A stretch of DNA of 64,000 nucleotides from Phaeospirillum sp. (GTDB lineage: Bacteria; Pseudomonadota; Alphaproteobacteria; Rhodospirillales; Magnetospirillaceae), in the NCBI GenBank assembly GCA_030651575.1, contig JAUSFB010000030.1:186001-250000 (forward strand), given 5' to 3'. Position 1 is the stretch's first letter, and each line of letters opens with the position of its first letter. The position numbers and the translations under genes are program-made. The notes beneath the pieces were generated by a model, which saw only the letters and a list, made by a program, of their open reading frames with translations, searched no databases and was not told the DNA's origin. This document shows positions 1 through 64,000 of the stretch, piece after piece.

Positions 1-199
1 TCTCGACCTGGCCGATGGCGAAGCCTTCATAGGTCACCTTGGTGCCGTATTTGATGCCGGCGACGTTGTCCATGCGGGTGAAGTACGAATCGGTCGAGCC
101 GGTGCGTCCCGTCAGCAGCGCCACCACCACGACCATGGCCACCAGCATGGACAGCACAAAGCTGCCGACGACCACGTAGTTGATCCTGGAGTCCTTCAT
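1..199 (-). CDS. mlaD: MlaD-like MCE-domain protein (partial, N-terminal 66 residues)
   Basis: Only the N-terminus lies in the window; the frame runs off the left edge. It begins MKDSRINYVVVG, has one membrane segment (about residues 8-28) and then the start of an MCE domain (NVAGIKYGTKVTYEGFAIG). In the family the protein is anchored in the inner membrane and its MCE domains form a periplasmic hexameric channel that passes phospholipids between the membranes. Its ATG overlaps the stop of the upstream ATPase gene (ATGA), so it belongs to the mlaEFD transcript. The identification rests on the TM-MCE start plus the operon context. Confidence 0.85.
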   Translation of the reverse strand, partial: MKDSRINYVVVGSFVLSMLVAMVVVVALLTGRTGSTDSYFTRMDNVAGIKYGTKVTYEGFAIGQVE

Positions 200-1038
200 G
201 TGCGGCGGATCCCGTCTGGCTGGTTGGAGGAGTCGCCCAGCAACCGGCGCAGATAGGCGTCGGGGTCGGGCTCGGCTTCCTCGGTGCGGCGGTTGAGCAG
301 GTTTTGGATGCGGATATCGGTGCTGGCGCGGATGGCCTCGACGGTGTCGAGCGCCAGCACCCGCCCCTTGTCCAGCACGCAGATGCGGTCGGCGATCTTG
401 AAGGTGGAATCGAGGTCGTGGGTCACCACCACGATGCTCATGCCCATGGCGTCGCGCAGGCGAAGGATCAGGTCGTCGATGCTGGCCGCCACCACCGGGT
501 CCAGCCCGGCCGAGGGCTCGTCGCAGAACAGCAGCTCGGGGTCCATGACGATGGCCCGCGCCAGGGCGGCGCGCTTGATCATGCCGCCCGACAGCTCGGC
601 GGGTTTCAGGTCCTCGAAGCCGGCCAGGCTGACCACTTCCAGCTTGAGCCGCGTCATGATGCCGATGGTGGTCGGGTCAAGGCCGGTGTGCTCGCGCAGC
701 GGCAGGGCGATGTTGTCGCCGATGCTCATGGAGCTGAACAGCGCCCCGGACTGAAAGGCGACGCCGGTGCGGGTGCGCAGCAACTGGCGCTCCATGGGCG
801 ACAGCTTGCCCAGGTCGTGGTCCAGGATGCGGACCGTGCCCGAGCTGGGCGACAGCAGCCCCAGCAGGTGGTTGAGTAAGGTGGTCTTGCCCGAGCCCGA
901 GCCGCCCATGATCACCATGATCTCGCCCTTGCGGACCTCCAGGCTGACATCGTGCAGGATCTGGCGGTCGCCGAAATGGGTGTTGAGATTGACGACCTCG
1001 ACGCTGTTGGTGATGAATTTGGGCGAGCGGCGGGTCAT
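196..1038 (-). CDS. mlaF: MlaF-type ABC transporter ATPase
   Basis: 280-residue ATP-binding subunit of a Mla-type lipid transporter, acting on the cytoplasmic face of the inner membrane. Visible motifs are the Walker A GGSGSGKTTLLNHLLG, the signature LSGGMIKRAALARAIV, the Walker B LLFCDEPSAGLDP and a downstream switch histidine (VVTHDLDS). The GMIKR variant of the signature is typical of MCE-associated ATPases. A longer open frame extends upstream, but it runs through mlaE; the ATG used here overlaps the mlaE stop by one base (TGATG) and opens MTRRSPKFITNSVEV. The stop overlaps the mlaD start. Confidence 0.93.
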   Translation of the reverse strand: MTRRSPKFITNSVEVVNLNTHFGDRQILHDVSLEVRKGEIMVIMGGSGSGKTTLLNHLLGLLSPSSGTVRILDHDLGKLSPMERQLLRTRTGVAFQSGALFSSMSIGDNIALPLREHTGLDPTTIGIMTRLKLEVVSLAGFEDLKPAELSGGMIKRAALARAIVMDPELLFCDEPSAGLDPVVAASIDDLILRLRDAMGMSIVVVTHDLDSTFKIADRICVLDKGRVLALDTVEAIRASTDIRIQNLLNRRTEEAEPDPDAYLRRLLGDSSNQPDGIRRT

Positions 1039-1850
1039 CAGCGCGTCACCATGAAGACGAAGATCATGTCGGTGATGACGATGGCCGAGATGGCGTGCAC
1101 CACCGAGCGGGTGGTCATGCGGCCGACTCCCTCGGCCCCGCCGGTGACCGAAGCGCCGTTGATGACGCCGACGATGGTGATCAGAACCGCGAAGATGCCG
1201 CTTTTGGCCAGACCGTGCAGCATGTCGTTCATCTGGACCAGCGAGGTGACCTCGTCGGCATAGGCGCCCATGGTGCTGCCCAGCTGCGGCGCGATGTAAA
1301 GGCCGGCGGCGAACAGTCCGACCAGATCGGCCCACAGGGTCAGGCAGGGCAGCATCACCATCATGGCCACCAGGGCCGGCACCACCAGAAAGCGGACCGG
1401 CGACACCCCCATGACGGTCAGGGCGTCGATTTCCTGATTGATCCGCATGGTGCCCAGCCGGGCCGCCAGCGCCGAGCCCGAGCGCCCCGCCACCAGGATG
1501 CCGGTGATCAGCGGCGCGAATTCGCGCACGGTGGACATGGCGACGCCCAGGGTCACTCGCGATTCCGCGCCGAACAGCTTCAGGGAGTAGATGCCCTGGA
1601 TGGCCAGCATGATGCCGATGGTACCCGACAACACGGTGACGATGGGCAGCGCCCCGATGCCGATTTCCATGGCCTGGGCCATGACGGGGGCGAGGCGCAC
1701 CGGCTGGCGGCGCTTGCGGCCCATGGCCAGCCAGAACAGGCACTCCCCGACCAGAGCGGCGGCAAAGCCGAACTCGGCGACGCCCGCCGCTGCCCAGCGT
1801 CCCAGGCGGTCGAGAAAGTCGCGCAGGTTCTTGCCGCCCCCCCCGTTCAC
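1038..1850 (-). CDS. mlaE: MlaE-type ABC transporter permease
   Basis: 270-residue integral membrane permease of the MlaE/YrbE family, which partners the MlaF ATPase and docks the MlaD ring. Several hydrophobic segments surround the family core motif region FAPLITGILVAGRSGSALAARLGTM (a few bases inside residues 110-140), with the conserved EIDALTVMGVSP stretch after it. It begins four bases after the STAS gene stops and ends overlapping mlaF, so all are co-transcribed. The start MNGGGGKNLRDFL is GC-rich and somewhat uncertain; the rest is unambiguous. Confidence 0.93.
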   Translation of the reverse strand: MNGGGGKNLRDFLDRLGRWAAAGVAEFGFAAALVGECLFWLAMGRKRRQPVRLAPVMAQAMEIGIGALPIVTVLSGTIGIMLAIQGIYSLKLFGAESRVTLGVAMSTVREFAPLITGILVAGRSGSALAARLGTMRINQEIDALTVMGVSPVRFLVVPALVAMMVMLPCLTLWADLVGLFAAGLYIAPQLGSTMGAYADEVTSLVQMNDMLHGLAKSGIFAVLITIVGVINGASVTGGAEGVGRMTTRSVVHAISAIVITDMIFVFMVTR

Positions 1851-1854
1851 CGCG

Positions 1855-2181
1855 TTACCCTTTCACGGCCGCTTCGACGGTATCGACGATGGTGAACACC
1901 CGGTCGAGGCGCGCCAGTTGCAGCACCCGGCGGACCGGATCGCTGATCGCGGCCAGGGTGAAGGCGGTACCGTTCTTGCGGGCCATCTGATAGGCCTCGA
2001 CCAGACCGGCGATGCCGGAGCTGTCCACATAGGTGACCGCCGACAGATCCACCACCACGGCGCGGCGCTCCAGCATCAGCTCCATCAGCGCCTTGCGCAG
2101 GGCGGGGCTGTGGCTGAGATCCACGTCTCCCGACAGCGCCAGCGCCATGGTTCCATCGATTTCGCGGGTTTGAATGTTCAT
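1855..2181 (-). CDS. STAS-domain protein (anti-sigma antagonist or MlaB-like)
   Basis: 108-residue single STAS domain, with the phosphoacceptor-type motif TYVDSSGIAGLVEA. Two roles are possible. In partner-switching systems such a protein is an anti-anti-sigma factor, phosphorylated by an RsbW-like kinase and dephosphorylated by a PP2C phosphatase; both activities are fused in the gene just upstream, whose stop overlaps this start (ATGA). In Mla transporters the small cytoplasmic subunit MlaB is also a STAS protein that binds MlaF, and mlaE starts only four bases downstream. The intact Ser favours regulated switching, the position favours MlaB; it may do both. The sequence does not decide. 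Confidence 0.85.
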   Translation of the reverse strand: MNIQTREIDGTMALALSGDVDLSHSPALRKALMELMLERRAVVVDLSAVTYVDSSGIAGLVEAYQMARKNGTAFTLAAISDPVRRVLQLARLDRVFTIVDTVEAAVKG

Positions 2182-3851
2182 CGGCTGATCCGTTTGACCA
2201 TCTGAAGCAGGTTTCCGATCCCGGCTGGCGGTGGCAGGAAGTCCACCTGATCCATCACCGACCGCATGAGGTGGGTTCCCAGTCCGCCCGGCCGCACATC
2301 GTCCAGCGACCTGGGTCTGATCTTAGCCACTTCCACGGGAGGCGCGAAGTCCATAAGTCGAATCACCAGCAGATCGTCCTCGCGGTCCAGGTGCAAGACG
2401 ATGTCGCCCTCGCCGCCGCGATAGGCGTGACGGATGATGTTCTGGCAGGCCTCGTCCACCGCCATCACCATGTCTTGGGCCATATCGGGCGGGCAGCCCA
2501 ACTCGTGCGAGACCCGGGCCACGGCGGAACGGATGTCGGCCAGCGTTTCCGGGCGGGCGGCGTAGCTGCGTTCGAATGCTCCGGTCGGGGCCAGTCTTGT
2601 ATCTTCGATCACCATCAAGGTGACGTCGTCGCGCAGGCTTCCGACCCCGTCCAGCGAGCGCACCACCGCGGCCAGCCGCTCCTGCGCCGGCATGGCGGCG
2701 AAGGCGTCCAGCAGCGATTTGGCGCCGTCGCTGCCCAGCATGACGCCATCGGCGGCCCGGACCTCGGTCAGGCCGTCGGTGAACAGGTACAGGGCGCCGC
2801 CGTCCAGGTCGATCACACTTTCCGGACAGCCGCCGGCGAACAGGTCGGGCGAGATTCCCAGCGGCGGCATGCCGTCGTCGATGGCGTGAAAACCGTCGCG
2901 GCGGCGCAGCAAGGGCGGCTCGTGGCCGGCATTGGCCAGCACCGTCCGCCCGGTCGCGGGGTCCAAGATGCCGGCGACCATGGTGACGAACATGCCGGCC
3001 AGTCCGGTCTCGTGCAGTTCGGAATCGATGGCGGTGAGGATGCGGCCCGGCCCGTCCTCGCGCTTGGCCAGACAGCGGAACAGGCTGGCGGTCTTGGTCA
3101 TCAGCAGCGAGGCGTTCATGCCCTTGCCGGAGACGTCGCCGATGGCGAACGCCACCCGCCCGTCGGCCAGCGGCAGGATTTCGTAAAAATCGCCCGAAAC
3201 GCCGCGCGCCGGCAGGTTGACGCCATGCACCGGCGAGTGCGGCGGCTGCGGCGGCGGCAGCATGGCGCGCTGGATTTCGGAGGCCAGCACCAGCTCGCGC
3301 TTGAACGCTTCCTGCTCGGCCATGCCGGCGACGAGGCGGGTGTTGATCAGGGCCAGCGCCGACGACATGGACAGGGCGCGCAGCAACTGGGCATCGGTTT
3401 GGGTGAAGGCGTTGCCGCCCCGCTTGTTGAACAGCTCGATGGCGCCCAGCTTTTGGCCGCGAAACGACATGGGGGCGCACAGGATCGAGCGGGTGACGAA
3501 GCCGGTGGCGTCGTCGACGGCATTGGTGAAGTCGGGATCGAGGCGGGCGTCCCTGACCAGTTGCGGCAGGTCGAGATCGACGGTGCGCCAGACGATTCCC
3601 CGGCCGGGGGCGAGGCGCAGCCCCACCACCTCGGTCGGCCCGATGCTGGCGTGGCAGACCAGGTCGCCACTGTCGGCCTCCAGCAGGAACAGCGAGGCCG
3701 CTTCCGCTCCCAGCCGCGCGGCCACCCGTTCCAGCCCCAGCCGCAGCGTCGCTTCCACATCATGGGATTGGGCAAAGTCGCTGGTCATCTCGATCATCAG
3801 GTCGAGATGACTGGAGGCCTCGGCGTCATGGGCGGCTTGCGTCTTCGGCAT
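2178..3851 (-). CDS. GAF - PP2C phosphatase (SpoIIE/RsbU) - RsbW-like kinase fusion
   Basis: 557-residue cytoplasmic regulator. Order: GAF domain (about 20-185, with LVCHASIGPTEVVGLRLAPG), SpoIIE-type PP2C phosphatase (about 215-405; VSGDFYEILPL, AIGDVSGKGMNASL, LANAGHEPPLL and LFTDGLTEV carry the metal-binding Asp residues), and a GHKL histidine-kinase-like ATPase (about 425-557; N box DEACQNIIRHAY, G box GGLGTHLM). In partner switching the kinase phosphorylates and the phosphatase dephosphorylates a STAS protein; here both are on one chain with a sensor domain, and a STAS gene follows with ATGA overlap. It heads the operon that continues into mlaEFD. What the GAF senses is unknown. Confidence 0.88.
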   Translation of the reverse strand: MPKTQAAHDAEASSHLDLMIEMTSDFAQSHDVEATLRLGLERVAARLGAEAASLFLLEADSGDLVCHASIGPTEVVGLRLAPGRGIVWRTVDLDLPQLVRDARLDPDFTNAVDDATGFVTRSILCAPMSFRGQKLGAIELFNKRGGNAFTQTDAQLLRALSMSSALALINTRLVAGMAEQEAFKRELVLASEIQRAMLPPPQPPHSPVHGVNLPARGVSGDFYEILPLADGRVAFAIGDVSGKGMNASLLMTKTASLFRCLAKREDGPGRILTAIDSELHETGLAGMFVTMVAGILDPATGRTVLANAGHEPPLLRRRDGFHAIDDGMPPLGISPDLFAGGCPESVIDLDGGALYLFTDGLTEVRAADGVMLGSDGAKSLLDAFAAMPAQERLAAVVRSLDGVGSLRDDVTLMVIEDTRLAPTGAFERSYAARPETLADIRSAVARVSHELGCPPDMAQDMVMAVDEACQNIIRHAYRGGEGDIVLHLDREDDLLVIRLMDFAPPVEVAKIRPRSLDDVRPGGLGTHLMRSVMDQVDFLPPPAGIGNLLQMVKRISR

Positions 3852-3945
3852 GTCGGCATCATGCCTGGAGTGGGGGCTGAAATCTAACGGATACGAGTCT
3901 CCGCCGTCCTCTTTCCGGGACTCACGGGGGCGTGGCTCAACCCGA

Positions 3946-3980
3946 CAAAAAGGCCCGCGTCCTTTCGGAGCGCGGGCCTT
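3946..3980 (-). terminator. Rho-independent terminator of rpsA
   Basis: Perfect 8-bp stem (GGCCCGCG at 3952-3959 with CGCGGGCC at 3971-3978); on the minus strand it is followed by five T residues (A-tract 3947-3951). It lies about 30 bases past the rpsA stop. Confidence 0.88.
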
Positions 3981-4011
3981 CCCGTTTACCAGCAGGTGTC
4001 AGAGGCGACTA

Positions 4012-5712
4012 CTACTTGTCGTCCTGAGCCTGAGCCTTGCGCATGGCGGCGCCCAGGATGTCGCCCAGGCTGGCGCCCGAGTCGGACGAGCCGTAGTCGG
4101 CCATGGCCTGCTTTTCTTCTTCGACTTCACGCGCCTTGATGGACAAGGTGATCTTGCGCGAGCTCTTTTCCACCGTGGTGACGCGGGCGTCCAGCTTTTC
4201 GCCGACCGCGAAGCGCTCGGGGCGCTGCTCGGACCGCTCGCGGGATAGCTCGCCCTTGCGGATGAAGCCGGACAGACCGTCGACGGTGACTTCGATGCCG
4301 TTGTCGGTGATCTGGGTGACGGTGCAGGTGACCACGTCGCCCTTCTTGATGGTCGACAGGGCGTTCTGGAAGGGATCATCCGACAGCTGCTTGATGCCGA
4401 GGCTGATGCGTTCCTTCTCGATGTCCACGTCGAGAACCTTCGCCTTGACCACGTCGCCCTTCTTGAAGTCTTGAATGGCGGCTTCGCCCGACTTCTCCCA
4501 GTCGAGATCCGACATGTGAACCATGCCGTCGATATCGCCGGGCAGGCCGATGAACAGGCCGAACTCGGTGATGTTCTTGATCTCGCCTTCGACCAGGGTG
4601 CCCTGGGGGAAGCGATCCAGGAAGCCTTCCCACGGGTTGTTCATGGTCTGCTTCAGGCCGAGAGAGATGCGGCGCTTCTGCGGGTCCACGTCCAGCACCA
4701 TGACCTCGACTTCCTGCGAAGTGGAGACGATCTTGCCGGGATGGACGTTCTTCTTGGTCCACGACATTTCGGAGACGTGCACCAGACCCTCGACACCGGG
4801 CTCCAGCTCGACGAACGCGCCGTAGTCGGTGATGTTGGTGACGCGGCCGGTGAACTTGGCGTTGACCGGATACTTGGCCTCGACACCCTCCCACGGATCG
4901 GCGTCCAGCTGCTTGATGCCGAGCGAGATGCGCTGGGTTTCCGGGTTGAAGCGGATGACCTGGACCTTGACGGTCTGGCCGATATGCAGCGCTTCGGACG
5001 GGTGGTTGATGCGCTTCCAGGCGATGTCGGTGACATGCAGCAGGCCGTCGACGCCGCCGAGATCAACGAACGCACCGTAATCGGTGATGTTCTTGACCAC
5101 GCCTTCGAGGATTTGGCCTTCCTTGAGGTTCTCGATCAACTCGGACCGCTGCTCGGCGCGGGTCTCTTCCAGCACGGCGCGGCGGGAGACCACGATGTTG
5201 CCGCGCGAACGGTCCATCTTGAGGATCTGGAACGGCTGGGGGGTGCCCAGCAGCGGGGTGATGTCGCGCACGGGGCGGATATCGACCTGGCTGCCCGGCA
5301 GGAACGCCACGGCGCCCGACAGATCGACGGTGAAGCCGCCCTTGACGCGACCGAAGATGATGCCGGTGACGCGCTGCTGCGCCTCGAACGACTTCTCCAG
5401 CAGGGTCCAGGCTTCCTCGCGCTTGGCCTTTTCGCGCGACAGAACCACTTCGCCGTTACGGTCTTCATAGCGTTCGACGAAGACGTCGACATGGTCGCCC
5501 GCCTTGATCTCGGAAACGCGGCCGGCGACGGCGAATTCCTTCAGGGGGACGCGGCCTTCGGACTTCAGACCCACGTCGATCACGGCGCAGTCGCCATCGA
5601 TCTCGACAATGAGGCCGGTGATCACCTGGCCTTCGAACGAGCCGCTGACGCCAAGGGTCTCGTCCAGCAGGGCGGCGAAATCGTCGGCCTGCGCAAGTGC
5701 GGAATTGGTCAT
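4012..5712 (-). CDS. rpsA: 30S ribosomal protein S1
   Basis: 566 residues, the usual length for a proteobacterial S1. Six S1 OB-fold RNA-binding repeats are visible, each with the pattern ITDYGAFV..VDGLLHVTD..W (for example around residues 210-280 and 295-365). S1 binds mRNA upstream of the start codon on the 30S subunit and allows initiation on structured messages. A good ribosome site (AAAGGA) precedes the ATG. The gene sits after cmk, the classic cmk-rpsA order, but is separated from it by a terminator, so it probably also has its own promoter. A strong terminator follows. Confidence 0.97.
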   Translation of the reverse strand: MTNSALAQADDFAALLDETLGVSGSFEGQVITGLIVEIDGDCAVIDVGLKSEGRVPLKEFAVAGRVSEIKAGDHVDVFVERYEDRNGEVVLSREKAKREEAWTLLEKSFEAQQRVTGIIFGRVKGGFTVDLSGAVAFLPGSQVDIRPVRDITPLLGTPQPFQILKMDRSRGNIVVSRRAVLEETRAEQRSELIENLKEGQILEGVVKNITDYGAFVDLGGVDGLLHVTDIAWKRINHPSEALHIGQTVKVQVIRFNPETQRISLGIKQLDADPWEGVEAKYPVNAKFTGRVTNITDYGAFVELEPGVEGLVHVSEMSWTKKNVHPGKIVSTSQEVEVMVLDVDPQKRRISLGLKQTMNNPWEGFLDRFPQGTLVEGEIKNITEFGLFIGLPGDIDGMVHMSDLDWEKSGEAAIQDFKKGDVVKAKVLDVDIEKERISLGIKQLSDDPFQNALSTIKKGDVVTCTVTQITDNGIEVTVDGLSGFIRKGELSRERSEQRPERFAVGEKLDARVTTVEKSSRKITLSIKAREVEEEKQAMADYGSSDSGASLGDILGAAMRKAQAQDDK

Positions 5713-5773
5713 AAGAGAGTGTTCCTTTCGAATCGTATCTTACTGGCCAGCCGGTTGAATCCGGCGGTCTTTG

Positions 5774-5812
5774 CCAAAAACAAACCACCGCCCAAGACTG
5801 TCTCGGGCGGCG
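5774..5812 (-). terminator. Rho-independent terminator between cmk and rpsA
   Basis: On the minus strand a stem CCGCCC/GGGCGG (5805-5810 with 5788-5793, possibly extended) is followed by a T-rich run (A-rich at 5774-5785 on the plus strand). It lies 20-60 bases past the cmk stop. Read-through may still feed rpsA. Confidence 0.7.
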
Positions 5813-5832
5813 TCGGAAAATTCAGGTCCCGG

Positions 5833-6474
5833 CTATTGCTTGGATCGGACCAGATCGAGGGCCACGGCATAAGCCTGATCGGCGTCAAGATCGGAGGTAT
5901 CCAGCACAACAGCGTCCTCGGCGGGAATCAGGGGGGCGACGGATCGGTTTTTGTCGCGATCGTCACGCTCCCGCATATCGGCGAGGACGGTGCCGTGTAT
6001 AGCCTCCAGCCCTTTTTCCTGCAACTCTTTCAGCCGCCGCTCCGCCCTTTTCTCCAGCGAGGCCGTCACGAACAGCTTTACCGAGGCGTCGGGGCAGACC
6101 ACCGTGCCGATGTCGCGGCCGTCCAGCACCGCGCCGGCGCCGCCGGGCGGGTGGCTGGCGAACCGGCGCTGGAAGTCCAGCAGGGCCGCCCGCACGCCGG
6201 GGATGACGGCGACCTTGGACGCCGCCTGCGCCGCTTCGTCGATCCGCAGATCGGGGGCGTCCAGGTCGGTCGGGGCCAGGGTCCGGGCGGTATGCTCCGC
6301 CGGCTCCACCGCCGAGGGGTCCTGGCCGGCGCGGGCCAGCTTCATGCCGACGGCGCGGTAGATCAGGCCGGTGTCCAGGTAGTCGAAGCCCAGCTCCCGC
6401 GCCAGACGCCGCGCCAGGGTTCCCTTGCCCGCTGCCGCCGGGCCGTCGATCGCGATGATGGGAAGGGCTCTCAT
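5833..6474 (-). CDS. cmk: Cytidylate kinase
   Basis: 213 residues. Phosphorylates CMP and dCMP with ATP in pyrimidine nucleotide salvage and recycling. The P-loop is IAIDGPAAAGKGTLARRLA (residues 6-24), followed by the conserved LDTGLIYRAVG and the CMP-binding DGRDIGTVVCPDA; the C-terminal RDKNRSVAPLIPAEDAVVLDT segment is typical. The ATG overlaps the stop of the upstream copper-chaperone gene (ATGA), an unusual partner, since cmk more often follows aroA. Confidence 0.96.
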   Translation of the reverse strand: MRALPIIAIDGPAAAGKGTLARRLARELGFDYLDTGLIYRAVGMKLARAGQDPSAVEPAEHTARTLAPTDLDAPDLRIDEAAQAASKVAVIPGVRAALLDFQRRFASHPPGGAGAVLDGRDIGTVVCPDASVKLFVTASLEKRAERRLKELQEKGLEAIHGTVLADMRERDDRDKNRSVAPLIPAEDAVVLDTSDLDADQAYAVALDLVRSKQ

Positions 6475-7031
6475 TTCCCGGCTCCGTGCATCTGGTCATG
6501 CATGGCCTTGTGGGCCGGGTCCTTCATGTGTTCGTCGTGCATGGCCTTATAGGCGGGGTCGGCCATGTGCTGGTCGTGCATGGAATGGTCGGGCATGGAA
6601 TGGTCCATGGCGCCGGCGCCTTCCACCACGACCGTGACCGTGACCGCCCCGGCCCCGGCGAAGGTTAGGGTCAGCGGGAAGGACTGGCCCGGCTTCAACT
6701 GGGCCTTGAGGTCGACCAGCATCAGGTGCAGTCCGCCGGGATTGAACTCGACCGTCTGGCCCGCGGCGATCTCGACCGTGGCTTGCTGCTGCATCTTCAT
6801 CAGACCGTCCTGGTGGACGTGGCGATGAAACTCGACCTTCGCCGAGGCGGGGGTCGCGGCCGCCGTCAGGGTGTCGGCGGCGGTGGCGGCCAGGGTGACA
6901 AAGGCGATGCCGACCTTGGCGTTGGGGCTGGTGGCCCGCGCCCAGCCCTTGGTCACGGTCACGTCGCCGGCCACGGCCGGCCCGACCAGTCCCAGCAGCA
7001 TGGCCAGGGCGATTCCCAGGATGGTCTTCAT
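6471..7031 (-). CDS. PCuAC-family periplasmic copper chaperone with His/Met-rich tail
   Basis: 186 residues from the ATG at 7031, chosen because it opens a clean signal peptide (MKTILGIALAMLLGLVGPAVA). The mature domain carries the PCuAC copper signature: EFHRHVHQDGLMKM and, after the spacer, GGLHLMLVDLK. PCuAC proteins carry Cu(I) in the periplasm to cytochrome oxidase Cu sites. A C-terminal tail of about 45 residues is rich in His and Met, with imperfect repeats of the type DxHM/KAMHD, which looks like an additional metal-binding extension. The stop overlaps the cmk start, so the two are co-translated. Confidence 0.88.
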   Translation of the reverse strand: MKTILGIALAMLLGLVGPAVAGDVTVTKGWARATSPNAKVGIAFVTLAATAADTLTAAATPASAKVEFHRHVHQDGLMKMQQQATVEIAAGQTVEFNPGGLHLMLVDLKAQLKPGQSFPLTLTFAGAGAVTVTVVVEGAGAMDHSMPDHSMHDQHMADPAYKAMHDEHMKDPAHKAMHDQMHGAGK

Positions 7032-7095
7032 CTGCGATGATCCCGAAACAGGTGTCAAACTGACGCCATTCAACCCAAGCCGGGCGAGGAATGCA

Positions 7096-7794
7096 ATGAA
7101 CGATCAGGCCGGTCCGGAACTTCCCGACAATAATCGTCATGCGTTGCGTCGGGTGGCGCGGGGGCTGCGCAAGGCGTCCCTGGCCACCAGCCTGGCCGCC
7201 AGCCCGGACGGGCGGCCCTATGTCTCGCTGGTGACGGTGGCGTTCGATCACGATCTGTCGCCGATCTTGCTGTTGTCGCGGCTGGCCGATCACACCCGCA
7301 ATCTGCTGGCCGATCCCCGGGCGGCGCTGCTGCTGGATGGTACCGAGGGCCACGCCAACCCCCAGACCGGCCCGCGCGTCACCCTGGTCGGAACCGCGGT
7401 CGAGGATGACGAGCCCCGGCTGAAGGCCCGCTTCCTGGCGCTGCATCCGGGGGCGGCGCTTTATGCCGGCTTTGCCGATTTCTCCATCTGGCGGCTGCGG
7501 CTGGAGCGGGCGCATTTCGTCGCCGGATTCGGCCGGGCCGTGTGGTTCGACGCGCCGCTGGTGCCGGAGGCCGAGGCCATGGCGGCGTGCGAGGCCGCGC
7601 TGGTGGCGGAGGTCAATGCCGGGCGGGCCGGTGATGACGGGCTGCTGCTGGGGATCGACGCCGATGGCTGCGATCTGGCCGCCGCCGCCGGAATCCTGCG
7701 GCTTGCCTTCTCCTGCCCGGTCGATGGCGAGGCGCGCGCACGGGGTGTCCTGGCTGGGATAATACCCGTCTCGCGGGGGCTCTCTACCCGTTAG
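7096..7794 (+). CDS. HugZ-like pyridoxamine 5'-phosphate oxidase-fold protein
   Basis: 232 residues. The N-terminal split-barrel FMN-binding domain (about 15-150) has [18 protein letters not shown] and the [17 protein letters not shown] stretch seen in HugZ/HutZ-like proteins; it ends in a DUF2470-like tail (about 165-232: [19 protein letters not shown]). Relatives bind FMN or degrade heme, but substrate cannot be told from sequence. The longer open frame upstream overlaps the divergent copper-chaperone gene, so the ATG at 7096 is preferred; it lies 64 bases from that gene's start, giving a short shared promoter region. Confidence 0.82.
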
Positions 7795-7930
7795 TGTTAA
7801 TTTTTCACTACCAAAGCCATTGCGAGCCCGTCTGCGGGCGGTTATCTTCGCCTCCTCTTTTGCGGCGGGGGCGCGGCGCTATTGCCGGTTTCGCAGCCAG
7901 CGGGGTTTTCTGGAGGGAGAACTTAGGACC

Positions 7931-9778
7931 ATGAGCAAGCTCGGTATTCCCGGCGGGACGACCATGAATTCGAAACTGCTGGCCTGGGTCGACGAGATGG
8001 CGCGGTTGTGCCGTCCCGCCAGTATCCATATTTGCGACGGCTCCCAGAAGGAATACGACGCGCTGTGCGAAAGGATGATCGCCGGCGGCACCATGATCCG
8101 CCTTGACCCCGTCCTGCGTCCGGGCAGCTATCTCTGCCGCTCCGACCCCCGCGACGTGGCTCGGGTCGAGGACCGCACCTTTATCTGTTCGCATAACAAG
8201 AACGACGCCGGCCCGACCAACAACTGGGTCGAGCCGAAAGAGATGAAGCTCCGCATGGGCAAGCTGTATGACGGCTGCATGAAGGGCCGCACCATGTATG
8301 TGGTGCCGTTCTCCATGGGGCCGCTGGGCTCGGACATCGCCCATATCGGCGTGCAGATCACCGATTCGGCCTATGCCGTCGCCAATATGCGGATCATGAC
8401 CCGCATGGGGCAGCCCGTGCTGGACATCTTGGGCAATGACGGCGATTTCGTCGAGTGCCTGCATTCGGTCGGCGCGCCGCTGGCCGAGGGCGAGAAGGAC
8501 GTCGCCTGGCCGTGCAATCCCGACAACATCACCATCTCGCACTTCCCCGAGGACCGACAGATCTGGTCGTATGGCTCGGGCTATGGCGGCAACGCCCTGC
8601 TGGGCAAGAAGTGTTTCGCGCTGCGCATCGCCTCGGCCATGGCCCGCGACGAGGGTTGGCTGGCCGAGCACATGCTGATCGTCGGCGTGGAAAGCCCCCA
8701 GGGTGAAAAGACCTATGTGGCCGCCGCCTTTCCGTCGGCCTGCGGCAAGACCAACTTCGCCATGCTGGTCCCGCCCAAGGGCTTCGACGGCTGGAAGATC
8801 TGGACGGTCGGCGACGACATCGCCTGGATCAAGCCGGGCGCCGATGGCCGCTTTTACGCCATCAATCCGGAGGCCGGTTTCTTCGGCGTGGCTCCCGGCA
8901 CCGGCGCTTCGACCAATCCCAGCGCCATGGCCGCCTGCGCCAGCAATTCCATCTTCACCAATGTCGCCATGACCGATGACGGCGATGTGTGGTGGGAAGG
9001 CATGACCGACGCCCCGCCGGCCCACCTGATCGACTGGAAGGGCAAGGACTGGACTCCGTCGTCCGACACCCCGGCGGCTCATCCCAATGCCCGCTTCACC
9101 GCGCCGGTCGGCCAGTGCCCCAGCGTCGATCCCGATTGGGAAAACCCCGCCGGCGTGCCGATTTCGGCCTTTATCGTCGGGGGCCGCCTGTCGAAGAATG
9201 CGCCGCTGGTGGTGCAGTCGTTCAACTGGGCTCACGGCGTCTATCTGGGCGCCACCATGGGCTCGGAGGCCACCGCCGCCGCTGTCGGTCAGGCCGCCAT
9301 CCGCCGCGACCCCTTCGCCATGCTGCCGTTCTGCGGCTACAACATGGCCGATTACTTCAACCATTGGCTCAACATGGGGCGCGCGGTCAACAATCCGCCG
9401 CCGATCTTCCGGGTCAACTGGTTCCGCCGCGACGAGAACAACAAGTTCATGTGGCCGGGTTACGGCCAGAACATGCGGGTCTTGAAGTGGATCGTCGATC
9501 GCGTCGCCGGCAAGGCCAAGGCCGTCGAGTCGCCGATCGGACTGGTGCCGCAATACGAGGACATGGAGTGGGAGGGGCTCGACTACCCCCGTGAAAAGTT
9601 CCAGGAGCTGATGCGCATCGACCGCGAGGCCGGCGTCGCCGACGCCCGCAGCCAGGAAGAACTGTTCGACAAGTTCTTCGACCGGGTGCCCAAGGAGATG
9701 CTGTTCGAGCGCGAATTGCTGAAGTCGCGCCTGTGGCGCTCTCCGGCGGTGTGGGAGCTGGCCCGCGAGCGGGTCTAG
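7931..9778 (+). CDS. pckG: Phosphoenolpyruvate carboxykinase (GTP)
   Basis: 615 residues, the normal size of the GTP-dependent family. Converts oxaloacetate plus GTP to PEP, CO2 and GDP in gluconeogenesis. Clear family landmarks: the P-loop [16 protein letters not shown] with the hyper-reactive cysteine, the downstream [11 protein letters not shown] metal-binding region, [13 protein letters not shown], and the [22 protein letters not shown] nucleotide-site region (read in parts). The start at 7931 has a strong ribosome site (GGAGGGAGA) and gives [11 protein letters not shown]; the frame is open further upstream without a good start. The 136-base leader contains no recognisable riboswitch. Confidence 0.96.
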
Positions 9779-9780
9779 CC

Positions 9781-10239
9781 TTAATCCGCCGAGTGATGAT
9801 CCGGTAACGAGGCCCCCTTCCCGGAAACGGGAGGGGGGTCTTGCTTTGTGGTCGCGGGCTCGGGAGGCTTGGGGGCGACGATGTCGCGACCCACCACCTT
9901 GATGGGAGTTTGGCGGCTGGATGACCAGGCGTAGAAGCGCAGGACGCCGTCGGGGGCGAACATCAGTCCCGCCTCGTCGGCGGTGACGTCCCAGCCGCCC
10001 CAGACATAGGTCAGGCCGGGAACCATATTGGCCGGCCGCGTATGGGCCTGGGTGGTGACATAGGTCAGCATGCGCGAGCCGTCGGCCAGGGTCTCGTCCC
10101 GGTCGGGACGCCCCAGGGCCTCGATCGCCTCGGTCACCGTGGTCTTGCCGGAGCGCAGCCGGGCCAGCGCCTCGTCATTCACATGGGTGCAGGCCGCCAG
10201 CATCGCCACGGCGGCCATTGCTGAAATCCCATGCTTCAT
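9781..10239 (-). CDS. Lipoprotein with BamE/SmpA-like domain
   Basis: 152 residues from the ATG at 10239, which follows a good ribosome site (GGGGAGAG) and opens a lipoprotein signal peptide with lipobox MLAAC. The mature protein shows the BamE/OmlA-type pattern ALARLRSGKTTVTEAIEALGRPDRDETLADGSRMLTYVTTQ (read here in segments), then a basic region and a Pro-rich tail. BamE is a small outer-membrane lipoprotein of the beta-barrel assembly machine; this protein shares the fold signature but is a distant relative, so no BAM role is claimed. It converges on pckG with two bases between stops. Confidence 0.75.
   Translation of the reverse strand: MKHGISAMAAVAMLAACTHVNDEALARLRSGKTTVTEAIEALGRPDRDETLADGSRMLTYVTTQAHTRPANMVPGLTYVWGGWDVTADEAGLMFAPDGVLRFYAWSSSRQTPIKVVGRDIVAPKPPEPATTKQDPPPVSGKGASLPDHHSAD
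9811..9845 (+). terminator. Candidate terminator of pckG, inside the convergent gene end
   Basis: A GC-rich stem (about 9813-9823 with 9828-9838, loop GAAA) is followed by TCTTGCTTT. It lies just after the pckG stop and overlaps the 3' end of the converging lipoprotein gene. The T-tract is interrupted, hence moderate confidence. Confidence 0.5.
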
Positions 10240-10505
10240 CGCCACTCTCCCCGCCAGTTCCGGGGCCATCATGGCGGAACTGGGCGGGGAGGGCAATGGC
10301 CGCCCGAAAAAGAGGCAGGGTAGCGAATTCGGATGAACGAAAGATTAGTGGCGACACGGCGTGTGTTATTTTGAGTGCCAAGACGACGAAATCAAGCAAC
10401 TCGAAATCTGGATTCGCTGCCCTGGGAGAGTCCTTAAAGCCATTGACTCCGTCGCCGCCCGGCTCAAGCATATCCATTCCCATCGTCGAGCGAAGGACGA
10501 CCCTC

Positions 10506-11108
10506 ATGAAGCTGCGCACCTCCGCCACCTCGCCCTATGCCCGCAAATGCGTGATCGTCGCGCTTGAAACCGGTCTGGCGTCGCGAATCGAGATGGTGCC
10601 CACCTCGCCCTGGGTCGAGAACGATCTGCCCCAGGATAATCCGCTGGGGCGGATTCCTGTGCTGATCACCAATGGCGGCGAGGCGCTGTTCGACTCGCCG
10701 GTGATCTGCCAGTACCTGGACTCGCTGCACGATGGTCAGCGTCTGGTCCCGGAGGGCGGCGCGGCGCGGTGGACCCAGGCCCGGCTGGAGGCCCTGGCCG
10801 ACGGCATTTTGGATGCGGCGGTGGCCAAACGGGTCGAAACCGCCATGCGGCCCGAGGATAAACGCTGGCCCGGTTGGGTCGAGCGCCAGGGCAAGGCGAT
10901 CACCCGCGGCCTGGACGCGCTGGAAGAAGAGTGCTTCGCCTGGGGCGATGATTTTATGATCGGTCAGATCACCGTGGCGGCGGCGCTGGGCTATCTCGAC
11001 TTTCGCTTTGCCGCCGAGAACTGGCGCGACCGCCGCCCCCGGCTGACGGCATGGTACGCCACGGCGGCCCGTCGCGCCTCGGTGGCCCAGACCGAACCCA
11101 AGGAATGA
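10506..11108 (+). CDS. Glutathione S-transferase family protein
   Basis: 200 residues with an N-terminal thioredoxin-like GST domain (MKLRTSATSPYARKCVIVALE; NPLGRIPVLI; the glutathione-contact LFDSPVICQYLD) and an all-helical C-terminal domain with the MIGQITVAAALGYLDFR motif that normally caps the fold. Ser at position 9 or Tyr at 11 would be the candidate thiol-activating residue. Substrate unknown. The ATG at 10506 fits the domain start; the longer frame upstream runs into the divergent lipoprotein's promoter. The 266-base gap before it (10240-10505) shows no further recognisable element. Confidence 0.85.
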   Translation: MKLRTSATSPYARKCVIVALETGLASRIEMVPTSPWVENDLPQDNPLGRIPVLITNGGEALFDSPVICQYLDSLHDGQRLVPEGGAARWTQARLEALADGILDAAVAKRVETAMRPEDKRWPGWVERQGKAITRGLDALEEECFAWGDDFMIGQITVAAALGYLDFRFAAENWRDRRPRLTAWYATAARRASVAQTEPKE

Positions 11109-11124
11109 GCGCCGGAGGAGACCG

Positions 11125-11601
11125 ATGATGCGCCGTTACCTGCTTACCCTGCCCGTCATCCTCGGTCTATCCGCCTGCGCCGGTAGCGACGCGGTCAGCA
11201 CCGCCTTGCCGCCCGGTTACCTGAGCGCCGCGCGCGAGATCGTGGCGGCGGCCGATTGGAGCAACCCGGAAACCGTCACCGTGACCCTGGCCAATTACCG
11301 GTTCTCGCCGGGCGAGTTCGACCTGCACCGCGACCGCCCCACCCGCTTGGTGCTGGTCAATCCGACCGCCACGGATCACGCCATGGTGGCCGAGCAGTTC
11401 TTCAGGGAGGTCGCGGTTCGCCAGTTGGTCGGCCCGACCGGAACCACTCCGGCGCCCTGGATCAGCAAGGTGGTGATCCCCGCCGGCCAGACTCGGGAAA
11501 TCTGGCTGGTGCCGGCCCGCTATGGGGCTTTCCGGTTCAAATGCGATGTCACCGGCCATTCCGCCTTTGGGATGAACGGCCTGATCAATGTGATCCCATG
11601 A
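11125..11601 (+). CDS. Cupredoxin-like lipoprotein
   Basis: 158 residues. A lipoprotein signal peptide ends in LSAC (Cys18), so the protein is membrane-anchored in the periplasm. The domain is a cupredoxin: VTVTLANYRFSPGEFDLHRD at the start, a His in ATDHAMV, and a C-terminal loop C-x4-GH-x3-GM (KCDVTGHSAFGM). These four residues match the His, Cys, His, Met ligands of type 1 blue copper sites. It is likely an electron carrier or copper-binding protein; the redox partner is unknown. It lies 16 bases after the GST gene and its stop overlaps the next ATG, so the three genes are one transcript. Confidence 0.8.
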   Translation: MMRRYLLTLPVILGLSACAGSDAVSTALPPGYLSAAREIVAAADWSNPETVTVTLANYRFSPGEFDLHRDRPTRLVLVNPTATDHAMVAEQFFREVAVRQLVGPTGTTPAPWISKVVIPAGQTREIWLVPARYGAFRFKCDVTGHSAFGMNGLINVIP

Positions 11602-12257
11602 CCCTGTCCGCCCTGATCTTCGACGTTGACGGGACCTTGGCCGAGACCGAGGAAGCCCATCGTCACGCCTTCATCCTGGCCTTTGGCCAGATGGGCCTGA
11701 ACTGGAACTGGCCGCCAAGGCTTTACCGCAAGCTGCTCAAGGTCTCGGGCGGGCGTGAGCGGATTCTGGCCTTCGATCCCGACGCCTCGCCCGAGCTGGT
11801 GGCGGCGTTGCATCGGCGCAAGACCGAGATTTACACCGATATGGTCGATAGCGGGCGGGTGACGCTGCGCCCCGGCATCGAATCGCTGATCGCCGAGGCC
11901 AGGGGCGCCGGGGTTCGGCTGGCCATCGCCTCGACCACCAGCCGCGCCAATGTCATCGCCCTGCTGGGGCATCGCCGCGAGTGGTTCGAGGTCGTCGCCT
12001 GCGGCGAGGACACCACCCGCAAGAAGCCAGACCCACAGGTCTATACCCTGGTGCTGAACCGGATGGGTCTGGCGGCGTCCGATTGCCTGGCGCTGGAGGA
12101 TTCTTCCAATGGCGTCCGCGCCGCCTGCGCCGCCGGATTGGGGGTGGTGGTGAGCGAGAGCATGTATACTGCCGGCGACGATTTCAGCGGGGCGCTGGCG
12201 GTGTTTCCCAACCTTGGCGGGGTTGGGTTGGAGCGGCTGCGCCAATTGCATTCATGA
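11598..12257 (+). CDS. cbbY: CbbY-type HAD phosphatase
   Basis: 219 residues. HAD subfamily IA: motif I FDVDGTLAETEE (Asp nucleophile), motif II IASTTS, motif III KKPDPQVY and motif IV LEDSSNGVRAA. The start region (ALIFDVDGTLAETEEAHR, then GLNWNW and SGGRERI) matches CbbY rather than generic phosphoglycolate phosphatase. CbbY hydrolyses xylulose-1,5-bisphosphate, a misfire product that inhibits Rubisco. No Calvin-cycle gene is nearby, so that role is inferred from the signature alone. Its ATG overlaps the cupredoxin stop (ATGA). Confidence 0.82.
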   Translation: MTLSALIFDVDGTLAETEEAHRHAFILAFGQMGLNWNWPPRLYRKLLKVSGGRERILAFDPDASPELVAALHRRKTEIYTDMVDSGRVTLRPGIESLIAEARGAGVRLAIASTTSRANVIALLGHRREWFEVVACGEDTTRKKPDPQVYTLVLNRMGLAASDCLALEDSSNGVRAACAAGLGVVVSESMYTAGDDFSGALAVFPNLGGVGLERLRQLHS

Positions 12258-12359
12258 GCGAAAGTCCAGGCCCCTCGGCCAATCGGGATATTCATCTTGC
12301 CGCCGTGTCCGATCCGAACGACACTGGCCGTAAGGATAATCACCACTAGACATGGCTCC

Positions 12360-16242
<3,883 letters not shown>

Positions 16243-16256
<14 letters not shown>

Positions 16257-17142
16257 CGCAGCCCCCCGCCTGCTGATCATCGACGACGAGACCGGCACCA
16301 TCCGGCTGTTGACCCGCATTCTTCAGGATTTCGGGGAGATTTTCTTTGCCACCAGCGGCGAGGACGGGCTGGCCATGGTCCGGCGGGATCAGCCCGATCT
16401 GGTCTTGCTGGACGCCGAGATGCCGGGCATGTCCGGCTTCGACGTCTGCGCCGCCATCAAGTGCGATCCCGCCTTCGCCGATTTGCCGATTTTGTTCGTG
16501 ACGGCTCATAGCGACATGGAGAGCGAGACCCGAGCCCTCGACCTGGGGGCGGTGGATTTCATCACCAAGCCGCTCAGTCCGCCCATCGTTCGCGCCAGGG
16601 TCCGGACTCACCTCACCTTGAAGCAGCGGACCGATCTGTTGCACCGGCTTGCCGCGGTGGACGGCTTGACCGGCATCGCCAATCGCCGCTCCTTCGATGC
16701 CGCGCTGGAACAGGAATGGCGGCGCGCCTGTCGGGCCGGGACGCCGCTGTCCCTGCTGATGATCGATGTGGACCATTTCAAGCGTTACAACGACCATTAT
16801 GGCCATCAGGCTGGCGATGACTGTCTGCGCGCCGTCGCGGCGGCCCTGGCCGAGATCGCCAGGCGGCCGGGGGAGGTGGTGGCCCGCTATGGCGGCGAGG
16901 AATTCGCCGTTATTCTTCCCGCCTGCGGTCTCGATCCGGCCCGGTCGCTGGCGGAGCGGTTGCGGGAGGAGGTCGCCGCGCGGCATCTCCCTCATGCCGC
17001 CTCCGGAACGGCGGCGGAGGTTTCGGTCAGCATCGGGGTCGCCAGCCTGGGAGGCGACGACGCGGTCCAGGCGCTGATCGCCCAGGCCGATGCCGCCCTG
17101 TATCGGGCAAAGCACGGTGGGCGCAACCGGGTATCGGTTTAG
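16243..17142 (+). CDS. Response regulator diguanylate cyclase (REC-GGDEF)
   Basis: 299 residues: receiver domain (about 8-125) with phosphoacceptor Asp in [12 protein letters not shown] and the KPLSPP switch lysine, then a GGDEF domain (about 135-299) with intact active site RYGGEEF. It should make c-di-GMP when phosphorylated. The product-inhibition I-site, normally RxxD four residues before the RYGGEEF block, here reads RPGE, so feedback inhibition may be weaker. The gene overlaps the end of the hybrid kinase gene, making that kinase the probable partner. Confidence 0.93.
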
Positions 17143-17195
17143 AATTCACCCTCCATCTTGCCGTTCGGGCCGTGTCGCCATATAGTTCGCTCATC

Positions 17196-18149
17196 ATGAC
17201 AGACGCCCGCTTCCCGCACCGGCATCTCCTCGGCATCCAGGGTTTGGGGCCGACCGAGATCACCATGCTGCTCGACCTGGCCGAAGGCTATGTCGAGCAG
17301 AATCGTTCCAATGACAAGCGCAAGAACCTGCTGCGCGGTCGCACCGTCATCAACCTGTTCTTCGAGAACTCGACCCGAACCCGCACCAGCTTCGAGCTGG
17401 CGGGCAAGCGCCTGGGCGCCGACGTCATCAACATGCAGTCGGCCGGGTCCAGCGTGCAGAAGGGCGAGACCTTGATCGACACCGCCATGACGCTGAATGC
17501 CATGCATCTGGAGGTGCTGGTGGTGCGCCATCCCGATTCGGGCGCGGTCAAGCTGCTGTCGGAGAAGGTCAACTGCGCCGTTATCAACGGCGGCGACGGC
17601 AGTCACGAGCATCCCACCCAGGCGCTGCTGGACGCCCTGACCATCCGCCGGCGCAAGGGCAAGCTGTCGGGCCTGACCGTCGCCATTTGCGGCGACGTGC
17701 TGCATTCGCGGGTGGCGCGCTCCAACATCTACCTGCTCAACGCCATGGGGGCCTCGGTCCGCCTGATCGGGCCGCGCACCTTGCTGCCATCGGCGGTGGA
17801 CCGGCTGGGGGTCGAGGTGTTCCACGATATGAGGAAGGGGCTCGACGGCGTCGATGTCATCATGATGCTGCGCATCCAGAACGAGCGCATGCGCGGCAAT
17901 TTCATCCCCTCGATCCGCGAATACTTCCACTTCTTCGGTCTGGATCGCGAAAAGCTGGCCTTGGCCAAGCCTGACGCGGTGATCATGCATCCCGGCCCGA
18001 TGAATCGCGGCGTCGAGATCGATTCCGACGTGGCCGACGACGTGGAACGCTCACTGATCCGCGAGCAGGTGGAGATGGGCGTGGCGGTCCGCATGGCTTG
18101 CCTGGATCTGCTGACCCGAGGCCTGCCCCGTTCCGAAGGAGCCGCCTGA
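17196..18149 (+). CDS. pyrB: Aspartate carbamoyltransferase catalytic chain
   Basis: 317 residues. Condenses carbamoyl phosphate and aspartate in pyrimidine synthesis. Landmarks: carbamoyl-phosphate loop [20 protein letters not shown], the [17 protein letters not shown] region and the aspartate-binding [10 protein letters not shown]...[11 protein letters not shown]. An in-frame GTG 24 bases upstream could add eight residues; the ATG at 17196 is preferred as it gives the usual [14 protein letters not shown] start. There is no N-terminal extension of the Pseudomonas type. The stop overlaps the next start by one base (TGATG), so the chain is co-translated with the pseudo-dihydroorotase, with which it may assemble. 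Confidence 0.96.
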
Positions 18150-19459
18150 TGGCCGCCCGTGATTCCAAGGGCCTGGTGGCCTATGTCAACGCCCGTCTGG
18201 TCGATCCGGCCTCGGGGCTGGACGCCAAGGGCGCGTTGCTCATCAATGGCGAGACTATCGCCGATGTCGGCCCCGGCCTGTTCCAGGGCGGCGTGCCCTC
18301 GGGGATGGAGGTGGTGGACTGCCACGGCCTGTGCCTCGCCCCCGGTCTGGTCGATATGCGGGTGCAGCTGCGCGAGCCGGGCGAGGAGCACAAGGAAACC
18401 CTGAAGTCGGCGGGCGAAGCGGCGGTGGCCGGCGGCGTCACCTCCATGGTCTGCCTGCCCAACACCACGCCGGTGATCGACGATGTCGCCACGGTGGAGT
18501 TCGTGGCGCGCCGCGCCCGCAAGATCGGGCTGGCCAAGGTCTATCCCTATGCCGCCACTTCCAAGCAGTTGGAGGGCAAGGAACTGTCCGAGATGGGCAT
18601 GCTGGCCGAGGCCGGCGCCCTGGCCTTCACCGACGGGGTCAAGGCGATTCGCAACGCCCAGCTGATGCGGCGCGCCCTGTCCTACGCAGCCACCTTCGGC
18701 CTGCTGATCGTTCAGCATCCGGAGGAACCCTCGCTGGCCGAGGGCGGCATGATGGCCGAGGGCGAGATCGCCACCCGCATGGGCCTGTCGGGCATCCCGG
18801 CGGCGGCCGAGGCGATCATGCTGGAGCGCGACATGCGGCTGGTGGCGATCACCGGCGGCCGCTACCACGCCGCCCATGTCTCCACCGCCGAGGGGATCCA
18901 GGTCATTCGCAAGGCCAAGGCCAAGGGCCTGCCGGTCACCTGCGACACCGCGCCGCCTTATTTCGCCCTGAACGAGTTGGCGGTGGGCGACTATCGCACC
19001 TTCGCCAAGCTGTCGCCGCCGCTGCGGTCCGAGACCGACCGTCAGGCGGTGGTGGCGGGCCTGAAGGACGGCACCATCGACGCGGTCGCCTCCGACCACG
19101 CACCGCAGGACCAGGACTCCAAGCGGGTGCCGTTCGCGGCGGCCGAGTTCGGCGGCGTCGGGCTGGAGACCTTGCTGGCCATCACCCTGGAGCTGACCCA
19201 TAACGGCCATCTCGGCCTGCCCGAGGCGCTGCGGCTGATCACCTCGGCCCCGGCCGGCATTCTCGGTCTGGCGGCGGGACGGCTGAAGGTGGGGGCTTCG
19301 GCCGATCTGGTGCTGTTCGACCCCGCGCGCGGCTGGAAGGTCGAGGCCAAGAAGTTCCGTTCCAAGTCTAAGAATTCACCGTTCGACGACCGCCCGGTTC
19401 AGGGCATGGTGATGCGGACCGTGGTCGATGGCCGCACGGTGTACACCCATGATGGTTGA
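18149..19459 (+). CDS. Dihydroorotase-like protein lacking the HxH metal site (PyrC/PyrX type)
   Basis: 436 residues of the amidohydrolase/dihydroorotase family (multifunctional-complex type). It keeps the overall pattern: LCLAPGLVD, the NTTPVIDD block, RYHAAHVSTAEG and the catalytic Asp region AVASDHAPQDQ. But the first metal-binding motif, normally DxHxHLREPG, reads DMRVQLREPG: both histidines are replaced (Arg and Gln). Such proteins are known as non-catalytic partners needed for aspartate carbamoyltransferase assembly in some bacteria, and its start overlaps the pyrB stop. A true dihydroorotase would then be encoded elsewhere. Being inactive is inferred from the missing ligands. Confidence 0.88.
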   Translation: MAARDSKGLVAYVNARLVDPASGLDAKGALLINGETIADVGPGLFQGGVPSGMEVVDCHGLCLAPGLVDMRVQLREPGEEHKETLKSAGEAAVAGGVTSMVCLPNTTPVIDDVATVEFVARRARKIGLAKVYPYAATSKQLEGKELSEMGMLAEAGALAFTDGVKAIRNAQLMRRALSYAATFGLLIVQHPEEPSLAEGGMMAEGEIATRMGLSGIPAAAEAIMLERDMRLVAITGGRYHAAHVSTAEGIQVIRKAKAKGLPVTCDTAPPYFALNELAVGDYRTFAKLSPPLRSETDRQAVVAGLKDGTIDAVASDHAPQDQDSKRVPFAAAEFGGVGLETLLAITLELTHNGHLGLPEALRLITSAPAGILGLAAGRLKVGASADLVLFDPARGWKVEAKKFRSKSKNSPFDDRPVQGMVMRTVVDGRTVYTHDG

Positions 19460-20057
19460 GATTTTGGCGGCCGCCGCAGCCGGCTATCTGCTGGGCAGCA
19501 TTCCGTTTGGGCTGGTGCTGTGCCGCCTTGCCGGGCTGGGCGATATCCGGGCGATCGGATCGGGCAATATCGGCGCCACCAATGTGCTGCGCACCGGCCA
19601 CAAGGGGTTGGCGCTCGCCACCTTGCTGCTGGACGGCGGCAAGGGGGCCATCGCCGTCGGGCTGGCCTGGTGGGTGCTGGGCCGCGATGCCGTGCCGGTG
19701 GCGGGCTTCGCCGCCGTGCTCGGTCACAACTTTCCGGTCTGGCTGGGCTTCAAGGGCGGCAAGGGCGTCGCCACCACCTTCGGCACCCTGATGGCGGCGT
19801 CCTGGCCGGTGGGGCTGGCCTGCTGCGCCACCTGGATCGTGACGGCGGCGATTTTCCGCTTTTCGTCGTTGGCGGCGCTGGTGGGGTTGGCGCTCTCACC
19901 GGGTTTCGCGCTGTATTTCGCTGGCCCCCAATACGCCGTCATGGCCGCCGGTCTGGCGGTTCTCGGCTTTTACCGACACAAGGCCAACATCATTCGCCTG
20001 ATCCGAGGCCAGGAGCCTCGGATCGGAGGCAAGAAAAACGGAGAGTCCCCATCATGA
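19449..20057 (+). CDS. plsY: Glycerol-3-phosphate acyltransferase PlsY
   Basis: 202 residues with about five membrane segments. Transfers an acyl group from acyl-phosphate to glycerol-3-phosphate, the first step of phospholipid synthesis. The three catalytic loops are visible: GSIPFG near the start with GSGNIGATNVLRTG, then LGHNFPVWLGFKGGKGVATTFG. Two adjacent ATGs (19449 and 19452) are possible starts, both overlapping the end of the preceding gene. The stop overlaps the next ATG. The short hydrophilic tail IRGQEPRIGGKKNGESPS is unremarkable. Confidence 0.94.
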   Translation: MMVEILAAAAAGYLLGSIPFGLVLCRLAGLGDIRAIGSGNIGATNVLRTGHKGLALATLLLDGGKGAIAVGLAWWVLGRDAVPVAGFAAVLGHNFPVWLGFKGGKGVATTFGTLMAASWPVGLACCATWIVTAAIFRFSSLAALVGLALSPGFALYFAGPQYAVMAAGLAVLGFYRHKANIIRLIRGQEPRIGGKKNGESPS

Positions 20058-20524
20058 CCGTCAGCATCGCCCGCGATACCGTCGTTACCCTCGATTACAA
20101 AGTCACCGATTCCGACGGTCAGCTGATCGACGCCGGAACCGAGCCGATGTCCTATCTGCACGGCGGCTATGAAGGGCTGTTCGCCAAGATCGAGGAGGAT
20201 CTGGAGGGCAAGGCGGTCGGCTATGCCGTCACCATCCGGCTGGAGCCGGCCGAGGCCTTTGGCGAATACGACGCCGACCTGGTTCAGATCGAGGCGCTGG
20301 ACGCCTTCCCCGAGGGGCTGGAGGTCGGCGCCGTTCTCGAAGGCATGCCCGAGGGCGGCGACGAGGCCGAGATGCGGCTGTTCCACGTCACCGATATCGC
20401 CGATGGCAAGGTGGTGCTGGACGGCAATCACCCGCTGGCCGGCGTGGTGCTGGATTTCTCCTGCACCGTTGCCGCCGTCCGTCCGGCCAGCCCGGCGGAA
20501 GTCTCTGCCGGCATGGCGGGGTAG
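20054..20524 (+). CDS. SlyD-like FKBP-type peptidyl-prolyl isomerase
   Basis: 156 residues. N-terminal FKBP half (DTVVTLDYKVTDSDGQLID, then the YLHGGYEGLFAKIEEDLEGKAVG turn), an inserted IF-type chaperone domain (EAFGEYDADLVQIEALDAF) and the C-terminal half ending DGNHPLAGVVLDFSCTV, which is the SlyD signature. It lacks the long His/Cys-rich nickel-binding tail of E. coli SlyD. It likely assists protein folding in the cytoplasm. Its ATG overlaps the plsY stop and a strong terminator follows, so it closes the pyrB cluster. Confidence 0.9.
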   Translation: MTVSIARDTVVTLDYKVTDSDGQLIDAGTEPMSYLHGGYEGLFAKIEEDLEGKAVGYAVTIRLEPAEAFGEYDADLVQIEALDAFPEGLEVGAVLEGMPEGGDEAEMRLFHVTDIADGKVVLDGNHPLAGVVLDFSCTVAAVRPASPAEVSAGMAG

Positions 20525-20531
20525 AACCGGG

Positions 20532-20570
20532 CCATACCCGCCAAGGCCCCGGCCTTGGCGGGTATGGTTT
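20532..20570 (+). terminator. Strong hairpin terminator after the slyD-like gene
   Basis: A perfect 17-bp inverted repeat (20532-20548 with 20551-20567) separated by two bases, followed by TTT. It lies between convergent genes and ends at the lysS stop. It may act in both directions, though the T-tract is only on the plus side. Confidence 0.8.
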
Positions 20571-22153
20571 TACATATCCTCGCCCTTGATCGCCTTGTCG
20601 AGCAGGGCGATGGTCTCGGCGATGCCGAACAGTTTGATGAAGCTGCCCATGCGCGGTCCCTGGTCGTTGCCCAGCAGCACTTCGTAGCAGGTCTTGAACC
20701 AGCTTTTAAGGTCGGTGAAGCAGGGGCGCTTGCCGATTTCGTAGACCAGATTCTGGATATCCTCGGCGGTGGCGTCGGGGCCGAGCGTCTCCAGACCGGC
20801 CTTAAGTTCGGCGAAGGCCTGGGCCTCGTCCGGCGTCGCCTTGCGGTAGGTTTTGTTGGGCTTCACGAAATCGCGGTAATAGGCGATGACATAGCCCACC
20901 AACCCGTTCAGGATCGGCGCGGTTTCCGGCGCGGCGCCGGGGGCGTAACGTTGGATGAAGCCCCACATCACAGCGGGGTCTTCCGAATGGCAGACGCTGA
21001 CCAGATTCATCAAGATGTTGAACGACAGATGGGCGTCCTCGGCCGGCGGCTTGCCGGCGTGGATATGCCAAACCGGATTGTCCAGCCGCTTGGCGTCGTC
21101 CTCGGCCGGGAATTTGCCCAGGAAGGTCAGGTAATCGTCCACCACCCGCGGGATGGCGTCGAAATACAGCCGCTTGGCGGTCTTGGGCTTTTGATACATG
21201 AACAGGGCGAGGCTTTCCTGGGGGGCGTATTTCAGCCAGTCCTCCACCGCCAGCCCGTTGCCCTTGGACTTTGAAATCTTCTGGCCCTGATCGTCGAGGA
21301 ACAGTTCATAGGTCAGGTTCATGGGCGGCTTGCCGCCCAGGATGGTGGCGATGCGGGTCGACAGCTGGACCGAGGGAATCAAGTCCTTGCCGCTCATCTC
21401 GTAATCGACGCCCAGCGCCACCCAACGCATGCCCCAGTCGGCCTTCCACTGCAATTTGCAGTGTCCGCCGGTGACCGGGGTCTCGACCAGAGCGCCGTCC
21501 TCGGTCTTGTATACAATCGTGCCGGCGTCCAGGTTGCGCTCGACCACCGGCACCTGCAACACCACTCCGGTCTTGGGGCAGACCGGCAGGAACGGTGAAT
21601 AGGTGGCGCGGCGCTCCGGCCCCAGGGTCGGTAGCACCACGTTGATGACGTCGTCATAGTGGCGCAGCACCCCCAGCAGGGCCTGATCGAACCGGCCCGA
21701 CATGTACCAGTCGGTGGCGGACTGGAACTCGTACTCGAAGCCGAAGGTATCGAGGAAGCTGCGCAGCCGGGCGTTATTGTGGTGGCCAAAGCTCTCATGG
21801 GTGCCGAACGGGTCGGGAATGCGGGTCAGCGGCTTGCCCAGATGCTGGCGGACCATCTCCTGATTGGGGATGTTGTCGGGCACCTTGCGCAGTCCGTCCA
21901 TGTCGTCGGAGAAGGCGAACAGGCGGGTGGGGATCTCGGGCGCCAGGATGGAAAATGCGCGCCGAACCATGGTGGTCCGCGCCACTTCGCCAAAGGTGCC
22001 GATATGGGGCAGGCCCGACGGGCCATAGCCGGTCTCGAACAGGACGTAGCCCTTTTCCGGTTTCTTGCCCTTCAACCGTTCGTCCAGCAGGGCGCGGGCC
22101 TCCTGGAACGGCCAGGCGGTGGCGGAGCGGGCGAGAGAGCTGAGATCGGACAT
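20570..22153 (-). CDS. lysS: Lysyl-tRNA synthetase, class I
   Basis: 527 residues. Charges tRNA-Lys, but belongs to the class I (archaeal-type, LysK) family that many alphaproteobacteria use in place of the class II enzyme. The class I signatures are visible: a HIGH-like PHIGTFGE near residue 50 and the KMSKS-like KISKSKGNG near 290. Further family sequence includes [14 protein letters not shown] and the [12 protein letters not shown] zinc-like region. The gene converges on the slyD-like gene. It is followed on the same strand, 39 bases upstream of its ATG, by the end of the GGDEF-EAL gene. Confidence 0.95.
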
Positions 22154-22192
22154 GGCAAGAGACTTTCCGTATAGGACAACAAGAGCGGGAAG

Positions 22193-25100
22193 CTAGTCCT
22201 GTCGGGGGGCGCGCGTCAATCGCAAGGCGCGGGCCTTGTCGCGGCCCTTTGCCTCCACGAGCGGAGGAGGAGAGTCCCGATATTCGGCCAGCCACGTCTC
22301 GAAGGCGTCGGGGGGCAGCGGCCTGGCGTAGCGATAGCCCTGGGCGATGGGGCAGCCGGCGGTGATCAGGTAGCGTTCTTCGCCCTCGGTCTCGATGCCC
22401 TCGGCAACGACCTCAAGGTGAAGCGCCTCGGCCAGCCCCAGGATAGCGCCGACGATGGCGGCGTTATCGGGGGCCAGATCGACGCCGGACACGAATGAGC
22501 GGTCGATCTTGACCGTGGTCAGCGGCAGCCGCTTCAGGTAACTGAGGCTGGAATAGCCGGTGCCGAAATCGTCGACCGCCACGCCGATGCCCAGGGCGCG
22601 CAGGCGCAACATATGGGCCACGGCACGGTCGGGCTCGGCCATCACGGCGCTTTCGGTCAGTTCGATCTCGATCAGGGCGGGGTCCAGGCCGTGGCCGGTC
22701 AGCAGGCCGGCGATCTTGTCGGCGAAGCCGGGGTCGAGGAATTGTCTGGCGGAGACGTTGATCGCCACCTTCAATGGCGGCAGGCCGCGCATCACCCAGT
22801 CGGCGGTCTGGCGGAAAGCCTCCTCCAGCACCCAGGCGCCGATTTCCATGATCAGGCCGGTTTCCTCGGCCAGCGGGATGAACAGGTTCGGCGGCACCAG
22901 ACCGCGCTCGGGACTGACCCAGCGGATCAGCGCCTCGGCGCCGGAGACGCCGCCCTCGCGCAGGTTGACCTTGGGCTGGTAGTAAAGGACGAATTCGCGG
23001 TTTTCCAAGGCCCGACGCAGCGCCTCTTCCAGATTGAGGCGCTCGACCACCTCGGCGTTCATGGCGGCGTCGAAGAAGCGGAAGGTGTTGCGGCCCGAAT
23101 CCTTGGCCCCGTACATGGCGGTATCGGCGTTACGCATCAAGGTGCCGGTATCGTCGCCGTCGCGCGGGAACATGGCGATGCCGATGCTGGCGGTGACGTG
23201 CATCTCGTGTTCGGCGACGATGACGGGGACGCGGAACCGTTCGATGATGGATTCCGCGACCTCGCCGACCTCGCCCAGGGAGTCGGCGAAGGACAGCACC
23301 ACCACGAACTCGTCGCCGCCCAGTCGCGCGATGGTGTCGCCTTTGCGCAGCCGTTCTTGCAGGCGCAGCGAGACTTCCATCAGCAGGTGGTCGCCGGCTT
23401 CGTGGCCGAGGCTGTCATTGACCAGTTTGAAGCGGTCGAGGTCGATGAACATCACCGCCAGTTCGGCCTTTTCCCGCTTGGCGACCTCGATGGCCTGATT
23501 CAGGCGGTCCTGGAGCAAGAGCCGGTTGGGCAGGCCGGTCAGGGCGTCGTGGTAGGCCTGGTGGCGGATCTGCTCGTTCTTGAGGTGCAGTTCGGTCATA
23601 TCGCTGGACAGCGAGACGAAGCGCAGGACCTTGCCCTGGGAGTCGGTCACCGCCGAAATGGTCTGCCACGCCAGATAGAACTCGCCATTCTTGTCGCGGT
23701 TCCAAATCTGCCCTTGCCACAGGCCCCTGGTCAGCAGGGCGTCCCACATTTCCTGGTAGAAGGCCTCGCTGTGGCGGTTCGACTTCAACAGGCTGGGCCG
23801 CCGGCCGATGACCTCTGCCGCCGTGTATCCGGTGATCGCGGTGAATGCGGGATTGACCGACAGGATGGTGGCGTCGGGGGCGGTGATGACGATGGCCTCG
23901 ACCGTGTTGTCGAACACGCTGGCCGCCAGCTGGGTCGAGGCCTCGGCCTGCCTGCGGGCGGTGATGTCTTCGATGATCGACCAGATATAGGGCTCCCCCA
24001 TGCCGTCGGCGACCAGGGCGCCGTTGAGGCTGACCGGCACATGACGGCCGGATTTGTGGATGTATTCCTTTTCATAGGGGCCGTAGCGACCTTGTTCGCG
24101 CAGGGTTTTCAGCTGGCGGTTATCGTCGGCGGCATAGCCGTCGGGAGTCATGTCGACCCGGCCGATCCGGCCGAGGTCGTCCGATGATAGGCCGACCATG
24201 TCGAGAAAGGCCGGGTTGGCCTCGATAAAGCGTCCGTTCAGCGCGGTCCGGACCATGCCGATGGGCGACAGTTCGAACAGGGCCGCCAGTTTGGCGGCGG
24301 TGCGCTCTTCGCGCTGAATTCCCCGCGTGGCCAGCCGCGACAGCGCGATCAGGGCCAGGATGCTGGCCAGGGCCAGGGCGGAATTGCGGATCAGCCGGTT
24401 GCGCCAGCCGCCCAGGGCGTCTTCCTCGGTGGTGGCCACCCATAGGATGATGGCCGGGTTGTCGACCTTGCGGTACGACACGATGCGGTGGAAGGCGTCA
24501 TAGGTGGAGACGGCCCGAAAAGCGCCGATCGGCTTGGTCGGCAGCAGTTGCAGCAGCGGCGCGTTGGCGGGGATGGTCCGGCCGATATCGGCGTTGACCA
24601 TGGGATAGCGGACCAGGATGGCGCCGTCGTGCCTGTAGACGCCAAAGGCCACGTGCTCGCTGAAGCCCAGGGCGCTGTAGAATTCGCGGAAATAGTCGCT
24701 TTCGACCGTGGCGATCGCGACGCCGCCGAATTCGCCACCGGCGAGGGAGATGCGCCGCGCGATGGCGAAGCAGGGCCTGCCGGTGCCGGGCTCGAAGAAC
24801 GAGTGGCTGACGAAGGGCTGGCCCGCTCCCTCCTTCATGGCGGTGAAGAAGTCGCGATCGGCGAAGGAGGTTGCCCGTAGAATCGGATAGCCTCGGGTAG
24901 TGAGGCGCAGATTGCCCTCGGCGTCGATCAGGTACAAAGCCCCGGTCTGGGGCGACGAGGTGGCGGCCGCCTCGATGACCTGCCAGTCCTCTTGCGATCG
25001 CGCCACCGCTTCGAACCCCTTGGCGGTGACCCGGTCCAGCAGGCGTTGCAGGATCAGGTCAGCGCCTTCCAGCGAGCGCTTGGCGTGCTCCTCTAGCAGA

Positions 25101-25282
25101 TTGACGTAATTGGTGGCGTTCATTTCGGCGTCATCCAGGCTGGCGTTATAGTCCCGCCAAGTGGAAAAGCCGCCGAACAGCAACAAGACAAGAATATACA
25201 GCCCGACCATGCCCCACAAGATCGCCCTGGGGTGCAGATGCGCCGCGCGCGGCGGCGGCGGCACGGGGAGAGTCCCGTCCAT
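22193..25282 (-). CDS. Membrane GGDEF-EAL protein with double-Cache and two PAS domains
   Basis: 1029 residues from the ATG at 25282. TM1 (about 20-40), periplasmic double-Cache sensor (about 45-290), TM2 (about 297-316), two PAS domains (about 335-450 and 455-580), GGDEF (about 588-750, intact RLGGDEF) and EAL (about 760-1005, with EALIRW, NVSARQF and DDFGTGYSSL). Both catalytic signatures are complete, so it could make or break c-di-GMP. The open frame extends over the neighbouring decarboxylase-like gene, so a later start is needed; the alternative ATG at 25408 adds 42 residues of less protein-like sequence. The stretch 25283-25443 is relatively AT-rich and probably carries the promoter. 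Confidence 0.88.
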   Translation of the reverse strand: MDGTLPVPPPPRAAHLHPRAILWGMVGLYILVLLLFGGFSTWRDYNASLDDAEMNATNYVNLLEEHAKRSLEGADLILQRLLDRVTAKGFEAVARSQEDWQVIEAAATSSPQTGALYLIDAEGNLRLTTRGYPILRATSFADRDFFTAMKEGAGQPFVSHSFFEPGTGRPCFAIARRISLAGGEFGGVAIATVESDYFREFYSALGFSEHVAFGVYRHDGAILVRYPMVNADIGRTIPANAPLLQLLPTKPIGAFRAVSTYDAFHRIVSYRKVDNPAIILWVATTEEDALGGWRNRLIRNSALALASILALIALSRLATRGIQREERTAAKLAALFELSPIGMVRTALNGRFIEANPAFLDMVGLSSDDLGRIGRVDMTPDGYAADDNRQLKTLREQGRYGPYEKEYIHKSGRHVPVSLNGALVADGMGEPYIWSIIEDITARRQAEASTQLAASVFDNTVEAIVITAPDATILSVNPAFTAITGYTAAEVIGRRPSLLKSNRHSEAFYQEMWDALLTRGLWQGQIWNRDKNGEFYLAWQTISAVTDSQGKVLRFVSLSSDMTELHLKNEQIRHQAYHDALTGLPNRLLLQDRLNQAIEVAKREKAELAVMFIDLDRFKLVNDSLGHEAGDHLLMEVSLRLQERLRKGDTIARLGGDEFVVVLSFADSLGEVGEVAESIIERFRVPVIVAEHEMHVTASIGIAMFPRDGDDTGTLMRNADTAMYGAKDSGRNTFRFFDAAMNAEVVERLNLEEALRRALENREFVLYYQPKVNLREGGVSGAEALIRWVSPERGLVPPNLFIPLAEETGLIMEIGAWVLEEAFRQTADWVMRGLPPLKVAINVSARQFLDPGFADKIAGLLTGHGLDPALIEIELTESAVMAEPDRAVAHMLRLRALGIGVAVDDFGTGYSSLSYLKRLPLTTVKIDRSFVSGVDLAPDNAAIVGAILGLAEALHLEVVAEGIETEGEERYLITAGCPIAQGYRYARPLPPDAFETWLAEYRDSPPPLVEAKGRDKARALRLTRAPRQD

Positions 25283-25443
25283 CACCGGGAGACACCGGCG
25301 GGTCGGAAGCACTTCGTGTTTAGAGTGTGGGTCGTAGTACCCGACTCCCCAATCAAAGAATAACGCCCCTGCTGAACTTCGGATAAAGCCAATGATATAT
25401 TGATGCATCGAACGGGTCCATTTGAAACCGTCCGGGAAGGTTC

Positions 25444-25824
25444 TTACCCGTCCTGGGGCTCGGCGAAAATCTCGCGGGCGAGGCGAAGGCTTTCCTCCGC
25501 CGCCGGAGCGCCGCAATAGATGGCGGCCTGCAACAGGACCTCGACGATTTCGGCCTCGGTTACGCCGTTGTTGAGGGCGCCGCGAAGGTGCAGCTTGATG
25601 GCGGCGGGGCGGTTGAGGGCGGTCAGCATGGCCAGGGTCAGCATGGAGCGGGTCCGGCGGTCCAGGCCGGGGCGCGACCACACCTCTCCCCAGCCATAGC
25701 GGGTGATCAGATCCTGAAACGGCCTCGTGGCGTCGTCCAGGTTGGCGGCGACCCGGTCGGCATGCGCGTCGCCAAGGATTTCCCGTCGGGTCTGCTGACC
25801 CTTGCGGTAAAGATCGTCGTCCAT
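25444..25824 (-). CDS. Carboxymuconolactone decarboxylase-family protein (PcaC-like)
   Basis: 126 residues. Close in pattern to 4-carboxymuconolactone decarboxylase: YRKGQQTRREILGDAHADRVAANLDDATRPFQDLITRYGWGEVWSRPGL (in segments), then ALNRPAAIKLHLRGALNNGVT and IYCGAPAAEESL. PcaC acts in the protocatechuate branch of the beta-ketoadipate pathway; no other pca gene is nearby, so the substrate is open. The ATG at 25824 (MDDDLYRKG) has GGGAAG upstream; an ATG four codons earlier is also possible. No peroxidase-type CxxC is present, which argues against an AhpD role. Confidence 0.82.
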   Translation of the reverse strand: MDDDLYRKGQQTRREILGDAHADRVAANLDDATRPFQDLITRYGWGEVWSRPGLDRRTRSMLTLAMLTALNRPAAIKLHLRGALNNGVTEAEIVEVLLQAAIYCGAPAAEESLRLAREIFAEPQDG

Positions 25825-25946
25825 GAAACTTCCCATCCCATCCTCAGGTAGAATAGCGCAACGGAGCCCCGGCGCAAAGCGCCTCGGGCCTTCCGTCGCG
25901 GCCGCGGTCAGGGCACACTGACGCCCGACACGGTCGGGGGTGAGTC

Positions 25947-27455
25947 ATGGGCATGGTGACAGTACGGATGATGGCGGCGGCGGCGACGCTGCTATGGGCG
26001 GGCGGAGCATGGGCCGAGCAGGTGCGGCTGACCTTTCTGCACGTCAACGATATCTATGAGTACAAGGCGGTCAACGGCAAGGGGGGGCTGGCCGAGTTGC
26101 TGACCCGGCTGGAGGACATGCGCGAGCGCATCCCCAACACGGCGTTCACCTTCGGCGGTGATCTGCTCAGTCCCGCCTTGGCGTCCAATATCACCAAGGG
26201 CGCTCACATGGTGGAGTTCTTCAACACCCTGGCGCCGGTGGCGGCGGTGCCGGGCAATCATGAGTTCGACTTCGGCGCGGCCAATTTCGCGGCCCGGATC
26301 GCCGAGTCCCGCTTCCCCTGGATCGGCACCAATGTGCTGGGGGCCGACGGCAAGCCGTTCGGCGGCATGGTCCCCTCGGTGCTGGCCGAGATCGGCGGGG
26401 TCAAGGTCGGTTTTCTTGGTATACTGACCGGTCAGACTTCTCGTCTGGCCCCGGCCGAGGGCGTCGCCTTTACCAACGAGGCCGCCGCCGCGCGGGCCAT
26501 GGCGGCCGAATTGCGCAACCAGGGGGCCGAGGTGGTGGTGGCCCTGACTCACCAGGACATCGCCGATGACCGCAGGCTGGCGCAAGACATCCGGGGCATC
26601 GACCTGATCCTGGGCGGCCATGACCACGACCCCCTCAGCATCAAGGAGGATGGCGCCCTGGTGGTGAAGGCCGGCCACGACGCCCATTGGCTGGCCGAGG
26701 TCGAGATGCTGGTGGATCGTCCCGATTCCGGCAAGACCGGCCCGGTCAAGGTCTCGCCGCTGGGCTGGCGCTTTGTCCAGGTGGCCGGCGCGCTGCCCAG
26801 TCCCAAGCTTGCCCCCCTGGTCGCCCGGGTGGACGGCCTGCTGGGCGAGGCGTTGGAGGTGCCGCTGACCACTCTGGCCACCGCCATGGACAGCCGTACC
26901 GGGGCGGTGCGCGGTGCCGAGTCCGCCATCGGCAATCTGTTCGCCGATGCGCTGCGGGCTCACTTCAAGGCCGATGTGGCGCTGATCAATGGCGGCGGCC
27001 TGCGGGGCAACCGGGAATACTCACCCGGCACGAAGCTGACCCGCCGCCATATCCTGGCCGAGATGCCGTTCGGCAACGCGGTGATGGCCTTGGACATCAC
27101 CGGCAAGCAACTTCTGGCGGTGCTGGAACACGGCCTGTCGGCGGTGGAGGCCAAGGCCGGGCGCTTTCCGCAAGTCTCCGGCCTGACCATCGCCTACGAT
27201 TCCGCCAAGCCGGCCGGCGGCCGCATCGTCGCGGCCGGGGTGGCGGGCAAGCCGCTGGAGCCCGAACGGGTCTATCGTCTTGCCACCACCGACTATCTCG
27301 GCGGTGGCGGCGACGACTACGGCGCGCTGAAGGCCGCCACCGTGGTGGTCGATGCCAGCGGCGGCCCCCTGCTGGCCAATGTGGTGGCCGATTACCTGTC
27401 CACCCATCCCACCGTTTTCCCCCAGGTCGAGGGCCGGGTGGCGGCGGTGCGGTAG
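25947..27455 (+). CDS. Periplasmic 5'-nucleotidase/UshA-like phosphoesterase
   Basis: 502 residues with a signal peptide (cleavage near WAGGAWAEQ). N-terminal metallophosphatase domain: LTFLHVNDIYE, FGGDLLSPA, PGNHEFDFG, ALTHQDIADD and LGGHDHDP supply the dinuclear metal ligands. C-terminal 5'-nucleotidase domain (about 320-500) with AESAIGNLFADALR, INGGGLRG and the substrate-stacking LGGGGDDYG. Such enzymes hydrolyse extracellular nucleotides or related phosphoesters for salvage. The precise substrate is unknown. A purine-rich ribosome site (GGGGGTGAG) precedes the ATG. The gene is followed by the decayed toxin-antitoxin locus. Confidence 0.9.
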   Translation: MGMVTVRMMAAAATLLWAGGAWAEQVRLTFLHVNDIYEYKAVNGKGGLAELLTRLEDMRERIPNTAFTFGGDLLSPALASNITKGAHMVEFFNTLAPVAAVPGNHEFDFGAANFAARIAESRFPWIGTNVLGADGKPFGGMVPSVLAEIGGVKVGFLGILTGQTSRLAPAEGVAFTNEAAAARAMAAELRNQGAEVVVALTHQDIADDRRLAQDIRGIDLILGGHDHDPLSIKEDGALVVKAGHDAHWLAEVEMLVDRPDSGKTGPVKVSPLGWRFVQVAGALPSPKLAPLVARVDGLLGEALEVPLTTLATAMDSRTGAVRGAESAIGNLFADALRAHFKADVALINGGGLRGNREYSPGTKLTRRHILAEMPFGNAVMALDITGKQLLAVLEHGLSAVEAKAGRFPQVSGLTIAYDSAKPAGGRIVAAGVAGKPLEPERVYRLATTDYLGGGGDDYGALKAATVVVDASGGPLLANVVADYLSTHPTVFPQVEGRVAAVR

Positions 27456-27461
27456 GAGCGA

Positions 27462-27500
27462 TTGACAAGGGATGTCTTGTGGCGACACAGGTAGGTAGAG
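27462..27500 (+). promoter_or_regulatory. Candidate promoter/operator of the decayed toxin-antitoxin locus
   Basis: A consensus -35 TTGACA lies at 27462-27467, just inside an inverted repeat ACAAG (27465-27469) / CTTGT (27475-27479), the layout expected of an autoregulated antitoxin operator. A matching -10 is not evident. It sits 40 bases before the antitoxin remnant. Confidence 0.35.
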
Positions 27501-27506
27501 GTTTTG

Positions 27507-27682
27507 ATGGCTGCGACGGAATCCGTGGTGCGGGCTTGGCGGAAATGGGCCTGTCGCTGTCCGACACCATTCGAATGATGCTGCTTCGGGTCGCGAACGA
27601 AATGCCGAGACCGTTGCCGCCATGGAAGAGGCTCGACGGGGCGATTTGCGATCTCATGGCCGACATGAATGCGCCGGATTAA
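27507..27682 (+). pseudogene. RelB/DinJ-type antitoxin remnant (multiple frameshifts)
   Basis: RelB/DinJ-like sequence is present but spread over three frames. Frame A from the ATG at 27507 gives MAATESVVRA, the usual start. Frame B from 27536 gives LAEMGLSLSDTIRMMLLRVA, the ribbon-helix-helix core. Frame C (about 27592-27650) gives RERNAETVAAMEEARRGDL, the usual linker. Frame B then resumes with DLMADMNAPD and stops at 27680. At least three indels are needed, and the segment between the strand and helix (about 12 residues) is missing. The reading as a pseudogene is strong; the original toxin partner follows with overlap. Confidence 0.75.
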
Positions 27683-27873
27683 GACGACCGGGGCTTTCCG
27701 CCGCGGTTTTCGCCGGGTGCGGGGGCGCCGCGCCACCGCGACATCGACGATCTGCTGCCGCCGATCTTGCAATTGCTGGCCTCGGATACTCCATTACCTC
27801 TGCGGAATCGGGATCATGCCTTGGGTGGCAGCTGGTCCGCCTCGGCTCCCATAGCGATCTGTTCGGCAAATAG
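27669..27873 (+). pseudogene. YafQ-type mRNA interferase toxin remnant (frameshift and deletion)
   Basis: Starts MRRIKTTGAFRRGFRRVRG at the ATG 27669, overlapping the antitoxin stop as in intact relB-yafQ operons. A frameshift in the G-run at 27720-27725 moves the match to a second frame (HRDIDDLLPPILQLLASDTPLPLRNRDHALGGSW, read in parts). An internal deletion at about 27827-27835 then removes the segment with the catalytic His/Asp region, and the C-terminus LVRLGSHSDLFGK follows in a third frame to the stop at 27871. No functional toxin can be made from this. Confidence 0.75.
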
Positions 27874-27915
27874 GGCGGCTTGTCCCCTGTCCGTTCTCTC
27901 TGTACTGTGCCGGCC

Positions 27916-30663
27916 ATGTCCAACGGCTCTCACATTGTCCTGCCCCATGCTCCGGTCTTGGTGACGGGAGTTCGCGGCGCCGTGGTGCTGGGAACGGATG
28001 GCGAGTTCAAGCGGTTGTCGCTGGCCCAGGCGGCGCGGTTCGCCCGCAACGAGTCGCCGCTGGTCTGCCATGGGCCGGCGGTGGCGACCAAGCTGGGGCT
28101 TGAGGATTTTTTGCGGCTGGATGTCTTGGAGCTGTTCGCCTTCGTGCGGCCGGCCCGCTTTTGCCTGCCCACTCCGCGCGGGGTGGCCGAGGCGGTGGGG
28201 CTGCCGCGCCCGGTGGATCTGGAGGACGAGGCCGAGGCGCTGCTGACCGTCGTCCGCCGCCTGCTGGAGGAACTGGCAGCCACCGCCGCCGCCGACAAGG
28301 CGGCGCGGGTGGTGGACACGCGCGGTCTGGCCTGGATGATGGCGCGCGGCGGTTGGGGCTGGGGCAACGCGGTGCTGGCAGCCCTGGGGGTCGAGGGCGA
28401 TTCCGGGCGCGGCGGCGGCGCGGCGCGGGTGTGGGAGCGCCTGCCGGAATGGAGCGAATTCGCCCCCGAACCGCCGGCCGGCAGCATTCCGGTCGATCCC
28501 GCCGAAACCCGGACCCGGCTGGCCGCCATTCTGGGCGAGGGAGCCGAGCAGCGCCCCAGTCAGGCGGATTACGCCTCGGCGGTCACTCAGGCCTTTCTGC
28601 CGCGCGACAAGGAGGGCGAACCGCGCATGGTGCTGGCCGAGGCCGGGACCGGCACCGGCAAGACGCTGGGCTATATCGCCCCCGCCAGCCTGTGGGCCGA
28701 GAAGAATCTGGCGCCGGTCTGGATCTCGACCCATACCCGCAACCTGCAACGCCAGCTGGATACCGAGCTGGAGCGCCTGTTTCCGCTGCCCCAGGATAAG
28801 GCGCGCAAGGTGGTGATCCGCAAGGGCCGCGAGAATTATGTCTGCCTGCTGAATTTTGAGGAATTGGTCAGCCGCGGCCGCAATCATGACGCCGCCGCCA
28901 CCGGGCTGCTGGCCCGCTGGGTGCTGGCGACCCGCGATGGCGACATGGTGGGCGGCGACTTCCCCGCCTGGCTGGTGGAGCTGTTGGGGCGGACCCGGAC
29001 CATGGGGCTGGCCGACCGTCGGGGCGAGTGCATCTTCTCGGCCTGCTTTCATTACCGCAAATGCTTCATCGAGCGTTCGATCCGCCGGGCGCGGCGCGCC
29101 GACATCGTGGTCGCCAACCACGCCCTGGTGATGATCCAGGCGGCGCTGGGTGGGCTGGATGACGGCGCTATGCCGACCCGCACGGTGTTCGACGAAGGCC
29201 ACCACGTATTCGACGCCGCCGATTCGGCGTTTTCGGCCCATCTCACCGGCATGGAGGCGGCCGAGCTGCGGCGCTGGCTGCTGGGGCCGGAAGGCGATAT
29301 GGCGGCGCGGTCGCGCGCCCGTGGCCTGCATCGCCGCACCGAGGATCTGGTGGGTCATTCCGAGGACGCGGTGTTGGCGCTGGAGCAGGCGCTGACGGCG
29401 GCGCGCGCCCTGCCCGGTCCCGGCTGGCTGACCCGCCTGACGGAGGGCGAGCCCCAGGGACCGGCCGAAACCTTTCTGGCCCTGGTGCGCCAGCAGGTCT
29501 ATGCCCGGACCAACGGCTCGGATTCCCCCTTCAGCCTGGAGACCGAGACCCAGCCGCCGGTGGATGGGCTGGTCGAGGCGGCGGCCGAACTGGCCAATGC
29601 GGTCGGACGGCTGGGGGTGCCGCTTCAGGTGCTGCAAAAATCGCTGGCCGGCATCCTGGACGACGAAGCCGCCGAGCTGGAATCCGCCACCCGCTCGCGC
29701 ATCGAGGGCATCTGCCGCTCTATCGAGCGCCGCGCCCTGCTGCCGCTGGCCGGCTGGAAGGCTATGCTGTCCACATTGTGCGAGGGCGGAATCGCGCGGC
29801 AATTCGTTGACTGGTTGTCGGTGGACCGTATCCTTGGCCGCGACGTCGACGTGGGTATGCACCGTCACTGGGTCGATCCCACCATTCCTTTCGCCAAGGC
29901 TGTGGTGGGGCCATCCCATGGGGTGGTGGTCACCTCGGCGACGCTGCGCGACGGCTCGGGCGATACCGAGGCCGACTGGCGCGTCGCCGAACGCCGCACC
30001 GGAGCCGTCCACCTGCCCCAACCGGCCCTGCGGGCGGTGGTGGCGTCGCCGTTCGACTATCCGACCCAGACCAAGGTTCTGATCGTCACCGATGTGCGCA
30101 AGGACGACATGGATCAGGTGGCCTCGGCCTATCGTGAGCTGTTCCTGGCGGCCGGCGGCGGCGGGCTGGGCCTGTTCACCGCCATCTCGCGGCTGAAGGC
30201 TGTGCACAAGCGTATCAGCTGCCCGTTGGAGGATGCCGGTATTCCGCTGTTGGCCCAGCATGTGGACAATATGGACACCGCCACCCTGGTCGATATCTTT
30301 CGCGCCGAGGAGGAGGCCTGCCTGTTGGGAACCGACGCGGTTCGCGACGGGGTCGATGTGCCCGGTCGCTCGCTGCGCCTGATCGTCTTCGACCGGGTGC
30401 CGTGGCCGCGTCCCGATATCTTGCACAAGGCGCGCCGCGCCGAGTTCGGTGGCCGCTCCTACGACGACATGATCACCCGCCTCAGGCTGAAGCAGGCGTT
30501 CGGGCGCTTGATCCGTCGCGCCGGCGACCATGGCGTCTTCGTGCTGCTGGACCCCATGATGCCGTCGCGGCTGTTCGGGGCCTTTCCCGGCGGCGTGGAA
30601 CCGGTCAAGGTCGGGCTGGCCGAGGCGGTGCGCCAGACCTCGGCATTCCTGGGGGATCGGTGA
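27916..30663 (+). CDS. DinG/XPD-like ATP-dependent DNA helicase
   Basis: 915 residues, superfamily 2 iron-sulfur helicase. After an N-terminal region of about 210 residues of unknown role come Walker A EAGTGTGKTLGYIAPA, the Fe-S domain with four cysteines (YVC, then C-x4-AC and KC around residues 310-385: ECIFSACFHYRKC), the DEGH box VFDEGHHVFDAAD, and helicase motifs V-VI near the end (GTDAVRDGVDVPG, QAFGRLIRR). DinG-type helicases unwind 5'-3' and resolve R-loops and G-quadruplexes. The ATG at 27916 is preferred over one 36 bases upstream. The 43-base gap after the toxin remnant must hold its promoter, or it uses the remnant's. Confidence 0.92.
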   Translation: MSNGSHIVLPHAPVLVTGVRGAVVLGTDGEFKRLSLAQAARFARNESPLVCHGPAVATKLGLEDFLRLDVLELFAFVRPARFCLPTPRGVAEAVGLPRPVDLEDEAEALLTVVRRLLEELAATAAADKAARVVDTRGLAWMMARGGWGWGNAVLAALGVEGDSGRGGGAARVWERLPEWSEFAPEPPAGSIPVDPAETRTRLAAILGEGAEQRPSQADYASAVTQAFLPRDKEGEPRMVLAEAGTGTGKTLGYIAPASLWAEKNLAPVWISTHTRNLQRQLDTELERLFPLPQDKARKVVIRKGRENYVCLLNFEELVSRGRNHDAAATGLLARWVLATRDGDMVGGDFPAWLVELLGRTRTMGLADRRGECIFSACFHYRKCFIERSIRRARRADIVVANHALVMIQAALGGLDDGAMPTRTVFDEGHHVFDAADSAFSAHLTGMEAAELRRWLLGPEGDMAARSRARGLHRRTEDLVGHSEDAVLALEQALTAARALPGPGWLTRLTEGEPQGPAETFLALVRQQVYARTNGSDSPFSLETETQPPVDGLVEAAAELANAVGRLGVPLQVLQKSLAGILDDEAAELESATRSRIEGICRSIERRALLPLAGWKAMLSTLCEGGIARQFVDWLSVDRILGRDVDVGMHRHWVDPTIPFAKAVVGPSHGVVVTSATLRDGSGDTEADWRVAERRTGAVHLPQPALRAVVASPFDYPTQTKVLIVTDVRKDDMDQVASAYRELFLAAGGGGLGLFTAISRLKAVHKRISCPLEDAGIPLLAQHVDNMDTATLVDIFRAEEEACLLGTDAVRDGVDVPGRSLRLIVFDRVPWPRPDILHKARRAEFGGRSYDDMITRLRLKQAFGRLIRRAGDHGVFVLLDPMMPSRLFGAFPGGVEPVKVGLAEAVRQTSAFLGDR

Positions 30664-30682
30664 TGTAATGCCTGCCGCGGAT

Positions 30683-31615
30683 TTATTCCGGGCAGATCAG
30701 TTCGACGGTGTCGTCACCCACCGAAATCTCGGCGGGCAGGCGGGCGACGATGTCGCCATCGCCCTGGACGGGAGCGCCGCGCGGCCCGGTGATCAGGATG
30801 CTGCGGGCCGAGATCACCTGGACCTCGGGCAGCTCCGACAGTTTGCCCATGGGTAGGGCCAGGCCATAGCGCAGCATGCCGGAAATGCCGCTGTTGGGCA
30901 GGATGCAGACTTCCAGCATGGGGGTTTCCAGATTGGCGTTGGGGGCGGCGATGAAGGGGCCGCCGTAAAAGCGGCCCTTGCAGGCGACCACCATGCGGCC
31001 CTCGTAGTCGATTCCGTCGGCGCGGATGCCCAGCTTTGGGAAGTCGTACCCCACCGCCTGCTTCAGGCTTTCCACCACATAGGCCAGCTTGCCGGTGCGC
31101 CGTTTCAAGGCGATGCTGACCCCGGCCACCACATGGGCGTCGAGGCCGGCCCCGGCCATCAGCAGGAAGCGGCGGCAATTGGCCACCGCCACATGGACAT
31201 GACGGGCCGGGCCAAAGGCGATGGCGCGGGCGATCTGATCGATGTTCTTTGGGTCGAGTCCGATTTCGCAGGCCAGCACATTGGCGGTGCCCAGCGGGAT
31301 CACCCCCAGCGCCAGCCCCCCCGCCCCCCGGCCCAATCCGTTCAGGACTTCGTTGACGGTGCCGTCGCCGCCGGCGGCGATCACCGCGTCGTGCTCCTGG
31401 GAGCTGGCCTCGGCGGCGAAGTCCTCGGCATCGCCCCGCCGGCGGGTCTGGCGGCTGACCACGACGCAGCCCAGACTCTCCAGCCGCTCGATCACTTCCA
31501 GCAGGCGGCGGCGCTTATGACTGCCGGCGGCGGGATTATGAATGACCAGCACGCGGCGGGGGATGGTCGGAACATGCGGGGCTGTATCCGGTGTTGCCAT
31601 GTATTCTGAATTCAT
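30683..31615 (-). CDS. Diacylglycerol kinase-family lipid kinase (YegS/DagK type)
   Basis: 310 residues (305 from the second Met at 31600). Catalytic-domain signatures: VIHNPAAGSHKRRR, the nucleotide-binding AAGGDGTVNEVLNGL, and LGVIPLGTANVLACEIG; the C-terminal beta domain has GAGLDAHVV and PVQGDGD. Members phosphorylate diacylglycerol or other lipids to phosphatidic acid at the membrane. It is divergent from the PlcP-like/glycosyltransferase pair, which would generate and use diacylglycerol, so a role in recycling the same pool is plausible. Confidence 0.88.
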   Translation of the reverse strand: MNSEYMATPDTAPHVPTIPRRVLVIHNPAAGSHKRRRLLEVIERLESLGCVVVSRQTRRRGDAEDFAAEASSQEHDAVIAAGGDGTVNEVLNGLGRGAGGLALGVIPLGTANVLACEIGLDPKNIDQIARAIAFGPARHVHVAVANCRRFLLMAGAGLDAHVVAGVSIALKRRTGKLAYVVESLKQAVGYDFPKLGIRADGIDYEGRMVVACKGRFYGGPFIAAPNANLETPMLEVCILPNSGISGMLRYGLALPMGKLSELPEVQVISARSILITGPRGAPVQGDGDIVARLPAEISVGDDTVELICPE

Positions 31616-31787
31616 GAGTGAGGTATATATCGTGGAGAACGGCAGGGCTGTATGAATTTAATATTACAGTAATTGTTCAAATTCATTAAATCTGCAAAAT
31701 ATTGCTTGATAAGCATGTACTGACTCCGCGTCTGTGACTATATGTTGAGGCATGAGCTGTCAAAAACTTGCTTCGGATGGCTAACCG
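31616..31787. promoter_or_regulatory. AT-rich divergent promoter region
   Basis: The 172 bases between the lipid kinase and the PlcP-like gene are markedly AT-rich compared with the rest of the window (for example 31652-31710). They must hold both divergent promoters. Half-sites resembling CTGTSAY occur at 31732 and 31757, but their spacing does not make a proper Pho box. Confidence 0.45.
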
Positions 31788-32606
31788 ATGAACGCCAATA
31801 TGGATATCAAACGGCGTTACAGGACCATCTGGATTTCCGACCTTCACCTTGGAACGCGTGGGTGCAAGGCCGATGACCTGCTGGACTTCCTCAGGCATAC
31901 CGAGTCCGAGACTCTGTACCTCGTCGGCGACATCATCGACGGCTGGCGGCTGCGCAAGTCGTGGTACTGGCCGCAATCCCACAACGATGTGGTCCAAAAG
32001 GTGCTGCGCAAGGCCCGAAAAGGAACGCGGGTGCTGTTCATCCCCGGTAATCACGACGAGTTCGCCCGCGATTACCACGGCATGCTACTGGGCGACATCC
32101 AGGTGGCGGTCACCGCCGTTCATCGCACCGCCGATGGCCGTCAACTGCTGATCTTGCACGGCGACGCCTTTGATGGGGTGGTGGCGCATGCCCGATGGCT
32201 GGCCCATCTGGGCGATGGGGCCTACACCATGGCGCTGGCGCTGAACCATTGGTTCAATCTGGCGCGCCGCGCCCTGGGGTTTCCCTATTGGTCGCTGTCG
32301 GCCTATCTGAAGCACAAGGTAAAGAACGCGGTCCAGTACATCGCTAATTTCGAGGAGACCATGGCCGACGAGGCTCGCCGCCACGGCGTCGACGGCGTGG
32401 TCTGCGGCCATATCCACCATGCCGAGATGCGTGTGCTGGACGGTGTCTTGTATTGCAATGACGGCGATTGGGTCGAGAGCTGCACCGCCCTGGTGGAGGA
32501 CTTCGACGGTCGGCTGGAGATCCTTCACTGGCATGATCGGGACAAGTTCTCCACCGCGACGGCGAGTCCCATGATGGCGGATGGTTCGGTGCCGGAGGGA
32601 GCCTGA
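31788..32606 (+). CDS. PlcP/LpxH-like metallophosphoesterase
   Basis: 272 residues of the calcineurin-like family often labelled UDP-2,3-diacylglucosamine diphosphatase. Metal motifs: WISDLHLGTRG, LVGDIIDGW, IPGNHDE, LHGDAFD and GHIHHAE. The full pattern, including WYWPQSHNDVVQKVLRKARKGT and YLKHKVKNAVQYI, matches PlcP, the phosphate-starvation phospholipase C that releases diacylglycerol from phospholipids (known from Sinorhizobium and marine bacteria). The next gene, four bases on, is a GT4 glycosyltransferase, as in plcP-agt loci. LpxH activity in lipid A synthesis is the alternative; many alphaproteobacteria use LpxI for that. Confidence 0.82.
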   Translation: MNANMDIKRRYRTIWISDLHLGTRGCKADDLLDFLRHTESETLYLVGDIIDGWRLRKSWYWPQSHNDVVQKVLRKARKGTRVLFIPGNHDEFARDYHGMLLGDIQVAVTAVHRTADGRQLLILHGDAFDGVVAHARWLAHLGDGAYTMALALNHWFNLARRALGFPYWSLSAYLKHKVKNAVQYIANFEETMADEARRHGVDGVVCGHIHHAEMRVLDGVLYCNDGDWVESCTALVEDFDGRLEILHWHDRDKFSTATASPMMADGSVPEGA

Positions 32607-32610
32607 AACA

Positions 32611-33642
32611 ATGCGGATACTGGTCGTGTCGGATGCCTGGCGTCCTCAGGTCAACGGGGTGGTCCGCACCCTCGACACCCTGAAAAGCGAGTTGGAGGTT
32701 GTCGGCCACGAAGTGGTGATGGTGACGCCGGATCGCTTCCGCACCATCGCCTGCCCGACCTATCCCGAGATCCGGCTGGCCTTTTTCCCCGGTGCCAAGG
32801 TGGCGCGCATGATCCGGGCGGCGCAGCCCTGCGCCGTCCATATCGCCACCGAAGGGCCGCTGGGCTGGGCGGCGCGGCGCGCCTGCATCCGCATGGGGCT
32901 GCCCTTCACCACCGCCTATCACACCCGCTTTCCCGAATACATCCAGGCCCGGTTCCGGGTGCCGTTGCCATTGTCCTATGCGGTGATGCGCCGCTTCCAT
33001 GGGGCCTCGTCCTGCGTGATGGTGGCAACCGAGGGGATCGAGACCGAGCTGGCCGGACGGGGGTTTGGAAACATCCGCCGCTGGTCGCGCGGCGTCGATA
33101 CCGCGGTGTTTCGTCCGCGTCCCGAGGCGCGGGGAGGGGACGGTCCGTTCGCCGACCTGCCCCGGCCGATCTTTTTGTATGTGGGGCGGGTCGCGGTGGA
33201 GAAGAATGTCGAGGCCTTTCTGGCGCTCGATCTGCCCGGCGCCAAGGTGGTGGTCGGCGACGGCCCCCAGTTGGAGGCCATGCGACAGCACTATCCCCAG
33301 GCGCATTTCACCGGCCCCCGCTTTGGCGAGGATCTGGCGACCCATTATGCCGCCGGCGACGTGTTCGTCTTTCCCAGCCGCACCGACACCTTCGGGCTGG
33401 TGCTGCTGGAAGCCCTGGCTTCCGGCCTGCCGGTGGCGGCTTATCCGGTGGCGGGGCCGGCCGATGTCATCGGCGTCAATCCGGTGGGCGTGCTGGACGA
33501 TGATCTGGGCAAGGCGGCGCTGGCCGCCCTCGATCTGGATGCGGGAGCCTGCCGCGCCCATGCCCTGGGCTTTTCCTGGGCCGCCTCCACCCGCCAATTC
33601 ATCACGAATCTGGCGCCGTTCGCGGCCGGAGACGCCGATTGA
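32611..33642 (+). CDS. GT4 glycosyltransferase, candidate diacylglycerol glycosyltransferase (Agt-like)
   Basis: 343 residues with a GT-B fold. The N-terminal half opens RILVVSDAWRPQVNGVVRTL and has TAYHTRFPEY; the C-terminal donor site has YVGRVAVEKNVEAFLALD, GDGP and the E-x7-E pattern FPSRTDTFGLVLLEALASGLPV (in segments). Relatives include SqdX, mannosyltransferase MgtA and the Agt enzymes that add glucose or glucuronate to diacylglycerol. A good ribosome site (GGAGGGA) precedes the ATG at 32611. Pairing with a PlcP-like gene suggests replacement of phospholipids by glycolipids. The sugar donor cannot be read from sequence. Confidence 0.82.
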   Translation: MRILVVSDAWRPQVNGVVRTLDTLKSELEVVGHEVVMVTPDRFRTIACPTYPEIRLAFFPGAKVARMIRAAQPCAVHIATEGPLGWAARRACIRMGLPFTTAYHTRFPEYIQARFRVPLPLSYAVMRRFHGASSCVMVATEGIETELAGRGFGNIRRWSRGVDTAVFRPRPEARGGDGPFADLPRPIFLYVGRVAVEKNVEAFLALDLPGAKVVVGDGPQLEAMRQHYPQAHFTGPRFGEDLATHYAAGDVFVFPSRTDTFGLVLLEALASGLPVAAYPVAGPADVIGVNPVGVLDDDLGKAALAALDLDAGACRAHALGFSWAASTRQFITNLAPFAAGDAD

Positions 33643-33660
33643 AGTTGTTCTAATTCGGGA

Positions 33661-33689
33661 TTGATCTCTTGACCGAGGTCACATACAAT
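33661..33689 (+). promoter_or_regulatory. Candidate sigma-70-type promoter of the small membrane protein
   Basis: TTGATC at 33661-33666 and TACAAT at 33684-33689 are separated by 17 bases, about 48 bases before the start of the small open frame at 33737. Confidence 0.5.
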
Positions 33690-33736
33690 ATTGCTAATGC
33701 TGCATTGCGGCCGTATCAATTCCGAAGAGGTGTCCC

Positions 33737-33907
33737 ATGTCCAGTGTTCACAGCGCCATGTACCTCGACTCCTGCGCCCATCGGGGTTCCGAGCATACGG
33801 GGGAATGGGGGCCGGTGGCACGGACGGTCGCCGCGGTCGGCTATCTCCTGGCCGTGGGAATCGCCTTTACCAGCATCACCGGCGGCATCCTCTTCCTGCT
33901 GGGTTAG
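33737..33907 (+). CDS. Small single-span membrane protein, unknown function
   Basis: 56 residues (MSSVHSAMYLDSCAHRG..., ending GGILFLLG). The N-terminal half is polar with two His and a Cys; residues about 31-55 form one hydrophobic segment. An AGAGG ribosome site lies eight bases before the ATG and a plausible promoter further up. No family recognised. It stands between the glycosyltransferase pair and the GT39 gene. It could instead be a chance frame, but signal and composition together favour a real gene. Confidence 0.55.
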   Translation: MSSVHSAMYLDSCAHRGSEHTGEWGPVARTVAAVGYLLAVGIAFTSITGGILFLLG

Positions 33908-33985
33908 CCTCAGGCCCTTGACCGGCGGGCGGTCTTCGTGCTGTTGATGCCGCTTGTTCAGTGATTGACGCGGGATGACCAGGAC

Positions 33986-35623
33986 GTGGAACGACTGACC
34001 GGCGGATTCCGCCCTTATCTCCTGCTCTCGCTGCTGTGCCTGTTCTTGTACCTGCCCGGGCTGGTTTCGGTGCCGCCGCTGGATCGCGACGAGTCGCGTT
34101 TCGTGCAGGCCACCCGCCAGATGCTGGAGACCGGCGACTTCATCCGCATCCAGTTCCAGCAGGAAATGCGGGCTAAAAAGCCGGTGGGCGCCTACTGGCT
34201 GCAAGCGGCCAGCGTCAGCCTGTTTTCCGACAAGGCCAGCCGCGAAATCTGGCCCTATCGCCTGCCTTCGGCCCTGTCGGCCTGGGCGGCGGTGCTGATG
34301 ACCTTTGCTTTCGGCCGCCATCTGTTCGGCCGCCAACCGGCCTTGTTGGGGGCGGCGCTGCTGGCGTCGTGCCTGATCCTGGTGGCCGAGGCGCATCAGG
34401 CCAAGTCCGACGCGCTGCTGCTGGCCTGCGCCGTGGCGGCCCAGGGGGCGCTGGGGCGGTTCTATCTGGGCTCCAAGGGCAAGGCCGTCCCCGGCATGGG
34501 GGTGGCGCTGGCGTTCTGGGTCGCCATCGGCGTATCCATCCTGGTCAAGGGGCCGGTGGTTCCCGCCGTGACCCTGCTGACCATCCTGGCCCTGGTGATC
34601 GCCGACAGGCAGGCGGCCTGGCTGGTGGGGTTGCGACCCATGACCGGGGTGATCGTCGCCGCCTCCATCGCGGCGCCGTGGTTTGTCGCCATCTCGCAGG
34701 CCACCGGCGGGGCCTTTGTCGGCGAGGCGATCAAGGGCGATCTGCTGCCCAAGTTGCTGGGAGCCCAGGAAAGCCACGGCGGCTGGCCCGGCACCTATCT
34801 GGCGCTGGCGGTGGTGACCATGTGGCCCGCCTCGCTGCTGCTGTGGCCCGGTCTGATCGCCGCATGGCGCGAGCGGCTGCGGCCGGAGGTGCGGTACTGT
34901 TTCGCCTGGGTCGTTCCCGCCTGGGTGATGTTCGAACTCGTGCCGACCAAATTGCCCCATTACGTGCTGCCGGCCTTTCCCGCCCTGTGCCTGCTGATGG
35001 CGGCGGCGGTGATCGGTGGCGCGCCGGTCCTGCTGAGTCGCGGCGCCAAGGTCTGGTATGGGCTGTGGAGCCTGATCTGTCTGGTGTTGGCGGCGGCGGT
35101 GGTGATCGCCCCCCACCAGTTCGCCGACGGCTTTGCCCTGATGAGCATCCCTTCGGCCCTGGCCATCGTCGGCACCGGCCTGTTGACTGCGATTCTGGCC
35201 CTGCGCGGCCGCATGCGCGCCACCGCCATGGCGGTGGTGGTGACGGCGGTCACCGCCTTTCAGGTGGTGTTCGAGGGCGTATTGCCGCAACTGGACATGC
35301 TGTTCGTCAGTCGGGCCGCCGCCGAGCTGGTGGCCATGCGGCCTCACCAGGGCGCGGTGGTGGTGGCGGGCTATGCCGAGCCCAGTCTGGTGTTCCTGCT
35401 GGGTACCGACACCGTCCTGACCAATGGCGCCAATGCCGCCGTCAACCTGACCAAGGGACCGGCGGCCCTGTCGCTGGTGGCTGATCGCGAGGAGAAGGAC
35501 TTCTTTGCCGCCGCCGCCGCCAACAATGTCCGGCCAGTGGTGGTGGGCATGGTCCGAGGCTTCAACTATTCACGCGGCAAGCCGGTGACGCTGACCGCCT
35601 ATGCGGTGGAGGGCAAGCTGTGA
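33986..35623 (+). CDS. ArnT/PMT-like GT39 membrane glycosyltransferase
   Basis: 545 residues with about ten or more membrane segments. The first periplasmic loop carries PPLDRDESRFVQATRQMLETGDFI, the acidic catalytic motif of lipid-phosphate-sugar transferases, followed by KKPVGAYWLQA. Relatives such as ArnT move a sugar from undecaprenyl phosphate to lipid A or other periplasmic acceptors. Acceptor and sugar are unknown. A GTG start at 33986 with AGGA upstream is chosen; a TTG at 33965 is possible. The stop overlaps the next start (GTGA), coupling it to the PAP2 phosphatase, which could recycle lipid phosphate. Confidence 0.85.
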   Translation: MERLTGGFRPYLLLSLLCLFLYLPGLVSVPPLDRDESRFVQATRQMLETGDFIRIQFQQEMRAKKPVGAYWLQAASVSLFSDKASREIWPYRLPSALSAWAAVLMTFAFGRHLFGRQPALLGAALLASCLILVAEAHQAKSDALLLACAVAAQGALGRFYLGSKGKAVPGMGVALAFWVAIGVSILVKGPVVPAVTLLTILALVIADRQAAWLVGLRPMTGVIVAASIAAPWFVAISQATGGAFVGEAIKGDLLPKLLGAQESHGGWPGTYLALAVVTMWPASLLLWPGLIAAWRERLRPEVRYCFAWVVPAWVMFELVPTKLPHYVLPAFPALCLLMAAAVIGGAPVLLSRGAKVWYGLWSLICLVLAAAVVIAPHQFADGFALMSIPSALAIVGTGLLTAILALRGRMRATAMAVVVTAVTAFQVVFEGVLPQLDMLFVSRAAAELVAMRPHQGAVVVAGYAEPSLVFLLGTDTVLTNGANAAVNLTKGPAALSLVADREEKDFFAAAAANNVRPVVVGMVRGFNYSRGKPVTLTAYAVEGKL

Positions 35624-36408
35624 CTCCGTCCGATCGGATCGTTTCAGCCTGGGAACGCGCGGCGTCAGAGGTGGCCGAGCGGTGGCGGCGGAGCGCTGCG
35701 GCGCGGCGCGTCGTCGCCGGCCAGTGGCGGCGGACCCGGCGCTGGCCGCTGACCTGGATGACGGTTTACGCGGCGGTCTTCGTCGTCCTGGGCTATGGCG
35801 TGCTGGACCGGCCGTTGGCCTTTGTGTTGAAGGCCCGGATCGGCGGCGAGTTCGAGGGCTTTCTTAAAACCGTCACCCATCTGGGGCTGGCGGCGGTCTG
35901 GCTGGTTCCATCCGGCCTGCTGGCGGTGGCGATCATGCTGGCCTGGCGGGCTGCGCCGTTGCTTGAGATGCGCGCCCGGCTGGCGCGGGCAGCCTGGGTT
36001 CCTGGCTTTGTCTTCTTGTCGGTGGCGCTGTCGGGCCTGCTGAATCTGCTGATCAAGACCACGGTGGGCCGTACCCGGCCGCGCGCCCTGTTCGAGGACG
36101 GCGTCTACGACTTCGCGCCCCTTACCCACGCCTATCTGACCAATTCGTTTCCCTCGGGGCATACCCAGGCGGCCTTTGCCGCCATGACGGCGCTGACCTT
36201 CGTGTTTCCGCGCTATGACGTTGCTTTTATCGCCATGGCGGTGCTGGTGGCGGCGTCGCGGGTGCTGACCACTGTGCATTTCCTGTCGGACGCGGTGATG
36301 GGGGCCTGGGTGGGGGTGGTGGTGACGGTGCTTCTTCACCGCCTGTTGGATCGGCGCGGCATCCATGTGCGGTTGCGGTTCGAGCGCGATCGAAAGTTGA
36401 ACGACTAG
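35620..36408 (+). CDS. PAP2-family membrane phosphatase
   Basis: 262 residues, about six membrane segments. The three catalytic motifs are intact: KTTVGRTRPR, SFPSGHT and SRVLTTVHFLSD. Such enzymes dephosphorylate phosphatidate, undecaprenyl pyrophosphate or lipid A. Starts with GTG overlapping the previous stop. An Arg-rich N-terminal region of about 45 residues precedes the first membrane segment. The 136-base gap after it holds an inverted repeat (CCACG-ATC-CGTGG at 36442-36454) but nothing else clear. Confidence 0.9.
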   Translation: MTPSDRIVSAWERAASEVAERWRRSAAARRVVAGQWRRTRRWPLTWMTVYAAVFVVLGYGVLDRPLAFVLKARIGGEFEGFLKTVTHLGLAAVWLVPSGLLAVAIMLAWRAAPLLEMRARLARAAWVPGFVFLSVALSGLLNLLIKTTVGRTRPRALFEDGVYDFAPLTHAYLTNSFPSGHTQAAFAAMTALTFVFPRYDVAFIAMAVLVAASRVLTTVHFLSDAVMGAWVGVVVTVLLHRLLDRRGIHVRLRFERDRKLND

Positions 36409-36544
36409 CCCCACCACATCCAGCAGTCATCCTTGCGCTCTCCACGATCCGTGGTATGATTCCCGCCCTTCACGGCTTTGGTTTTCGTCAAGGGGGGGAG
36501 GTGCCGGTGTCCCTAAGCAGAGTTCCTGACAGGTCGCGCAGCTC

Positions 36545-38554
36545 ATGCTGATCGCGGCCGCCCTATCCGCCTTATTGGCCCTCGCCGTGCTCGGCGTGCT
36601 GGCCGGGGGTGAGATGTGGCGGCATCGCGTCGTCTATTTCTGCTGCGCTTTGGCCAGTCTGGCCCTGCTGATCGGCGGGTTGAAGCATCTGGGCCAGACG
36701 CCGGGAACCGGCCCCGCCATTGTCCTTCCCATCGGCCTGCCCTGGATGGCGGCCCATTTCCGCCTCGACAACCTGTCGGCGCTGTTCATGGTGATCGTCA
36801 ATCTGGGGACGGCGGCGGCCTCGGTCTATGGCATCGGCTATTGCTCCCATCTGCCCGAGCCCCGGCGGGTGACGCCGTTCTTTCCGTTGTTCCTGTTCGG
36901 CATGAACGCGGTGCTGATCGCCGACGACGCTTTCATGTTCCTGGTGTCGTGGGAGTTCATGTCGCTGGCCTCGTGGCTGCTGGTGCTGGCCGATCACAAG
37001 AATCCCGAGAACCGCTCGGCCGCCATGGTTTATCTGATGATGGCGGCGTTCGGAACCTTTTGCCTGCTGACCTGTTTCGGCCTGCTGGCCGGGCCGGAGG
37101 GGGCCTACTCCTTCCCCGCCATGCGCGGCGGCGTGCTGGAGCCCATGACCGGCTTCCTGGTGGTGCTGCTGGCGGTGCTGGGGGCGGGGTCGAAGGCGGG
37201 GCTGGTGCCGTTGCACGCTTGGCTGCCGCTGGCCCATCCGGCGGCGCCCAGCCATGTCTCGGCGCTGATGAGCGGCGTCATGACCAAGGTGGCGCTGTAC
37301 GGTCTGATCCGCATCCTGTTCGACCTGCACGGCCATGTGGCCTGGGGCTGGGGAGCGGCGCTGATGGTGATCGGCGGCATCACCGCCGTGATGGGGGTGC
37401 TGTACGCCATTTTGCAGGACGATCTGAAAAAGCTGCTGGCCTATTCCACCGTCGAGAATATCGGGGTGGTGGTGATCGGTCTGGGGCTGGCGCTGGCCTT
37501 CAAGGATAGCGGCGAAAAGACCCTGGCGGCGCTGGCGCTGGTGGCCGGCCTGTATCACATGCTGAACCACGCCATCTTCAAGACGCTGCTGTTCCTGTCG
37601 GCCGGGGCGGTGATCACCGCCACCGGCGAGCGCGATCTGGGCAAGCTGGGCGGGCTGTTGAAGCGGATGCCGTGGACGGGGGCCGCCACCCTGGTGGGGG
37701 CGGCGGCCATCTCGGCTCTGCCGCCCCTGAACGGCTTCGTGTCGGAATGGCTGATCTTTCAGTCGCTGTTCAAGGGGCCGGGACTGCCCCACTGGACCAT
37801 GAAGTTCGGCGTGCCGGTGGTGGGCGCCATGCTGGCGCTGGCGGCGGCGCTGGCGGCGACCTGTTTCGTGCGGGCCTATGGCATCGCTTTCCTGGGGCGG
37901 CCGCGGTCCGCTGCTGCTGCGGCGGCTCATCGCCTGCCGGCTTCCATGCGCTGGACCATGGCGATGCTGGCGGTGTTGTGCATCGTCTTGGGCGCCATCC
38001 CGGTGACGGTGACCGACGCCCTGTCCGGGGTGGTTCAGCCGCTGACCGGGGTTCACTTCGCGGTGTCGGCCGACCTGGGTTGGCCGTGGCTGTCGCCGGT
38101 GAGTTCGACGCGCGGTTCGTACTCCGGCACTGTACTGGTGATGACCGGTCTGTCGCTGTTCGTGATCAGTATCTTGCTGGTGCACGGGTTCGGCACCACC
38201 AAGGTCCGTCGGGCCGACGCCTGGGATTGCGGCCATGCCGAGGACATTCCCGAGACCCAGTATACCGGGCAAAGCTTTGCCCAGCCCCTGCGCCGGGTGT
38301 TCTGCTCCTCGCTGTTCGCCGCCCGCGAGACGGTGGACATGCCCGAGCCGGGCGATCAGTCGCCGGCCCGCCTGACGGTGCGGGTGATCGACCCGATCTG
38401 GACCTACCTGTATCTCGGCATCCTGCGGGTGGTGGACGCCATCGCCGACCGGGTCAACCGCATGCAGTTCCTGACGGTGCGGCGCTATCTGCTGATGATG
38501 TTCGCCACCTTGGTGTTCATGCTGCTGGTGGTGGCGGCGAGGCAGCAGAAATGA
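36545..38554 (+). CDS. HyfB-type (NuoL/antiporter-like) subunit of an Ehr-type complex
   Basis: 669 residues, about 16 membrane segments, with the antiporter-like core (FLVSWEFMSLASWLLVL; GSKAGLVPLHAWLPLAHPAAPSHVSALMSG; LKKLLAYSTVENIG) that carries the conserved Glu and Lys residues of ion-translocating subunits. The long C-terminal part (ADAWDCGHAEDIPETQYTGQSFAQPLRRVF, in segments) is characteristic of hydrogenase-4 subunit B rather than NuoL. It heads a six-gene operon and probably moves protons or Na+. The start ATG at 36545 has only a weak ribosome site. Stop overlaps the next start. Confidence 0.9.
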   Translation: MLIAAALSALLALAVLGVLAGGEMWRHRVVYFCCALASLALLIGGLKHLGQTPGTGPAIVLPIGLPWMAAHFRLDNLSALFMVIVNLGTAAASVYGIGYCSHLPEPRRVTPFFPLFLFGMNAVLIADDAFMFLVSWEFMSLASWLLVLADHKNPENRSAAMVYLMMAAFGTFCLLTCFGLLAGPEGAYSFPAMRGGVLEPMTGFLVVLLAVLGAGSKAGLVPLHAWLPLAHPAAPSHVSALMSGVMTKVALYGLIRILFDLHGHVAWGWGAALMVIGGITAVMGVLYAILQDDLKKLLAYSTVENIGVVVIGLGLALAFKDSGEKTLAALALVAGLYHMLNHAIFKTLLFLSAGAVITATGERDLGKLGGLLKRMPWTGAATLVGAAAISALPPLNGFVSEWLIFQSLFKGPGLPHWTMKFGVPVVGAMLALAAALAATCFVRAYGIAFLGRPRSAAAAAAHRLPASMRWTMAMLAVLCIVLGAIPVTVTDALSGVVQPLTGVHFAVSADLGWPWLSPVSSTRGSYSGTVLVMTGLSLFVISILLVHGFGTTKVRRADAWDCGHAEDIPETQYTGQSFAQPLRRVFCSSLFAARETVDMPEPGDQSPARLTVRVIDPIWTYLYLGILRVVDAIADRVNRMQFLTVRRYLLMMFATLVFMLLVVAARQQK

Positions 38555-39498
38555 ACGCAGTTTTGGGGCAGCTGGGGCAGATTTTCCTGGTGGTGGCGCT
38601 GGCGCCGCTGATCACCGGCTGGGTGCGCCTCGTCAAGTCGCGGCTCAACGGCCGGATCGGGGCTTCGCCGCTGCAACCCTACCGCGACATCTACCGCCTG
38701 CTTCAGAAAGAGGCGATCGTGGCGCATTCGGCGTCCTGGGTGTTCCGGGCCGCGCCCTATGTCACCTTTGCCGCGGTATGGCTGGCGGCCTGCATCATTC
38801 CGACCTACACCACCAATATGTTCCTGGCCCCCGCCGCCGATCTGATCGCCCTGGTGGCGTTGCTGGGGGTGGCGCGGTTCTGGACGGCGTTGGCCGGCAT
38901 GGATGTGGGCACCGCCTTTGGCGGCCTGGGGGCGTCGCGCGAGATGATGATCGCGTCCTTGGCCGAGCCGGCCATGCTGATGGTCAGCTTTTCGCTGTCG
39001 CTGATCTCGGGGACCACGTCGCCGACTCAGATCATCGTCTTCATCCTAGACGGCGGCGTCGGAATCGAGGTTTCCATGGGGTTGGCGCTGGTGGCGCTGA
39101 TCATGGTGGCGGTTGCCGAGAACGGCCGCATTCCCATCGACAATCCCGCCACCCACCTGGAACTGACCATGGTGCACGAGGCCATGGTGCTGGAGTATTC
39201 CGGCCGCCATCTGGCGCTGATGGAGGGGGCCGGCATGGTGCGCTTGACCCTGTTCATGGCCCTGATCGGCGGTATTTTCGCGCCTTGGGGCATCGGGGTG
39301 CCGGGGACGGGAGCGGCGGGGGCCTTGGTGGGGCTTGGCGCCTTCCTGGCCAAGTGTTTCGTGCTGGCGACGGCGCTGGCCTTTTTCGAGACCGCGATCG
39401 CCAAGATGCGGGTGTTCCGCTATGCCGACTTCCTGGGCGGCGCGTTGCTGCTGGGCCTGCTGGCCACCATCTTCTTGTATGTCTCGGAGGCGGTGTGA
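38551..39498 (+). CDS. HyfC/HycD-type (NuoH-like) membrane subunit
   Basis: 315 residues, about eight membrane segments. NuoH family: RLVKSRLNGRIGASPLQPYRDI at the cytoplasmic loop and AENGRIPIDNPATHLELTMVHEAMVLEYSG, the acidic stretch that in complex I and group 4 hydrogenases links the peripheral arm to the membrane arm. Begins ATGA-overlapped with the hyfB-like gene and ends TGATG-overlapped with the next. The acidic residues are retained, so coupling is plausible even though the large subunit lacks a NiFe site. Confidence 0.92.
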   Translation: MNAVLGQLGQIFLVVALAPLITGWVRLVKSRLNGRIGASPLQPYRDIYRLLQKEAIVAHSASWVFRAAPYVTFAAVWLAACIIPTYTTNMFLAPAADLIALVALLGVARFWTALAGMDVGTAFGGLGASREMMIASLAEPAMLMVSFSLSLISGTTSPTQIIVFILDGGVGIEVSMGLALVALIMVAVAENGRIPIDNPATHLELTMVHEAMVLEYSGRHLALMEGAGMVRLTLFMALIGGIFAPWGIGVPGTGAAGALVGLGAFLAKCFVLATALAFFETAIAKMRVFRYADFLGGALLLGLLATIFLYVSEAV

Positions 39499-40166
39499 TG
39501 CCCATCAGCCAGCTTTCCTACGAGATGGCCCATCTGATCGGCGCGGCGGTGCTGATGGCGGGGTTTCAACTGTTGTATCAGCGCCGCCTGTTCGCGGTGC
39601 TCAACACCTTCGCGTTCCAGGCGGTGGCGCTGGCGGCGGCGGCGGCGTGGCAGGCCCATATCCAAAATGCGCCGCATCTTTACATCACCGCCGGGCTGGC
39701 GCTGGTGTTCAAGGCGATGATCGTGCCCTTCGCGCTGCACTGGCTGGTGGAGAAGCTGGGGATTCACCGCACGGTGGAGACCGCCATGTCCATCGGCTGG
39801 ACCATGATGGCCGGGGTGGCGCTGGTGGCGCTGTCGATCTTGCTGGTGCTGCCGGTGACGGTCAACGCGGCGGCGCTGACCCGCGAGAGTCTGGCCCTGG
39901 CCATGAGCGTGGTTCTGCTGGGTCTGCTGATGATGATCACCCGGCACAATGCGGTGACGCAGGTTGTCGGTTTCATGGCGCTGGAAAACGGGCTGATTCT
40001 GGCGGCGGTCTCGGCCAAGGGGATGCCGCTGGTGGTGGAAATTTCCATCGCCTTTTCGGTGCTGGTGGCCATGACCCTGTTCGGGATCTTCTTTTTTCGG
40101 ATCCGCGAGCGGTTCGACACGCTGGACCTCAACGATCTCGAAACCTATCGGGGTGACCGGCAATGA
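39498..40166 (+). CDS. HyfE-type (NuoK-like) membrane subunit
   Basis: 222 residues, about seven membrane segments, ending in a cytoplasmic tail RERFDTLDLNDLETYRGDRQ typical of HyfE. The conserved Glu in VVGFMALENGLIL corresponds to the NuoK proton-path Glu. The start overlaps the previous stop by one base; the stop overlaps the next start by four. Confidence 0.88.
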   Translation: MPISQLSYEMAHLIGAAVLMAGFQLLYQRRLFAVLNTFAFQAVALAAAAAWQAHIQNAPHLYITAGLALVFKAMIVPFALHWLVEKLGIHRTVETAMSIGWTMMAGVALVALSILLVLPVTVNAAALTRESLALAMSVVLLGLLMMITRHNAVTQVVGFMALENGLILAAVSAKGMPLVVEISIAFSVLVAMTLFGIFFFRIRERFDTLDLNDLETYRGDRQ

Positions 40167-41653
40167 TCGCCCAGATCCTGGCCTTGCCCGGGTTCGACAA
40201 TCCGCTGCTGTGGATCCTCGGCGTGCCGCTGGGGTCTGCCGGTTTTTTGGCGGTACTCAAGGAGTGGCGGGTGGCGACCTGGGTCAATGTGGGGGCCTCG
40301 GGCATCACATTCGCCTCGTCGCTGCTGTTGCTGGAGCGGCGGCCGGAGCCGACCCGGCTGCTGTTCATTGACGACTTCAATATCTATCTGGTGGTGCTGA
40401 CCTCGTTCATCGGATTGACCACGGCGGTGTTTTCCGCCGCCTATATTGCGCGGGAAACCGAGGCCAACCGCCTGTCCGACCTGCATCTGCGTTTTTACCA
40501 CTCCATGTATCAGGCCTTCCTGTTCACCATGCTGCTGGCGCTGACCGCCAACAACACCGGAGTGATGTGGGTCTCGGTGGAGGCGGCGACCCTGACCACC
40601 GTGCTGATGGTCAGCCTGTACCGCACGCGCGAGGCCATCGAGGCGGCGTGGAAGTATTTCATCTTGTGCTCGGTGGGGATCGGGCTGGCGCTGTTCGGCA
40701 CCATCTTGGTCTATCTGGCGGCCCAGCCGGTGATGGGCGACGGCGCCGACGCCATGGCCTGGACGCTGATGATCAAGCGGGCGCATAGTTTTCAGCCTGA
40801 TCTGCTCAATCTCGCCTTCGTCTTCGTGCTGGTGGGCTATGGCACCAAGGTCGGTCTGGCGCCGCTGCATTCCTGGCTGCCCGACGCCCATGCCGAGGGG
40901 CCGACGCCGATTTCGGCGGTGCTGTCGGGGTTGCTGCTCAACGTGGCGCTTTACGCCCTGCTGCGTTTCAAGATGTTGATTTCGGCCAATGGACAGGCCC
41001 TGACGCCGGGGCCGCTGCTGGTGATGATGGGGCTGTCGTCGCTGTTCCTGTCGGCGTTCATGCTGTACCGGCGCGGCGACATCAAGCGGCTGTTCGCCTA
41101 TTCCTCCATCGAGCATATGGGGGTGATCACCTTCGCTTTCGGCATGGGCGGGCCGCTGGCCAATTTCGCGGGCCTGATGCATATGACCATGCACTCGCTG
41201 ACCAAATCGGCCATCTTCTTCGCGGTCGGCATCATCAGCCAGAACGCCGGCACCAAGCGCATCGCCGATATCCGGGGGTTGACCAGTTCGCATCCGGTGC
41301 TGGGCTGGGGCTTTGTCCTGGCGGTGCTGGCCATCGCCGGACTGCCGCCCATGGGCGTGTTCATGAGCGAGTTCCTGGTGGTCAGCTCGACCTTCGCCCG
41401 TCAGCCGCTGCTGGCGATTCCGCTGGTTCTGGGACTGCTGCTGGCATTCGGGGCGCTGGTCAGCCGGTTGCAGATGATGGCGTTCGGCGAGCCGCCCAAG
41501 GTGGCGCATGCCCACGGCAACGCCTCGACCGTGTCCAGCATCCTGGCCTTGACGCCGCTGTGGGTTCATATGCTGCTGGTGCTGGTCGCCGGCCTGTACC
41601 TGCCCAAGGAACTGGTGACTTGGTTCCAATCGGTGGCGAGGTACTTGGGATGA
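40163..41653 (+). CDS. HyfF-type (NuoN/M-like) antiporter subunit
   Basis: 496 residues, about 14 membrane segments. Conserved elements: MWVSVEAATLTTVLMVSLYRT (Glu in the fifth helix), GYGTKVGLAPLHSWLPDAHAEGPTPISAVLSG (Lys) and DIKRLFAYSSIEHMGV. It is the second antiporter-like subunit of the complex. A third (HyfD-type) subunit is absent from the operon. ATGA overlap at both ends. Confidence 0.9.
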   Translation: MIAQILALPGFDNPLLWILGVPLGSAGFLAVLKEWRVATWVNVGASGITFASSLLLLERRPEPTRLLFIDDFNIYLVVLTSFIGLTTAVFSAAYIARETEANRLSDLHLRFYHSMYQAFLFTMLLALTANNTGVMWVSVEAATLTTVLMVSLYRTREAIEAAWKYFILCSVGIGLALFGTILVYLAAQPVMGDGADAMAWTLMIKRAHSFQPDLLNLAFVFVLVGYGTKVGLAPLHSWLPDAHAEGPTPISAVLSGLLLNVALYALLRFKMLISANGQALTPGPLLVMMGLSSLFLSAFMLYRRGDIKRLFAYSSIEHMGVITFAFGMGGPLANFAGLMHMTMHSLTKSAIFFAVGIISQNAGTKRIADIRGLTSSHPVLGWGFVLAVLAIAGLPPMGVFMSEFLVVSSTFARQPLLAIPLVLGLLLAFGALVSRLQMMAFGEPPKVAHAHGNASTVSSILALTPLWVHMLLVLVAGLYLPKELVTWFQSVARYLG

Positions 41654-43170
41654 TGGGCAACATCACCTTGTTGGAGTTCCTGTCCGTCGGCCAGCCGGTG
41701 GCGGAGCATCGGCCGTTCCCGCGCTTTCGGCTCGACAGCCGGGCCTGGCGGGCGATGGTCGGGCAACTGGCCGTAGCCGAGTGGTCGGTGATGGCCATGT
41801 GGGGCGAGCCGGACGAGGTTCATCTGGCGTTGCGCGACGAGGAGACCAACGACATCGCGGTGGTGTCGCATCCCTGCCCGGAGCATCGCTATTATTCCCT
41901 GGCGCGGGCGCGGCCCAGCGCCATCCGGCTGGAGCGGGCCATCCACGACCTGTGGGGGCTGGCGCCATTGGGGGTGGAGGATCGCCGGCCGTGGCTGGAT
42001 CACGGGCGCTGGCCCCGGCGGCACCCGCTGGCGGCGCATTCGCTGCCGCCGGCCGAGGCTCCGTTTCGCTATGCCTTCCTCACCGCCGAGGGCGACGGCC
42101 TGCACCAGATTCCGGTCGGCCCCGTTCATGCCGGAGTGATCGAGCCTGCGCATTTTCGCTTCCACGCCCAGGGCGAGACGGTGGTACGGCTGGAAGAACG
42201 GCTGGGCTATGTCCATAAGGGCATCTCCGGCCTGCTGTCCGGGACGTCGCTGGATCAGGCGGCGCGCATCGTCGGCAGAGTCTCGGGGGACGCCACGGTG
42301 GCCTATTCGCTGGCCTTCGCCCGCGCGGTCGAAGCCGCCATCGGCTGTGAGATTCCGCCGCGCGCCGTCTGGCTGCGGGCCTTGATGGCCGAGATGGAGC
42401 GCATCGCCAACCATGTGTTCGATATTGGCGCGGTGTGCAACGACGCCGCCTTTGCCATCATGCTGTCCCATATGGGGGTGCTGCGCGAGAAGATCCTGCG
42501 CGCCAACGACGCCATGTTCGGCCACCGCCTGTGCATGGACCGGGTGGTGCCGGGCGGCGTGACCCGCGACCTGGCCGAGGAGGGGGCGGAGGCGGTGAAA
42601 CATCTGCTCTACGGTTTCCGCAAGGACTTCGAGCGGGCCTTCCAGATGTACGAGAACACGCCGTCGCTGTCCGACCGCACCTTGGGGACCGGCATCGTCC
42701 CGACCTCGCTGATTCACCGGTTCGGTGCCGGCGGTTTTGTCGGACGCGCCTCGGGACGCGGCCAGGATGCCCGCCGGGCGCCGGGCTATCCCCCTTATCA
42801 ACACCTGGACCTGACGGTGCCGGCCTATGCCGAGGGCGACGTCAACGCCCGCCTCGCGGTGCGGTTCGACGAGGTCCGCGAGAGCCTGCGCCTGATCGGC
42901 CGCATTCTGACCGAAATGCCGGGGGGCTCGTTTTGGGTGCCGCCGCCCCATATGGCCGGGGAAGGGCTGGCGGTGGCGGAAAGCTTTCGGGGCGAAGTGG
43001 TGGTCTGGGTCCGCATGGCCGAGGATGGCGGGGTCGAGCGTTGCCACCCCCATGACCCGTCCTGGTTCCAGTGGCCGCTGTTGGAAGCCGCCATCGAAGG
43101 CAACATCGTCGCCGACTTCCCGCTGTGCAACAAGTCGTTCAACTGTTCCTATTCGGGACATGATCTATGA
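41650..43170 (+). CDS. HyfG/HycE-type large subunit lacking NiFe-binding cysteines
   Basis: 506 residues. N-terminal NuoC-like domain (about 10-125) fused to a NuoD/hydrogenase-large-like domain, as in HycE and HyfG. In group 4 hydrogenases the NiFe centre is held by two CxxC motifs, RVCGICG and DPCxxC. Here the first reads RVSGDAT (residues 210-216), with neither cysteine. The second reads FNCSYS (497-502), with only the first Cys (499) kept, seven residues before the end. A NiFe centre cannot be bound in the usual way, so this is not a hydrogenase. The retained LGYVHKGISGLL and MERIANHVFDIG match the complex I quinone-cavity side. Overlaps both neighbours. Confidence 0.9.
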   Translation: MMGNITLLEFLSVGQPVAEHRPFPRFRLDSRAWRAMVGQLAVAEWSVMAMWGEPDEVHLALRDEETNDIAVVSHPCPEHRYYSLARARPSAIRLERAIHDLWGLAPLGVEDRRPWLDHGRWPRRHPLAAHSLPPAEAPFRYAFLTAEGDGLHQIPVGPVHAGVIEPAHFRFHAQGETVVRLEERLGYVHKGISGLLSGTSLDQAARIVGRVSGDATVAYSLAFARAVEAAIGCEIPPRAVWLRALMAEMERIANHVFDIGAVCNDAAFAIMLSHMGVLREKILRANDAMFGHRLCMDRVVPGGVTRDLAEEGAEAVKHLLYGFRKDFERAFQMYENTPSLSDRTLGTGIVPTSLIHRFGAGGFVGRASGRGQDARRAPGYPPYQHLDLTVPAYAEGDVNARLAVRFDEVRESLRLIGRILTEMPGGSFWVPPPHMAGEGLAVAESFRGEVVVWVRMAEDGGVERCHPHDPSWFQWPLLEAAIEGNIVADFPLCNKSFNCSYSGHDL

Positions 43171-43703
43171 TTCCCCCGATCAGCAAGATTCTATTCCGCC
43201 ATCTGGTCAAGGGGCCGCACACCATGCGCAATGTGCCGCCCCCCGATCCGGATGGGTCGGAGGAACTGGCCCGCGCCCTGGGCGAGACGGTGCGCGCCCG
43301 GCTGGGGCGCTCGCTGTCGATCCGCGAGGTGGATGCCGGGTCGTGCAATGGCTGCGAGCTGGAGATTCACGCCGTCAACAATCCGGTCTACGACCTGGAG
43401 CGTTTCGGCATCCGGTTCGTCGCCAGCCCCCGTCACGCCGATGTTTTGCTGGTGACCGGCCCGGTCACCGTCAACATGGCCGAGGCGCTACGGCGGACCT
43501 ACGAGGCGACGCCGGGTCCGAAATGGGTGGTGGCCATGGGCGACTGCGCCCGCGACGGCGGCTGCTTCGCCGGCTCCTACGCGGTGGTCGGCGGCGTGCA
43601 TGCGGTGGTGCCGGTGGATCTGCACATCCCCGGCTGTCCGCCCAGCCCAAAGCAGATCCTGGCCGGGCTGCTGGCCCTGCTGGACTCCGTCGCGGCAAAG
43701 TAG
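43167..43703 (+). CDS. HyfI/HycG-type (NuoB-like) 4Fe-4S small subunit
   Basis: 178 residues. The four ligands of the proximal 4Fe-4S cluster are intact: Cys60 and Cys63 (SCNGCELEI), Cys127 (GDCARDGG) and Cys157 (PGCPPSP). It should sit against the altered large subunit and pass electrons to whatever replaces the NiFe site. No 8Fe ferredoxin subunit (HyfA/HyfH/HycF type) is encoded nearby, so the electron donor is unknown. It is the last gene of the operon; the 34-base gap after it has no evident terminator. Confidence 0.92.
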   Translation: MIPPISKILFRHLVKGPHTMRNVPPPDPDGSEELARALGETVRARLGRSLSIREVDAGSCNGCELEIHAVNNPVYDLERFGIRFVASPRHADVLLVTGPVTVNMAEALRRTYEATPGPKWVVAMGDCARDGGCFAGSYAVVGGVHAVVPVDLHIPGCPPSPKQILAGLLALLDSVAAK

Positions 43704-43737
43704 GGCTCGACCAAGTAGGGCGCGGCGAAGTCGGGGG

Positions 43738-44181
43738 TCAGCGGGGCAGGCGCGACAGGCCGAACCAGTAATCCTGGATGCCGCGGATGGAACTGAACAG
43801 GGTGTCCACGTCCATGGGCTTGGTCACGAAGCCAGAGGCTCCGGCGTTGTAGGCGGCGGAGATGTCACGCTCGGCCTCGGAGGTGCTCAACACCACCACC
43901 GGGATTTCCTTGAGGCGGGTATCGGCCTTCATCACGATCAGAACCTCGTGGCCGTTCATCTTCGGCATGTTGAGGTCAAGCAGCATCAGGTCGGGCAGCA
44001 GCAGCCCATCAAGGCCATCGGCGGCGGCGTTGAGATGCTTCATCGCCTCGATGCCATCGGAAGCGTGGTTCAGGCGGCAGTCGAACGAGCCGGCGGCGAA
44101 GGCGGCCTTGATCAGCTTGGCGTCACCGGGGTCATCTTCGACCAGCAGGACGTTGAATGATGCGACCCTCGGCCTTGGCAT
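43738..44181 (-). CDS. Single-domain response regulator (Rcp1-like)
   Basis: 147 residues, a receiver domain only. Acidic pocket VLLVEDDPGDAKL, phosphoacceptor Asp in LMLLDLNMPKMNGHEV, Thr/Ser switch VVLSTSEAERD and Lys in FVTKPMD. The EDDPGDA start and the inserted loop before the phospho-Asp (DGLDGLLLPD) are typical of Rcp1-type regulators that serve phytochrome-like kinases. The hemerythrin kinase at 50078-51427 has a phytochrome-like kinase core but is not adjacent. It converges on the Ehr-type operon. Confidence 0.9.
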   Translation of the reverse strand: MPRPRVASFNVLLVEDDPGDAKLIKAAFAAGSFDCRLNHASDGIEAMKHLNAAADGLDGLLLPDLMLLDLNMPKMNGHEVLIVMKADTRLKEIPVVVLSTSEAERDISAAYNAGASGFVTKPMDVDTLFSSIRGIQDYWFGLSRLPR

Positions 44182-44335
44182 TTTGCCCTTCTGACCTCTT
44201 TGCGGTGATTATCCCGAATGCGGGGAAATCTATACCTTTTGACCTTGCTGGTCCACATCTTAAGACTCGCCGGTGATCGCCCGACCACCAACTGACCCCT
44301 TGACGCGCCGGATGGGAATGGGGCAGTCTCGGCCC

Positions 44336-44389
44336 ATGACAAACTTGAACGCAACCCGTCTGCTGCTGCTAAGCCGCCCGGTGTCGTAA
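44336..44389 (+). CDS. leuL: leuA leader peptide with Leu-codon run
   Basis: 17-codon open frame: MTNLNATRLLLLSRPVS, stop TAA at 44387. Five of 17 residues are Leu, four in a row (CTG CTG CTG CTA), directly upstream of leuA in the same direction. This is the hallmark of a leucine attenuator: ribosome stalling at the Leu run when charged tRNA-Leu is scarce would favour antitermination. A TTGACG at 44300-44305 is a possible -35; the -10 is not clear. Confidence 0.75.
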   Translation: MTNLNATRLLLLSRPVS

Positions 44390-44548
44390 CGACGACGCCG
44401 GGATTTCGCGCGTTTCAGCCGTCATGTTCGGGTTTGCTCAGATGTCTCCATTTCCTTTCATCGTCGTCGCGACTCCCGCCGCCGCTTTGCTGCGACTAAC
44501 TTGCGGCCGTCGGGGCTAGCCCTTGCGCGGCCGCCCGGCGGCCGCAAG
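44390..44548 (+). promoter_or_regulatory. Attenuator region of leuA
   Basis: Between leader and leuA are inverted repeats able to form alternative structures: CGACGAC (44390-44396) with GTCGTCG (44463-44469), GTCGC (44466-44470) with GCGAC (44492-44496), and CTTGCGGCCG (44500-44509) with CGGCCGCAAG (44539-44548). The last stem is strong but lacks a clear T-tract, so which hairpin terminates is unresolved. Confidence 0.5.
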
Positions 44549-44600
44549 ATGCGCCGCGCACTTGGAATCCCGGATACCATTCGAGCAGGAGGACGAGGCC

Positions 44601-46259
44601 ATGATGCCCGCCGCCCACAGCAAGTACCGCCGTTACACCACCGTTCGCCCCGCTGTCCGGACCTGGCCCGACGCCGTCATCGACGCGCCGCCGATCTGGT
44701 GCAGCGTCGATCTGCGCGACGGCAATCAGGCGCTGATCGACCCCATGGGCAGCGACCGCAAGCTGCGGATGTGGACCACGCTGGTCGAGATGGGCTTCAA
44801 GCAGATCGAGGTCGGCTTTCCCGCCGCCTCGCAGACAGATTTCGACTTTATCCGCATGTTGATCGAGGGCGGTCATATCCCCGACGACGTGACCATCCAG
44901 GTGCTGGTCCAGTCGCGTGACGAGCTGATTCGCCGCACTTTCGAGGCGCTGGCCGGCGCCAAACGTTGCATCGTGCATCTTTACAACTCGACCTCGGAGG
45001 CCCAGCGCCGCATCGTGTTCGGCATCGACCGTCAGGGTTGCGTCGATCTGGCGCTGTCCGGGGTGCGGCTGATCCGCGAGTTGTCGGCGGCCCGGCCCGA
45101 GGGCGACGTCACCCTTCAATACTCGCCGGAGAGCTTTACCGGCACCGAGCCCGACTTTGCGGTCGAGATCGTCGAGGCGGTGGCGGCGGAGTGGGGGGCC
45201 TCGCCCCAGCGCCGCCTGATCTGCAACCTGCCGGCGACGGTCGAGACGTCGACGCCCAACCTCTACGCCGATGTGATCGAGTGGTTCTGCGCCAAGGTGA
45301 AGCGCCGCGACGCGCTGATCGTCTCGGTCCATCCCCATAACGACCGGGGGACCGGCGTGGCGGCGGCGGAACTGGCGGTGATGGCTGGCGCCGACCGGGT
45401 CGAGGGAACCCTGTTCGGCAATGGCGAGCGGACCGGGAACGTGGATGTGGTGACGCTGGCGCTCAACCTCTACACCCAGGGCGTCGAGTCCGGCCTTGAC
45501 CTGTCCGACATCGACGCCGTGCGCCGGACCGCCGAGCATTGCACCGGGCTGCCGGTGCATCCGCGTCACCCCTATGCCGGCGATCTGGTTTATACCGCCT
45601 TTTCCGGCTCGCATCAGGACGCCATCAAGAAGGGCTTTTCCGCCCGCAAAAACGCCAATGACCCGATCTGGGAAGTTCCCTATCTTCCCATCGATCCCGC
45701 CGATGTGGGGCGCAGCTACGAGGCGGTGATCCGCATCAACAGCCAGTCGGGCAAGGGCGGCATCGCCGCCGTGTTGGAGCGCGATCACGGCCTGGAACTG
45801 CCGCGCCCGTTGCAGGTGGAGTTCGCCCGCATCGTCCAGGACATGGCCGACCGCGAGGGCCGCGAGCTGGACTCGGCCGAGATCATGGCCGCCTTCGCCG
45901 CCACCTATTTCCAGCCGGGGGCGATGGAGCTGGTGGACTATTCCACCGTCCCGGTCGGCAAGGGCCAGCAGCGGGCGCTGACCGCGACCCTGATCCATGA
46001 CGGCAAGGAGGTGGTGGTGCAGGGCCTTGGCGCCGGCCCGCTGGACGCCTTCGTTCATGCGTTGGAGAAGGATCTTGGCATTTCGGTCAAGGTGCGCGAC
46101 TACCACGAACACGCCATCGGCGGCGGTGCCGACGCCCAGGCCGCCTGCTATGTCCAGATCGCCGGCCCTAAGGGCGGAGTCGTTCATGGCGCCGCCACCG
46201 ATGCCGGCATCACCATGGCCTCGCTGAAGGCGGTGGTCAGCGCATTGAATCGAGGCTGA
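44601..46259 (+). CDS. leuA: 2-isopropylmalate synthase (long LeuA form)
   Basis: 552 residues. First committed step of leucine synthesis: acetyl-CoA plus 2-oxoisovalerate to 2-isopropylmalate. TIM-barrel motifs: WCSVDLRDGNQAL (catalytic Asp/Arg), HLYNSTSEAQRR, VSVHPHNDRGTGVAAAEL (metal histidines) and GNGERTGN. The C-terminal regulatory (leucine-binding) domain begins near residue 425. The start MMPAAHSKYRRYTTVRP follows a strong ribosome site (AGGAGGACGAGG); the frame is open further upstream into the attenuator. It belongs to the longer class (type 2) also found in actinobacteria and many alphaproteobacteria. Confidence 0.95.
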   Translation: MMPAAHSKYRRYTTVRPAVRTWPDAVIDAPPIWCSVDLRDGNQALIDPMGSDRKLRMWTTLVEMGFKQIEVGFPAASQTDFDFIRMLIEGGHIPDDVTIQVLVQSRDELIRRTFEALAGAKRCIVHLYNSTSEAQRRIVFGIDRQGCVDLALSGVRLIRELSAARPEGDVTLQYSPESFTGTEPDFAVEIVEAVAAEWGASPQRRLICNLPATVETSTPNLYADVIEWFCAKVKRRDALIVSVHPHNDRGTGVAAAELAVMAGADRVEGTLFGNGERTGNVDVVTLALNLYTQGVESGLDLSDIDAVRRTAEHCTGLPVHPRHPYAGDLVYTAFSGSHQDAIKKGFSARKNANDPIWEVPYLPIDPADVGRSYEAVIRINSQSGKGGIAAVLERDHGLELPRPLQVEFARIVQDMADREGRELDSAEIMAAFAATYFQPGAMELVDYSTVPVGKGQQRALTATLIHDGKEVVVQGLGAGPLDAFVHALEKDLGISVKVRDYHEHAIGGGADAQAACYVQIAGPKGGVVHGAATDAGITMASLKAVVSALNRG

Positions 46260-46263
46260 CTCG

Positions 46264-46301
46264 GATTACACTCCTCGGGAAGAATCCCGAGGAGTGTAAT
46301 C
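46264..46301 (+). terminator. Hairpin terminator after leuA
   Basis: Perfect 17-bp inverted repeat (46264-46280 with 46285-46301, loop AGAA) starting five bases after the leuA stop. The tail GTCTCTCCC is only weakly T-rich. Confidence 0.7.
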
Positions 46302-46341
46302 GTCTCTCCCGGCAGCCCCTTTCGATCGTTGATCAAATTCC

Positions 46342-48024
46342 ATGACGGAAGCCATTCCCCTATTCGATATCCTGTCGCTGCTGCTGGCCGCCGTGGTGGT
46401 GGTTCCGTTGTTGCGGCGTTTCGGAATTCCCTCCGTTCTGGGCTATCTGGCGGCTGGCGTCATTCTCAGTCGCCATACTCCGGGGCCGGTGGTCGATGTG
46501 GAGGCAACCCGACCGCTGGCCGAGTTCGGGGTGGTCTTTCTGCTGTTCTCCATCGGCCTGGAACTGCCGCTGTCGCGCCTGCGGACCATGCGCCGGCTTA
46601 TTCTGGGGCTTGGCCTACTTCAGGTGGCGGCAACCGCGGTGATCATCGGCGGCATGGCCAGTCTGCTGGGACAGTCGGGGGCCAGCGCCTTGGTGATCGG
46701 AACCACCTTGGCTTTTTCCTCCACCGCCACCGCGTTGGCCATTTTGGTGGAGCGCAATGAGGTGGTCAGTCATTCCGGCCGTATCGCGGTCTCGGTTCTG
46801 ATTTTCCAGGATCTCGCCGTGGTTCCGCTGCTGGTGCTGCTGCCGCTGTTGGCCGGCAATGCCCTGGATATTCCGGCGGCGCTGGGGCTGGCGGGGATCA
46901 AGGCCGGGGTGGCCATTATCGGTATCTATCTGGTCGGGCGTTTCCTTCTTCGTCCCGCCTATGCGTATATTGCCGCCAGCCGGAGTCCGGAGGTCTTTAC
47001 CGCCGCCAATCTCCTGGTTGTGCTGGCGGTGGCGGGGCTGACCGCCGAGGCGGGGATGTCCATGGCCCTGGGGGCGTTCCTCGCAGGCTTGCTTTTGGCC
47101 GATTCTCCCTATCGTCATCAGGTGGAGGCCGATATCGAGCCGTTCCGGGGCTTGTTGCTCGGATTGTTTTTCATGACGGTCGGCATGTCCATCGATCTCC
47201 CCCTGGTTTTCACCCGGTGGCCGCTGGTGCTTGGCCTGACGTTGGGCGGCATGATGGTCAAGGCCTTGGTGATCCTGGGGCTTTGCCGGGCTTTTGGCCT
47301 GGGCGTGGGGAACGGTCTGCGGGTCGGATTTCTACTGGCCCAGGGGGGAGAGTTCGCCTTCGTGGTGTTTGGACGCGCCACCGAACTGCGTCTGCTCGAC
47401 CTGCCGCTGGGCCAGGCGCTTCTCGCCAGCGTCGCCTTGTCCATGGTTCTGACGCCGGCCTTGGCCGCGCTGGGCCGGCGGTTGTCGGCCTCCCGGGGCG
47501 CGCAGCGCGGTGGCGAGCCGATCCCCGAGGATGCGCAGCACCTCAGCGGTCATGTCATCATCCTCGGATTCGGACGGGTTGGCCGGGCGATCGCCCGCCT
47601 GTTGGTCGAGCATGACATTCCCTTCATCGCCCTGGACCTGGACTCGGAGCGGGTGGGCAAGGCCCGCGAAGGCGGCCTGCCGGTTTATTACGGCGATGGC
47701 AGCCAGGATCGCGTCTTGCGCTCGGTGGGAATCGTCCGCGCCCAGGCGGCGGTGATCACCGTCAATACCGGTCGGATGGCGGAGCGCGCCATCGCGAGCA
47801 TCCGTCAGGTCGCGCCGGGTCTGGCGGTCGTCGCCCGAGCCCGCGACCGCATTCAGGAAAAGGTTCTGGATGGAATCGGCGCGACCGCGGTTGTCCCAGA
47901 AACCGTCGAAGCCAGCCTTCAGATGGCGGGATTGGTGCTGCGCTCGGCCGGAGTCACGGACGATAAGGTGGAACACAGCCTGCGCGCCTATCGCAGCAAC
48001 CGCTATGGCGAGGGGCGAGGGTAG
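46342..48024 (+). CDS. Kef-type monovalent cation:proton antiporter (CPA2) with TrkA-N domain
   Basis: 560 residues. The N-terminal Na+/H+-exchanger domain (about 5-380) has about 12 membrane segments, with GYLAAGVILSRHTPGP, LFSIGLELPLSRL, the ion-site ISVLIFQDLAVVP-like VSVLIFQDLAVVPLLVL and LAQGGEFAFVVFG. The C-terminal TrkA-N Rossmann domain (about 400-520) starts VIILGFGRVGRAIARLL and has LDLDSERVGKAREGGLPVYYGD, a nucleotide-binding regulatory domain. Likely K+ or Na+ efflux exchanger. Its last 22 bases overlap the convergent GGDEF-EAL gene. Confidence 0.93.
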   Translation: MTEAIPLFDILSLLLAAVVVVPLLRRFGIPSVLGYLAAGVILSRHTPGPVVDVEATRPLAEFGVVFLLFSIGLELPLSRLRTMRRLILGLGLLQVAATAVIIGGMASLLGQSGASALVIGTTLAFSSTATALAILVERNEVVSHSGRIAVSVLIFQDLAVVPLLVLLPLLAGNALDIPAALGLAGIKAGVAIIGIYLVGRFLLRPAYAYIAASRSPEVFTAANLLVVLAVAGLTAEAGMSMALGAFLAGLLLADSPYRHQVEADIEPFRGLLLGLFFMTVGMSIDLPLVFTRWPLVLGLTLGGMMVKALVILGLCRAFGLGVGNGLRVGFLLAQGGEFAFVVFGRATELRLLDLPLGQALLASVALSMVLTPALAALGRRLSASRGAQRGGEPIPEDAQHLSGHVIILGFGRVGRAIARLLVEHDIPFIALDLDSERVGKAREGGLPVYYGDGSQDRVLRSVGIVRAQAAVITVNTGRMAERAIASIRQVAPGLAVVARARDRIQEKVLDGIGATAVVPETVEASLQMAGLVLRSAGVTDDKVEHSLRAYRSNRYGEGRG

Positions 48025-49526
48025 CATTCGCCCTGCTTCAGCAGGGGAGCCAGATCCTCGGGTGTCATCGGGCGGCTGAACAGAAAGCCCTGGATGTCGT
48101 CCACATCCAATTGCTTCAGCAGGTCGTACTGATCGATGGTTTCGACTCCCTCGGCGACGATGCGGCGCTTCAGGGCGTGGCCCATGGTGACGATGGCGGA
48201 GATAATCGCCACATCGTCGGGGTTGGACATGATCTCGTCGATAAAGCTTTTGTCGATCTTGATGATGTCGAACGGGAACTTGCGCAGGTAGCTGAGCGAC
48301 GAAAAACCGGTGCCGAAATCGTCGAGGGCGATGTGGATGCCCATGGAGCGGAACTCGTCCAGCAGATGTGTGGCGGATTCCGTGTCGCGGATGATCATGC
48401 TTTCGGTGATCTCGAACTCCAGATCGTCGGCGGCGACGCCGGTCTGGCGGATGATGTTGATGACGGTGTCGATCAGGCCCGGCTGGCGCAACTGCCGGGC
48501 CGAGACATTGACCGCCATGCGGCCGGATTCCAGGCCGGCCTCGCGCCAGATCCGCACCTGACGGCAGGCTTCGGCCAGGACCCAGGCGCCCACATCGGCG
48601 ATCAGCCCCATTTCCTCCATCACCGGGATGAAGTCGCAGGGCGAGACCTTGCCCAGGCGGTTATCTTGCCAGCGCAACAGCGCCTCGATCCCCTGGATCC
48701 GGTTGGTCCGAATGCAGATCTTGGGCTGGTAGACCAGGTTGAGATCGCCGCGGCCCTTGGCCTTCAGCAACCGGTTCTTGATCAAGAGCCGCTGATGCAG
48801 CCGTACATTCATGTCGGCTGTGAAGAAGGTGTAGTGGCCGCGCCCCATCTCCTTGGCGCGATACATGGCGGTATCGGCGGCGACCAGCAGCCCGTCCCCG
48901 TCTTCGGCGTCGTCGGGATAAAGGGCGATACCGATGGCGGCGGAGATCAGCACCTCGTTGCCATCCAGCACGAAGGGCCGCTCCAGCGCCTCGATGGCGC
49001 GGGCCGCGATGAAGGCGGCTTCGCCCGGCTTGTAGATCAAGGGCAGCAGCAAGGTGAATTCGTCGCCGCCCAGCCGGCTGACGGTGTCCCCGTCACGCAA
49101 CACGCCCTCCAGGCGACGGCCGACATCGCACAGCAACTGGTCGCCAAAGCTGTGGCCGATCGAGTCGTTGATCAGCTTGAACCCGTCCAGGTCCACGAAC
49201 ATGACCGCCACCCGTTGTTCGGGCATGGCGGCGGCAAAGGCTTCGCGCAGGCGTTCGCGGAACAAGGTGCGGTTGGCGGTGCCGGTCAGCGGGTCCAGTC
49301 CGGCCTGATGGCGGATTTTCTCGGCCAAGACCGTCATTTCCTTGGCCATCAGCGTCATGGCCCGATCGTTGCGGCGGCGTTCGCGGTCCTGTTCATGGTA
49401 GGCCTCGCCAACCAGCGCCGCCAGCCGGGCGGTCGCCTGGGACAATGGCTGGGCCAGCCCCGCCTTGCGCAGTTGGCGCAGCAGCAGCGGGTGGTATCCC
49501 GGATGGTCCATCGGCCCATCGGCCAT
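48003..49526 (-). CDS. Soluble GGDEF-EAL protein
   Basis: 507 residues from the ATG at 49526, which has GGGAGGC upstream; an ATG 57 bases earlier lacks one. No membrane segment. An N-terminal helical region (about 1-85) precedes GGDEF (about 90-250, intact RLGGDEF near residue 150, DPLTGTANR start) and EAL (about 255-500, with EALLRW near 278, NVSARQLRQ, LDDFGTGFSSLSYL and EGVET). Both catalytic sets are complete. It may make or degrade c-di-GMP; the helical N-terminus resembles no sensor known to me. The 3' end overlaps the convergent antiporter gene. Confidence 0.92.
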   Translation of the reverse strand: MADGPMDHPGYHPLLLRQLRKAGLAQPLSQATARLAALVGEAYHEQDRERRRNDRAMTLMAKEMTVLAEKIRHQAGLDPLTGTANRTLFRERLREAFAAAMPEQRVAVMFVDLDGFKLINDSIGHSFGDQLLCDVGRRLEGVLRDGDTVSRLGGDEFTLLLPLIYKPGEAAFIAARAIEALERPFVLDGNEVLISAAIGIALYPDDAEDGDGLLVAADTAMYRAKEMGRGHYTFFTADMNVRLHQRLLIKNRLLKAKGRGDLNLVYQPKICIRTNRIQGIEALLRWQDNRLGKVSPCDFIPVMEEMGLIADVGAWVLAEACRQVRIWREAGLESGRMAVNVSARQLRQPGLIDTVINIIRQTGVAADDLEFEITESMIIRDTESATHLLDEFRSMGIHIALDDFGTGFSSLSYLRKFPFDIIKIDKSFIDEIMSNPDDVAIISAIVTMGHALKRRIVAEGVETIDQYDLLKQLDVDDIQGFLFSRPMTPEDLAPLLKQGECYPRPSP

Positions 49527-49879
49527 GTTTCGCAGCCTCCCGATCAAGATATCAATCAGACAGCCACGGCCGGCCGATGTCAATTCATCGGACCCGGGGC
49601 GGTCGCATTAATTCGAGAGGGAAAGAAGATCGCCATCGGACCGGAGAACGGCGGAAAATTTGGCGTCGCCGTCACTTCTATGGCACAACCATCCTGGTCC
49701 TCCAGCCCGACATCGCCCCTATCTTCGTCGCGGGCGCGACGCTGGAAAAGGACGATGCCGATTCAAAGCGGAAAGCATCGGTGTTTTCTGGGATCACAGA
49801 CCCGCCGCCGAAAGTTCAGGGCACGGGCAAAGATGGTATTGTTGATCAAACAAAGAGGAGTATAGACTTCTGCCCGCGC
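49527..49879. other. Intergenic stretch before tRNA-Leu
   Basis: About 350 bases between the GGDEF-EAL start and the tRNA. The first part must hold the minus-strand promoter. A plus-strand frame about 49612-49760 has some coding-like character (KKIAIGPENGGKFGVAVTSM) but no start, ribosome site or recognisable family. It may be gene debris. Confidence 0.4.
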
Positions 49880-49963
49880 GGGGACGTGGTGAAATGGTAA
49901 ACACTGGCGACTTAAAATCGCCCGGCCTCGGCCTTGCGGGTTCAAGTCCCGCCGTCCCCACCA
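49880..49963 (+). tRNA. tRNA-Leu (anticodon UAA)
   Basis: 84 bases including an encoded CCA. Acceptor stem GGGGACG (49880-49886) pairs with CGTCCCC; the anticodon stem GGCGA/TCGCC holds loop CTTAAAA with anticodon TAA; the T-arm is CGGG-TTCAAGT-CCCG. A long variable arm lies between them, as expected of a class II tRNA. Confidence 0.95.
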
Positions 49964-49964
49964 T

Positions 49965-49995
49965 TACACAGTCCCGCAAACTGTGTACGTTTTCC
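49965..49995 (+). terminator. Candidate tRNA-Leu terminator
   Basis: A 7-bp stem TACACAG/CTGTGTA (49965-49971 with 49981-49987) follows the tRNA directly and is followed by CGTTTT. Confidence 0.6.
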
Positions 49996-50077
49996 CTCAA
50001 GACATAGGCGAACAGCGTCTGCGCAGCCCTTCCGTGCTCGCGCTGTGCTCGTCGAGGCCTAGAAGTCCATGGGATAA

Positions 50078-51427
50078 TTAATGTTTTTTACCGGATGGGG
50101 GCGATGGGACGGTAAAGCATACGCGTGTTCCCCCAGAGCTTGCAGCCTCAATCCAGACCCGACCTCCGGCCGATTCAATAATCTTACGAACAACCGCCAA
50201 TCCAATTCCGGTTCCTGAGAACGCCTCCTGCGGGTGGAGGCGTTCGAACACGCCGAACACCCGCTCCCTCATGTCCTCGGCAATCCCGATCCCATTATCC
50301 TCGACGTGAAATTCTAATTGATCGGCTTTCACCTCACAGGTGATCCTGATTAATGGGGGAGCTGATTGTTGGTGAAACATCATGCTGTTATCGACCAGTG
50401 CCGCAAAAATATCCGACAACCGTTCCCTATCCACCCTCGCGCTTGGTAATTCGCCATGCTCGATAACGGCGCCACACTCTCGGATTTTTCTCGCGAGCCG
50501 ATGCAATGCCTGATCCAAAGCGTCGCTCGTGGCGCAGTATTTCGGCTTCCAAGGCGAGTATGACAGGGCCATATGGGACTGCATATCAGCCAGCAATATT
50601 CTGAGCCTTTCGCCGCCATGTACGATCTGAGCCACCGTATCCGCCAATTCGCTCTCGGGGGCTCCTTGCTTTCCAATAATCTTTCTCAATTTCGAGGTGT
50701 AGAGCAACTGCTCGCGGACCGGTTCCTGGAAGTGGTGAGATAGGACATAGGCAAAATTCTTGATCTCGTGAATAGTCCTTCGCTCACCCTCTACGGCCTC
50801 ATCTTTCAGGCGGACAAGCTCGGCCTGGGTTTCCTTGAGAGCGGCCTCGCTTTTGATTCGAGCATTGATTTCGCGGGTCAACTGTATTGTCTTGTGGGCT
50901 AGGTTGTCGTACATGCCCATGACGGTCTCAATCAGAATCCGGGTGGCTCCGGACATTTCCTTATTGGCGAGTTCTTTTGCCCGCTCAAGGGAAATGCCCG
51001 AGGGCAATGCCAGAACGACCTTAGCCATGCGCTTGTCGGACTCGATGATGTGAAGGGCCAGCCAGTGGGTCAGAAAACTGACGATATGCTCGATCACTTC
51101 CTCGTAGGATTTTCCCTCGGTTTCGCCGCTCATTTCGACAATTTTGCCTACGAAGTCGGAATGTGCGTCCTTATGCCATTCTTCCCAAGAATCTCCTTTG
51201 AAGTGTGCACTCCAGATCGCCTCCTCGGCGGCAAAGTGGGTGGCTGCGTAGTCCTTTAACTCACTGATAACTTGCTCGATGGCGGGAGCATTGCGCTGAA
51301 AAGCCAGATGAGCCACGAGAACGTTCAGTAGCTCGATCAGCCGCCTGTGCTGGATATCGATGATATCGATTCCAGTGGCAAAATTATCGTTCCACGGGAA
51401 TATCTCGACCGCCTGTTTCGTATTCAT
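50078..51427 (-). CDS. Hemerythrin - histidine kinase fusion
   Basis: 449 residues, cytoplasmic. The N-terminal bacteriohemerythrin domain has all seven expected diiron ligands: His27, His64, Glu68, His85, His89, His126 and Asp131 (in DIQH, HFAAE, WHKDAH and HIIESD). A helical linker (about 140-215) leads to a phytochrome-like HisKA with His231 (VLSHHFQEPVRE), then HATPase with N box LVDNSMMF and G boxes DNGIGIA and GTGIGLAVV. Hemerythrins bind O2, so this is likely an O2- or redox-sensing kinase. No receiver is attached; the Rcp1-like regulator at 43738 is a possible partner. Codon use is less GC-rich than in the neighbours. Confidence 0.9.
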   Translation of the reverse strand: MNTKQAVEIFPWNDNFATGIDIIDIQHRRLIELLNVLVAHLAFQRNAPAIEQVISELKDYAATHFAAEEAIWSAHFKGDSWEEWHKDAHSDFVGKIVEMSGETEGKSYEEVIEHIVSFLTHWLALHIIESDKRMAKVVLALPSGISLERAKELANKEMSGATRILIETVMGMYDNLAHKTIQLTREINARIKSEAALKETQAELVRLKDEAVEGERRTIHEIKNFAYVLSHHFQEPVREQLLYTSKLRKIIGKQGAPESELADTVAQIVHGGERLRILLADMQSHMALSYSPWKPKYCATSDALDQALHRLARKIRECGAVIEHGELPSARVDRERLSDIFAALVDNSMMFHQQSAPPLIRITCEVKADQLEFHVEDNGIGIAEDMRERVFGVFERLHPQEAFSGTGIGLAVVRKIIESAGGRVWIEAASSGGTRVCFTVPSPPSGKKH

Positions 51428-51466
51428 GTCTCATCAGATCCAATTAGCCACGACCAAGCCTAAGGT

Positions 51467-51556
51467 ATGGTATCGCAAGACACCGATTTCGGAAACATGA
51501 CAGTGGACTTGCCCGGAGAGGGGGCGATCTTCACGGTCCGGATTCCGGTCGTATGA
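51467..51556 (+). pseudogene. Possible remnant of a histidine-kinase C-terminus
   Basis: A 29-codon frame ends TVDLPGEGAIFTVRIPVV, very like the last residues of many sensor kinases (GEGATFTVRIP). It lies in the 260-base gap between two minus-strand genes and has no other kinase sequence around it. Short, so tentative. Confidence 0.35.
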
Positions 51557-51686
51557 TTATGGTGAGACCTTGTCGGGCAGGCGGCACCAAATGACCCAGG
51601 ACCGGAACCGCCGACCATCGAACAGGCCTCCAACACAAAATCCATGCCTATCCAGCGGCCGCGTATCACCTGGCAACAGACTGCCC

Positions 51687-54179
51687 TCACAGGGTAAATG
51701 CCGTTCTCAGGCCGCCCCAGTTCCGGCCCCGAATCACGACTGGCGCATCCACCTCGCGCAGGATGATGATCTTGCCACCCCCCATATCGCGGGCGTAGGT
51801 CTGAACCATCGGCTCGTTACAACGGGCGGCGAGAATGCCGGCCTTGTCGTCGAAGATTCGCAGGTTGCGGCTGTTGGCGGCATTCCAGTCGCGTTCGCCT
51901 GGTCGCTGTGGCTGGGAACAGCGGGTATTGTGAACCGCGATGTAGCCATTGCGGTCGCAGGGACAGCAGATGACCATCTCCTTGTCCGTTTCCAGATTGG
52001 TATCAATGATCGGCGCGATAAAGGCCCTGGCGGCCCCGGTATGAGGAGAGGTGAATTGCTGCGGGTCCGTTCCCGGGATGGGAGTGTATTCCGTCGAGAA
52101 CAAGGCCGCCTCGTTGATTTCCCCTTTGTCCAGCAGGGCCTCGAAACCTTTGGCAATCTTTTGTGCCACCTCGGCGGCACGGCCCATCCGCTGTTCGTCG
52201 CAAACGCGCGCCTTGGCGCATTCGGTCGCAAGCTTCTCCTCAAAGCCCGCCTCTTCTTTGCCAAAGGCAATACACCAACCAGCGGCCTGCGCTGAGATGA
52301 TGCTGGCAGGGAAGATGCCGACACCGTCGATCCGAACCTGCCCCTTACTCCCCTCTTTCCACCGGGAAACGACCCCGCCAGAGACCACCAGGAAGGCGCC
52401 GTGGGACGAGATGTCGGCGGTCATGCCGCCCGCCTTGGCGCCCTCGAACTCGGCCTCGAAGCGCACAGAGACAAGCGCACGGGGATGCTTGCGGCGATCG
52501 CCACCGGCCGAGTTGCGCATAATGATGCGCAACTTTCGCTGAAGGCCCTCGATATCGCGCCCAACCATGGCAGCCATGGAGGTAACGATCGAGACGACCT
52601 CGACAGTCTCGGCAACGCTGCCGCGCATCTCTTCGGCCGCCGCGCCGACCTGCCGGGTATGTTCGGCCGCCTGCAGTGCACTGGCCGAGATCTCGCCAGT
52701 CGCCGCCATTTGTTCGCCCACCGCACCCGAAATATCCGAAGCCAACATGTCAATGCGCAGGATTGCCTCCGCAACACCAGCAATGGCCCCCGACGCAGCA
52801 TCCCCCGCCTTGGTAATGTCGGCCGCATGCTCGCCCGCCTGGACGATGCCTGTCGCGGTCTGCTTGGCCAACCCCTTGACTTCATTGGCCACCACCGCAA
52901 AGCCCTTGCCGGCCTCTCCTGCCCGGGCCGCCTCGATGGTGGCGTTGAGCGCCAGCAGGTTGGTCATGCCCGCAATGCCCTGGATCAGGGAAACCACCCC
53001 GTCGATCTTGGTCGTCGCCTCCTGCAGATCGATCGCGATCTGGCCAGCGGATTCCGCCATATTCCGGGCCTCGGCCGCTTTGGCTGCGGCCTCATCGGCC
53101 ATACCCGCGATGGACTTGCTGCTGGCGACGAGTTCCTCGGTCGCCCCTGCCACGGTCTGGACATTGCCTTCGGTGATGGTCACGGACTGGGCCACCGATG
53201 CCGCCCGAGTAGCGAGGGCATTGGCCACTCCCGACATGCGTTCGGCCGCGTTGCCCAACCGTAGCGTCTGATCCCGGATGTCGCCAACTGCTCCGGCGAC
53301 CTCGGCCTCCATGGCATCTGTGAGTCGGATGGTCTCGGCGCGCAGCGTTTCCTCACCAGCCCGTCCCATCTCGACTGTCTTGTATTCCCCGTAGGCCAGA
53401 AAGGCTCGGGCCGCCCTCATTGAGGAGTTGAGCGCCTCCATCGCGGTATCCGGCGACGTCGCGATCTCCCGAGAAAAGTCACCATCAACAATGGCTTTCA
53501 TGTCGATCACACGGATACGCAGCGATCTTTCGATGCTCTGGAAGGACAGCCAAGCGAGCGCCAGCCCCGCCAGATTGCTGACTACCGCCACGGCCGCCGC
53601 GCCACCGCCCTGCCCAGCCAACGAGAGCGCAACAGTCACAATGCTTCCCGTAATCAGGAGAGCGGCAACTCCACCAAGCTTGCCCTTGGCCGAGGCAAAG
53701 GCAGACGACAGCCGCTGGCCCGCCCCCTTGCGGATGGCATTGCCGTTGACGATCTCATACTTTTCCGGATTGCCGGCCATGATCGAGGCGTAAATCCGTT
53801 CACAGGCCTCGATCTTGTCGCGTGGTGCCGCCTGGCGAATCGAGATATATGTCTTTGACCCATCCGGTCTCACACTCGGCGTGACATTCGCGATGACCCA
53901 GTAATGGTCGCCATTCTTGGTCCGGTTCTTGACGATACCCTCCCAGGGCCTATCCGCCTTCAGGGCATCCCATAGATCCTTATAGGCCTCTTTCGGCATG
54001 TCGGGATGGCGAAGGATATTGTGTGGCTGCCCCAGGCATTCCTCGCGGGAGAATCCGCTGATCTGACAGAACGCGGCGTTCATGTCGATGATCCGTCCCT
54101 TATCGTCGGTTTCCGAGACGATCGTCATTCCCTTGGGAAGGATGATTTCCCGACCTGTGACCGGCCCGTTATCACGCAT
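51687..54179 (-). CDS. Methyl-accepting chemotaxis protein with PAS, PilZ and C-terminal sensory domains
   Basis: 830 residues from the ATG at 54179 (GGAGA nine bases upstream). Aer-like PAS domain (about 20-125: [25 protein letters not shown]), two membrane spans (about 165-210), the signalling helices with the conserved hairpin [19 protein letters not shown] (about 415-440), then a PilZ domain (about 557-650) with both c-di-GMP motifs, RKHPR and DISSHG. A C-terminal module (about 670-830: [54 protein letters not shown]) occurs in many chemoreceptors with an unknown ligand. It should link redox or energy sensing and c-di-GMP to the flagellar motor. Confidence 0.9.
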
Positions 54180-54627
54180 GAGACATTCTCCATAAGCGAC
54201 TCTTGATGAACGATGAATCGCTCTGCCTTGACCTCGTTCACGGCAAAGTCCGAAACACTCTTTGCACAAGGAGTGACGCTACCAATGGACTGTGACTAAA
54301 TAACAGGTCCAACGTTAACGTTTTGGTGCGCCACGGTATATGCATTGTGAACAGAACCAACCTCTCAGGCTCTACTCACGCGGGAGACGTAGGTAATGCC
54401 CAATAAGGGGCGAAACCCAGCGTACCCATACCCCCTGCCGGCGGCGATGAGTTCGGCCTTCGAAAGACGAAGCCAGGACAGAAACTCCCCAGATACATTC
54501 GGTTTATAGCCTCACCATATTTTCGATATATTCTGTGGGTATATATCTGTCGCTGGTAATGGAGCCAAAATGGTCAAGGGAATACCCTTGTGGTGGAGTT
54601 GGTTTGTCGGAGTGGGGGCACGTTGGC
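54180..54627. other. Divergent intergenic region
   Basis: 448 bases between the chemoreceptor and the HD-GYP regulator. It is less GC-rich, has a perfect 12-bp palindrome AACGTTAACGTT (54311-54322) and a short hairpin (CTTCG/CGAAG near 54460), but no riboswitch or gene that I recognise. It must hold both divergent promoters. Confidence 0.5.
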
Positions 54628-55800
54628 ATGATCGATAACGCCAAATTCGGGAATACTCATCCCACGGTTCTTGTGGTCGATGATTCCCCGGAAAACCTGA
54701 CTATCCTGGGCGAATTGCTTCAGCCCTTCTACAAGGTTCGGGTTGCCAATCGAGGCGAGCGGGCCTTGCGCGCCGCGGGATCAGCGCCGCGGCCCGACCT
54801 GATTCTGCTGGACGTCATGATGCCGGAGATGGACGGGTATGCCGTTATCGAGCGGTTACGGGCCGCCCCGGAGACCCGGGATATTCCGGTCATCTTCATC
54901 ACTGCCATGGCCGAAACCGAGGACGAGACGCGCGGTCTGGCGCTGGGGGCGGTCGACTACATCACCAAGCCGATCAGGCCGGCCATCGTCCTGGCCCGGG
55001 TGCGCGCGCACCTGGAACTGAAGCAGGCCCGCGATCGTCTGGCCGATCAGAACGACTGGCTGGAACACGAAGTCGCCTGCCGCATGCGCGAAAATCTGCT
55101 GATCCAGGATCTGGGGGTGCGGGCCCTGGCCTGCCTCGCCGAGACCCGCGACACCGATACCGGTCTCCACATCCTGCGGACCCAGGCCTATGTGGAGATC
55201 CTGGCCAACGCCCTGCGCGGCCATGAGCGCTTCAAGGATGCGCTGGCCGGTGCCAAGCTGGACATGATCGTCAAGGCGGCGCCGCTTCACGATATCGGCA
55301 AGGTCGGCATTCCCGACACGATCTTGCTCAAACCCGGCAAGCTTACCCCCGAGGAGTATCAGATCATGCAGGCACACCCGGTCATCGGGGCGGCGGCGGT
55401 GGCCAAGGCCATGCAGCAGGCTTCGGCCGACGCCGCGGATCTTGCGCCGGGACAGGCGGCCGGCGCCTTCTCGTTCCTGCAGGTGGCCCAGGAGATTTCT
55501 ATCGCGCATCACGAGAAGTGGAACGGCAGTGGCTATCCCCGTGGTCTGGCGGGCGACGCCATTCCGGTTTCCGCCCGGCTGATGGCCCTGGCCGACGTCT
55601 ACGATGCCCTGATTTGCCGGCGCGTCTACAAAACGCCCATACTCCCCGATGAAGCCTTCGCCATCATCTGCGACGGCCGGGCCACCCATTTCGACCCCGA
55701 TGTGGTCGATGCCTTCGTCGCCCATCGCGGCGAATTCGAGGCCGTGGCCACCCGCTTTGCCGATTCCCATAGGGAACAAGCGGTCGAGGCCCGGTCATGA
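54628..55800 (+). CDS. Response regulator with HD-GYP domain
   Basis: 390 residues from the ATG at 54628. The receiver domain (about 12-130) has VLVVDDSPEN, phospho-Asp in LILLDVMMPEMDG and YITKPI. After a helical linker comes an HD-GYP phosphodiesterase (about 175-380): LHDIGKVGIPDTILLKPGKL (the HD pair), HHEKWNGSGYPRGLAGDAIP (GYP) and DVYDAL. It should hydrolyse c-di-GMP to pGpG or GMP when phosphorylated. The gene overlaps the next by ATGA and is in one transcript with the 1651-residue hybrid kinase, its likely input. An upstream in-frame ATG at 54535 gives an unlikely extension. Confidence 0.93.
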   Translation: MIDNAKFGNTHPTVLVVDDSPENLTILGELLQPFYKVRVANRGERALRAAGSAPRPDLILLDVMMPEMDGYAVIERLRAAPETRDIPVIFITAMAETEDETRGLALGAVDYITKPIRPAIVLARVRAHLELKQARDRLADQNDWLEHEVACRMRENLLIQDLGVRALACLAETRDTDTGLHILRTQAYVEILANALRGHERFKDALAGAKLDMIVKAAPLHDIGKVGIPDTILLKPGKLTPEEYQIMQAHPVIGAAAVAKAMQQASADAADLAPGQAAGAFSFLQVAQEISIAHHEKWNGSGYPRGLAGDAIPVSARLMALADVYDALICRRVYKTPILPDEAFAIICDGRATHFDPDVVDAFVAHRGEFEAVATRFADSHREQAVEARS

Positions 55801-56444
55801 TTGTCTTCCGTATGGCTCGGCTATTGCCCCTGTTGTTCCCCATCCTGCTGCTGGTGACCTCGGCTTCCGCCATCGGTGGGGAACGGCCAGGATTCGCCGT
55901 GGCCGAGGCGGTTCCCTCCCATCTGGAGCAGTTGAGGAATGGTGGTTTTGTCCTCTATGTACGCCATACTCTGACCGATCCCACGCGTCCCGACCGGGTG
56001 CCCGATGTCGATCTCGGTGATTGCCTGACCCAGCGCCCGTTGACCGAGGGTGGGCGTTTGATGGCGGCCGCCATCGGCGGGATGATCCGTCGGGCCGCTA
56101 TCCCCATCGGAGCGATCCATGCCAGCCCCATGTGCCGGACCATGGATACGGCCAAGGCGATGTTTCCGGACAGGACGGTAATGGCGGAATTCAACCTGCG
56201 CTATGTCTCCAACATGACCTCGGCCGAGAAACTGCCGGTTATCGAGCGGACCCGCAGCCTGTTGTCCGAGTCCCCCGAGGCTGGAACCAACCGGGTGGTC
56301 ATCGCCCACGGTCCCAATCTGGCTGATCTGATCGGATATTTCCCCAAGGATGGGACGGTGGTGGTCTTCCGGCCGAATGGCGCGGGCGGCTTCGACTATG
56401 TGGCCAGCATTGTGCCGGCCCATTGGGATACTCTGGTGCCATAG
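55797..56444 (+). CDS. Exported histidine phosphatase-superfamily protein
   Basis: 215 residues with a signal peptide (hydrophobic about 8-25, cleavage near SASAIGG). Histidine-phosphatase motifs: LYVRHTLTD (RHG variant, catalytic His), GGRLMAAAIGGMIRR, ASPMCRTMDTA and VIAHGPNLADL (second His). It is predicted periplasmic, so it would act on small phosphoesters or surface phosphates rather than on the cytoplasmic phosphorelay encoded on either side. Translationally coupled to the HD-GYP gene (ATGA) and nine bases before the next gene. Its job in this operon is unknown. Confidence 0.82.
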   Translation: MIVFRMARLLPLLFPILLLVTSASAIGGERPGFAVAEAVPSHLEQLRNGGFVLYVRHTLTDPTRPDRVPDVDLGDCLTQRPLTEGGRLMAAAIGGMIRRAAIPIGAIHASPMCRTMDTAKAMFPDRTVMAEFNLRYVSNMTSAEKLPVIERTRSLLSESPEAGTNRVVIAHGPNLADLIGYFPKDGTVVVFRPNGAGGFDYVASIVPAHWDTLVP

Positions 56445-56453
56445 GAGGCGGGC

Positions 56454-61409
<4,956 letters not shown>

Positions 61410-61439
61410 ATACCCATGGATTCGGGTGCGGTCGGCGGA

Positions 61440-61727
61440 TCATATCTCCACCGGCAAACCGGCCATTCGCCACTCGGGAAAGCCGTCTTGCATCCGCCGG
61501 GCCGCCCGGCCGCATTCATCCGGCATTTCGAACCGGTCGCAGCCGTGACCGAGGACCACCTCACCCCGGCCGGCAAGGTCCAAAGGTTCCAGTTCTGCCG
61601 CCTGCGGAGGGTTTGAATGATGATTGGACGGGATGCTCCGATCCTTGATCTCAAGGAGACCGACGCCCTTTCCGTTTTTCAGCCCGCCATCCGCCTGCTC
61701 GACCCCGATGGCGATATGGTGCGCCCC
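61440..61727 (-). pseudogene. Coding-like fragment without a start, unknown family
   Basis: A minus-strand frame opens after a stop at 61730 and runs to TGA at 61440, with protein-like composition (IAIGVEQADGGLKNGKGVG near the start, GHGCDRFEMPDECGRAARR near the end). It has no start codon or ribosome site and abuts the phage remnant in another frame. It is likely the 3' part of a broken gene. I do not recognise the family. Confidence 0.4.
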
Positions 61728-62212
61728 CTACCGCGAAACCGAGGCGAACATGGTCCTTGGCGGTGCAGCCGAACGGGTTGACCTTGGCCGGGTTGTCGCC
61801 GTTGCTGTCGGGCAGCTTGGCCGTGGTCTCGTCGGGCTTCCTGGTGCGCGACGAGAAATACTCCACCGTCACCGCGTCGGCGGTGTCGTCGCCGGGCATG
61901 ACGTCTTTGATCTTGAACGAGCCCTTGACGATGTTGCGCGGCCCGCACATGGCCACCGGCATGGTCTGGGGCGCATCATCCCGGATGATCCGGACGATAC
62001 CGCCCTGCTGGATGGGCACGGCGCGGCCGCAGCGGGCGATACGGGTCAGGGCTTTCCCTGGTGTCGAACACTGCGTCGAAGGAATCGCCGCGCCCTTGCC
62101 ACACGGTATCCAAGACGGCCAGCCGTTGAGCTTGAGCGCGTCAGAACGCTGGAACACCACCCCGGCAGCGCCTTCAAAGAAACGCACGATCGCTCTGTAT
62201 TCAATATCTAGG
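61651..62212 (-). pseudogene. Phage tail-tip (gpJ/TipJ-like) protein remnant
   Basis: The minus-strand frame contains IEYRAIVRFFEGAAGVVFQRSD (in part), then SFKIKDVMPGDDTADAVTVEYF and RKPDETTAKLPDSNGDNPAKVNPFGCT (read in segments), which matches the central region of phage/gene-transfer host-specificity protein J. It is cut at both ends: the upstream side stops abruptly near 62212 and the sequence after FGCTAKDH loses similarity. The homologue is usually over 1000 residues. Most likely a fossil of an integrated phage; no other phage gene is nearby. Confidence 0.6.
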
Positions 62213-62226
62213 GACGGGAGGGTGAG

Positions 62227-62646
62227 ATGCCGCCAGTCGCCGCCGAAATACTCCGACGCATCAATCCAAACATGCTGATCGCCAACGAAGGAAACCTAGT
62301 TGTCGGCATCGAGGACTGCGACGATCCCGAGCACCGGATTTACCGGCTCGAATATCGGAGTACCGCGGATGGAGCGCACGCTATCGCGGTGTGTGTCAGC
62401 AATCCGTGGGACCGGGATGACCCTACCGCCGGAATGAGCGCGGACCGGGGGCACATCTCGGAAGGCGGGCTGATTCGCCTGGGGCCGGGGGTGGAAGCGG
62501 TCCTGGGCGTCGGCGGTGTGCCCCTTGTCGAAAACTCGCCGTTTCACGTCGAGGAGGCGGTCATCCGCGCCCGCTATTGGGTCGCCGCGTTCTCCTGCCG
62601 CTACGTGTTCGAGGAACTCCAGCAGATGAAGGAGAACCGGCCATGA
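62227..62646 (+). CDS. Small protein with possible E2-like fold, partner of a JAMM protein
   Basis: 139 residues, strong ribosome site (GGGAGGGTGAG). Unknown family. The C-terminal half, HISEGGLIRLG (76-86) followed by SPFHVEEAVIRARYWVAAFS, resembles the end of bacterial ubiquitin-conjugating E2-like proteins, which read HxYxDGxxCLG followed by RAxxW. The position of the catalytic cysteine is Arg84, so it would be a non-catalytic variant. The stop overlaps the start of a JAMM/MPN gene, and E2-JAMM pairings occur in prokaryotic ubiquitin-like systems. The resemblance is by eye and weak; the coupling of the two genes is certain. Confidence 0.7.
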   Translation: MPPVAAEILRRINPNMLIANEGNLVVGIEDCDDPEHRIYRLEYRSTADGAHAIAVCVSNPWDRDDPTAGMSADRGHISEGGLIRLGPGVEAVLGVGGVPLVENSPFHVEEAVIRARYWVAAFSCRYVFEELQQMKENRP

Positions 62647-64000
62647 CCCAGTGGATTGCCGAGACATCCATCCGCGGTGCCCCCAAGGCTCCGTTTCCCA
62701 TGTGCTTTACCGCCTCCGCAGCCGAAGAGATCCTGCGGACCATCGGCAGCAAACCGCCGGAAGCTGGTGCCAAATTGTTCGGCCCTAAAGACCATGTGGG
62801 GATCGACGTGGTTGAATTCGACATTCATGGCAGCCAGCGAGCCGGCGGGACCGTCTATTCGCCCGACGTGCAATGGGGTAATCGCCGGGTCGATCACCAT
62901 CTCGGCCAGAAAGACATTCGGGTCTGGACTGGTGACGGCCACAGCCACCCAGGCAGCATGGGGCACCCGAGCGGGAAATCCGGCGTCGGACTGGGGGACC
63001 TGGGATATGTCGAGCAGGTTTTCCACATGAACGAGTGGATGCAGTACTTCTGCCTACCGATTTTTACCTTTGGCGAAGCGGGGGTTCGCATTCATCCCTG
63101 GATCATCTGCCGGGACAACCCGTTCGTCCCGCTTCTTGCCCCCGAGGTCCGCATCTGCCCTGCGAGCGAGTTTCCTGACCGGCAGTACAACCCCGTCTGG
63201 GAGGCGCGGATCAACCGAACCGCCTTGCCCCAGGCCAAAGAGACCAGCACCGCAAAACCGGCTTCGGCCCCCGCCATCGCGCCGCGGGACGCCTCCGAGG
63301 AGGAGGCCTCCCGCCTTGCCCTGGACGTGACTCGGGTGCGGGACGAAAACGCCCGCCTTCAAGCCGACATCCGCAGGTCGAACGTCGAACACGAACGCAC
63401 TTCCTGCGACCTCCGGACAGCCCAGGCGGAAATCACCGAATTGCAGGATCGGGTGGTCAAGGCAGAGAAGGAAGCGGCTCGCGCCCTGATCTCGCAAATG
63501 TCCGGTCAGTCGGAGAAAACCAAGATGGAAAATCTGATTTCCCAGCAGCGCCAAGAGATCGGAACCCTGAAGGGAATGATTACCGACCTGAGAAACCGCC
63601 ACGACCAGTTGGCGGATGAACTCAGTCGGCTGACTCGGGAAGCCACCAAGCATGGCGACGGTCTCCGCCAGTTGCAAGACGACGTAACCCGCCAGTTTCA
63701 GCAGGTGGTCAAGAGCCTGAGTCAGCTAGAATTGGGGCTGTTGAGCAATGACGGGATGCTCAAGTCAGAAGCCAAGGCCATCCGCGACGGCGTTGGAGCG
63801 ATTCGCGAATTCGCCGAACATAGTATCGAGAAAGTGACGGGAAAATTCGACCGGCAGGCCCGCCAGATTCATTGGTACGGCGGTATAGGCCTCGCCGCGG
63901 CGGCGGCTCTGCTGGCTTGCTTTCTGGCTCTGCGCCAGGACCCGGTTGCGCCCGCCGCCCAGGAGTCGGGCACCCCGGCACAGGTTGCTGCCGTGGATAC
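62643..64000 (+). CDS. JAMM/MPN (Prok-JAB) domain protein with coiled coil and membrane anchor (partial, 3' end missing)
   Basis: Open to the window edge, 452 codons without a stop. The N-terminal JAMM-like domain (about 5-175) has the putative catalytic Glu40 (PPEAGAKLFG), His100 and His102 (GHSHPG), Ser110 and Asp119. The usual HxHP-x5-PSxxD spacing is changed: about five extra residues (GKSGV) lie before the Asp. A Pro/Ala linker (about 195-212) leads to a long coiled coil (about 215-400, rich in Glu, Gln, Arg and Leu heptads) and one membrane segment (about 411-431). JAMM proteases cleave ubiquitin-like or sulfur-carrier tails. The ATG overlaps the stop of the small upstream gene. Confidence 0.8.
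   Translation, partial: MTQWIAETSIRGAPKAPFPMCFTASAAEEILRTIGSKPPEAGAKLFGPKDHVGIDVVEFDIHGSQRAGGTVYSPDVQWGNRRVDHHLGQKDIRVWTGDGHSHPGSMGHPSGKSGVGLGDLGYVEQVFHMNEWMQYFCLPIFTFGEAGVRIHPWIICRDNPFVPLLAPEVRICPASEFPDRQYNPVWEARINRTALPQAKETSTAKPASAPAIAPRDASEEEASRLALDVTRVRDENARLQADIRRSNVEHERTSCDLRTAQAEITELQDRVVKAEKEAARALISQMSGQSEKTKMENLISQQRQEIGTLKGMITDLRNRHDQLADELSRLTREATKHGDGLRQLQDDVTRQFQQVVKSLSQLELGLLSNDGMLKSEAKAIRDGVGAIREFAEHSIEKVTGKFDRQARQIHWYGGIGLAAAAALLACFLALRQDPVAPAAQESGTPAQVAAVD

Follow-up and report, generated by a model that had tools for sequence, protein, structure and literature searches.

A hyq-type operon in Phaeospirillum sp. encoding a hydrogenase-4-like membrane complex without NiFe ligands

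Six open reading frames, all on the forward strand and overlapping their neighbors at every junction, were found at 36545-43703 of the window (the whole stretch of 64,000 nucleotides that was analyzed). Coordinates and profile matches bore out their initial annotation as Hyf-like genes (Table 1). HyfG also matched PF00374 in Pfam at 25.6 bits, just below the cut-off of 25.8. No hyfA, hyfD, hyfH or hyp was present among the six genes. The initial annotation had listed hyp genes, HyfD and an 8Fe ferredoxin subunit as missing, which held at the locus but not genome-wide for hyp, as HypD was located on another contig; at other places this genome also encodes four or more large subunits that have both NiFe motifs.

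Table 1. Features of the operon, with positions in the window
Feature	Position	Strand	Description	Basis
putative sigma70-like promoter TTGCGC-N16-TATGAT	36433..36460	+		pattern shared with other hyfB upstream regions
hyfB/hyqB	36545..38554	+	antiporter-like subunit (NuoL type), 669 aa	PF00361 1e-52; NF005086 hydrogenase 4 subunit B 854 bits, over cut-off
hyfC/hyqC	38551..39498	+	NuoH-like membrane anchor, 315 aa	PF00146 4.9e-34
hyfE/hyqE	39498..40166	+	NuoK/NuoJ-like small membrane subunit, 222 aa	NF008556 1.2e-23, below cut-off; PF00420 weak, under cut-off
hyfF/hyqF	40163..41653	+	second antiporter-like subunit, 496 aa	PF00361 1.5e-51; NF005043 hydrogenase 4 subunit F 828 bits, over cut-off
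hyfG/hyqG	41650..43170	+	NuoCD/HycE-like large subunit without NiFe ligands, 506 aa	PF00346 3.9e-37
RVSGDAT, in place of RVCGICG	42277..42297	+	HyfG 210-216	
CNKSFNCSYSGHDL, HyfG C-terminus, in place of DPCxxC motif	43126..43167	+	HyfG 493-506	alignment with HycE
hyfI/hyqI	43167..43703	+	NuoB-like small subunit, one 4Fe-4S site (C60, C63, C127, C157), 178 aa	PF01058 9e-36

Six distinct genes in the order of the window and on one strand were retained in 70 of 80 fetched relatives, and dN/dS was 0.06-0.34 (six genes, four comparisons), showing that the arrangement is far beyond chance. The other 10 relatives, without the full six-gene order, were loci of 3.6-13.4 kb. Charged residues were kept in at least 95% of rows in HyfB (E137, K217 and K248; 69 rows), HyfF (E140, K229, K348 and E403; 76 rows) and HyfC (73 rows). 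Of 49 loci, 10, the window included, had the sigma70-like pattern TTGC[GA][AC]-N15-17-TATG[AC]T in the 300 bp before hyfB, and 2.6 Mb of fetched loci, both strands counted, gave 9 matches; these counts are biased, the pattern having been composed after several of its loci were viewed. A generic scan found no promoter. In the window, the 300 bp ahead of hyfB contained neither TGT-N10-ACA (the NifA box) nor an FNR box; loose patterns there were sigma54-like (at -228) and TTG-N8-CAA (at -67).

Replacement of the hydrogenase motifs of the large subunit by RVSGDAT and FNCSYS (HyfG 497-502), as initially annotated, was confirmed by alignment with E. coli HycE. HycE Cys241/244/531/534 aligned with HyfG Ser212, Ala215, Ser500 and Gly503, and HyfG Cys499 aligned with HycE Pro530, which is no ligand position. 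Over 120 HyfG rows, three of which duplicate others, the four ligand columns held S117/A2/V1, S100/A14/M4/T2, S114/A4/N2 and G120. The ligands of group 4 NiFe hydrogenases were thus absent: not one of the 120 rows had cysteine at a ligand column, and the alignment gave none of the cysteines that the initial annotation had named as counter-evidence. SGD and NKSFN-SY-GxD were near-invariant in the class, and the proton glutamate E165 (MbhL E21) was retained in 119 of 120 rows. C263, C493 and C499 were present in 113, 107 and 106 of the 120. These three cysteines are not found throughout the family, in contrast to their 2012 description as "completely conserved"; this, together with the near-invariance of the two signatures, is new here. 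The last HyfG residue aligned with HycE Arg537, which we take to be the HycI site, and no residue extended past that column in 81 rows and 39 further rows, so that HyfG has no C-terminal extension of the kind a protease removes in group 4 hydrogenases. Three true group 4 hydrogenase rows likewise ended at the Arg537 column, without a tail. The quinone-site residues of complex I were not found either, Nqo4 His38 and Tyr87 aligning with Ile164 and Gly213. Canopy Arg447 was kept, and HycE canopy Asp529 corresponded to Asn498 in 119 of 120 rows; loss at this position impairs quinone reduction in complex I (PMC9474812).

All four cluster cysteines noted initially in the small subunit (C60, C63, C127 and C157) were cysteine in 78 of 78 aligned HyfI rows, with the CxxC spacing of hydrogenases. 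A ferredoxin motif was present in 0 of 78 HyfI-like ORFs of close relatives. 4Fe-4S domains were fused to the small subunit in two more distant relatives, Variovorax copy 2 and Mycobacterium branderi, both distant rows on long branches that were located via annotation and not by survey; these fusions are new here.

With all four NiFe ligands absent and the window's HyfG branching separately from HycE/HyfG and NuoD, the proposed membership in the Ehr class was supported. As judged from sequence, the six genes fit the Ehr definition of PMC6349859 and PMC10284858: group-4-type large and small subunits, antiporter-like subunits and missing ligands. The tree is unrooted, and the NiFe site may have been lost or may be ancestrally absent. 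G098 and G351 grouped with the class via a branch of 5.09, and L094 and L095b lay beyond it; these placements are all unsafe. Ehr complexes of Geobacter, comammox Nitrospira and Margulisbacteria resemble the window in having group-4-like subunits without NiFe ligands (PMC6349859, PMC10284858, PMC13194489); the Ehr described there spans several lineages, and other Ehr-like rows carry other motifs, two distant relatives having the ferredoxin-fused small subunits. E. coli hydrogenase-4/FHL (HyfG, HycE) has counterparts of all six proteins, HyfB, C, E, F, G and I, that are homologous to them (7z0s, at E 8e-54, was the best sequence match in the PDB), but its HyfG has the four ligands and a 32-residue tail past the point where the window's HyfG ends, with HyfA, D, H and J alongside, none of which occurs in the window. 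NuoCD/NuoB of complex I are also without the ligands and share the C-terminal end point of HyfG; unlike the window, complex I has an NADH module, NuoI and His/Tyr quinone ligands, and its Nqo6 has adjacent cysteines (PMC7684303), different from HyfI.

In the phylum sample, 76 of 398 genomes had a match and 63 carried this class (62 at E <= 1e-100 and a fragment at a contig end, G203); the other 13, ten HycE-like and three of family f34, were weaker and were dropped. For carriers, nifD and FixC, scoring in this sample was confined to the three or four best first-look candidates of each genome. Of 59 carrier genomes from orders other than the window's, 39 had no HypD; among the 44 with >=90% completeness this was true of 26, including the single-contig genomes G198, G274 and G344. 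HypD was present in 13 of 13 control genomes with group-4-NiFe-type matches, indicating that no NiFe(CN)2CO cofactor is needed. One family (f61) accounted for 31 of the 59, and 17 of the 28 others were also without HypD. Hyp maturation, which a group 4 NiFe hydrogenase calls for, is therefore not general among carriers, although the window's own genome has HypD. This survey is new here, and the complex is no ordinary NiFe hydrogenase.

One carrier genome of 0.95 Mb (G027) held the six genes together with FixABCX-like, UbiE, fumarate-reductase-like and ATP synthase genes. It gave no match to NuoA, E, F, G, H or I, CydA, CyoB, COX1-family, PFOR (in part) or Rnf, and complex I was not detectable beyond fragments. 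HypD, HypB and NifD were not found in it, and no FeFe motif was seen among its ORFs. A NuoF-family match was obtained in 65 of 66 carriers (62 over cut-off), G027 being the sole exception. Such a gene set, with the six genes kept and no detectable complex I, oxidase, HypD or NifD, is new here. FixC was found in 9 of 36 carriers vs 0 of 24 others among relatives, in 7 of 63 vs 8 of 335 in the phylum sample, and in 0 of 17 genomes of the window's genus; with the last two carrier counts, FixABCX was rejected as a general partner. Among 60 relatives, 30 had the operon and nifD, 6 the operon alone, 5 nifD alone and 19 neither; without the window's genus of 17 the counts were 13, 6, 5 and 19 (Fisher p 0.002, kinship ignored). 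In the phylum sample nifD was over cut-off in 12 of 63 carriers vs 29 of 335 others (p 0.02, kinship ignored). Diazotrophy is thus in part a common trait of carriers.

The window's operon is orthologous to hyq of Azorhizobium and belongs with the Ehr class; since the lack of CxxC motifs was published in 2012, this kind of complex is known. The initial annotation fairly called donor and acceptor unknown but overlooked this work, in which the six-gene operon, hyq of A. caulinodans (hyqRBCEFGI, "endo-hydrogenase"), was deleted and assayed, with H2-linked phenotypes (PMC2650096, PMC2930871, PMC3357923; PLoS ONE 2009, 2010, 2012). By its published description, A. caulinodans Hyq shares with the window six subunits in the order B-C-E-F-G-I, a single-domain HyqI and a HyqG without CxxC motifs (504 aa; Cys258, 491 and 497). 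In R. leguminosarum 3841 (now R. johnstonii), of a species that this work names among hyq carriers, the corresponding protein likewise has 504 aa, and positions 259, 491 and 497 are Cys. A. caulinodans has the regulator hyqR upstream and NifA control, whereas by eye no hyqR-type HTH gene lay upstream in the window, where the sigma70-like element stands instead. Nodules of the hup/hyq double mutant evolved 27 umol H2 per g per h, against 0.30-0.36 in the comparison, and at <1 uM O2 the hupSL, hyq hupSL and nifK hupSL mutants evolved 61,000, 14,000 and 56,600 pmol H2 per 10^9 cells per min (PMC2930871, PMC3357923).

Hyq/Ehr is best read, if tentatively, as an ion pump that would transfer electrons between quinone and a soluble carrier of low potential. 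It would be a minimal complex-I-like redox-driven pump with one electron-carrying cluster in HyfI, and HyfG would have a differently built cavity at the NiFe position of hydrogenases. Most likely, ferredoxin or flavodoxin would dock directly at HyfI and electrons would be exchanged with the membrane quinone pool. Movement of H+ (or Na+) may be coupled via HyfB, HyfF and HyfC, where conserved charged residues were seen, and either direction is probably possible, set by the membrane gradient. Underlying observations are the gene set, the four absent ligands, the cluster cysteines, the membrane-arm charges, purifying selection and carriers without HypD, complex I or nitrogenase. A soluble partner was proposed because of the 4Fe-4S fusions, the FixABCX-like genes in NifD-less G027, the FixC excess among relatives and rnf genes beside the operon (two genomes of a single genus); quinone was proposed because G027, without complex I or oxidase matches, keeps the six genes with UbiE, fumarate-reductase-like genes and ATP synthase. 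Against the pump, ferredoxin-quinone chemistry does not explain why Azorhizobium depends on hyq in taking up and evolving H2 (PMC2930871, PMC3357923), the complex-I quinone ligands are missing and canopy Asp529 is replaced by Asn498, FixC is rare in carriers of the phylum sample and absent from the window's genus, and fusions were absent in the 78 close HyfI-like ORFs.

Alternatively, the H2 phenotypes would be indirect, with Hyq shifting redox poise or the gradient and HupUV, nitrogenase or an uncharacterized source turning over H2. An uncharacterized source gave 20% of double-mutant output (PMC3357923), and only hupSL was deleted in the tabulated hup strains; however, the effects were large in nodules and culture and persisted in nifK, and we consider this account rather unlikely. 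It is distinctly unlikely that the soluble partner of the complex is NAD(P)H or another carrier acting via a separate dehydrogenase, such as a borrowed NuoEFG. Most carriers do have a NuoF-family match, and a Si-specific transhydrogenase gene lay directly downstream of hyfI in two loci (L236 and L237), but G027 has the six genes and no match to NuoE, F, G or I, and no constant dehydrogenase neighbor was seen by eye.

There is a slim chance that, in line with the Azorhizobium genetics, the complex is an H2:quinone oxidoreductase whose rebuilt cavity contains an H2 site that needs neither nickel nor Hyp proteins. The hyq-linked H2 differences and the retained E165 agree with it, as does the statement that deletion of the whole hup/hyp operon does not matter. 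But no known H2 cofactor fits, the three cysteines are missing in part of the family, G027 has the operon without HypD, HypB, NifD or a visible FeFe motif, and the genetics is whole-cell work in one species, with statements on the hyp deletion and Rhodocista made without data shown. Very improbable in particular is H2 being made and oxidized with neither NiFe nor FeFe nor Fe-only cofactors in a cavity of near-invariant Ser-Gly-Asp, Asn-Lys-Ser-Phe-Asn and the free C-terminus, beside the HyfI cluster. The hyq-dependent phenotypes stay unexplained, and for this reason such a site is kept as an unlikely possibility.

A non-redox ion transporter or decaying remnant would agree with the missing electron-input subunit and NiFe ligands, but is very improbable given the 78 of 78 cluster cysteines, the near-invariant site signature, the low dN/dS and retention in a 0.95-Mb genome. 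A sulfur-reducing enzyme like archaeal MBS is hardly credible: MBS of Pyrococcus furiosus, a relative of known job in the same superfamily, is also without two of four ligand cysteines, but its chemistry needs a three-cysteine proximal cluster and a shortened loop, and its membrane arm is Mrp-type (PMC7684303), whereas HyfI keeps CxxC and four cysteines. A widespread respiratory-type complex has no agreed reaction. Three papers name the orthologue a hydrogenase from whole-cell genetics, and the sequence is without a known H2 site. Either a ferredoxin-quinone pump has been mislabelled or the H2 chemistry is new, a conflict made sharp and testable by the HypD-less carriers, the one carrier without detectable complex I and the ferredoxin fusions in two distant relatives.

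Other leads were dropped. The literature examined on the Burkholderia low-oxygen lxa locus held no mention of hydrogenase or hyf. An FNR-like motif excess in the window (32 vs 10.8 at two mismatches) was not specific. An inorganic-carbon link via a SulP-like anion transporter gene was set aside as lineage-specific: none was annotated in eight plasmid loci, and by eye the gene followed the operon on the same strand, starting 28-241 bp downstream, in 7 of 80 loci; in one more it was 2.8 kb downstream, and in two it lay upstream.

The six overlapping genes encode a Hyf-like membrane complex without NiFe ligands, confirming what the initial annotation had read from the large subunit (HyfG). When HyfG was aligned with E. 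coli HycE, the NiFe ligands C241, C244, C531 and C534 corresponded to S212, A215, S500 and G503. In 81 rows (the window and 80 relatives), these columns were S81, S69/A12, S79/A2 and G81; in 120 rows, including three repeat rows, they were S117/A2/V1, S100/A14/M4/T2, S114/A4/N2 and G120. The former site is not decaying. Arg447, equivalent to the canopy residue Arg478 of HycE (available text of PMC9474812), was found in 120/120 rows, and E165, matching the MBH proton residue MbhL E21 (PMC7684303, in part), in 119/120. The hydrogenase part of HycE spans residues 182-537 (PMC9474812). D214, K495, S496, F497, G503 and D505 were invariant in 120/120 rows and N494 and N498 were retained in 119; the canopy Asp529 of HycE was replaced by Asn. 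All 120 rows (81 + 39) ended at the column of HycE Arg537, the HycI protease site, HycE being 32 residues longer. The missing tail alone proves nothing, because three other group-4 hydrogenase rows likewise end at this column.

Coordinates of the Hyq operon in the window and of related features
Feature	Location	Strand	Source	Content
Six-gene operon	36545-43703	+	window	two antiporter-like subunits, NuoH-like anchor, small NuoK/J-like, NuoCD/HycE-like large and NuoB-like small subunits
HyfG	41650-43170	+	window	large subunit
Ehr-like operon	L095 1021-3236		Variovorax plasmid	N-terminal 4Fe-4S domains on NuoB-like subunit
Ehr-like operon	L235 7788-10103		Mycobacterium branderi plasmid	N-terminal 4Fe-4S domains on NuoB-like subunit

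The initial assignment to the Ehr class was also supported. The kind of complex is already known, the hyq operon of Azorhizobium having an identical set and order of six genes (PMC2650096, PMC2930871, PMC3357923); the value of the present data is that they sharpen the contradiction between what the sequence shows and the H2 activity that has been reported. No paper joining the names Hyq and Ehr was found in a search that had most subscription journals outside its scope. In a 64-row tree, the window grouped with Terasakiella and Magnetospirillum rows, and a 100/99 branch set 44 of the 46 Hyq-type rows apart from HycE/HyfG and NuoD as well as from three further Ehr-like rows; on the Hyq side it took in two long-branch Ehr-like rows and left out two of Hyq type. 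Large subunits that lack the ligands but have different site motifs, RVSGVGS and RINA/RINAL, were seen at four loci (L217, L218, L221 and L222, from genomes G021, G022, G098 and G351) and apparently form separate Ehr subclasses.

HyqG was taken for a NiFe subunit in 2009 (PMC2650096), a role called uncertain, if not unlikely, in 2012 (PMC3357923). In the available text of the latter, Sprecher et al. described both CxxC motifs as missing from HyqG of eight genera and Cys258, 491 and 497 as "completely conserved". At the alignment level, the CxxC absence was confirmed on far more rows. However, the three cysteines are not completely conserved across the wider class: of the 120 rows, 113 had Cys in column 263, 107 in column 493 and 106 in column 499, indicating that a cysteine-bound metal is no universal feature. 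INKSFNL or TNKSFNL stood there instead in Burkholderia, Variovorax and Rhodococcus copies, and among the 81 close-relative rows FNG occurred in 6 and INKSFNC in one.

In the available portions of two Azorhizobium papers (PMC2930871, PMC3357923), nodules of the double mutant evolved 27.0 μmol H2 per g per h, as against 0.30-0.36 in wild type and single mutants. Cultures held below 1 μM O2 evolved 7,100 (wild type), 61,000 (hupSL), 2,600 (hyq), 14,000 (hyq and hupSL) and 56,600 (nifK hupSL) pmol H2 per 10^9 cells per min. Such figures are left unexplained by a ferredoxin-quinone pump. We give an indirect cause more weight than a new H2 site, since no data are shown for the strains said to lack the hup/hyp operon.

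The NiFe(CN)2CO cofactor requires HypD. The carriers (genomes with the six-gene operon) showed INDEPENDENCE from Hyp, with HypD present in 20 and absent in 39 of 59 carriers in a phylum sample outside the window's order; it was found in 18/44 of those at least 90% complete and at most 5% contaminated. One family (f61) supplied 31 of the 59, 9 with HypD, and the other 28 included 11. By contrast, HypD was found in 33/36 carriers among the window's relatives. All 13 control genomes with group-4-NiFe-type matches had HypD (motifs read in seven, six judged by identity and matched range); G029 and G035 were both controls and carriers.

G027 is a 0.95-Mb carrier (about 33% G+C, computed on 845 kb), identical over 13,413 bases to Rhodospirillaceae bacterium isolate Po218_bin123. 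When this draft genome was searched with 44 E. coli proteins (two partial; tblastn, E ≤ 1e-4), there was no match to NuoA, E, F, G, H, I, HyfA, HyfH, HypB, GltA, SucA, CydA, CyoB, RsxA-D, PflB, FocA, AckA, Pta, AceE, AceF, Lpd, Ndh, FrdC, FrdD, UbiB or PFOR (part), whereas AtpA, AtpB, AtpD, SucC, UbiE, SdhA/FrdA and SdhB/FrdB, and weakly PflA, were matched. The COX1 and NuoF families, HypD and NifD were likewise absent; G027 alone among 66 carriers had no NuoF match (62 were above cut-off). No FeFe motif turned up in its 791 ORFs; a loose NiFe-like pattern was seen once, in an ORF of 198 aa. The six genes ran over two contig ends, those of C5 and C21, with hyfC split across an unseen junction, and NuoB and NuoCD otherwise occurred only as fragments on C5. 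The Hyq complex thus seems to need neither NuoI nor an NADH module. FixA-, B-, C- and X-like genes lay in a row on C27, all under curated cut-offs, and fumarate-reductase-like (C2) and glpABC-like (C16) genes were read from sequence. Complex I fragments with FixABCX-like, fumarate-reductase-like and Hyq genes (loci L130-L189, L199-L211) make G027 a candidate minimal anaerobic electron chain; the bacterium itself, we guess, is a gut symbiont.

Our best guess for the soluble partner is ferredoxin or flavodoxin, because 4Fe-4S domains are fused to the NuoB-like subunit (Variovorax copy 2, Mycobacterium branderi), a Si-specific NAD(P) transhydrogenase and rnf genes follow the Hyq operon at L236 and L237 (G092 and G323, one genus), G027 retains FixABCX-like genes without NifD, and FixC was found in 9/36 carriers among relatives versus 0/24 non-carriers. 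The fusions offer a clue to the electron carrier used in the wider class. Against ferredoxin or flavodoxin, FixC was found in only 7/63 phylum-sample carriers versus 8/335 others; it was absent from 17 genomes of the window's genus. Also against it, the 78 HyfI-like ORFs examined in close relatives contained no ferredoxin motif, and eight annotated plasmid loci shared no constant neighbour, apart from an HTH gene that lay immediately upstream in four. The case for quinone as the membrane partner is based on G027 and homology; unlike in complex I, the known quinone ligands are not retained in HyfG.

A SulP-like gene (by eye), in the same orientation as the operon, began 28-241 bp 3' of it at L046, L047, L049, L060, L064, L066 and L075, from Competibacteraceae and related records. 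A TTGCGC-N16-TATGAT-like element, a pattern picked after inspection of some regions, lay 5' of hyfB in 10/49 upstream regions (9 and the window), nearly all Magnetospirillum-type. TGT-N10-ACA and FNR boxes were absent from the 49 regions of 300 bp, which says little given expected counts of 0.5 and 0.07. From this sigma70-like element and the box searches, regulation may be unlike that by NifA in Azorhizobium.

The host genome (4.2 Mb, 87 contigs) contained HypD, NifD and at least four other large subunits with both NiFe motifs. By eye, a PAP2-like membrane gene lay upstream of the operon and a response regulator gene downstream on the opposite strand. The operon was present in 16/16 further same-genus genomes, and the closest named relatives of HyfG (75-79%) were Magnetospirillum, Paramagnetospirillum, Phaeospirillum and Terasakiella records; the bacterium is probably Magnetospirillum-like. 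Among close relatives HyfG was the least conserved subunit (78-79% versus 83-95% for the other five), the opposite of what is expected of a catalytic subunit.
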